From IMG/VR virus record IMGVR_UViG_3300009008_000215, positions 1 through 26,165 of that record: a DNA stretch of 26,165 nt, one strand, 5' to 3'. This document shows positions 1-26,165 of this stretch, piece after piece. The notes under the pieces are model-generated. The model was given only the letters and a program-made list of their open reading frames with translations. It was not told the origin of the DNA and did not search any database. Both the position numbers and the translations under genes were made by a program. Numbering within the stretch: position 1 is the first letter of the stretch; each line of letters starts with the position of its first letter. This DNA comes from a virus.

Positions 1-70
1 GGCCAAAAGAAACTACAACTGTTTCGGATGCAGCTTCAGATAGATAGTGTTCCTTAAAACTATGAATCAT
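1..70 (-). CDS. N-terminus of a tagged protein, cut by window edge
   Basis: An open frame starts with ATG ATG overlapping the stop of the lysine-rich gene and runs off the window. The second ATG is preferred because a GAGG lies 6 bases upstream. The 23 visible residues begin MIHSFKEHYLSEAASETVVV and then SFG. The first 13 match the tag shared by the genes upstream, with a likely prohead-protease site LSE|A. The VVVSFG ending is what I would expect at the first strand of an HxGH nucleotidyltransferase (NMN adenylyltransferase-like), a family common in marine T4-like phages, where FGRFNPPTxGH follows. That assignment is inference because the catalytic motif lies outside the window. Confidence 0.55.
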   Translation of the reverse strand, partial: MIHSFKEHYLSEAASETVVVSFG

Positions 71-420
71 CATTTGCCTCGTGCCTTCTTAACGCGCTCT
101 TGATCATCCTTCTTAACTCTAGACTTCAACTTCTTAGCAAGTTTCTTGATCATACCTTTCTTTTTATCAAGCTTCTTCTCAAGAGATTTACGCTGGGCGA
201 ATGACATATCCTTTTTATCCTTACCCTTAGTAAGTTTCTTCGCTACCATATCACGAGCTTTCTTACTAGCAGTCTTCTTTAGCTTCTCAGGATTTTTTAA
301 CTTCTTAGCAGCTTTCTTCTTGCCAATCTTGATTTTAGCTTTTGCCCGCTTCATAGCCTGCTTTTTCTTATTACGAGCTCTTGCATCTAAAGCTTCGTCA
401 AATTCTTTATCCTCTTGCAT
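70..420 (-). CDS. Very basic lysine-rich protein, 116 aa
   Basis: About 40 percent of the residues are lysine or arginine, spread over the whole length in helical-looking stretches, and there are no cysteines. No catalytic domain is visible. Such composition fits a nucleic-acid-binding or DNA-condensing protein, perhaps an internal head or core component; similar lysine-rich proteins occur near structural genes in marine T4-like phages. The ATG overlaps the end of the nucleotidyltransferase gene by 14 bases and has an AAGGGATGGG ribosome site inside that gene, so the two are translationally coupled. Its stop overlaps the next start. It lacks the N-terminal tag of its neighbours. The function is unknown. 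Confidence 0.75.
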   Translation of the reverse strand: MQEDKEFDEALDARARNKKKQAMKRAKAKIKIGKKKAAKKLKNPEKLKKTASKKARDMVAKKLTKGKDKKDMSFAQRKSLEKKLDKKKGMIKKLAKKLKSRVKKDDQERVKKARGK

Positions 421-1636
421 CTGATTCCCATCCCTTAATTATGTCTTTACTAAAGTTGTTGTATGAGAATTCCATACGATCAACTATTTTTAATGCACCA
501 TTTGTAAGGTGGTCAATAGCAACATATCCTTCGGCACCTGTTACTCTAAAACCATCTTTAGTCTTTACAAAGGTATTTATACTATCAATTTTATTGAGAT
601 GAGTAAGTAATTTTCTCTTTGCATACACCAACTCGTTCTGCATATCAAACATATACACAAGGTTTTTGAGGTTGTCTTTAGAGAACCATGCTAATGCAAC
701 AGCTTTCTTCTCAGCTTTATTAGCCTTTCCTCTATCTGATTTCAACTTAGCAATCTCTCTATCATATCGATCATGAATCCACCTAATAAGCTCCTTCGCG
801 TGTTTCTTAGTGTCTTTAATCTCTGATTGGGCTCTCACCTTTGTATTTCTAAATGTGTTAATAAACAGGTTAATCTCTTTATTATCTGCTACATCTTTAA
901 GAGTAGAAGACTTAATCTTGTTGAATAATTTACCAGCGTTTGAAATGTGCTTTGTAATCTCTTCTGTCTCTTTTTTAGTAAGTGTAGCATTTGGCACATC
1001 TGGTAGATCAGCACTCTTTTGCCATACAGATGAAACGTTTTTAAAGTCTGTTAATTTGACACCAAATTGAGCATTCATTGATTCAAATGAACCACCAACA
1101 TATTTGGTATGCCAAACCATACCAATCTTTGCTTTTAGGATATCTTTAGCATCTTCAACAGGTACAGCATACACAATAGTATTAGGATGAAAAGTAACAT
1201 ATTTTTGCCCATCAACAGTTTCTTTCTTTAAATCAGATTGGGTGAACATCATGTCCCCTTGATACACACCTGACTTAATCCCTAGTTTTCTTAACTCTGT
1301 GAATGCAATCTTCAGCTTGTCAGCTAGCTCTCCAGAAGTATCAGCATCAATTTCTGCATGTGACTTATATACTTTTGGATTCTTATTGAAGATACCTTTC
1401 TTAGCGACAAAGAACATACCATCAGAAGGATCAATACCCACAAATACTGCAGGAGCTCCGTCCCATTTAACAGTTACTTGTTTTGTATCATTTGTATGAC
1501 CAGCAAGCATATTACGAAGATCACGAAGAGCATTAATAGCAGATCTAGTACCATTCACGCCACCATCAATCACCATATCTTCGATATGGATCATGTGAGT
1601 GTTCTTTGCCTCTTCTAGGTATTTTTTAAACTTCAT
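407..1636 (-). CDS. KxDG covalent nucleotidyltransferase-like (ligase-like) protein with N-terminal tag
   Basis: 409 residues. After a tag (MKFKKYLEEA, predicted cut LEE|A) comes THMIHIEDM and then VKWDGAPAVFVG at residues 56-67. This is the motif I pattern KxDG of DNA/RNA ligases and capping enzymes, with Lys57 as the candidate AMP-linked residue. GVYQGDMMF resembles motif III, and near the C-terminus EGYVAID followed by ALKIVDR resembles motifs IV and V. The middle is a charged helical insertion. It matches a family of unassigned function that I recall from marine T4-like phages. The gene follows the nuclease-like gene after 3 bases. The ligase fold is well supported by motifs; the substrate and actual sealing activity are not. 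Confidence 0.7.
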   Translation of the reverse strand: MKFKKYLEEAKNTHMIHIEDMVIDGGVNGTRSAINALRDLRNMLAGHTNDTKQVTVKWDGAPAVFVGIDPSDGMFFVAKKGIFNKNPKVYKSHAEIDADTSGELADKLKIAFTELRKLGIKSGVYQGDMMFTQSDLKKETVDGQKYVTFHPNTIVYAVPVEDAKDILKAKIGMVWHTKYVGGSFESMNAQFGVKLTDFKNVSSVWQKSADLPDVPNATLTKKETEEITKHISNAGKLFNKIKSSTLKDVADNKEINLFINTFRNTKVRAQSEIKDTKKHAKELIRWIHDRYDREIAKLKSDRGKANKAEKKAVALAWFSKDNLKNLVYMFDMQNELVYAKRKLLTHLNKIDSINTFVKTKDGFRVTGAEGYVAIDHLTNGALKIVDRMEFSYNNFSKDIIKGWESDARG

Positions 1637-1639
1637 TAT

Positions 1640-2515
1640 TTATCCAGGGAATAGAGTAGAGAATGAAGCCTTAAACACTCCACCATTAATAGCGAATGTT
1701 CCTTTCTTTGATAGAGTCTTAGTATCTGATTGCATGTTTTTGAAATCAATGTAGTGGAACCAAACATCAGTTGGATCACTATCCTTTAAGTTAGCAATAT
1801 ACCCTTTATCACCTGGTTTATCACCAATAGACACATCAATTAGTCTCTTCATAAGACCTACTGCAATACTCTCTGGATCATTAATCTTTGAACCATATCC
1901 TAGTTTCTTTAAGCTCTTTTCAAAGTCATCAACTGTCTTCTTCATATCCTTAAATATCTTGAAGTTTAGTAGATCTTTGTTGTTCTTAAACAACAAAGAT
2001 AGTTCAATGAACTTTTCTGAAGCTTCTAATACATCAGGGTATTTAAATGACAGCTCACCTTTAAATGATTGATTACCTTTTGTATTATCCTTTGCAAATG
2101 CTTGGAATAGATTAGAGATACCAAATAGAGTATTCAACAACGCTCTAAAGTCTCTTCTGTCTTGGAATCGTCCTAGAGAAATAGGATCATGTTTAGGATA
2201 GGCCTTTACCTCAACTGCTTTCTTGTCAATTCTTAAATCAGGTTCAGTGCCGCCTCTAGTTTCCTTCGCTCTGCCGTTAAACAACCAGTATAATGAAATC
2301 TCACCATTACCTACTGTCTTGTCTGGTGCTTCTTTAAACAGTTTAACAAATGTCTTTTTATCCTTAGGATGAATCTTTAACTGAAAGCTCTTCTTAGGAA
2401 TATTGTATTTCCCATGAACCTTCTTTTCTTCGTCAGTCAGCTTCTCATCAATAATAGCTTGGAAACTACTATTTGCCGCCTCGTTTAAAATGTATCCACT
2501 GAATGAATTAATCAT
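1640..2515 (-). CDS. PD-(D/E)XK nuclease-like protein with N-terminal tag
   Basis: 291 residues starting MINSFSGYILNEAA, a tag with predicted cleavage LNE|A. The nuclease signature is clear: Glu72 in GNGEISLYWLF, then EPDLRIDKKAVEVKAY with Asp93, Glu102 and Lys104, in the order and spacing of the PD-(D/E)XK fold. The rest is helical and without recognised domains. The ATG is preceded by AAGAGGG, 8 bases upstream. It lies between the small helix-turn-helix-like gene and the ligase-like gene in one operon. It could be an injected nuclease acting on host or rival DNA, or a repair nuclease; the sequence cannot decide. The fold is likely and the target unknown. Confidence 0.65.
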   Translation of the reverse strand: MINSFSGYILNEAANSSFQAIIDEKLTDEEKKVHGKYNIPKKSFQLKIHPKDKKTFVKLFKEAPDKTVGNGEISLYWLFNGRAKETRGGTEPDLRIDKKAVEVKAYPKHDPISLGRFQDRRDFRALLNTLFGISNLFQAFAKDNTKGNQSFKGELSFKYPDVLEASEKFIELSLLFKNNKDLLNFKIFKDMKKTVDDFEKSLKKLGYGSKINDPESIAVGLMKRLIDVSIGDKPGDKGYIANLKDSDPTDVWFHYIDFKNMQSDTKTLSKKGTFAINGGVFKASFSTLFPG

Positions 2516-2524
2516 AATGCCCTC

Positions 2525-2824
2525 TTAACTGTGTCTTGTTCTCTTGTCTAACACCTTTCTAAACTCTTTAGGTGATATTCCAATAATTCTTGCTGCTTTA
2601 TCAATTGCTAATCCTTTTGGATTAGTAATCCAAATACCTGCAGATTGATATGCCCCAGGATTCTTTTCATAATCCCTTATCATCTGATGATATACCTTTA
2701 TAGCTTGTTTATATTTATTACTATGGACAGCTCTTTTAATAGCATGAGTCCACTTCTTAGGAATAACAATATCTCGAATGGCCTTGGTTAGTTCCCCTTC
2801 ATTATACTGTCTAAATGATCTCAT
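2525..2824 (-). CDS. Small basic helix-turn-helix-like protein with N-terminal tag
   Basis: 99 residues beginning MRSFRQYNEGEL, the same tag pattern as its neighbours (aromatic-x-E|G rather than LxE|A). The body is basic and helical. Residues near 73-92 (LAIDKAARIIGISPKEFRKV) read like a helix-turn-helix, with the glycine in the turn. The ATG overlaps the stop of the kinase-like gene by 4 bases (ATGA), so translation is coupled. A DNA-binding accessory role for the adjacent nuclease-like or kinase-like protein is plausible but not shown. I do not recognise the family. Confidence 0.65.
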   Translation of the reverse strand: MRSFRQYNEGELTKAIRDIVIPKKWTHAIKRAVHSNKYKQAIKVYHQMIRDYEKNPGAYQSAGIWITNPKGLAIDKAARIIGISPKEFRKVLDKRTRHS

Positions 2825-3624
2825 AAGTCTTCTGCCGCCTTCTTAATAGTGTCAGGTGGTACATTATCTACAATCCACTGGAACAGCTGTTTTTGCATCT
2901 CAATGTCTTTATTAATAGGTTTGCCTCGTTTCTTCATTGTAAGGTATTTGAAGTCCTTAATAACAGTTTTGCTATTAGGGAAGAATATTGTGTTTTCACG
3001 ATTGTTTAATAGTACATGAATTGCACCATTGATTGCTAATTTCTTACCTGTCCCCCTAATAAGGCTGAACATAGTATTAGCTGCACCTTTATGTGTTTGT
3101 AGTAGAATGTCAGAAGGAACGACTCGATCTCGTTCTGCATTGTTTTTTACAGCTACTTTATAGCTTGTTAGTACCCACAACATGTGAATATTTGCAGGAT
3201 TATAACCAGCATTAAGAAGATCTGGTAACAATTTAGCTACACTCTTTACGTCTTTTGCTGTGATATCAAATAAGATGTTAGGAAGAGTTTCCTTATTACC
3301 CATTGAAGACAACATGTGTTGCATTGTCTTGTCTTTGATCTTTTTAGAATCTACAAACTGATGTAATTTAAATACATCATCTGGTTTTCTTAAATCTAGT
3401 CCACGGATCTCAGGATATTTCTTCTTTAGTTTAGCAATCTTTAAGAATGCAGACTTCCATGCATCAACATCTCGTGTCTTGAATATTTCACCTTGCATGA
3501 AGTTAGAAGCAGCAAACCCCTTACCAGAGCCTGCGCCACCTGCTAGAAATACGATTTGACCGTACCTAGCTCCGTTTGAAAACATGATAAGTTTCTCTGT
3601 GAGAAACGATTTAAATGGTAACAT
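2821..3624 (-). CDS. P-loop kinase-like protein with N-terminal tag
   Basis: 267 residues. The tag MLPFKSFLTE is followed by GQIVFLAGGAGSGKGFAAS, a Walker A motif at residues 29-36 on a strand typical of the adenylate-kinase/polynucleotide-kinase class. RDVDAWK follows, and SYKVAVKNNAERDRVVPSD later resembles a kinase lid with clustered arginines, as in zeta toxin or Pnk-type enzymes. Start choice: AGGAG lies 7 bases before this ATG. A TATAAATA late box lies 29 bases upstream, so this is the first gene of the tagged operon. The substrate could be a nucleic-acid end, a nucleotide or a small molecule. P-loop kinase is confident; specificity is unknown. Confidence 0.7.
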   Translation of the reverse strand: MLPFKSFLTEKLIMFSNGARYGQIVFLAGGAGSGKGFAASNFMQGEIFKTRDVDAWKSAFLKIAKLKKKYPEIRGLDLRKPDDVFKLHQFVDSKKIKDKTMQHMLSSMGNKETLPNILFDITAKDVKSVAKLLPDLLNAGYNPANIHMLWVLTSYKVAVKNNAERDRVVPSDILLQTHKGAANTMFSLIRGTGKKLAINGAIHVLLNNRENTIFFPNSKTVIKDFKYLTMKKRGKPINKDIEMQKQLFQWIVDNVPPDTIKKAAEDL

Positions 3625-3652
3625 TAAAAAACTCCTAGATGTTTATTAGTAT

Positions 3653-3660
3653 TATTTATA
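3653..3660 (-). promoter_or_regulatory. T4-type late promoter box
   Basis: Exact TATAAATA on the minus strand, overlapping the mazG stop and 29 bases before the ATG of the kinase-like gene. The T4 late promoter is defined by this octamer alone. Its place at the head of the tagged-protein operon indicates late expression, as expected for proteins packed into heads. Confidence 0.65.
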
Positions 3661-3919
3661 AGTTTTCTAATATGTCATCTAGGTCATTTATGTTACTCCA
3701 CTTCTTTAATTTACGTAATTTGACGGGGACACGTTTTAATATCTTGTCCCCGTCAATAACTTCTTGATGGCCAAGAATAGTTATCATTGCAAGGACATCA
3801 CCAATCTCATCTTGAAGCTGCTTGACGCTTTTAGGATCATCCCCAAATCGTAGAATCTTAGCAACTGCTTGTTGAACTTCAGCACATTCTTCTGCAAGAA
3901 TTACAAGAGTCTCATCCAT
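3656..3919 (-). CDS. mazG: MazG-like nucleotide pyrophosphohydrolase
   Basis: 87 residues from the ATG at 3919, chosen because GGAAG lies 5-6 bases upstream and the ATG overlaps the preceding stop (ATGGATGA). A longer frame upstream exists but has no such site. The protein has the all-alpha NTP pyrophosphatase signature: AEECAEVQQ (ExxE-type metal site) and, about 30 residues later, DEIGDVLAM (ExxD). This family hydrolyses (d)NTPs to monophosphates. Marine phage MazGs are common and may adjust nucleotide pools during infection. It is the last gene of the early/middle block before the late promoter. Confidence 0.8.
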   Translation of the reverse strand: MDETLVILAEECAEVQQAVAKILRFGDDPKSVKQLQDEIGDVLAMITILGHQEVIDGDKILKRVPVKLRKLKKWSNINDLDDILENL

Positions 3920-4208
3920 TTTTGCTTCCAATGACAAAGTCGTCATGCTTAAAAGCATCATCTAATACGTGTTTTAATAGGTCTCCTACCACCATATTAA
4001 ACTCTCTCTTTCCATGAGGATCTTCATCAAGATAATCAACAACATCATAATCAAAATCAATTGATTCAGTAGTCTCGTTTAGTTTAATAGAATCGTATTT
4101 AAATACAACTCCATGATACTTACCACCCTCTAATCTAATATACCAGTGATCTTGATCCCATTGTCTTTCTACGAAAGACCAACTATCGTATGCGTTTTCT
4201 TTCTTCAT
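3912..4208 (-). CDS. Conserved phage protein of unknown function, acidic
   Basis: 98 residues with alternating beta-like strands (DHWYIRLEGGKYHGVVFKYD) and an acidic second half ending in an amphipathic helix (GDLLKHVLDDAFK). No catalytic motif is visible. Small proteins of this layout are frequent in marine T4-like phages, and I know no function. The start overlaps the membrane-protein gene by about 26 bases, and the stop overlaps the mazG start, so it is part of a tightly packed unit. Confidence 0.7.
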   Translation of the reverse strand: MKKENAYDSWSFVERQWDQDHWYIRLEGGKYHGVVFKYDSIKLNETTESIDFDYDVVDYLDEDPHGKREFNMVVGDLLKHVLDDAFKHDDFVIGSKNG

Positions 4209-4347
4209 AATAATCCAATGCCATTGCTGCTATGAGAAACGGACTCCATAATAATAAAAACATTAATGATACAACCCCTGCAAGAAATGCAAAGATCATT
4301 ACCATTATTAGACCTAACCAATCCTTTGCATCATCAATTATTTGCAT
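4183..4347 (-). CDS. Small membrane protein
   Basis: 54 residues from ATG 4347, or 63 from ATG 4374. I prefer 4347 because it overlaps the preceding 42-residue gene stop (ATGCAAATAA), though neither ATG has a strong ribosome site. A long hydrophobic stretch, starting near WLGLIMVMIFAFLAG and ending before LDYYEERKRIR, forms one or two membrane segments with a positively charged C-terminus. It is probably an inner-membrane protein. The function is unknown; small membrane proteins of T4-like phages include lysis-timing and superinfection-exclusion factors. Confidence 0.65.
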   Translation of the reverse strand: MQIIDDAKDWLGLIMVMIFAFLAGVVSLMFLLLWSPFLIAAMALDYYEERKRIR

Positions 4348-4466
4348 CGTTTTGAATTTGGATGACGTTTGCATCTAAATGTCCCGTGACTCAAGGTTTT
4401 CTTTGCCAAACGGTTTCCGTTTGGATCCTTCTTTGCAACTACGCCAGGTACTGCTGTTTTACTCAT
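4338..4466 (-). CDS. 42-aa basic micro-protein
   Basis: An open frame with a good ribosome site (GGGAG, 7 bases before ATG). The ATG overlaps the previous stop as ATGA. The product starts MSKTAVPGVVAKK, contains a Gly/Asn-rich turn and ends with RCKRHPNSKRCK, so it has two cysteines eight apart with nearby histidine and many lysines. A metal site or nucleic-acid binding is possible. I do not recognise it. Coding is supported by the coupled start and stop on both sides. Confidence 0.65.
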   Translation of the reverse strand: MSKTAVPGVVAKKDPNGNRLAKKTLSHGTFRCKRHPNSKRCK

Positions 4467-4591
4467 TTTAATACTCCCATTCTAAATACGCTTCTAACAT
4501 TCTTATACTTTTGTCTAACATCTTCTTTAGACTTAGCAAGAACTACTTTACCCTTTCCATCATGAAATATGACTGCAAATTGCTTTAACAT
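4463..4591 (-). CDS. 42-aa micro-protein
   Basis: An open frame whose ATG overlaps the preceding gene's stop (TAATG) and whose stop overlaps the following start (ATGA). The product MLKQFAVIFHDGKGKVVL looks like two beta strands around a DGKG turn, followed by a basic helix (KEDVRQKYKNVRSVFR). There are no recognised motifs. The perfect two-sided translational coupling is the main support that it is a real gene. Confidence 0.65.
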   Translation of the reverse strand: MLKQFAVIFHDGKGKVVLAKSKEDVRQKYKNVRSVFRMGVLK

Positions 4592-4779
4592 TACATTCCA
4601 TGACCATTATACCCTCGCTTATTCGACTCTTTTAAACAAGTGGTGATTTGTGATTGTAATGTTTTTAACACATTTTCAACTTCTATACGTTTCTTAATCT
4701 CTGCTTCATAAAGAGCCTCGTAATCTGTTATATCTCTATTGAATGGATTCTTCAACCAATTTACCAGTCTATTATACAT
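4591..4779 (-). CDS. Small helical protein, unknown function
   Basis: 62 residues with a GGAG ribosome site just after the thyX stop. The middle (residues about 20-50) is an uninterrupted charged helix rich in Glu, Lys and Leu, suggesting a short coiled coil. The C-terminus RGYNGHGM is glycine-rich. It sits 3 bases after thyX and is coupled to the next micro-gene. The function is not recognisable. Confidence 0.65.
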   Translation of the reverse strand: MYNRLVNWLKNPFNRDITDYEALYEAEIKKRIEVENVLKTLQSQITTCLKESNKRGYNGHGM

Positions 4780-4782
4780 ACT

Positions 4783-5517
4783 TTACTCCATAATGTCAAG
4801 CATAAGTGGGAAAATTTCTGCAATTACTTTTGCGCATTGTCTAGCCACCTCAATATGCTCCTTTTGTGTGCCATTAGCACTCCTCAATTCAATGTAATGA
4901 ACCCAAGAACGAAGTGTTCCGTTCATATACATTCTACTCATGATATTACCTTCTGGAAGTACAGCTCTTGCTTGCTCCTTTGCAATATCATTTGCAATTG
5001 CCCAATTGTAAGCATCAAGCGACTTCTTAATAACTTCTTCCTGCTTAGTTCTCCACATAGCAGATAATGCTGTATCACTAGTATCAATGGAGTTTTGGCG
5101 ATTCTTTGTATCTTGAAGTCTAGCCTCTCTTAACATGAATGACATATCCTTCGTAGGATCTGCATATCGTTGAGAAAACTCTTGGAATGAAAACGATCTA
5201 TGTCTCAAGATCTGTCTACCGATATCACGAGTAGTTTCTACTTCAAGACAAGCGGATACTGTCTCAAGAGGACTCCAATGTTTATGTTTAATAAGATACT
5301 TAATTAGCTTATCACTTGTTTCTTTATTAAATTGATTGGATGGGTTAGATACTCTAGCACAAAATGCAATTAGATCTTGTACATCGTTTAAACCCTCCCT
5401 AGCAAATTCAGGACTTGGCATGCTATATGATACCATTCTAACCTTAGTCATTGAATTGTTATGATCAGGAACCTTTGTTGGTTCAACTGATTTAATATTA
5501 TTTGTTCTTTCTACCAT
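4783..5517 (-). CDS. thyX: Flavin-dependent thymidylate synthase ThyX
   Basis: 244 residues. The ThyX signature RHRSFSFQEFSQRY at residues 105-118 fits RHRxxSxxxxSxR, which binds FAD and dUMP. HWSPLETVSACLEV and the later MYMNGTLRSWVHYIELR region with conserved Arg also fit. The enzyme makes dTMP from dUMP using methylene-tetrahydrofolate and NADPH. The start overlaps the gp41 stop as TAATG; a later ATG at residue 23 has no ribosome site, so the N-terminal extension of about 20 polar residues is probably translated. It provides thymidylate beside the phage replisome, together with the dUTPase-like and dNMP-kinase genes. Confidence 0.95.
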   Translation of the reverse strand: MVERTNNIKSVEPTKVPDHNNSMTKVRMVSYSMPSPEFAREGLNDVQDLIAFCARVSNPSNQFNKETSDKLIKYLIKHKHWSPLETVSACLEVETTRDIGRQILRHRSFSFQEFSQRYADPTKDMSFMLREARLQDTKNRQNSIDTSDTALSAMWRTKQEEVIKKSLDAYNWAIANDIAKEQARAVLPEGNIMSRMYMNGTLRSWVHYIELRSANGTQKEHIEVARQCAKVIAEIFPLMLDIME

Positions 5518-6878
5518 TATACTTCAAACTCCGCAAACTTATCTGTTGTTGATTGTGATGATGAATCTTGTACCAGTCCTTGTTGAGCTGAATCATCTAC
5601 ATCATATAATCTCATCTTTGCCCTATCAATTCCTACTACAAACCGTTTTGTCTTACCTGTTGGATCATTATATCTGTTCTTCAATTGCTTAATCATTATC
5701 TGATTTCGGTTCTCTAACTCCTCTGTGGAGATTAAGGCGAACATTAGATCTGCTGTTGCAGGTAGACCAAATGATTCAGATGTGTCTTCAAGTCCAATGT
5801 CTGATGAAGAAAATCCTCCTCTCGTTACCTGTGTAGCTGTTACTACTGGAAGATTGTTCTCTACAGCTAGTCCCCTTAACTCTTCTGCAATTGCTTTCAC
5901 ATATGTATATGAGTTAATAGATCCGCCCATTGCTTTCATACGAGATGATGCACATATATTAAGATAGTCGATGCAGATTAAATCAGGTACAAAGTTCTTC
6001 TTTAACTTCAACTCGTTTAGAAGAGCTCTGAAATGACTTACATTAGCAGCTCCTGTTGGATACTCCTTAACAATCAACTTACCAGCTCCTTTATCAGCAA
6101 TTCGTTTAACCTTTTGATCAAACATATCCTTTGATAAATTAGTCAACTGATCAATAGGCACATTCATTAAATTAGCATCAATACGTTCAGCAATTCTCTC
6201 TTCACTCATTTCCATTGTTATATATAACACGTTTTTCATTTGAGTGAGAGCACCTGCCGCGACATGACACATGAATAATGACTTACCAACACCTGTACCT
6301 GCAAGGGCAACATTAAGAGATTTATTAACCAAGCCTCCCTTAGTAATAGTATTAAACATATCTAAATCAAATGGAAGATGCTCTTCATCTCTATGATAGA
6401 AGTTATATCGTTCATCTGAATTATCAATGTAGTCATGACCAACATTAGTATCAAAGTTGACAGATAACGCACCAGCAAGAAGATCAGGAAGGGCATTCTT
6501 TGTTAAGTCTTTATGCTTTCCTTCAATTATGTTAATTGAATCCATAATAGCAAGATAGATTGATCTATCCTGACACCACTTCTCTGTTTGTTCAACTAAC
6601 CAATCTTGATTAGTATCTTCTACTACTGTAGAAATATCATTAGCAATAGAGAATACTTCTGCTACACTATCAGCTGGAATATCAGAACTCTTTTGAAGTT
6701 CGATATTAAGAGACTCGCTGTTTGGTAGCTTACCGTATTTACTGACAAACTGAACCACCTCATTGAATACAATCTTATAAGATCCTTCAAAGTAAGTTGG
6801 TTTCAGATGGGGAATTACACGTCTTGTGAACTCCTCATTCTGAACCAGGTTTCGTAATATTAGAGTCTCTAAATTCAC
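5517..6878 (-). CDS. 41: Replicative DNA helicase, gp41/DnaB family
   Basis: 453 residues. An N-terminal helical domain is followed by the RecA-like core with Walker A GTGVGKS at 194-200, Walker B near DLICIDYLN, and downstream QLKNRYNDPTGKTKRF, typical of phage DnaB-like helicases. As in T4 it should unwind DNA at the fork as a hexamer on the lagging strand. The start is GTG, overlapping the uvsX stop as TAGTG, with GGAG 10 bases upstream, so it is translationally coupled to UvsX. No loader gp59 is visible in the window. Length is close to T4 gp41 (475). Confidence 0.93.
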   Translation of the reverse strand: MNLETLILRNLVQNEEFTRRVIPHLKPTYFEGSYKIVFNEVVQFVSKYGKLPNSESLNIELQKSSDIPADSVAEVFSIANDISTVVEDTNQDWLVEQTEKWCQDRSIYLAIMDSINIIEGKHKDLTKNALPDLLAGALSVNFDTNVGHDYIDNSDERYNFYHRDEEHLPFDLDMFNTITKGGLVNKSLNVALAGTGVGKSLFMCHVAAGALTQMKNVLYITMEMSEERIAERIDANLMNVPIDQLTNLSKDMFDQKVKRIADKGAGKLIVKEYPTGAANVSHFRALLNELKLKKNFVPDLICIDYLNICASSRMKAMGGSINSYTYVKAIAEELRGLAVENNLPVVTATQVTRGGFSSSDIGLEDTSESFGLPATADLMFALISTEELENRNQIMIKQLKNRYNDPTGKTKRFVVGIDRAKMRLYDVDDSAQQGLVQDSSSQSTTDKFAEFEV

Positions 6879-7906
6879 TATTTAATCATCTCCGCATGTC
6901 CAATTTCATATTGTTTCTTTAAGAAGTCTTTGAAATCTGTATTTGCAAACACAGGTTCCCAAAACTCTTTAGATAGTGTATCTTTCTGACGAACCTTATT
7001 ACCAATAAGTTCTCCAGTTTCAGTGTCAACAATCTGATACCAACCATTAGATGGTTTGGCAACATAGTTGCCTTCAAGTGCTACATCTAATAGACCTGAG
7101 TACTGTTGAATACCACCATCCCAAGATACAGAAATAGGAATGCGACTCTTTTCTTTAACGAACCGAGATTTCTCCACGTTAATTACGAAGTGATAACCTT
7201 TAATCTCTTGACCTTGTTTGTCTTGTTGACGACCAAGAATCCAGATATTATCAGCTGAATAGTAAATTCCTGTGCCGCCTGACACTACAGCTTTAGGGAA
7301 TAGTCCAATCTCTTGATATGTATGATTAATAGCAAGAAGTGGAATGTCTCTCATTGTTAGATATGGTGTTACCATTCTAAACAATCCTTTTAGAGCTTTA
7401 GCACGAGACATATCAGCTACACTCTTTTCATTCTTAGCATCTTCTAATTCTTTCTTAGATGCAAGGTTACCAATAGAGTCAATCATGATGATTACCTTAT
7501 CATCTCTTTCAATATTCTCTAATTGATTAACCAAATCAAATTTCAACTCTTCTACGTTAGTAATAGGAGTATGAAGAACACGAGCTGGATCAATGCCAAA
7601 GCTCGTAAAGTATTGTTGCGGGGATCCAAATTCAGAATCATAAAATAGAATGATAGCATCTGAATACTTCTCAAGATATGCTGCTGCCATAAGTAATCCA
7701 AATGAAGTCTTAAAATGCTTCGATGGACCAGCAAGTACAGTTAATCCAGATGTTAAGCCTCCGTCAGGATCACCTGAAAGTGCAACATTAATCATCGGCA
7801 CCTTAGTTGGCACCATATCCTTTTGTGAGAAGAGACTAGAATCTTCTAATACTTGAGTATCCTTAATCTTAGAATTCTTCTTCAGTTTATCCATTATTGA
7901 AGCCAT
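6878..7906 (-). CDS. uvsX: UvsX, RecA-like recombinase
   Basis: 342 residues with Walker A GPSKHFKT at 60-67, the T4 UvsX form of the P-loop, and Walker B around DKVIIMIDSIGNL. It catalyses strand exchange for recombination-dependent replication. ATG with a strong AAAGGAG 9 bases upstream. Its own sigma70 promoter lies in the end of the preceding gene. Adjacent gp41 and the primase-like gene give a replication/recombination cluster. Slightly shorter than T4 UvsX (about 390). Confidence 0.95.
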   Translation of the reverse strand: MASIMDKLKKNSKIKDTQVLEDSSLFSQKDMVPTKVPMINVALSGDPDGGLTSGLTVLAGPSKHFKTSFGLLMAAAYLEKYSDAIILFYDSEFGSPQQYFTSFGIDPARVLHTPITNVEELKFDLVNQLENIERDDKVIIMIDSIGNLASKKELEDAKNEKSVADMSRAKALKGLFRMVTPYLTMRDIPLLAINHTYQEIGLFPKAVVSGGTGIYYSADNIWILGRQQDKQGQEIKGYHFVINVEKSRFVKEKSRIPISVSWDGGIQQYSGLLDVALEGNYVAKPSNGWYQIVDTETGELIGNKVRQKDTLSKEFWEPVFANTDFKDFLKKQYEIGHAEMIK

Positions 7907-7935
7907 ATTTACTTCTCCTTTATGTAATACACTAT

Positions 7936-7964
7936 ATTATACACGTTTTATGTGGTAAAGTCAA
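7936..7964 (-). promoter_or_regulatory. Sigma70 promoter for uvsX
   Basis: TTGACT (7959-7964), 17-bp spacer, TATAAT (7936-7941). The -35 lies within the last codons of the primase-like gene. It drives uvsX, gp41 and thyX. It belongs to a set of nine nearly identical promoters in the window. Confidence 0.85.
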
Positions 7965-8886
7965 CGTTTTCATAAGCAAATTGTATTGCGCCTTCTGCTT
8001 CTCTTTGAAGAGGTCTATTCTTATACCATCCACCAGTTTCATTATCAATTTGAGTGCACATCTCTGCAATCTCTTGTGAGTTGATTGGATATTTCTTTCT
8101 GATTGCATTTATAGCAATAGAAACCATTATCTGATACATCTTACGATACCAACCAGTTTCAGATATGGTCTTGTATTCACTAACTAATCTCTTATTTACA
8201 AATGGGCAGTTATGATAACTAGTCCAACTGATAGAGTTATTAATCATCTGTTCTTTCCTATGAGACACCACTTGTTGACGCACTGATTCTGGTAGGCCAT
8301 CTAAGAACGAATTACCTGTAGTCTTCTCTATATATTCAACTTTGTCCATAATCACATATGGATCCATAATAGATCCTTGATTAGTGAATATGAAGTTGTT
8401 AGCCCCCTTATATTTCCCAGGAACAAAGTACATTCGTGATAAGTCCTTTGTTTGAGGATCACCTATATCATCCAGTTCTTTGTTTAGAGCAAACCAGAAG
8501 TGCTTGATTTTATTGGCTTTTACATTAGCATTTAACGGAAATACCAATCTAAACTTAGGGTGTTCAATAGTTGATGATGCAGTAGAATAACAGATATATG
8601 TATAACGACCATACTTTGAATTCAACTCTTTTTCGAGATCTCCTTCAAATAAGTGATCATCAACATCTACAGCAGCCCAACCAGCCCAATTGACTACTGC
8701 TTTATTAGCTCTAGTCATTCCAGCAAGGAATGTAGCAGGACTAATTAACGAAGCATCTTTCTTCGAGTCGTACTTAACTTCTGATAACTTATATAGAAAC
8801 TGTTCGAACGATTCAACATCGTCAAACTCCATTGTCTTATCTGTCTTATTGTCATATAGATTTTTAAATGCTGTTAACTTAACCAA
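7948..8886 (-). CDS. Archaeo-eukaryotic primase/primase-polymerase-like protein
   Basis: 312 residues from a TTG start at 8886. GGAGGAC sits 6 bases before TTG, and TTG overlaps the gp43 stop. An upstream ATG at 8928 lies inside gp43 with no ribosome site, so I reject it. Residues 74-77 DVDD (after WAGWAAV) fit the metal-binding DxD of the AEP fold, and STASSTIEHPKFRLVFPL at 101-118 fits the S-x-S...KFRLVFPL segment. A C-terminal helical region (SIAINAIRKKYP) resembles the PriCT-type accessory domain. Such proteins sit beside uvsX/gp41 in marine T4-like phages and may prime DNA. No gp61 primase is visible here, but it could lie elsewhere. Confidence 0.7.
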   Translation of the reverse strand: MVKLTAFKNLYDNKTDKTMEFDDVESFEQFLYKLSEVKYDSKKDASLISPATFLAGMTRANKAVVNWAGWAAVDVDDHLFEGDLEKELNSKYGRYTYICYSTASSTIEHPKFRLVFPLNANVKANKIKHFWFALNKELDDIGDPQTKDLSRMYFVPGKYKGANNFIFTNQGSIMDPYVIMDKVEYIEKTTGNSFLDGLPESVRQQVVSHRKEQMINNSISWTSYHNCPFVNKRLVSEYKTISETGWYRKMYQIMVSIAINAIRKKYPINSQEIAEMCTQIDNETGGWYKNRPLQREAEGAIQFAYENVDFTT

Positions 8887-11398
8887 AGAAGTCCTCCAAT
8901 GTGACCTCCTCTTCAATAGACCAACCAATAGCTGTTAAGATTGGTTCGATTGGACTGAGGAATGTCTTCTTAAATTGCTTGTCATAATCAATGAACGAAT
9001 CAGCTTTAAATTCCTGAGGGAGATACTCAGGGAACGATATAACATTCTCTTTAAGAGGATTAGGCATCCTCATGTAAGTAAACTTAACTTTCTCACCACT
9101 CTGAATCATAGTATGCTTCTTCTCAAGACCTCGATTACGAATTGCATCATTATAAACTAGTGCACCTCTCACGTGGATAGGTGTTGCCTTAGTATACACC
9201 AAATTAGGATCATCGGCAACCCATTTATCAAGTTCACTCACACCTCTAGGAAATGCTACATCATGAGCAGGAAGAGTGAAGAAGTGTTTCTTAAATGCAG
9301 CAATAGCATCTTGAGTGTTCTTCTCTGATCCAGATATAATAACCTTAAAGATGTCTTTTAGAGCTTGTCTGCAAGCGGCAGGAGTAGAAGATTTAACTGC
9401 TTCTAATCCCATAATCTTCAATTTAGGTTTAGCGTATTGAACCCCCTCATTATTATGTACATTAAGAATATACCGTTTCTTGGCTGTCCAGATACCACGA
9501 TCAGCAATGGCTTCTCGCTTCATTACCATCTTTTCACTAATGCCACCAAGAGTATCGAACAGATTATGATATGCTTGTTCGAGTACTGGTTCTAACTTGT
9601 CGTTACAAACAGTGTCTAAGAAACTAACAGGATTCTTAGGATTGACTGCTTGAACAAGTGGATCCATATTAACATAAACAGAGTCCGTATCAATAGCAAT
9701 GATATAATCAACATCCTTCGTACTTAGAATATTATTCATATAACTATTCAGAGCTTTCTCAGCCCATCTAATAGTAGCTTGACCAGACGTTGTAATAGCT
9801 TCTGCAACATCCTGATTGAAGTATCTAAACCATTGGTTACCCATCGCACCGTATAATGAGTTCATAAGAATCTTAATAGCCATCTGCTTGTTCTCAGCAA
9901 TGGTAATCTTTTTCTCCCATTCATAGATAACTTGCTTATCATTCTTATTAGCATTCTCAATCTGTTGTTTTGAATTCAACATGTCCTTCTTAACAACAAC
10001 TCGTTCATTATATAGATCTTCAATGATACGAGGAATCGTTCCTAACTTATCATTCTTGAATCGAAGACCATTAGCTGCCATTCCAGTACTTGGATCATCA
10101 TTCTTGATATGACCAGCAACAATACTATCAATATTAACACCTGGCTCCTTTCTAACAATTGTTTCAGGACTCATATTATATTGACAAATGATATTAGGAT
10201 ATAGTGAGTTTAAGTCAAACGAACAAACCCAATTATGTAATCCTACTTGAGGTGCTTTTACATATCCACCAGGATAATCTCCTTTCTTTGAATCAAGATT
10301 TGGTGGTACAGCAATGAAACGAGATGATAAATCTCTATATAGAATTGAATCCCATACTCCTACAGTACCTAGTGAATCAGCATAATTAACACCTGCTTTA
10401 TAAGCAACAACCATTGTCAGAGTAATAAGACCCATCTTATCCTCTAATCTTTCAATTAACTCAACGTCCTTAATGTTGTAGTCAATGAACTTCTGATAGT
10501 CTTCTTTGTATAGGGTGTATAGATTAGAGTGTTCTTCATACGATAGCTTTCGTTCCCCAAGAACAGTATGAGCAATATGGTCTAGTTTATAAGACTCTTG
10601 TTGTCCATATGAATAACCAAACTTCTTAAATAGATCAAGATAGTCGAGAATTGATACACCGTAGATGTCCCACCAGTGATGTTCATTATTCATTATCCTG
10701 GTTTTACGAGGATGATTATAGTTCCAAGGACTTAATCGTCTAGCCACTTTCTCACCACATACTTTCGTGATACGATTAACAAGATAAGTCATATCGAAGA
10801 ACTTCACATTCCAACCTGTCACCACATCAGGATAATTCAAAGCCCATCGTTCAACAAAACACATTAAGAGATGGTATTCGTCTTTACACTTACGATACAC
10901 TACCTCATTATCTTGCATGATAGACTTATCAACATCATAATCATTTAGACCATACACATAGTACTTGTCCTCTTGATTATTCTTCATTGCAATAGAAATT
11001 ACTTCAAACTTTGCTTCATCAGGCTTAGGGAACCCTTCATCAGATTGTACCTCAATATCAATTGAAGTTACATTGATCTGACCACGATTGAATTTGATCT
11101 CATCCGGGAATTCATCTGTAATGAATTGTGTGAGGAAGTTACTCATACCATGAAGGGCAGAGTTTGCTGTGCTGTTGGATTGCCTAATACTCTTTTGAGC
11201 ATCAGCCATATTATCATACCGGATAGGTGTGACAAAACGTCCATCTAGTGATTTCCAACCAGAAGATGGATCTTCTGATGGATAGAACATCGTAGGAGAA
11301 AACGGAACCTTTCTCATGAAAGGTTGTCCGTCTTCATATCCTCGATAGAGAATGTTGTTACCTCGACGGTAAACAGTCGTATAGAATTTAGCAGTCAT
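8879..11398 (-). CDS. 43: Family B DNA polymerase gp43
   Basis: 839 residues. The 3'-5' exonuclease domain has DIE at 114-116 and NVKFFDMTYLV further on. The polymerase domain has motif A DLNSLYPNIICQYN, motif B KILMNSLYGAMGNQ and motif C IAIDTDSVYV with the catalytic aspartates. The end FIDYDKQF...LEDFFG resembles the clamp-binding C-terminus of T4 gp43. The ATG is only 6 bases after a perfect -10 box, implying an mRNA without leader. The stop overlaps the TTG start of the primase-like gene. It is the replicative polymerase; slightly shorter than T4 (898), with all catalytic residues present. Confidence 0.97.
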   Translation of the reverse strand: MTAKFYTTVYRRGNNILYRGYEDGQPFMRKVPFSPTMFYPSEDPSSGWKSLDGRFVTPIRYDNMADAQKSIRQSNSTANSALHGMSNFLTQFITDEFPDEIKFNRGQINVTSIDIEVQSDEGFPKPDEAKFEVISIAMKNNQEDKYYVYGLNDYDVDKSIMQDNEVVYRKCKDEYHLLMCFVERWALNYPDVVTGWNVKFFDMTYLVNRITKVCGEKVARRLSPWNYNHPRKTRIMNNEHHWWDIYGVSILDYLDLFKKFGYSYGQQESYKLDHIAHTVLGERKLSYEEHSNLYTLYKEDYQKFIDYNIKDVELIERLEDKMGLITLTMVVAYKAGVNYADSLGTVGVWDSILYRDLSSRFIAVPPNLDSKKGDYPGGYVKAPQVGLHNWVCSFDLNSLYPNIICQYNMSPETIVRKEPGVNIDSIVAGHIKNDDPSTGMAANGLRFKNDKLGTIPRIIEDLYNERVVVKKDMLNSKQQIENANKNDKQVIYEWEKKITIAENKQMAIKILMNSLYGAMGNQWFRYFNQDVAEAITTSGQATIRWAEKALNSYMNNILSTKDVDYIIAIDTDSVYVNMDPLVQAVNPKNPVSFLDTVCNDKLEPVLEQAYHNLFDTLGGISEKMVMKREAIADRGIWTAKKRYILNVHNNEGVQYAKPKLKIMGLEAVKSSTPAACRQALKDIFKVIISGSEKNTQDAIAAFKKHFFTLPAHDVAFPRGVSELDKWVADDPNLVYTKATPIHVRGALVYNDAIRNRGLEKKHTMIQSGEKVKFTYMRMPNPLKENVISFPEYLPQEFKADSFIDYDKQFKKTFLSPIEPILTAIGWSIEEEVTLEDFFG

Positions 11399-11404
11399 GT
11401 AAGC

Positions 11405-11433
11405 ATTATATAATAATTCAAGTCAAAAGTCAA
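11405..11433 (-). promoter_or_regulatory. Sigma70 promoter for gp43, leaderless
   Basis: TTGACT (11428-11433), 17 bp, TATAAT (11405-11410). Six bases separate the -10 from the ATG, so normal initiation places +1 on the A of ATG. A second TTGACT-like copy sits in the spacer. Confidence 0.8.
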
Positions 11434-11435
11434 CG

Positions 11436-11720
11436 TTAAGTAATGATTTTTTTATCGGGAATGTCGATTGCTCCTGTCATTTCATTATGCTTCAATACCA
11501 GTTCTCTATTGGGCTCTACAACCCACATGATATTGTCTGTCTTAATTGGTAAAGTATCGAATACCGCATAACCCATATATCTCATGAATTGAAGATTGCC
11601 TTCTTGAGTTGGTAGGATTACAAATGGATCTTTGATTACTAGCTGCTTACCATTGTTTGATTCAATAGTACATAATAGCTCTTCGCCAGTGATTAGTCTT
11701 ACAATTTGAGGTGTACTCAT
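11436..11720 (-). CDS. Small Sm-like (LSm-fold) phage protein, function unknown
   Basis: 94 residues. QIVRLITGEELLCTI at the N-terminus and IKDPFVILPT after it follow the Sm1-type pattern (strand, G-E turn, strand, then DP). NIMWVVEPNRELVLKHNE later is like a strand plus helix. Related short proteins occur in T4-like phages near replication genes; I know no function. An Sm fold is inference from pattern only. GGAGAAATAA precedes the ATG. It follows a strong hairpin after hsp20 and ends just before the gp43 promoter. Confidence 0.6.
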   Translation of the reverse strand: MSTPQIVRLITGEELLCTIESNNGKQLVIKDPFVILPTQEGNLQFMRYMGYAVFDTLPIKTDNIMWVVEPNRELVLKHNEMTGAIDIPDKKIIT

Positions 11721-11739
11721 TTATTTCTCCATAATATGT

Positions 11740-11772
11740 AGGATGTACAGTACATTATATACTGTACATCCT
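11740..11772 (-). terminator. 13-bp perfect hairpin after hsp20
   Basis: Perfect inverted repeat with 13-base arms (AGGATGTACAGTA) and a 7-base loop, 7 bases after the hsp20 stop. There is no U-run on either side, so it may be an RNA-stabilising or processing hairpin rather than a Rho-independent terminator. It is nearly symmetric, so a protein operator is also possible. Confidence 0.6.
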
Positions 11773-11779
11773 ATTTAGT

Positions 11780-12229
11780 TTAACCTAGTAGCAGTTGTCT
11801 AGCCTTCTTGCTAAACTCTCCTAGATTAATGGTTTGTGGTTTATCCTCTTCAGGGATTTCATTTTCAAGACCGATCAATAGAAGACCATCCACAATATCA
11901 GCACCAACAACTTTGATTGTTTCGGCTAGTGTGAATGAGCGTTTAAATGGACGATTCGAAATGCCCTTGTGGATAAAATCTTCATCTCGATCGGACATGT
12001 CCTTCTTACCTTCAACAGTAAGAATGCCCTTTTCAAGAGTCATATCAATATCATCTGACTTGAAACCAGCTACTGCAATTTCAATTAGATAATGGTTATC
12101 ATCTTTCTTTACCACGTTATATGGTGGGTAAGATTGATTAGAAGCATTATTTGGCCCATTAAGAGCGTCAAATAAAGTGTCGAAACCTAAGAACAGGTCT
12201 CTTGGGAACGCATTGTGAGCGTGTGTCAT
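11780..12229 (-). CDS. hsp20: Small heat-shock protein Hsp20
   Basis: 149 residues with a complete alpha-crystallin domain: YPPYNVVKKDDNHYLIEIAV, GFKSDDIDMTLEKGILTV, GISNRPFKRSFTL and a closing DGLLLIGLENEIPEE. It follows the IbpA class with a short N-terminal arm (FDTLFDALNG). It acts as an ATP-independent holdase; phage Hsp20 may protect capsid assembly or replication proteins. It has a late promoter and a leader that folds over its ribosome site like a ROSE thermometer. Hsp20 is a marine T4-like hallmark. Confidence 0.95.
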   Translation of the reverse strand: MTHAHNAFPRDLFLGFDTLFDALNGPNNASNQSYPPYNVVKKDDNHYLIEIAVAGFKSDDIDMTLEKGILTVEGKKDMSDRDEDFIHKGISNRPFKRSFTLAETIKVVGADIVDGLLLIGLENEIPEEDKPQTINLGEFSKKARQLLLG

Positions 12230-12235
12230 AGTATT

Positions 12236-12310
12236 CTCCTTATATTAAGCGAGTTTTAATTATAGTGTATCTCTTGATACACTTCCGTCATAGGACCCGA
12301 AGCATCCTAT
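12236..12310 (-). promoter_or_regulatory. hsp20 5' leader, ROSE-like RNA thermometer candidate
   Basis: The RNA between the late promoter and hsp20 can form three hairpins in a row. First, 12290-12310 with a UUCG loop. Second, 12264-12283 with an 8-bp stem and AAGA loop. Third, 12236-12253, in which CUC-G-CUUA pairs with UAAGGAG, hiding the ribosome site with one bulged G and a 3-base loop. The strand opposite the ribosome site contains UCGCU, the UYGCU motif of ROSE elements. Pairing was worked out by hand. Confidence 0.6.
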
Positions 12311-12315
12311 ACATT

Positions 12316-12323
12316 TATTTATA
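12316..12323 (-). promoter_or_regulatory. T4-type late promoter box for hsp20
   Basis: Exact TATAAATA overlapping the stop of the dNMP-kinase gene. The start point would be near 12310, exactly where the first leader hairpin begins. No TTGAC-type promoter is present here, so hsp20 appears late-expressed. Confidence 0.6.
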
Positions 12324-12849
12324 CGATTGAATGTTCTCCCTGAAACATTTCTATCAAAGTGTTTCTCAGATCTTCAATCGTACCATTATTGTCTACTATA
12401 ATACCTTTATCTGAACCAGACTCAGTATGATGATCAATAGTAGATTCAACATCATTTCTCTGAATATTCAACAGAAGGATGTTTTCCTTCTTTACCCAAT
12501 CAAATTCAATTGGATAACGAATATCAGATACGATAACATGCTTTTCATAATTAAGAATCTCGTCGATCTTCTTAATGTTCATACGAAGTGAATAGTCATC
12601 TCCGTGTTCAAAGAACAATCTGTCCCACCAACCCACAAGAAGGTCTCGAGGAGTCCTTCCTTCAGCTGCATAGATACTATCCTTCAATTCCCTATCATGG
12701 AAGTAATATACTGGGATTCTAAAATGTCGTGAAGCCATATCCTTTGGCAAGTCAGCTAAAGCAACGACGAAACCATCAACAATCTCTGCAATGATTTCAG
12801 CCGCTGTATCCTTACCAGACCCTGCAAGACCAGTAAGAGCTATAATCAT
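12319..12849 (-). CDS. Deoxynucleoside monophosphate kinase
   Basis: 176 residues with P-loop GLAGSGKD at 7-14, then RHFRIPVYYFHDRELKD and GRTPRDLLVGWWDR, matching the T4 gp1-type dNMP kinase family, and DIRYPIEFDWVKK as the Walker-B-like strand. It phosphorylates dNMPs (T4 gp1 acts on dTMP, dGMP and hm-dCMP). The ATG overlaps the stop of the dUTPase-like gene (ATGA). The exact substrate is unknown. With a 7-deazaguanine pathway next door, precursor specificity might matter, though base-exchange modification would not need it. Confidence 0.85.
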   Translation of the reverse strand: MIIALTGLAGSGKDTAAEIIAEIVDGFVVALADLPKDMASRHFRIPVYYFHDRELKDSIYAAEGRTPRDLLVGWWDRLFFEHGDDYSLRMNIKKIDEILNYEKHVIVSDIRYPIEFDWVKKENILLLNIQRNDVESTIDHHTESGSDKGIIVDNNGTIEDLRNTLIEMFQGEHSIV

Positions 12850-13337
12850 ACGTACTTCTTATCATGATCCTTTGTAAGACCATAATCTCCATCGTATGAA
12901 TGAAGCGCTTCAGCAGCAAATGATAGATACTGACCAATGCGAGTACCCTTCTTAATCTTCATCGAACCACATCCAACATGCATGCAACCAGCCATCATTC
13001 CATGATAACCTGAATCATAAAGTCCTGAAGTAAGAAATACTCCGTTACGATTTAGAGTCGAACGAGTGATAACCCATCCAGCTTCATTATCACCAACCTT
13101 AATAACATTCTCCATTACAACTTCATAGTCGCCTCGACCTAGATGCCAGTATCCATCAGCATCTGGAGCAACCTCTGTTGATTCACGATGGATCTTTTCT
13201 TCTTCTGTGATAGTGAACATCCTGCTCTCAATACGAAGGATTTTATCTACTCGTAAGTCAATCGCGTTTGGCTGTGAATCCCCCTCTTGAACATTTGTAA
13301 TCGTTGATCTAGAATTTGGGCCTAATATATGTTTCAT
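12846..13337 (-). CDS. dUTPase/dCTP-deaminase family protein
   Basis: 163 residues. AIDLRVDKIL corresponds to the D-L-R strand of the dUTPase fold, ITRSTLNRNGVFLTSGLYDSGYHG contains the RSTLxRxG phosphate/uracil loop and the DSGYHG motif, and RIGQYLSFAAEALHSYDGDYG matches the C-terminal motif. The YDGDYG tail resembles dCTP deaminase more than classic dUTPase, so dCTP to dUTP, dUTP to dUMP, or both are possible; the product feeds ThyX. Translation is coupled to the genes on both sides by ATGA overlaps. Confidence 0.8.
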   Translation of the reverse strand: MKHILGPNSRSTITNVQEGDSQPNAIDLRVDKILRIESRMFTITEEEKIHRESTEVAPDADGYWHLGRGDYEVVMENVIKVGDNEAGWVITRSTLNRNGVFLTSGLYDSGYHGMMAGCMHVGCGSMKIKKGTRIGQYLSFAAEALHSYDGDYGLTKDHDKKYV

Positions 13338-14155
13338 ACAAGTTTCTCATTAATAAAGTTAATATTATATTCAACATCATCAATCTTATCAGATGCACTA
13401 ATGTTGAATGCTACTTCAGATTCGATCTTACCATCAATCAATCCAGTAGGACTGTTATCGAATCTTACACTATTCATTCCTGCCCATACAGCAGCAGATG
13501 TATCCCAACTATTAATATAATAGTGGAAATCATTTACGAGATCAATCTCGTTTGGACCATCAACCATTCCTAAGAAGTGAAGTCGATTTTTTGACAGGCC
13601 GTTTTCCAATGGTAATAGATGCCGTTGTTCCAACTCATTCATAATCTTCCATCGAGATAAGAATCGTTGAAGTTTATTGTCCTTTTCAACGCCATATGCA
13701 TTAGGAACACCAAGAATAGATACTCCGATTAAGTCAATCCAGTCTTGCTCAAGTCCCCAAGCAAATGTCTCAATATAGTCATCAAGATCACCAACCTTAG
13801 ATTGTGGAACAAAGAATGTTTTATACCCAGCTTCTTTAAAGATAGGACCAAGCTCTTTAGCAGCATCAATAGTCTTTTGTCCTGGTTCTCCAGGATAATC
13901 AGACATAACAATGTAGTCTGCTTTCATTTGAGCAGCCATGTCTAGTAGTTTATCTGATGGGTACATAGGACGACCCTGCTTATACATTTCAAATGCAGAG
14001 TTGTCTAAAATGATATCCTTTCCGTCTTGGAAAGGAGCACAATATGACGCACCTTGCTCTTCTACAAGGTGCGCTAGTGTTAGGTGGATGCTGCTCTTAC
14101 TAGCAGCATATTGATCAAACGCTTTTGGCGCAATATGACAAAACTTTGGTTTCAT
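13334..14155 (-). CDS. dpdA: TGT-like base-exchange enzyme, probable DpdA-type DNA 7-deazaguanine transglycosylase
   Basis: 273 residues. The tRNA-guanine transglycosylase landmarks appear in order: ILDNSAFE with Asp51 (TGT DSGGxQ, Asp102 in Zymomonas), VMSDYPGE with Asp86 (TGT DExxPxP, Asp156), FFVPQ with Gln118 (TGT Gln203), LIGVSILG (TGT GGLAxGE), RLHFLGMVDGPNEI (TGT HYLMGVGxPxDL) and SWDTSAAVW with Asp218 as the likely nucleophile (TGT FDCVxPTR). The zinc-binding C-terminus of tRNA enzymes is absent. Phage DpdA proteins are shortened TGT relatives that insert 7-deazaguanines into DNA. Being near folE, queD and queE supports this. A tRNA substrate is the alternative. Confidence 0.7.
   Translation of the reverse strand: MKPKFCHIAPKAFDQYAASKSSIHLTLAHLVEEQGASYCAPFQDGKDIILDNSAFEMYKQGRPMYPSDKLLDMAAQMKADYIVMSDYPGEPGQKTIDAAKELGPIFKEAGYKTFFVPQSKVGDLDDYIETFAWGLEQDWIDLIGVSILGVPNAYGVEKDNKLQRFLSRWKIMNELEQRHLLPLENGLSKNRLHFLGMVDGPNEIDLVNDFHYYINSWDTSAAVWAGMNSVRFDNSPTGLIDGKIESEVAFNISASDKIDDVEYNINFINEKLV
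14048..14109 (-). repeat. Two GC-rich hairpins in the 5' part of the dpdA-like gene
   Basis: Inverted repeats 14048-14073 (9-bp arms CGCACCTTG, loop 8) and 14088-14109 (8-bp arms ATGCTGCT, loop 6) lie at about codons 16-37. Both are perfect and GC-rich in an AT-rich genome. Confidence 0.6.
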
Positions 14156-14159
14156 TCAC

Positions 14160-14179
14160 TTCTCCATAATATAAAAATT
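14160..14179 (-). promoter_or_regulatory. Conserved 20-nt leader element, dpdA copy
   Basis: AATTTTTATATNATGGAGAA just before the dpdA-like start. Copies at 18181-18200 (queE) and 20177-20196 (gp44) differ only at N. The ribosome site GGAG is embedded in it. Confidence 0.6.
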
Positions 14180-14188
14180 GTTAATTAA

Positions 14189-14380
14189 TTAGCCATCCAT
14201 AGCCATAGTGACCATATCATCCCAGTGATTCTTAGTAGCTGTGGAACCAAACTTCTTAGTGAATTCCTTCTTCATCTTGTCGTGTCTCATAGATGTGTTT
14301 TCCATCTTATCTAGTATCCACGCAAACATCTCAGCTTCCTTATCCTTCTTACCTTCTCTTACTTCTTTAAATGTTTTCAT
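14189..14380 (-). CDS. Small basic protein with tag-like N-terminus
   Basis: 63 residues from ATG 14380, chosen because AAGGAA lies 7 bases upstream and the ATG follows the previous stop. It begins MKTFKEVREGKK, close to the T4 capsid-targeting peptide pattern, with a candidate cut VRE|G. The remainder is a charged helical protein (EAEMFAWILDKME, KMKKEFTKKFG) ending in a Trp-Asp-Asp helix. The function is unknown. The longer upstream frame lies inside the previous gene. Confidence 0.65.
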   Translation of the reverse strand: MKTFKEVREGKKDKEAEMFAWILDKMENTSMRHDKMKKEFTKKFGSTATKNHWDDMVTMAMDG

Positions 14381-14381
14381 T

Positions 14382-14585
14382 TTATAGTTCCTTATACTTA
14401 CATTTAACCTGTTTACATGCTTTCTGAAATGCTTTCCACAACTTATTAGGTACAATCATTGTGTCCCCTTCATGTTCTAAATCATCAGCTGCATCACCCA
14501 TAGCATCATGAACTTTGCCCATGTCCTTTGGATCTACATCAACATAATGATCTCTACCTTCTCTAATATCTTTAATACTTTTCAC
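14382..14585 (-). CDS. Small protein with tag-like N-terminus, GTG start
   Basis: 67 residues from GTG at 14585. GGAG lies 7 bases upstream, and the resulting N-terminus MKSIKDIREGRD matches the next gene's MKTFKEVREG. A longer frame to 14678 would sit inside the T-fold-like gene without a ribosome site. The centre is acidic (VDVDPKDMGKVHDAMGDAAD) and the C-terminus basic (KAFQKACKQVKCKYKEL). IRE|G fits a prohead-protease site. Start overlaps the upstream gene by 14 bases. Unknown function. Confidence 0.6.
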   Translation of the reverse strand: MKSIKDIREGRDHYVDVDPKDMGKVHDAMGDAADDLEHEGDTMIVPNKLWKAFQKACKQVKCKYKEL

Positions 14586-14946
14586 CTTTATACTCCGTGT
14601 ATGAACCGTTTTCATTATCCTCAGAAACACTAATTGTAATGTCTCTACCTGAATATTTATATAAAATTGCTTCTGCAATATCGTCTGATATCATCTCACA
14701 ACTCTTATAATCTAACACAAGAGCTCCAACATCATACAACCCCTCAAGCCACCTTTTAAATTGAATGAATTCAATGTCGCGATCATCATGAGTTACTTCA
14801 ATTCCCACTTTAAAGTGAAAAATATGACGATGAGGATATCCAAGAAAACTCACATCAGCTAAGTTTGGGTCGTCCAATGCAGCAGGGTATTTGTGAATAC
14901 CCTCTTTAGCAAACCGAACCCAAATCATTTGTTTTTTCTTAATCAT
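14572..14946 (-). CDS. T-fold-like protein, possibly QueD-related
   Basis: 124 residues. After MIWVRFAKEGIHKYPAAL comes PHRHIFHFKVGIEV with His39, His41 and His44, then FIQFKRWLEGLYDVG and DYKSCEMISDDIAEAI. Strand pair, helix, then S-x-E before a helix resembles the T-fold of pterin/QueD enzymes, where His ligands and a substrate-anchoring Glu occupy such places. It lies among queD, folE and the dpdA-like gene. No catalytic triad is evident, so the function is open. Its promoter -10 is 7 bases from the first ATG; an internal ATG (residue 7) is possible. Confidence 0.6.
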   Translation of the reverse strand: MIKKKQMIWVRFAKEGIHKYPAALDDPNLADVSFLGYPHRHIFHFKVGIEVTHDDRDIEFIQFKRWLEGLYDVGALVLDYKSCEMISDDIAEAILYKYSGRDITISVSEDNENGSYTEYKGEKY

Positions 14947-14953
14947 ACTACGT

Positions 14954-14981
14954 ATTATACACCATTTAATTTAAAAGTCAA
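14954..14981 (-). promoter_or_regulatory. Sigma70 promoter before the T-fold-like gene
   Basis: TTGACT (14976-14981), 16 bp, TATAAT (14954-14959). The ATG begins 7 bases after the -10, again predicting a leaderless or nearly leaderless mRNA. It may also drive the two small genes and the dpdA-like gene downstream. Confidence 0.75.
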
Positions 14982-15496
14982 CTAGCATTTGCAAAACCTT
15001 TTACCTCTCGACCACAATCAATAGATTCAATTTTAGGTTTAGATTCAATAACGTTTTTGCTTCTCTTGATGAATGCCGGCCCTGTTGTGGGATCAATTCG
15101 AACATACTCTTCGTTGATATGATACCTTCTATACCACGTTTTCATGTCGGCTGCACTATAAAAAGCTACCCATCCAGTATCAGGATTAACATGAAAGTAT
15201 CTATCATTAATGTGTCTAGGATTAAGTAGCCAATCTTTATGAACGTAGAATGAACCATATTCATTCATATTATTCTTTACATCACATGAATATGACTTTT
15301 TCCAACTGGGTCTTCTGAACTGCAGATCAACCCCTCTTGTTTGATAGTACTTATTATCTTCTTCATCACTAACTTCCCATCCCCACTTCTTAAACACCTC
15401 AATCATAAACAATTCACCAATGCGGCCTTTAGCACCTGTTGATCCAAAGGCCTCTTCGGCTGTGTCTGTCCACTCACTAGTTAAACGATCTCCCAT
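14978..15496 (-). CDS. PD-(D/E)XK-like protein
   Basis: 172 residues. GRIGELF with Glu28, GVDLQF with Asp57 and SCDVKNN with Asp72 and Lys74 fit the PD-(D/E)XK arrangement of Glu, Asp, then D-x-K. WGWEVSDEED between them fits the expected strand. The C-terminal half has aromatic-rich strands (WVAFYSAADMKTWYRRY) and no known domain. It sits 1 base after folE and before the T-fold-like gene, inside the deazaguanine block. It may be a nuclease that distinguishes modified from unmodified DNA, but that is speculation. Confidence 0.6.
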   Translation of the reverse strand: MGDRLTSEWTDTAEEAFGSTGAKGRIGELFMIEVFKKWGWEVSDEEDNKYYQTRGVDLQFRRPSWKKSYSCDVKNNMNEYGSFYVHKDWLLNPRHINDRYFHVNPDTGWVAFYSAADMKTWYRRYHINEEYVRIDPTTGPAFIKRSKNVIESKPKIESIDCGREVKGFANAS

Positions 15497-15497
15497 C

Positions 15498-16181
15498 TTA
15501 ATGCCTCGAGAATGCTGCTAGTGCTTCTGCTCTAAGAGGTGAATTAGGTTCACCAAACTTACCAAGGGCTGTTAGAGTAACAGTGGTTGAATTAGTGTCC
15601 ATAACGCCACGTTGAGATACACAAGTATGACCTGCATCAACCATTACAATAATATCATCAGATTCAGTGATGTAAGACATTGCATGAGCAATCTGTTGAT
15701 TCAGTCTCTCTTGAATCTGTGGACGTCTCGCAAAATAATGTACAAGGCGGTTCATCTTAGATAGACCGAGTACCTTCTTTTTTGGAATGTATGCAATATG
15801 ACACTTACCAATGATTGGACGAAGGTGGTGTTCGCAATCAGAATAAAGAGTGATATCTCGTTCTACAACAAACTCATCCCCTTGAGTCATCTTGTTTTCA
15901 ACTGCAGTACACTTCGGAAATGTATCAGGACGAAGACCTGAAAAGATCTCATTCACATACATCTTTGCTACTCTTCGAGGAGTATCAGCAAGCGAATCAT
16001 CAGTAAGATCAAGACCAAGTGTCAGAAGCATATAAGTCAGTTGATCCTCAATTGCTTCCAGCTTATGTTCAGTTGGTGCATTCAAGAGATCTTTATTAAC
16101 TGGTGTTTGAACACCCATCTTTTCAAGATAATCATTTACTTCTTTACCCAACACTTCATTTTGTTTTGCTTTATCGTGCAT
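15498..16181 (-). CDS. folE: GTP cyclohydrolase I, FolE
   Basis: 227 residues, close to E. coli FolE (222). Zinc ligands are Cys116 and His119 in SDCEHHLRP and Cys187 in GHTCVSQRGV. ADTPRRVAKMYVNEIF and the GLSKMNRLVHYFARRPQIQERL segment are textbook. It converts GTP to 7,8-dihydroneopterin triphosphate, the first step of both folate and 7-deazaguanine synthesis. AGGAG precedes the ATG; it is 8 bases after queD, so they form one unit. Folate supply for ThyX is an alternative role, but the queD-queE neighbours favour deazaguanine. Confidence 0.95.
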   Translation of the reverse strand: MHDKAKQNEVLGKEVNDYLEKMGVQTPVNKDLLNAPTEHKLEAIEDQLTYMLLTLGLDLTDDSLADTPRRVAKMYVNEIFSGLRPDTFPKCTAVENKMTQGDEFVVERDITLYSDCEHHLRPIIGKCHIAYIPKKKVLGLSKMNRLVHYFARRPQIQERLNQQIAHAMSYITESDDIIVMVDAGHTCVSQRGVMDTNSTTVTLTALGKFGEPNSPLRAEALAAFSRH

Positions 16182-16189
16182 ATATTCTC

Positions 16190-16828
16190 CTATACTTGCT
16201 GCTCAACAGCGTGATTAATAAACGGCTTATCAAGGGCCCAAGGAAATGCATTTCCTTGCGACTTCACGCCATCGCCAACTCCATAATAACGACATAGATT
16301 GTCATACATTTTTGGATCCTTCCATTCTGCTTTAATTTGATCAGAGAATATAATGTCTGATAGATCAAAGTCAACCCACTCTAAATCTTCTCTAAACGAT
16401 TCAGCGTATCCAGTAGCAGTTTCATGCACTCTTACTGAGCTAACTTGAACATCCTGTTCTCCGTTATTAAACTCAGTACCGCCAACAACCTTATCAATGA
16501 TATACAAGAACATCAGCGAGTATGCCTCTGCTGATGGACTAACTGGCATTGAAATCCATCGATCAGAGTTGTCAAAGAAAAATTGTTGGAACTCATCGTT
16601 CTCTGCTCTCCACATAGAGTAAGCATGATCGAACGAATCAATAAGATCCTTAATGTTTCCTTTCATCAAACCAAAGTCCATAATCATTTGACCATTATCA
16701 AGTCCCTTACCTGTAAAGAACACTTCTACAGTGTAAGAGTGACCGTGAATAGACTTTTTACAACGCACACTAGAACAGTTTCTCACAATATGCGCGCCCT
16801 CAAACTTAAATAATTTACGAATTATCAT
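16190..16828 (-). CDS. queD: 6-carboxytetrahydropterin synthase-like, QueD
   Basis: 212 residues, much longer than E. coli QueD (121). His13 in EGAHIVRN and His28/His30 in IHGHSYTVEV are the zinc ligands; Cys23 (C-x4-HGH) is the likely catalytic cysteine, one residue further away than in E. coli (C-x3-HGH). MIMDFGLMKGNIKDLIDSFDHA and SPSAEAYSLMFLYI carry the pterin-binding Asp/His and Glu. RVHETATGYAES closes the T-fold. About 60 extra C-terminal residues have no match that I recognise. It acts after FolE. Promoter and GGAG site precede the ATG. Confidence 0.9.
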   Translation of the reverse strand: MIIRKLFKFEGAHIVRNCSSVRCKKSIHGHSYTVEVFFTGKGLDNGQMIMDFGLMKGNIKDLIDSFDHAYSMWRAENDEFQQFFFDNSDRWISMPVSPSAEAYSLMFLYIIDKVVGGTEFNNGEQDVQVSSVRVHETATGYAESFREDLEWVDFDLSDIIFSDQIKAEWKDPKMYDNLCRYYGVGDGVKSQGNAFPWALDKPFINHAVEQQV

Positions 16829-16857
16829 TCTTTCTCCTTATTAATTCAATACTGCGT

Positions 16858-16886
16858 ATTATACACGATTTACCACGCAGAGTCAA
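16858..16886 (-). promoter_or_regulatory. Sigma70 promoter for queD-folE, with dyad
   Basis: TTGACT (16881-16886), 17 bp, TATAAT (16858-16863). Arms CTGCGT and ACGCAG flank the spacer and -10 at 16875-16880 and 16852-16857, a possible operator. Confidence 0.8.
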
Positions 16887-17319
16887 CATCTAATTCCCAT
16901 GGGAATACAATCCACTCTCCGTCATGCGGTCTCGTATAACTACAATCAACGTCATTATCTTTGCCAAACAATACCCAAGGCTTTACATACTGTTCAGGAT
17001 GCTGTTCAACGAGCCATTCTTTCACTTCTGTAATTGTCTTACCTGAATCGTAAATATCGTCTACCACAACAAACGTATCAAACGATTTTGACGTGTTCAA
17101 TAACCATGTAGGCTCTTTGCAGCAACCATCTCGTGTTTGAAACTTAATGATAGACATATCAACGTCAGGAAGGATGTTTGATAAATGAACAGCAATAGGA
17201 AGCGATCCTCTATGAATACCAACAACATTTACGTTATGACCTCGCTGAATCAACATCTCAACGTATTGTTTAATCGCAAACACGTCGTCTAAATAATCTT
17301 CATGCGCATAATAATACAT
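16870..17319 (-). CDS. Phosphoribosyltransferase
   Basis: 149 residues from ATG 17319, which has GGGGGA 7 bases upstream; an ATG 15 bases earlier overlaps the queE coding end. FVVVDDIYDSGKTITEV is the PRPP-binding loop of type I phosphoribosyltransferases, and NVNVVGIHRGSLPIAVHLS is the first strand and loop with the non-proline cis peptide region. It most resembles purine (hypoxanthine/guanine/xanthine) enzymes. A normal salvage role is likely; its position between queE and queD raises the possibility that it acts on a deazapurine. The hood domain is too short to tell specificity. Confidence 0.8.
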   Translation of the reverse strand: MYYYAHEDYLDDVFAIKQYVEMLIQRGHNVNVVGIHRGSLPIAVHLSNILPDVDMSIIKFQTRDGCCKEPTWLLNTSKSFDTFVVVDDIYDSGKTITEVKEWLVEQHPEQYVKPWVLFGKDNDVDCSYTRPHDGEWIVFPWELDVDSAW

Positions 17320-17321
17320 TT

Positions 17322-18176
17322 CTACGTCCCCCATGAATTACCAAACAAATTAATGTGTAAACGCGGGGAGAATTTATATCCATAATTCATGCAGATTTCT
17401 GCTACACCTCTTTCAGTCAACTCTTGTCCTTCAAGTGTTGCGCCTTCTGGCATTAGAAACACGTCTTCAACATCAACACCAGCGTCACTATAGTCTAATT
17501 CTGCATCATACACTTCTCTAATATCCTCAAAGTCACGTACAACAAACTTCAAGTTGATAAAAGAGTTTTGTACCTCATTCATCGATAACAACGCATCTGG
17601 ATCAATAGTTACGCTTTGATCTTCGCCTGTGAGGGATAGTTTAGGACTTACCATCCACGTAACTTCGATGTCACGGTTGTTTAAGTATTTTGCGAATGCT
17701 GGATCTACCTTTTTCGTGCCATTAGTTTCAAACGTAAGATGTGCTAAATCATCAAACTCTGGTTGGTCCAGTAATTCGATATACGCTTTTTGCCAACCAA
17801 GCAAAGGTTCTCCACCAGTAATCACAAGATGTACGTATTCATTGAACCAAAGATTATCAGGTAGCGTGTTATTAAGTGCTATTGCTAAATCTTCTGTTTC
17901 AGCAAAAGGAGCAAGATGCTTATATCGTTTACTCCACGCAGCAGAAGAGTCACAACCAATGTCCACTACTGGTAAATCTTCAACTGATTTAATATTATCC
18001 AGAGGAATTGTCATATGAGGCATTTCTTCTTCTGGGATATGATTATCTCGTGGCTGTCCAAATCCAGCACAAGTTAAATTACATCCAAAAGTCCTTAGGA
18101 ACACTGAGGGAGTCCCAACCCATTTCCCTTCACCCTGTACAGAGTAGAAGTATTCAGAATATCTGATTTTATCCAT
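17322..18176 (-). CDS. queE: 7-carboxy-7-deazaguanine synthase-like radical SAM enzyme, QueE
   Basis: 284 residues. YSVQGEGKWVGTPSVFLRTFGCNLTC is QueE-like up to the second cysteine of the iron-sulfur loop (Cys32, Cys36), but the third Cys of CxxxCxxC is missing: AGF follows. GCDSSAAW at 74-81, resembling the canonical CDTxxAW, supplies Cys75 after an insertion of about 38 residues. VITGGEPLLGW (GGEP) binds SAM, and LTFETNGTKKVD and WMVSPKLSLTG follow. It makes CDG from 6-carboxytetrahydropterin. No queC is present in the window, so the product may be used as CDG. Own promoter plus a leader element shared with gp44. Confidence 0.88.
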   Translation of the reverse strand: MDKIRYSEYFYSVQGEGKWVGTPSVFLRTFGCNLTCAGFGQPRDNHIPEEEMPHMTIPLDNIKSVEDLPVVDIGCDSSAAWSKRYKHLAPFAETEDLAIALNNTLPDNLWFNEYVHLVITGGEPLLGWQKAYIELLDQPEFDDLAHLTFETNGTKKVDPAFAKYLNNRDIEVTWMVSPKLSLTGEDQSVTIDPDALLSMNEVQNSFINLKFVVRDFEDIREVYDAELDYSDAGVDVEDVFLMPEGATLEGQELTERGVAEICMNYGYKFSPRLHINLFGNSWGT

Positions 18177-18180
18177 TTAT

Positions 18181-18200
18181 TTCTCCATTATATAAAAATT
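18181..18200 (-). promoter_or_regulatory. Conserved 20-nt leader element, queE copy
   Basis: AATTTTTATATAATGGAGAA immediately before the queE start region; same element as upstream of gp44 and the dpdA-like gene. Confidence 0.6.
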
Positions 18201-18233
18201 AAATTACACGTAAACCTTCACCTCTCAATTTAT

Positions 18234-18262
18234 ATTATACAACAATGTCGATGGAAGGTCAA
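18234..18262 (-). promoter_or_regulatory. Sigma70 promoter for queE
   Basis: TTGACC (18257-18262), 17 bp, TATAAT (18234-18239). The -35 overlaps the regA stop. The leader is about 50 bases. Confidence 0.85.
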
Positions 18263-18675
18263 CGCTGTTTTATGCCAATATTATACTTAGGGCAAAGTTC
18301 CCAATTGTGCTTGTCTTTATGAGATATGATCTTGATTTGATTTAGGGGGGCAGTCTCTTCAATTGGATCTACAGTTTCAAGTAGTCCCCAATCTGACATC
18401 AATTGTACAATTGTATTTCGACGGCCAATGTCATTCTTCGTTAGGTTAGACGGTTTGCCATCCAACAAGAAGAGTTCTTTAAAATGTGTAATGAAGTACC
18501 TACCTTGCTTATGTAATATATGACAAGACTGATACAATTTGGAGTCTCTCTTTGAAGCGACTCCCATTCGTGTTAGGGTTTCTCTGATCTTTAGAAAATC
18601 GTCTGGTTGAGATAGGACAACTTCTAACATCATATCGGGGTTCCAATCAACCAATTCGTCGTTTTGTTCCACCAT
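18259..18675 (-). CDS. regA: RegA translational repressor
   Basis: 138 residues (T4 RegA 122). Matches T4 RegA along its length: QPDDFLKIRETLTRMGVASK, LYQSCHILHKQGRYFITHFKELFLLDG, then a segment ending KHNWELCPKYNIG. RegA binds AU-rich translation-start sites of early mRNAs, including gp44/gp45, and lowers their translation. The gene follows gp62 as in T4, but here after a 182-base gap holding a gp62 remnant and a late promoter. N-terminus (about 14 acidic residues) is longer than in T4. Confidence 0.93.
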   Translation of the reverse strand: MVEQNDELVDWNPDMMLEVVLSQPDDFLKIRETLTRMGVASKRDSKLYQSCHILHKQGRYFITHFKELFLLDGKPSNLTKNDIGRRNTIVQLMSDWGLLETVDPIEETAPLNQIKIISHKDKHNWELCPKYNIGIKQR

Positions 18676-18782
18676 GATTTATTCTTTCCTTAATTATATT
18701 CAATTCATTATTATTGAAAAGAGGAAGAACATTCTGATACTTTATTCCATTTAGAAAATCTTTTCCTCTTTCTCACAATATT
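18662..18782 (-). pseudogene. Decayed second copy of the gp62 3' end
   Basis: The gap between gp62 and regA, read on the minus strand, encodes NIVRKRKRFSKWNKVSE and, after a +2 frame change, NNELNIIKERINHGGTKR. These match the intact gp62 parts NIIRKRKRFSKWNKASE and ETELSFIKTKLDKGGSNK in the same order; about 22 residues between them are missing. The two nucleotide copies use mostly different synonymous codons, so it is not a fresh duplication but a fragment of a divergent gp62. The remnant runs into the regA start, as an ancestral overlap would. Confidence 0.75.
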
Positions 18783-18786
18783 TATA
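18779..18786 (-). promoter_or_regulatory. T4-type late promoter box before regA
   Basis: Exact TATAAATA about 105 bases before regA. It overlaps an inverted repeat at 18783-18804 (9-bp arms TATACAAAT, loop 4). A second hairpin (18845-18867, 8-bp arms CAACAAAT) spans the gp62 stop. Confidence 0.5.
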
Positions 18787-18857
18787 CAAATGCCAATTTG
18801 TATAATAGATATAAGATGGATATCACGAGGCTTAGGTATCATAACAACAAATGTAAA

Positions 18858-19238
18858 TTATTTGTTGGACCCTCCCTTATCTAACTTAGTTTTTATAAAA
18901 GATAATTCTGTCTCTGACAACAGATTACTAACATCCCGGGCCTTTTCATTTGAGTAACCATAGTACTCTTTGATAGCTTTAATATCATTAGACTCGGAAG
19001 CTTTGTTCCACTTCGAAAAGCGCTTTCGTTTTCGTATTATATTAAGAAGAAAATCCATTTGCAGGCGTGGGTCAAGATGGGACTTTAAATTCATCTCATT
19101 AGCATACAAGACCGTGTCAGGGAAATAAGAAAGGCCGCGATTAACCATAAAGGCTGGATAGTCCTTCTCATTTTCTAAGATATCTTTTTTATTTACATTG
19201 ATTGCATTGAGATAATCAAATGGATTCTTAGTACCCAT
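18858..19238 (-). CDS. 62: Clamp loader small subunit gp62
   Basis: 126 residues, shorter than T4 gp62 (187). FDYLNAINVNKKDILE at the N-terminus, FMVNRGLSYFPDTVLYANEMN in the middle and LLNIIRKRKRFSKWNK match the gp62 pattern of marine T4-like phages (T4: FNYL...PRGKRYGKW). It joins gp44 in a 4:1 complex loading gp45. The ATG overlaps the gp44 stop (TAATG), matching the T4 arrangement. Next door is a remnant of a second gp62. Confidence 0.85.
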   Translation of the reverse strand: MGTKNPFDYLNAINVNKKDILENEKDYPAFMVNRGLSYFPDTVLYANEMNLKSHLDPRLQMDFLLNIIRKRKRFSKWNKASESNDIKAIKEYYGYSNEKARDVSNLLSETELSFIKTKLDKGGSNK

Positions 19239-20170
19239 TATTTAAACTGCCCTTGAGCCATAATCTCCGTAAGACAAGCAACGGTGTTGATTTCATGATC
19301 TGCAACAAATGCATTCTTATATTGATATTCTGCAATTACAAGAACCAGTTGTGGTATGTAGCTTGGCTCAACATACTCTAACATATTGTCGTAGATCATT
19401 CTATAGATCTTTGCAGGCTCCATATCAATATTATCACTAACCCATTTACGCATTCCTTTGAAGTTCTTTTTCTTTAGATCCTCCATAAGGCCTTTAATAG
19501 AGGACTCAGACAAGGAGACTAGAATACCTGAGTCAATAGAACCTGACATACCATAACGTTGACATTCATTAATAACTCTTCGCCAGTCAGGGATATATTT
19601 CATAATTAATTCGGCGAGGACTGGATCTTCATACTTCACTTCTTCCTTTGTTAGGATGGTTTGAAGTCGACCCATGAATTGACCAGCAAGTTCAGCCTTA
19701 TTACCTATGTTGAATTCATATACAGAACATCTCGAGTGGAGGGGCTCAATAATACGGTTCTTAAAATTACAAGTTAGGATGAACCTACAATTGTTTGAAA
19801 ACTCTTCGATGAAACCACGAAGAGCTGGTTGAGTAGATTGGGGGTTTAGATAGTCTGCCTCATCAAGAATGACTACCTTATAACCCCCCTGGAGGGAAAC
19901 AGTTGAGGCGAACTGTTTAATTTTACCACGAAGTGTATCAATGTTTCCGTCCTCCGAACCATTAACAATGATATAGTCGAGATCAAGTTCATTACATAGT
20001 GCACGAGCAACAGTAGTTTTACCTACACCAGCTGTGCCTGTAAACATCATATTAGGAAGTTCACCAGAATCAACAATCTGCTTAAATGTATCTTTTAATT
20101 GATTAGGCAGTACACACTCATCAACAGTAGTTGGTCGGTACTTTTCAACCCACAAGAACTCATCTCTCAT
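19238..20170 (-). CDS. 44: Clamp loader large subunit gp44
   Basis: 310 residues (T4 319). LWVEKYRPTTVDECVLP opens the AAA+ domain; Walker A GTAGVGKT at 45-52, Walker B VVILDEAD near 100, sensor FILTCNFKNRIIEPLHSRC with the SRC arginine motif, and DWRRVINECQRY in the lid. It is the ATPase that opens the gp45 ring. Own promoter inside the end of the DsbA-like gene, plus the conserved leader element with GGAG. Confidence 0.96.
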   Translation of the reverse strand: MRDEFLWVEKYRPTTVDECVLPNQLKDTFKQIVDSGELPNMMFTGTAGVGKTTVARALCNELDLDYIIVNGSEDGNIDTLRGKIKQFASTVSLQGGYKVVILDEADYLNPQSTQPALRGFIEEFSNNCRFILTCNFKNRIIEPLHSRCSVYEFNIGNKAELAGQFMGRLQTILTKEEVKYEDPVLAELIMKYIPDWRRVINECQRYGMSGSIDSGILVSLSESSIKGLMEDLKKKNFKGMRKWVSDNIDMEPAKIYRMIYDNMLEYVEPSYIPQLVLVIAEYQYKNAFVADHEINTVACLTEIMAQGQFK

Positions 20171-20176
20171 TTCAAT

Positions 20177-20196
20177 TTCTCCATGATATAAAAATT
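20177..20196 (-). promoter_or_regulatory. Conserved 20-nt leader element, gp44 copy
   Basis: AATTTTTATATCATGGAGAA just before the gp44 start; third copy of the element seen before queE and the dpdA-like gene. Confidence 0.6.
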
Positions 20197-20198
20197 AC

Positions 20199-20227
20199 AT
20201 TATACTTAATTAAGCTTTGGAAGTCAA
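20199..20227 (-). promoter_or_regulatory. Sigma70 promoter for gp44-gp62
   Basis: TTGACT (20222-20227), 17 bp, TATAAT (20199-20204); -35 lies in the last codons of the DsbA-like gene. Confidence 0.85.
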
Positions 20228-20455
20228 CGATTCATATAGATCCTCCACATCAGATTGTTGTGTTGCCACTTCTACCATATTCTGCTTATGATAAATCTTG
20301 GCTACGGTTCGTAGCGTCCTCTTATCAACGTCATACTTATCTGATAGATCAGCAATTGCTTCTTTAACATAATCTCGTTCAGCCTCTGATCGAGTAAAAC
20401 TGTTTGAGATCTCTTTAATCACTTTCATCAAATCTTGCTTTTCATTATCTGTCAT
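20210..20455 (-). CDS. dsbA: DsbA-like dsDNA-binding protein of T4 type
   Basis: 81 residues, all helical. The C-terminal YHKQNMVEVATQQSDVEDLYESLTSK aligns with the T4 DsbA end (YHKDN...ETEEVVELYDT). T4 DsbA binds double-stranded DNA near late promoters. The similarity is short, so I am moderately sure. This is not the disulfide-bond protein of the same name. It ends just before gp44 and carries the gp44 promoter in its last codons. Confidence 0.6.
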   Translation of the reverse strand: MTDNEKQDLMKVIKEISNSFTRSEAERDYVKEAIADLSDKYDVDKRTLRTVAKIYHKQNMVEVATQQSDVEDLYESLTSKA

Positions 20456-20469
20456 AATATAATTTCCTA

Positions 20470-20628
20470 TTAAATGTAACTCATTTCCATCTCTTGTAGA
20501 ATCTCTACGTTAGATTTGGTCTCATGGTGGTTGACAGGACACCCACAACTGTGGTCGTCGTCTTGTTCATGTAATTCAGCTTGTTGTTGATGCCATTGAG
20601 CAATGGCTCTGTGTTGTTCTACGGTCAT
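20470..20628 (-). CDS. Small His/Cys-rich protein
   Basis: 52 residues from ATG 20628, which has AAGGA 6 bases upstream; an earlier ATG overlaps the preceding gene. MTVEQHRAIAQWHQQQAELH is a helix rich in His and Gln, then DHSCGCPVNHHE offers two Cys and several His, a possible metal site, followed by an acidic helix. Unknown function. Confidence 0.6.
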   Translation of the reverse strand: MTVEQHRAIAQWHQQQAELHEQDDDHSCGCPVNHHETKSNVEILQEMEMSYI

Positions 20629-20638
20629 AGTATTCCTT

Positions 20639-20875
20639 TTAATTAAAACGTGGATTAGCACTAACTACATTAGCTTCAACAATGTCAAAAGTGTTGTCCT
20701 TAAACACAGTCTTGTATCCATGTCCATCCTTTCCGCCAAGATTGTATACAGATACGATCTCACGACCCATACCATCTACACCACCAGCGTCAATTTTAGT
20801 ACCATCTTCTAATACAACACCCCAAACTTGAATAGTTCTACGAGGTCCTGCTTTTGCTTTTGAACTTCTTCTCAT
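20639..20875 (-). CDS. Conserved small protein, unknown function
   Basis: 78 residues. A basic start (MRRSSKAKAGPRRT) is followed by a beta-rich body: VWGVVLEDGTKIDAGGVDGM, REIVSVYNLGGKDG and KTVFKDNTFDIVEA. This composition suggests a small beta-barrel with a nucleic-acid-binding arm. I recall similar short genes in marine T4-like phages but no function. AGGA precedes the ATG; a late promoter and long palindrome lie just upstream. Confidence 0.65.
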   Translation of the reverse strand: MRRSSKAKAGPRRTIQVWGVVLEDGTKIDAGGVDGMGREIVSVYNLGGKDGHGYKTVFKDNTFDIVEANVVSANPRFN

Positions 20876-20893
20876 AATATTAATCCTATTTTG

Positions 20894-20926
20894 AATAATG
20901 TCCTACCAAAATGGTAGGACATTATT
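20894..20926 (-). repeat. 15-bp perfect palindrome with 3-base loop
   Basis: Arms AATAATGTCCTACCA and its exact complement, loop of 3, between the 73-residue gene and the 78-residue gene, immediately downstream of a late box. No U-run follows on the minus strand. Confidence 0.75.
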
Positions 20927-20933
20927 ATTTATA
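20926..20933 (-). promoter_or_regulatory. T4-type late promoter box
   Basis: Exact TATAAATA, 50 bases before the 78-residue gene. The 15-bp palindrome starts at its downstream edge, so the hairpin would form at or near the 5' end of the transcript. Confidence 0.55.
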
Positions 20934-20936
20934 AGA

Positions 20937-21158
20937 CTAAGCTTCTTCAGATGAAGTTTCGTCAACGGCTTCTTCCTTAGGTGCGTTGGCCTCTAGGAAA
21001 GTAGCAAGACGATTGCGAACAATACCCACATCACTCAACTCAGGTCCTTCAAAAGCACCACGCTTTGTCACGATGTCAATGATTTGTACACATGCTGCAA
21101 TATCTTGCAAACCAATCCCAGGAGCTTCCTGCTCCTCTACCTTATTTTCTTCACTCAT
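20937..21158 (-). CDS. Small acidic protein, unknown function
   Basis: 73 residues: acidic tails at both ends around a central core GIGLQDIAACVQIIDIVTKRGAFEG and DVGIVRNRLATFLEAN, which look like two helices. Similar short proteins occur in marine T4-like phages; I know no function. GGAG precedes ATG, 3 bases after gp45, so it is probably co-expressed with the clamp. Confidence 0.7.
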   Translation of the reverse strand: MSEENKVEEQEAPGIGLQDIAACVQIIDIVTKRGAFEGPELSDVGIVRNRLATFLEANAPKEEAVDETSSEEA

Positions 21159-21161
21159 ATT

Positions 21162-21839
21162 TTATACTCCAAAAGTCGAGGTTTTTTCAAGTGCTACCCA
21201 GTAGTTTGTACTGCTAGCGTTCACAGATGCAATTCGTTTAGATGAAAGTCCAAATGAATACACATCACTTACAATAAACTTAAACAGACTAATGTCCATT
21301 ATTAGCTCAAAGTTCTTATCGGTATCAATGTTACACTTGTCAATATCAATACTAAATTCATTCGATGTAGGATTACTTATATCAGTTACAGTTAATGTTA
21401 CACCATTATTTCCTCTTGTAACAACAAGATTGTTTAGTTTCATTGCACCTGATGCTTTTCTGATCTGATTCAACTGACTATTAGTTAGATCAAATTTAAT
21501 CTCTGGATCAGGCATCACAACATCCTTCTTGGCCACTGTCAGATTATCAATATCCGAGAAAAAGTATTTGATCGATCCAGTAGAGCCTTTTACTCTAACA
21601 AACTTCTGATCATCATCAAATTCAAAGTTTGGATCATCAAACATTCCAATAACAGCAATAAACTCCGACAAATCGTAGATTCCAAAGTCGTATGGAACAT
21701 CCTCTATAATCGATGTCGAAGCCATTAAATTCTTTGAGTTTGATACAGTTCGTATCAATTTGTCGCTATTAATAGCGATATTACTATTAATCGACGCGAA
21801 GTTCTTTAATACTTCCAACGATTGATCACTTAATTTCAT
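21162..21839 (-). CDS. 45: Sliding clamp gp45
   Basis: 225 residues (T4 228). The start MKLSDQSLEVLKNFASINSN is typical of gp45; a GTG 6 bases upstream is less likely because CAGGAG lies 5 bases before this ATG. Central IYDLSEFIAVIGMFDDPNFEF and the final VSSxNY-like SVNASSTNYWVALEKT fit the two-domain clamp fold. It is the trimeric processivity ring for gp43 and in T4 the coactivator of late transcription, relevant here because late boxes are present. It is under a promoter with an operator-like dyad. Confidence 0.93.
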   Translation of the reverse strand: MKLSDQSLEVLKNFASINSNIAINSDKLIRTVSNSKNLMASTSIIEDVPYDFGIYDLSEFIAVIGMFDDPNFEFDDDQKFVRVKGSTGSIKYFFSDIDNLTVAKKDVVMPDPEIKFDLTNSQLNQIRKASGAMKLNNLVVTRGNNGVTLTVTDISNPTSNEFSIDIDKCNIDTDKNFELIMDISLFKFIVSDVYSFGLSSKRIASVNASSTNYWVALEKTSTFGV

Positions 21840-21865
21840 ATACACTCCTGTTTTAATATATGGGT

Positions 21866-21899
21866 ATTATACGGGAGTTGACCACAAAAGTCAACTCCC
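21866..21899 (-). promoter_or_regulatory. Sigma70 promoter for gp45 with 10-bp dyad
   Basis: TTGACT (21889-21894), 17 bp, TATAAT (21866-21871). A perfect inverted repeat GGGAGTTGAC/GTCAACTCCC with loop 7 (21873-21899) covers the -35 and the whole spacer. It would suit a repressor, or form an RNA hairpin after CobS. Confidence 0.85.
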
Positions 21900-21907
21900 A
21901 TGTCGAT

Positions 21908-23077
21908 TTAGAACTCCGCTTGTGCAGCAGTTTGCTCTGCAGACGGGACGTCATCTCCAGGATAAGAACCCGTTGGCTGTTCCACTGTAGCATCAACCTT
22001 ACTGTAAAGATCAATAAATGCATCCTTTGTATCTTCATCAAAACGATTTACACACAGCTGGATAGCTTTGTTACGATCCCCAAAGATTGAGAATGTCTGA
22101 ACAATGTGGCAAAGGCGACGAGTAGAGATTACTTCATCAATGCCTTCATCTTCGTAAGTTCTACGGATGGTATCGGCCCATCCAACTAGAAGATTTGTGA
22201 ACTCATCATCAACACACTCGAACTTCTCCATGTGCTTTGTAATGATTTTCTTCTCGATATTCATTGTTGGGAATGTTTGCTCGACTGTGATAGTAAAGCG
22301 CTCTAGGAATGCCTCATCAATGATTGTAGCAGCTGAAAATCGTCCATCCTCAGATCCTTTTCCTTTTGTGTTTGCAGTTGCAATCACTGTGAATCCTTTC
22401 TGAGGGCGAATCACTTCACCAGTCTTTTTAATCAGAACTGGCTTACCTTCAAGAACACCTTGAAGTGACATAATTTTATTTGTTCCGCGATCAATCTCAT
22501 CGATCAATAGAACAGCACCCTGCTCCATTGCTTTGATAACTGGACCTTTCTGAAACACAGTTTCTCCGTTCAGAAGACGGAAACCACCAATGAGATCATC
22601 TTCATCAGTCTCGGGAGAGATTTGAATTCGAACATATTCACGACCAGCCTTAGCACAAGCTTGTTCGATCATGAATGTTTTGCCGTTACCAGATAGACCA
22701 GTAACATAGGTAGGATAAAACTCGTTAGATTTAACGATCTTGAAAATATCCTTGAAATTGCCCCATTCAACAAATGTGTTACATTTCTCAGGGACGAATA
22801 CTTCATCATTCGATACAGATGAAACACCAACGTTTTGAGCCACAGCAGCTCGAACAGTGGTTGGCACTTCATCTTTAGTACGAAATGGAAGAAGAGCAGC
22901 TTCAAGGTTATAAACACCTCGGCTGACCTTCGGGAATTTACGGAATTGGTTAGCGATTGCATACTTACCGTATCCAAGTTTGGTAGCGACTGCTTCAAAC
23001 TCTTTAAGGGTGAACTTAGACTGATCAACATATTGATCAGCGACTGCTTTTAAAACTTCATTCATATTCATATTCAT
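21908..23077 (-). CDS. cobS: CobS-like AAA+ ATPase (MoxR class)
   Basis: 389 residues. An N-terminal helical domain (KEFEAVATKLGYGKYAIANQ) precedes the AAA+ core: Walker A GLSGNGKT at 127-134, Walker B VLLIDEIDRG near 189-198, FTVIATANTKGKG as sensor 1 and EAFLERF as arginine finger. The C-terminal segment VISTRRLCHIVQTF is the lid. CobS belongs to cobaltochelatase, but phage copies pair with a VWA partner, here the CobT-like protein upstream. MoxR/VWA pairs usually remodel or assemble protein complexes; I infer that, not cobalamin synthesis. Its promoter and leader copy those of CobT. Confidence 0.88.
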   Translation of the reverse strand: MNMNMNEVLKAVADQYVDQSKFTLKEFEAVATKLGYGKYAIANQFRKFPKVSRGVYNLEAALLPFRTKDEVPTTVRAAVAQNVGVSSVSNDEVFVPEKCNTFVEWGNFKDIFKIVKSNEFYPTYVTGLSGNGKTFMIEQACAKAGREYVRIQISPETDEDDLIGGFRLLNGETVFQKGPVIKAMEQGAVLLIDEIDRGTNKIMSLQGVLEGKPVLIKKTGEVIRPQKGFTVIATANTKGKGSEDGRFSAATIIDEAFLERFTITVEQTFPTMNIEKKIITKHMEKFECVDDEFTNLLVGWADTIRRTYEDEGIDEVISTRRLCHIVQTFSIFGDRNKAIQLCVNRFDEDTKDAFIDLYSKVDATVEQPTGSYPGDDVPSAEQTAAQAEF

Positions 23078-23110
23078 AATATAGATCCTTTCTCAATTGT
23101 TTACATATAC

Positions 23111-23139
23111 ATTATCTAGGAAAACGACCAAAAGGTCAA
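23111..23139 (-). promoter_or_regulatory. Sigma70 promoter for cobS-like gene
   Basis: TTGACC (23134-23139), 17 bp, GATAAT (23111-23116). From TAGATAATGTATATGTAA to the ribosome site it nearly repeats the CobT promoter. Confidence 0.8.
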
Positions 23140-23160
23140 CAGCAAAATCAAGTTTTTCTG

Positions 23161-23191
23161 AAAAAAAATGGATATTTTATAGACATATCCA
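23161..23191 (-). terminator. Rho-independent terminator after the 51-aa gene
   Basis: Stem TGGATAT/ATATCCA with 9-base loop followed by eight T on the minus strand. A second stem CAGTAC/GTACTG lies just upstream near 23201-23221. It separates the cobT-like unit from the cobS promoter. Confidence 0.6.
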
Positions 23192-23223
23192 GGTCTATAT
23201 CACAGTACGGTCCTAAAGTACTG

Positions 23224-23379
23224 TTAAACGAGCTCCTCCACAACGCCGAGGACTTCTGCTATGGCTAGCAGGACAGCGCCTGTAACAATTGAGAATGGGA
23301 GGGCTCCATAACCGATAAATCTCAATGATGACTTGATAAAACTAATTAATTGATGACGCTTTGCATCTGGATATTTCAT
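23224..23379 (-). CDS. 51-aa membrane protein between CobT-like and CobS-like genes
   Basis: An ATG with AGGAG 6 bases upstream opens a 51-codon frame. A charged start (MKYPDAKRHQLISFIK) leads to one hydrophobic helix (IGYGALPFSIVTGAVLLAIA), then an acidic end EVLGVVEELV. It is probably a single-pass inner-membrane protein. It follows the cobT-like gene by 11 bases and is closed by a terminator, so it belongs to the cobT unit; it may anchor or partner the CobS/CobT complex. No family is recognised. Confidence 0.7.
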   Translation of the reverse strand: MKYPDAKRHQLISFIKSSLRFIGYGALPFSIVTGAVLLAIAEVLGVVEELV

Positions 23380-23390
23380 ATCTACTCCTT

Positions 23391-25634
23391 TTATGCGGCC
23401 ACCGCGTCGGTGATCTTATTTACTAATTGACGACTGTGTTTTCCAGTCTTCGCGAATTTACGGAATTGTCTCTTGATATCTTTGATCTCTGTAGACTTTC
23501 CGTTTTTGTTATTTTTAACTTCAAATGTGTCTGAAATCCTACTTCTTTCCTTTGGTGTAGCAATCTTGATAACAAAGAAGTCATCATATCCTGCTTTAGC
23601 ATTCAAGTGAAGAACGCCATCTCCAAGGAACTTCTTGCGATTTTTATCGTAAAACCGCTCTGCTTTGATCCAATCTTGATTGAATGCAATTGCCAGACCA
23701 CTCTTCACGTCATGCTTATTAGCACCAAGGAAGAATCCAATAGTAGTTGCTCCAGTGGCCTCTTTAAGATTCTTAACTAGTGCAGCTGTCATTTCCCTAC
23801 CAGATCCAGCTCGAACTGTTCTCTTTCCAACACGAACAACAACGTCTTGAGTATCAACATCAACTCCTTTTCCATTGTTAACGATCTTAAATCTGTAGTG
23901 TTCTCCTCCAGCATAAATATTATCAGCCATTCCATCTGTAAGAACGATTACATTAGTGTTTTGGGTAGCATAAGTCTTGTTGAACTTATTAACGATCTTC
24001 TCAGCAGCAATCAGTGTCTGATTTAGAGGAGTTGATCCATAACTATCCAACTCACTGAAGTTATATTGACTAATTCCATATGTCCATAGGCGGCTATGTC
24101 CACGTACTCCAGTCAACCACAGGCCCATTAGAGCTTCGTTAAACTCCTTCTTGGTCATTCTGTTAGACAGAACCTCTACAATCTTCACGTCAATGTTTGC
24201 AATGTCACTACTTAGTTTCTTACTCTGAACCTCGTTGGAACGGTATGGATCCAAGTTACGACTTGATGTGAATGTGTATATCTCAAATGGAATGTTTACT
24301 CTCTTGCAAAACTGACCAATAATCATTGTCTGACGAACAGTATCTTCGATGATACTTTCCATTGAACCAGATAGATCCATGAACATAATAATTCCGTGAC
24401 TCTTTGCTTGTGCAAGTTTTGTTACAGTCTTGAAAATGTCCTCAGAATACTGATACTGATACAACTTGTTAACATTGATTGATCCGGTTTTAGCCTCTTG
24501 AGCACGAGAATACTCATAAGCAGCTTTCTTACGATCAAAATCCTTTGCCATCATATTTACAATCGTCTTGTGAGACTTCAAGGCTGCCTCATAATCTTCA
24601 CGAAGTCTGTTATAGTAAATAGAACCAGAGTGGGAACCACTAAACCATTCTGTCTCTCTGATCCATTGACGACGACGATCAGCAAGAAGTGTCTTATAAT
24701 CAAAGATCATTGCATCAATGTTTGAATTGGTAATACCATTACTGAACAGAGGAACTTTATCTTTATCATTTTCACTCTTCTCAAGCAGTTCTTGTGCATT
24801 TCCGCGGAAAGTGTCGTCTGTTTGAGTATCAGAAGCACTCACAGACTCACTCTCGTCTGGAGATCCCTGATCTCCAGCGTCTTCAGACATCTCGTTCCTT
24901 TCATCTCCTTCATCAGATCCCTGATCTCCAGCATCTTCAGACATCTCGTTTGGAGATCCCTGATCTCCAGCATCTTCGGACATCTCGTTCCTTTCATCTC
25001 CAGCGTCTTCGGATATCTCGTTCCTTTCATCTCCTTCATCAGTGGAGAATTCAAACTCTTCTTCACTATCCTGGTAGTCCTCACTATTACCAATGAAATC
25101 ATGTATTTCTTTACATGCTTTTAACACATCATCCCATGTATCAACACCCATAGCAAGATCAACAAATGGTTGTTCTGTCTTGCTAAATTCGATTGGGAAG
25201 TAACCACGACCCTTTGCATAGACATTCAAGCGATCCATGAATGACGCTTTAGTCATATCACGACCTTCTGTTCCAAACAAGTTGTCATCAAATAATCTCT
25301 TGTATCCTTTTTTGAATGGACGAACTATACCAGGATACATTTCCTGGATCTTGTTTTCAATTCGGATATCTTCAATGATGTTCACATATGATTTTGGAAC
25401 ACCAGGAATAGTTTTGTCAGATTCGTGCCATCCTTCAGCGGGAGTGAATAAGGCGTGGCCAACTTCGTGACCAACAAGCATGTCATAAACATCCTTACCC
25501 TTATCCGCCCATAACGGAAGTTTTAGAATTCTGTCTTCAACATCGAATGATGCTGTAGGATAGTTGCCATGTTGAACCGTAAGATTCTCCTTTGCAAGCA
25601 GCTTCGCTAGATAATTCTGTGATTGTAAATTCAT
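23391..25634 (-). CDS. cobT: CobT-like VWA protein with HExxH domain
   Basis: 747 residues from ATG 25634; a TTG 21 bases upstream gives a longer frame, but AGGG lies before the ATG. The N-terminal domain has HEVGH at 56-60 and NIIEDIRIE at 85-93, a zinc-peptidase-like pattern. Residues about 190-270 are an acidic repeat (GDERNEMSEDAGDQGS-like, four NE-x-SEDAGD units), as in CobT linkers. A VWA domain follows, with MIDAS DLSGSMES at 420-427 and VIVLTDGMADN. The partner is the CobS-like ATPase. Role: probably a metal-dependent adaptor or protease in a MoxR-VWA remodelling complex; a cobalt-chelation role is unlikely without CobN. Confidence 0.85.
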   Translation of the reverse strand: MNLQSQNYLAKLLAKENLTVQHGNYPTASFDVEDRILKLPLWADKGKDVYDMLVGHEVGHALFTPAEGWHESDKTIPGVPKSYVNIIEDIRIENKIQEMYPGIVRPFKKGYKRLFDDNLFGTEGRDMTKASFMDRLNVYAKGRGYFPIEFSKTEQPFVDLAMGVDTWDDVLKACKEIHDFIGNSEDYQDSEEEFEFSTDEGDERNEISEDAGDERNEMSEDAGDQGSPNEMSEDAGDQGSDEGDERNEMSEDAGDQGSPDESESVSASDTQTDDTFRGNAQELLEKSENDKDKVPLFSNGITNSNIDAMIFDYKTLLADRRRQWIRETEWFSGSHSGSIYYNRLREDYEAALKSHKTIVNMMAKDFDRKKAAYEYSRAQEAKTGSINVNKLYQYQYSEDIFKTVTKLAQAKSHGIIMFMDLSGSMESIIEDTVRQTMIIGQFCKRVNIPFEIYTFTSSRNLDPYRSNEVQSKKLSSDIANIDVKIVEVLSNRMTKKEFNEALMGLWLTGVRGHSRLWTYGISQYNFSELDSYGSTPLNQTLIAAEKIVNKFNKTYATQNTNVIVLTDGMADNIYAGGEHYRFKIVNNGKGVDVDTQDVVVRVGKRTVRAGSGREMTAALVKNLKEATGATTIGFFLGANKHDVKSGLAIAFNQDWIKAERFYDKNRKKFLGDGVLHLNAKAGYDDFFVIKIATPKERSRISDTFEVKNNKNGKSTEIKDIKRQFRKFAKTGKHSRQLVNKITDAVAA
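24853..25040 (-). repeat. Imperfect tandem repeats encoding the acidic linker
   Basis: Four copies of CTCCAGC(A/G)TCTTC-type sequence (plus strand) with variable spacers encode NE(M/I)SEDAGD units. Substitutions between copies are mostly silent (AGC/GCG, AGA/GGA), so the repeat is held at protein level. All three minus frames and two plus frames stay open here, which creates false ORFs. Confidence 0.8.
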
Positions 25635-25668
25635 AATATATGCCCTATTTCTCAATTGTTACATATAC

Positions 25669-25697
25669 ATTATCTACTAATTCACAACAAAGGTCAA
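25669..25697 (-). promoter_or_regulatory. Sigma70 promoter for cobT-like gene
   Basis: TTGACC (25692-25697), 17 bp, GATAAT (25669-25674). The following leader (GTATATGTAACAATTGAGAA) is almost identical to that of the cobS-like gene. Confidence 0.8.
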
Positions 25698-25715
25698 CAG
25701 TTATTTACAAAATAA

Positions 25716-26165
25716 TTAGATTATTTTAGCATTTTCTTGATTGATCAATCTCTTTTTTCTATACTCGATCAAATCATCCCAACAAATAGGAAGATAATTA
25801 GTCTGTTCGAGGCACACATTTTCATACTCAAACTCAGGCATTGTGTGATAATGTGTATGCCCGTGAATGTTGATTTTACCACGCAACTCTTCTGGATGAA
25901 TTGGAGCGTGGGTCAACCAAGCGTGTTTATATCTTACAATACCCTCAACTTCTTTGAACGCTTTCAGATACACGCTTGTATTTAGATTATCATGATTTCC
26001 GCGAATTAGAATCTTCGTGCCATTCAATTGTTTAATTGACTCAAGCCCATCCATTGTGAAAGCGGCATCCCCAAGCACATATACTTTATCTCGTTTGGTA
26101 ATTGTGGACTGCCAATTGTCCATTACAAATTTTCTATGATGTATCTCTGACTCAAATTCCTTTCT
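25716..26165 (-). CDS. Calcineurin-like metallophosphoesterase, N-terminus outside window
   Basis: 149 residues visible; the frame stays open to the window edge (RKEFESEIHHRKFV before an internal Met at 26123), so the true start lies outside and the D-x-H motif of the first strand is not seen. Visible motifs: VYVLGDAAF (GD), ILIRGNHDN (GNHD), WLTHAPIHPEEL (H) and INIHGHTHYH (GHxH), all dinuclear-metal ligands of this family. Substrate (protein phosphate, nucleotide or DNA ends) is unknown. It lies before the cobT promoter. Confidence 0.85.
   Translation of the reverse strand, partial: RKEFESEIHHRKFVMDNWQSTITKRDKVYVLGDAAFTMDGLESIKQLNGTKILIRGNHDNLNTSVYLKAFKEVEGIVRYKHAWLTHAPIHPEELRGKINIHGHTHYHTMPEFEYENVCLEQTNYLPICWDDLIEYRKKRLINQENAKII

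Follow-up and report, generated by a model that had tools for sequence, protein, structure and literature searches.

The locus described here raises the question of why a series of genes for unrelated proteins should begin with nearly the same short peptide, and whether that peptide directs the proteins into the phage head. The window, by which we mean the whole stretch of DNA analysed (26,165 nucleotides), is a 26-kb virus fragment from a T4-superfamily phage. Among sequenced phages, DUF6267 places it closest to C48C1, Methylophilales phage Melnitz, Stenotrophomonas phage DLP_6, and Pelagibacter phage HTVC008M. The minus strand carries the operon (3624 to 1), in the order MazG-like gene, TATAAATA box, and six genes (g1 to g6) up to the window edge (Table 1). 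A contig that is 100% identical (L006) extends past this edge and supplies the complete g6 (11564-12391, 275 aa).

Table 1. Positions of the operon features in the window.
Feature	Position	Strand	Remarks
Late promoter box, T4-type, TATAAATA	3653..3660	-	between MazG-like gene and g1
g1, P-loop kinase-like (Zeta toxin family, phrog_5268)	2821..3624	-	tag MLPFKSFLTE at 3624-3595, predicted site E/K
g2, 99 aa, function not known	2525..2824	-	weak tag MRSFRQYNE at 2824-2798, predicted site E/G
g3, probable PD-(D/E)xK nuclease	1640..2515	-	tag MINSFSGYILNE at 2515-2480, next residue A
g4, DUF6267, nucleic-acid-ligase-like	407..1636	-	tag MKFKKYLEE at 1636-1610, next residue A
g5, lysine-rich, 116 aa	70..420	-	no tag here
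g6 5' part, cytidylyltransferase/NMNAT-like	1..73 (start 73/70)	-	tag MIHSFKEHYLSE at 70-35, next residue A; runs off window
Second TATAAATA inside g4	574..581	-	could serve g5/g6 as an internal late promoter (unproven)

Five window genes share an N-terminal layout, a short peptide of the form [FY]xx[FYH][LI]xE that some of them meet imperfectly. Mutagenesis of T4 IPIII has assigned targeting to residues 4 and 7 of its capsid targeting sequence and processing to residues 8 and 10 (PMC9026906), and T4 gp21 cleaves after L/I-x-E. From these T4 residues we derived a strict pattern, M-x(0-5)-[FY]-x-x-[FYH]-[LIV]-x-E. The spacing essential in T4 (aromatic residues in positions 4 and 7, followed by I/L in position 8 and E in position 10) is exact only in g1 (F4/F7/L8/E10) and g4, and the tags of g3 and g6 are one residue longer. 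Tags end in L/I-x-E in g1 (LTE), g3 (LNE), g4 (LEE), and g6 (LSE). The g2 protein has F4 and Y7 and no L/I at P3 (YNE), and failed both the strict and a relaxed pattern, so that its status as a tagged protein is doubtful. The two strict matches in the window compare with 0.035 expected (P=6e-4). The relaxed pattern was matched by four window genes, and its P value is not independent because the pattern was partly shaped by these very sequences. In g1 the tag is on firmer ground than its cut site, because the glutamate of the tag is also the glutamate of an EKLIM motif conserved in its family.

A preliminary description of this operon had given gene positions, N-termini, and the late box, all of which held, as did the shared layout and the parallel with T4; the observation also extends past the window. 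Its claim of five genes in a row held in part, the five being among six with g5 between g4 and g6. Its claim of a gp21 site in all five likewise held in part, as g2 breaks LxE and the g1 site overlaps a motif of the body. The lysine-rich gene, which it gave as the only one without the tag, is untagged in the window. The lysine-rich gene at the position of g5 in phage C48C1 bears the tag MLSFKQFVSEVL, and therefore g5 is not necessarily an exception.

The strict pattern was then run over 118 loci of relatives. At least one member with the strict pattern was found in 19 of 672 families, compared with a mean of 0.6 and a maximum of 4 families in 200 shuffles, and the pattern occurred at 1 of 1839 windows beginning at internal methionines. 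These 19 families are otherwise unrelated, and they cluster around the operon: with the anchor genes left out, 84 of 1096 genes no more than six genes from an anchor were tagged versus 10 of 994 farther away (p=5e-15). This p value is nominal only, because the 118 loci are related to one another; their kinship does not affect the family count. The tag, its conservation, and its spread over unrelated bodies are demonstrated here.

A referee may object that the strict pattern was written after several of the sequences had been seen, and for that reason the run on T4 and the virion comparison described below matter. Across 272 called T4 ORFs only IPII, IPIII, and gp61.1 matched, and the stricter pattern is favoured because this later run on T4 itself supports it. 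A crude first pattern ([FY] within 8, LxE by 17) was rejected as too loose and gave no link to virion detection in phage S-CREM2 (p=0.2). Unlike the crude one, the pattern with T4/window spacing did link to S-CREM2 virion detection, which indicates that the choice of pattern matters. The strict tag was not found anywhere in Pelagibacter phage HTVC008M.

The bodies behind the tags were then compared with known families. The g1 protein matched PF06414 (Zeta toxin) at 26.5 bits (cut-off 22.3, 5e-6); this match does not imply toxin activity. The g2 protein clusters with longer proteins bearing tags of the MQSFQNHIDEA type. Members of the g3 family have bodies 87-91% identical to that of the window protein, with strict conservation beginning at residue 13, and within residues 1-12 only F5, Y8, L10, and E12 are invariant. 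The conservation boundary thus coincides with the predicted cut, since the tag varies save for these four residues and the body is strict from residue 13 onward. A PD-x8-ExK motif lies at residues 92-104 of g3, with P92, D93, E102, and K104 invariant, although only 7 close sequences were available and the fold model was poor (pLDDT 41). We regard g3 as a probable nuclease of the PD-(D/E)xK type. No relatives of g3 were found among sequenced phages, and a PDB sequence search with g1, g6, DUF6267, and g3 gave no meaningful match.

The g4 protein is a clear match to PF19782 (DUF6267; 325.6 bits, cut-off 27, 6.6e-97) and contains the ligase-type motifs KWDG, EGYV, and KIVDR, with K57, D59, G60, EG 369-370, and K383 invariant in the DUF6267 alignment. 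The nearest folds to its AlphaFold model were RNA ligases, which occupied VIA ranks 1-14, but with Z at most 6.8, and a Foldseek search with the model gave no confident match (best E 0.29). Because the fold search lacked a confident match, the term ligase is kept as a proposal that rests on motifs and weak fold similarity. DUF6267 tags vary freely except at the motif positions, with A, Q, E, or N at P1', and the body starts with KNTHxxHxED. The tag is reduced or absent in distant orthologues (HTVC008M, S-SZBM1), and orthologues without it also include one row of the alignment (L123) and S-CREM2 gp87. Residues 1-14 of the g4 model, the only good model obtained, have pLDDT <50 and lie outside the fold. 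Together, the conservation pattern, the untagged orthologues, and the g4 model indicate that the tag forms a detachable module.

The complete g6 protein matched PF01467 (cytidylyltransferase-like) at 27.2 bits (cut-off 21, 4.9e-6) and belongs to phrog_395 (4e-66), with NPPTNGH as its HxGH-type motif. No cytidylyltransferase of this type was found in cellular genomes. In S-PM2, DUF6267 and the cytidylyltransferase are fused into one protein, and phrog_455 covers both domains, which points to a joint function of g4 and g6.

The gap that follows the MazG gene contained TATAAATA in all 23 distinct sequences of relatives (23/23), and the window holds six copies of this box versus 2.5 expected. The late box is thus established, and late expression of the operon is inferred from the box alone, without transcription data. 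The gene that follows the conserved gap differs among relatives and may encode a P-loop protein, a g2-type protein, or another. Likewise, the cargo between the helicase gene and nrdA changes from phage to phage. Variants include other ExK proteins (L067 and L081), a polynucleotide-kinase-like protein (L015; phrog_505, 1.7e-8), and, judged by eye only, a protein with an ADP-ribosyltransferase-like YRG start (L108). Members of phrog_1462 also belong to this variable cargo, and one located near DUF6267 (L018) starts with MKSFKSFDLVEA. A PADLOC search for defence genes gave weak, implausible matches only.

Published virion proteomes of relatives settle most of the question of packaging. The cytidylyltransferase has been detected by mass spectrometry in virions of S-SM1 (as T4-GC190, PMC3037559), S-SCSM1 (PMC9602691), S-SZBM1 (PMC9146016), and S-CREM2 (PMC10665884). 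All four copies (4/4) are tagged, beginning with MKKFSAFLNEA, MKSFLQFLKEA, MRFRQFIIEA, and MKNFSSFLTEA, respectively, and the relevant passages of these papers do not mention a targeting peptide. Among the non-structural ORFs of S-CREM2, 4 of 5 tagged were present in the virion versus 24 of 190 untagged (p=0.0016), with a pattern in which the first aromatic position could also be L or I. The tagged virion proteins were a SAM hydrolase, an APH-like kinase, a 78-aa protein, and the cytidylyltransferase. This link between the tag and published virion detection in relatives is demonstrated. As a separate observation, the Cas9-like nuclease of the S-CREM2 virion has FASFMAE/A at a more internal position, after a start call that is possibly overlong.

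In S-SCSM1, five genes of this operon (89-93) are all annotated as virion protein. Virion proteins 90 and 92 carry no clear tag, and gene 90 belongs to the same family (phrog_1462) as the MKSFKSFDLVEA protein. Given these two proteins without a clear tag and the absence of a strict tag in HTVC008M, the tag is not universal and is not a requirement. The untagged DUF6267 proteins of S-SZBM1 (141) and S-CREM2 (87) are absent from the published virion lists; a missing detection is weak evidence, but it points in the same direction as the link between tag and packaging. The small tagged protein 191 of S-SZBM1 was also undetected in the published virion proteome. These proteomes report only the presence of relatives, not their N-termini, and none exists for the window phage, in which packaging is therefore inferred, though likely. 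The packaging of these enzymes in the head, as claimed in the preliminary description, is supported in this way through relatives. The cleavage and injection it also proposed remain inferred.

For cleavage, a gp21-family protease (PF03420) was identified in 6 of 7 relatives searched, and no gp21-type protease was found in this 26-kb fragment. The major capsid proteins of relatives have candidate sites near their N-termini (FLSE/A, LLGE/A, FMTE/A, FLTE/T), which the tag ends resemble. These candidate sites lie just ahead of the conserved residues with which the mature part begins, and a cut there is inferred from T4. Cleavage at the tags themselves is likewise inferred from sequence alone.

The explanation we favour, and consider likely, is that a T4-superfamily (Kyanoviridae-like) phage encodes here a late operon of cargo proteins, which are loaded by a CTS-like tag, cut, and delivered. 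In this view, each tagged protein would be made late, and its N-terminal 9-12 residues (two aromatics about 3 apart, then [LI]xE) would bind the scaffold core during prohead formation, as the T4 IPIII capsid targeting sequence does, so that the protein is enclosed in the prohead. A gp21-type prohead protease would then cut after the glutamate and free the mature enzyme into the head: the P-loop kinase-like protein, the probable nuclease, the ligase-like DUF6267, and the nucleotidyltransferase. Carried into the next host along with the DNA, these enzymes would be active before phage gene expression begins, and their most likely targets would be the ends of nucleic acids, NAD-type nucleotides, or host defences. 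Loading has strong support. Injection is inferred by analogy with T4, where the IPs and Alt are ejected and type IV restriction is blocked by Ip2 and Ip3 (PMC12373910 for Ip2/Ip3), and the substrates are also inferred. One observation against this explanation is that in DUF6267 relatives Q, E, or N frequently takes the place of A at P1'.

Three other readings were weighed. The tag may target the prohead core while the proteins serve there as core or assembly proteins, not as enzymes delivered to the host. In favour of this, T4 IPIII mutants show head assembly defects (PMC9026906), and lysine-rich, low-complexity proteins occur within the same operon. However, the bodies carry the conserved motifs of catalytic domains (KWDG, FNPPTNGH, P-loop, PD-ExK), and they vary between phages at the same place, which is a better match to variable cargo than to a fixed scaffold, so that we consider this role unlikely.

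A less probable reading still is that virion detection reflects co-purified abundant late proteins, with the tag acting as some other late-protein signal, for example for a replication or late transcription complex. The S-CREM2 authors themselves caution that abundant proteins may co-purify with virions (PMC10665884). Against this, the tag enriches virion detection among S-CREM2 non-structural proteins, the cytidylyltransferase recurs in four independent proteomes, and the motif fits both the mapped targeting and cleavage residues of T4 and the capsid protein sites of these phages, which leaves co-purification very unlikely. That the N-terminal similarity is due to chance or is part of the enzyme folds is all but excluded. 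The motif is short, and two window genes need a loosened pattern, but the number of tagged families far exceeds the shuffled expectation, unrelated bodies share the tag while some orthologues lack it, and in the DUF6267 model the tag region is a low-confidence N-terminus.

If the late cargo operon is correct, a sequence rule taken from T4 mutagenesis would predict the head-borne proteins of uncultured marine T4-like phages, and many hypothetical genes would become testable injected effectors. It would also explain the repeated detection of a metabolic-looking cytidylyltransferase in cyanophage virions. The presence of kinase-like, ligase-like, and nucleotidyltransferase proteins together hints, only tentatively, at repair of nucleic acid ends or NAD metabolism at entry. 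A bolder reading, which we offer tentatively, is a preloaded, injected kit for nucleic acid repair and counter-defence, composed of the polynucleotide-kinase-like P-loop enzyme, DUF6267, and the NMNAT-like protein. Such a kit could conceivably repair host-cut DNA/tRNA or depleted NAD before any phage gene is expressed, and the adjacent slots may hold exchangeable nucleases and perhaps an ADP-ribosyltransferase-like protein.

The T4 tag and its diverse cargo are already known, and broad use by T4-like phages has been suggested (PMC9026906). In the literature searched, capsid targeting and cyanophages appeared together only in a T4 review, and DUF6267 was not mentioned; a late operon that encodes tagged enzymes and is conserved among marine T4-like phages therefore appears undescribed. 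The operon resembles T4 IPII/IPIII in having the tag residues at positions 4 and 7 (aromatic), 8 (I/L), and 10 (E) and in the [LI]xE rule, and in consisting of genes, late as judged from the box, whose unrelated bodies have the tag alone in common. It differs in that the T4 proteins are small basic inhibitors encoded near gene e, whereas the window encodes larger enzymes, grouped in a single late operon close to the gp41 helicase. A likeness is proposed to T4 Alt, an enzyme that is packed in the head, undergoes processing by gp21, and is injected, but the cuts in Alt fall at ITE-6 and in addition at the C-terminus, and it has no IPIII-type tag and no proposed homologue in the window. The g6 protein resembles the virion cytidylyltransferase of marine cyanophages (T4-GC190) in its family (phrog_395), synteny, and tag, and differs in coming from a metagenomic relative without an isolate. 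Finally, g4 is a clear member of DUF6267 (PF19782), and yet the cyanophage copies examined (S-SZBM1, S-SM1, S-CREM2) are untagged, whereas those of the window clade carry the tag.

A second late unit encoding packed small proteins may be present in the window, where a second copy of the late-box sequence TATAAATA stands ahead of two small genes. Their N-termini (MKTVHTRSIKVKSIKDIREGRDHY and MKTFKEVREGKKDKE, respectively) are similar to the tag, a peptide resembling the capsid targeting sequence of T4 IPIII, and end in IRE and VRE with the predicted cut before G. Elsewhere in the window, a 754-aa protein contains a long acidic repeat of EMSEDAGDERN units.

Coordinates of the features discussed
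Feature	Sequence	Position	Strand
Second late box and two small genes	window	14189-14661	-
Late box	window	14661-14654	-
First gene start	window	14615	-
Second gene start	window	14380	-
754-aa protein	window	23391-25655	
Acidic repeat	window	24839-25102	
gp12, Cas9-like nuclease	L119 (S-CREM2)	7704-10313	
gp61.1, hypothetical protein, 54 aa	L189 (T4, NC_000866)	18966-19130	
Tagged protein with N-terminus MKSFNRFINEGRNTWYRGHK	L106	from 1832 onward	
Tagged protein with N-terminus MKPFKEFIEETTYYRGHPSG	L108	6905-7399	

The small tagged proteins of L106 and L108, two relatives' loci, are possibly ADP-ribosyltransferases, as judged by eye only; that of L108 had no match in Pfam or PHROG. In S-PM2 (L183), a cytidylyltransferase domain is joined in frame to DUF6267.

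S-CREM2 gp12, which is present in virions, carries FASFMAE, with the predicted cut before A, approximately 20 residues into the protein, and its annotated start could be too far upstream. Among T4 ORFs, gp61.1 (N-terminus MKTFKEFIKED) alone matches the strict tag pattern beyond IPII and IPIII, and is a candidate for a packaged protein within T4 itself. Its gene adjoins primase gene 61, about the same helicase-primase surroundings as those of the tagged operon.

Follow-up and report, generated by a model that had tools for sequence, protein, structure and literature searches.

The window analysed here is the whole of a 26,165-base virus record from a marine T4-like phage, which carries on its minus strand the genes for regA, gp62, gp44, gp45, DNA polymerase, UvsX and a helicase, as well as QueE, QueD and GTP cyclohydrolase genes. 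Our subject is the gap of 182 bases (18676-18857, minus strand) that separates the stop codon of gp62, at 18858, from the start of regA, at 18675. The locus is made up as follows.

18259-18675, minus strand: regA, the translational repressor (phrog_242, E 1.7e-57)
18647-18730, minus strand: gp62 remnant, piece 2, VLPLFNNNELNIIKERINHGGTKRRIG followed by a stop, after a 59-nt deletion and a frame change
18686-18691, minus strand: AAGGAA, a Shine-Dalgarno-like sequence of regA with an inferred function, inside piece 2 and present in many relatives
18732-18785, minus strand: gp62 remnant, piece 1, INIVRKRKRFSKWNKVSE, from a protein search and alignment to relatives
18779-18786, minus strand: TATAAATA, a match to the T4-type late-promoter consensus, 111 nt before the regA start
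18782-18805, minus strand: perfect inverted repeat of 10 bp around a 4-nt loop, which overlaps the promoter box
18787-18833, no strand assigned: linker that does not significantly resemble gp62, regA or any endonuclease C-terminus tested
18834-18857, plus strand: antisense RYHNNKCK, like the last residues of phage homing endonucleases, abutting the gp62 stop codon (18858-18860)
18858-19238, minus strand: intact gp62, the small clamp-loader subunit (phrog_225, E 3.1e-43)
19238-20170, minus strand: gp44, the large clamp-loader subunit, overlapping the gp62 start (phrog_168, E 7.5e-120)

The gap sequence is identical in contigs of four other records of the same virus (L001-L003 and L085), and an assembly error is therefore an unlikely source. 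A survey of gap sizes covered 79 loci, of which L001-L003 belong to the window's virus, with one locus lacking regA (L018) left out. In 73 of the 76 other loci gp62 and regA overlap or lie less than 10 nt apart, and in the remaining three (L059, L062 and L065) they are separated by 36-41 nt. A megablast search of positions 17000-20000 against phages returned no match. Since Rfam and tRNA scans of the window found nothing and the folded leader is unremarkable (z -1.40), a structured RNA in the leader was set aside. Directly after regA, between 15498 and 18176, the window carries QueE, phosphoribosyltransferase, QueD and GTP cyclohydrolase genes; QueE was matched in nine of the fetched relative loci and QueD in two (L035 and L036), many loci ending early.

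The sequence-only reading had seen in the gap two segments of a second gp62 C-terminus, in the right order and separated by a frame change and an internal deletion, and the analysis bears this out. When the whole record is searched with the gp62 protein, the gap is the second match (18723-18818, E 2.1e-8), and, aligned to the gp62 of the window itself, it scores 97, above all of 1000 dinucleotide shuffles, the best of which reaches 45; the resemblance is thus not that of shuffled sequence. Piece 2 begins one base after piece 1 in a different frame, 59 nt are missing between the two in comparison with L035, and piece 2 overlaps the regA start as the gp62 genes of relatives do. Moreover, piece 2 resembles the gp62 of relatives and not the present gp62 of the window: it scores 89 against eight relatives (best shuffle, 46), and 40 against the window's gp62, a score equalled by 2 of 1000 shuffles. 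The gap is a gp62 3'-end pseudogene, significantly similar to gp62, in order, and unreadable as one frame. When the gap was compared with phages by BLAST, the matches listed (15 of 42 records) included gp62 of DSL-LC02/LC03 (E 4e-3), S-SKS1 (E 1e-2) and S-SCSM1 (E 7), the other matches listed being weak and scattered (E 0.05 to 7). The protein match to gp62 extends to 18818, 11 codons upstream of the box, with that part alone no better than shuffles; a gp62 or regA remnant in the 5' part of the gap was rejected for the same reason.

The two copies of the gp62 end differ in a way that informs on their origin. The peptide RKRKRFSKWNK is identical in both, as the earlier reading had noticed together with its mostly different codons; indeed, 8 of the 11 codons differ, all synonymously and 7 of them at the third position. 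Over the whole of piece 1, 14 of 18 codons differ between remnant and intact copy, 11 synonymously, and this mostly synonymous divergence implies two functional genes that evolved apart in separate genomes. In piece 2, 18 of 20 codons differ, 5 synonymously and 13 with an amino-acid change. At the DNA level, the remnant is closest to L036 (96 of 114 aligned nt shared); the nt shared number 75-96 of 114 for the clade of the window (19 distinct sequences), 65-75 for a further 18 sequences that are more distant, and 65 for the adjoining intact gp62, which ties for the lowest value among the 38 distinct sequences. The tree, although weak, agrees, the remnant grouping with L036, L040, L042 and L030 (support 90/93, not starred). 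From these comparisons, the copy left beside regA appears to be the resident's gp62 end.

One alternative is that the 3' end of gp62 was duplicated in tandem in this lineage and that the roles then split, the upstream copy losing the promoter and the regA start and the downstream copy keeping these two but losing its coding function. This would fit with the intact copy having changed where constraint is double, namely in the promoter codons and in the regA-overlapping tail. A tree in which the remnant and the intact copy are sisters is not formally rejected either (p 0.117 with both pieces, 0.093 with piece 1). However, such sisterhood costs 6 to 13 log-likelihood units, and the low identity of the two copies sets them apart from the range within the clade. 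Furthermore, all residues of piece 1 belong to the repertoire of the clade, with 18 of 18 matching L014, whereas amino-acid changes would be expected to accumulate in a copy under decay. We regard this history as very improbable. Another alternative is a plain replacement without an endonuclease, in which gp62 or its 3' part would have come from a related phage, recombining by homology on its upstream side and joining illegitimately on its downstream side, with a passive and young relic as the result: it is the remnant, and not the intact gp62, that groups with L036, L040, L042 and L030, and the synonymous character of the piece 1 differences places the divergence of the copies in separate genomes. 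This second possibility is weighed below against the remainder of the locus.

The extent of the exchange can be followed along the intact gp62. Its first 64 codons are 68.0% identical to six clade members, vs 67.4% among those six; the next 18 codons are somewhat low (72.5 vs 79.6%), the following 22 normal (76.3 vs 72.8%), and the last 22 abnormal (50.2 vs 75.2%). Within the intact gp62, the clearly foreign part would thus be the tail only. The earlier proposal that gp62 was replaced, perhaps with gp44, by recombination with a distant relative holds in part: the resident 3' end was apparently exchanged and the old end left beside regA, as the 96 against 65 shared nt of 114 indicate. The distant donor, however, is left without support by the normal first 64 codons and by the gene tree, which places the intact gp62 and its neighbours in one clade. 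An exchange of gp44 is likewise unsupported, the gp44, gp62 and regA trees being mostly unresolved and too weak to prove a discordance of gp44 or regA. Searches for the donor of the tail gave the same virus only with a degenerate peptide pattern, a best non-self identity of 75% with a 58-residue query from the C-terminal half (best 80 of 592 relatives), no relative in the contig search, and at best 12 of 19 residues (S-MS29 and L006/L007) among 157 distinct tails in 275 fetched loci. The intact gp62 has no in-frame TATAAATA, the codons at the site being CTT CTT AAT ATA.

The sequence-only reading did not mention two features of the gap, a conserved box upstream of regA lying in the remnant and the signature of a homing-endonuclease C-terminus. 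Position 72 of the gap, where its DNA similarity to the best-matching relatives sets in, coincides with the opening base of TATAAATA. This octamer equals the late-promoter consensus published for T4 and cyanophages (PMC2984593); NATAAATA is the form given there for cyanophage S-PM2. As TATAAATA is present in 6.8% of dinucleotide shuffles of the gap, the weight of the box rests on its position, not on its mere occurrence. The window contains six copies of TATAAATA on the gene-carrying minus strand and none on the plus strand. One of them (20897-20933) is intergenic, followed by a strong hairpin and upstream of a 78-aa ORF, and another, at 12323, lies at the 3' end of the dNMP kinase gene, 94 nt before the Hsp20 gene, as a second box embedded in a coding end. 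Among the late-transcription factors gp55, gp33 and gp45, gp45 alone was found in the 30 window proteins scanned, the record probably being a fragment.

In relatives, the box coincides with the gp62 codons for (F)LINI, in frame and upstream of regA. Codon usage was scanned with the amino acids fixed and the codons free, over at least 119 loci with 113 unique ORFs, reduced to 78 genes at less than 90% identity. Among the matches listed, the ATA codon is used at the box in 77 of these 78 non-redundant genes against a background of 33.9% (P 3e-35, related genes being counted as independent), and AAT likewise in 77 of 78 against a background of 71%; TATAAATA occurs in 74 and NATAAATA in 77 of them. 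The next conserved Ile codon, in the same 78 genes among the matches listed, is unconstrained (37 ATA, 23 ATT and 18 ATC). The box in the gp62 of relatives is under strong synonymous constraint, beyond what coding needs. At the same site, 13 of 24 reference phages have NATAAATA, six have CTAAATA, where the residue is Leu, and five (MED4-213, P-HM1, S-WAM1, S-CRM01 and Vibrio D506) have neither form in gp62, and the in-gene box is therefore not universal. Where Leu occupies the site, its codon is CTA in 9 of 10 reference records, against a background of 15.4%; CTAAATA resembles the late consensus of phage Aeh1 (PMC2988020).

The position of the box relative to regA is also preserved. In 43 loci, identical stretches having been dropped, exactly one NATAAATA lies between the gp62 and regA starts, at 170-173 nt from regA in 33 loci, 176-179 nt in 7 and 42-47 nt in 3. 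Forty of these boxes are inside gp62, and three are in the short gap of L059, L062 and L065. In these last loci, TATAAATA stands just past the gp62 stop, within the 36-41 nt gap, and the in-frame gp62 box has been lost, as shown for L059. Another set, which shares loci with the first, comprises 61 loci with identities under 90%, taken from 156 after removal of one that lacks regA and one that lacks the core. Within gp62, NATAAATA is present in 55 of the 61, CTAAATA in four and neither in two; in the latter two, L059 and L300, the box is in the gap before regA instead. In S-CRM01 (L221), where regA is about 2.8 kb from gp62, CCTAAATA precedes the regA start by 32 nt. Across these loci, the box is tied to regA and not to gp62.

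The box might persist in the window for no other reason than the recency of the relic, regA being expressed from upstream transcripts and needing no promoter of its own, a view compatible with any of the origins considered. The gap does not vary between contigs, T4 has no TATAAATA in its gp62-regA stretch, with only TATAAATC there, and 5 of the 24 reference phages lack the box in gp62. Against this, a box is present upstream of regA in all 43 loci, and in lineages such as L059, L300 and L312-L314, whose gp62 lacks it, it sits outside gp62 and before regA. We consider recency an unlikely explanation for the retained box.

The second feature of the gap is best understood from another locus. In L300 (676-2223), the order is an intact gp62 without the box, an antisense HNH homing endonuclease, a second gp62 3' end and regA, and it is the second 3' end that carries TATAAATA, 170 nt before regA. 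The endonuclease ORF has 171 residues, its stop overlaps that of gp62, and it matches phrog_655 (homing endonuclease, E 6.1e-18), the Pfam HNH and NUMOD3 scores falling just under the curated cut-offs; its C-terminus is RYHGLSGEKCPN, not RYHNNKCK. The two gp62 3' ends of L300 are identical at 58 of 63 nt in their middle part, differ beside the box in 9 of 19 codons (7 synonymously) and in the tail in 20 of 22 (11 synonymously). L300 has a duplicated-target architecture, with an intact gene, an endonuclease and a displaced native 3' end. In L312-L314, an endonuclease 58-59% identical to that of L300 occupies the same place in the same orientation; gp62 has no box, TATAAATA is 78 nt before regA and GATAAATA at 198, and gp62 and regA are 702 nt apart in all three. 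No second gp62 piece was seen in L312-L314. The sequence-only reading had counted an intact gene unrelated to gp62 in this gap as evidence against a remnant. Such loci do exist, but in L300 that gene adjoins a gp62 3' fragment, and it therefore explains the remnant rather than refuting it.

In the window, the corresponding place is held by the antisense peptide RYHNNKCK, the reading of which possibly reaches back to 18816 (MDITRL...). The peptide occurs only once in the window. A scan for RYHNN[KN]CK, made after the fact with a pattern taken from the window peptide itself, gave 16 stretches, four from the window's virus and 12 others, of which nine are in ORFs longer than 60 residues and three in ORFs of 32-33 residues. 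In all nine long ORFs the motif ends 2-9 residues from the stop, and eight of the nine match homing-endonuclease families (phrog_314 or phrog_655), the ninth matching only a family of unknown function. An HMM search with the short window peptide gave no match, and no catalytic domain, HNH or GIY-YIG, is left in the window gap. Prior to the motif scan, the 5' part of the gap had been aligned to six endonuclease C-termini without a significant result, 246 of 500 shuffles doing as well. The window endonuclease is presumed to be a remnant, not a gene. Phage endonuclease genes are often encoded near or within essential genes (PMC10448857).

These observations bear on the plain replacement introduced above. 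An antisense endonuclease-like peptide at the gp62 stop is not predicted by it, nor are the parallels of L300 and L312-L314, nor a DNA similarity that starts on the promoter box, and we think it improbable that replacement without an endonuclease produced the locus. We rather consider it probable, given the two-copy structure, the conservation and position of the motif, the parallel loci with an endonuclease and the endonuclease-like peptide, that the gap is a scar left where a homing endonuclease inserted at the junction of gp62 and regA, and that what survives there serves as the late promoter and leader of regA. Compared with L300, the window appears to keep the gene order but with an eroded endonuclease.

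The likely course of events would be as follows. In the ancestor, the end of gp62 would have overlapped the regA start, as in most relatives, and the T4-type late promoter of regA, TATAAATA, would have been inside the gp62 reading frame. An element made of a replacement gp62 3' end and an antisense endonuclease, presumably moved by homing, would then have inserted near the box. The order would now have been an intact chimeric gp62, the endonuclease, the native gp62 3' end in its displaced position, and regA. Decay would have followed, sparing only the last codons of the endonuclease and removing 59 nt from the middle of the native fragment, while the promoter box, the Shine-Dalgarno sequence and the regA start survived. 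The 59-nt segment held neither the box, piece 1, the Shine-Dalgarno nor the regA start. As the survivors of the native end are precisely these and the loss took no signal, we infer that the relic acts as promoter and leader of regA. Selection would have retained all three signals, most likely because regA could not be expressed late without them, the activity of the promoter being predicted from its consensus and position.

A more specific version of the insertion scar can be put forward tentatively. The term home-and-rescue belongs to the gene-drive field. The element may have been of this kind, its endonuclease targeting the gp62 segment that contains the regA promoter and the element itself carrying a recoded gp62 3' end resistant to cutting, with the displaced native end being domesticated as a free-standing promoter and leader of regA. 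In L300, the intact and displaced copies differ mostly synonymously beside the box and in nearly every tail codon, with a largely identical middle. It is conceivable, at somewhat less than even chances, that two functions once fused in one DNA stretch were separated in this manner.

The closest counterparts that we found are mobile ORFs of fungal mitochondria (Allomyces macrogynus atp6; Glomus atp6, atp9, cox2 and nad3), which duplicate gene 3' ends (PMC3630166). As in the proposed history, an inserted C-terminus is joined to the resident gene, together with an endonuclease ORF and a displaced native C-terminus; there too, it is the native end that stays nearest to relatives, the inserted one having changed to a greater extent in DNA than in protein (PMC3630166). 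In contrast, the present case concerns a phage, and the endonuclease is antisense and reduced in the window to a short remnant. Furthermore, the displaced end of the window carries the promoter box and the start of the next gene, which is not described for fungi in the part of that source available to us. The free-standing homing endonucleases of T4-like phages (seg and mob) are similarly intronless, reside in T4-like genomes and co-convert their flanks (PMC2988022), but in L300 the gp62 3' end is duplicated around the endonuclease. As for T4-type late promoters, the same octamer lies upstream of a phage gene, and the phage encodes gp45, in T4 the clamp responsible for activating late transcription (PMC2984593); the difference is that in relatives the box lies within the gp62 coding frame. 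A survey of 16 cyanophage genomes, as far as its available text describes, kept only late promoters that were intergenic or overlapped the upstream gene by 10 bp (PMC3037559), and would for this reason have missed a box in gp62. Among the titles and opening abstract lines listed for the literature searched, in which subscription journals are thinly covered, none pointed to a promoter within gp62 or to an endonuclease at the gp62-regA junction.

The conservation of the box suggests that many marine T4-like phages may control the translational repressor RegA from a late promoter hidden in gp62, and hidden promoters of this type would be missed by surveys restricted to intergenic regions. The loci compared here can be read as successive steps in which a selfish endonuclease could separate a gene from the promoter it overlaps, and a relic that resembles junk may be regulatory.
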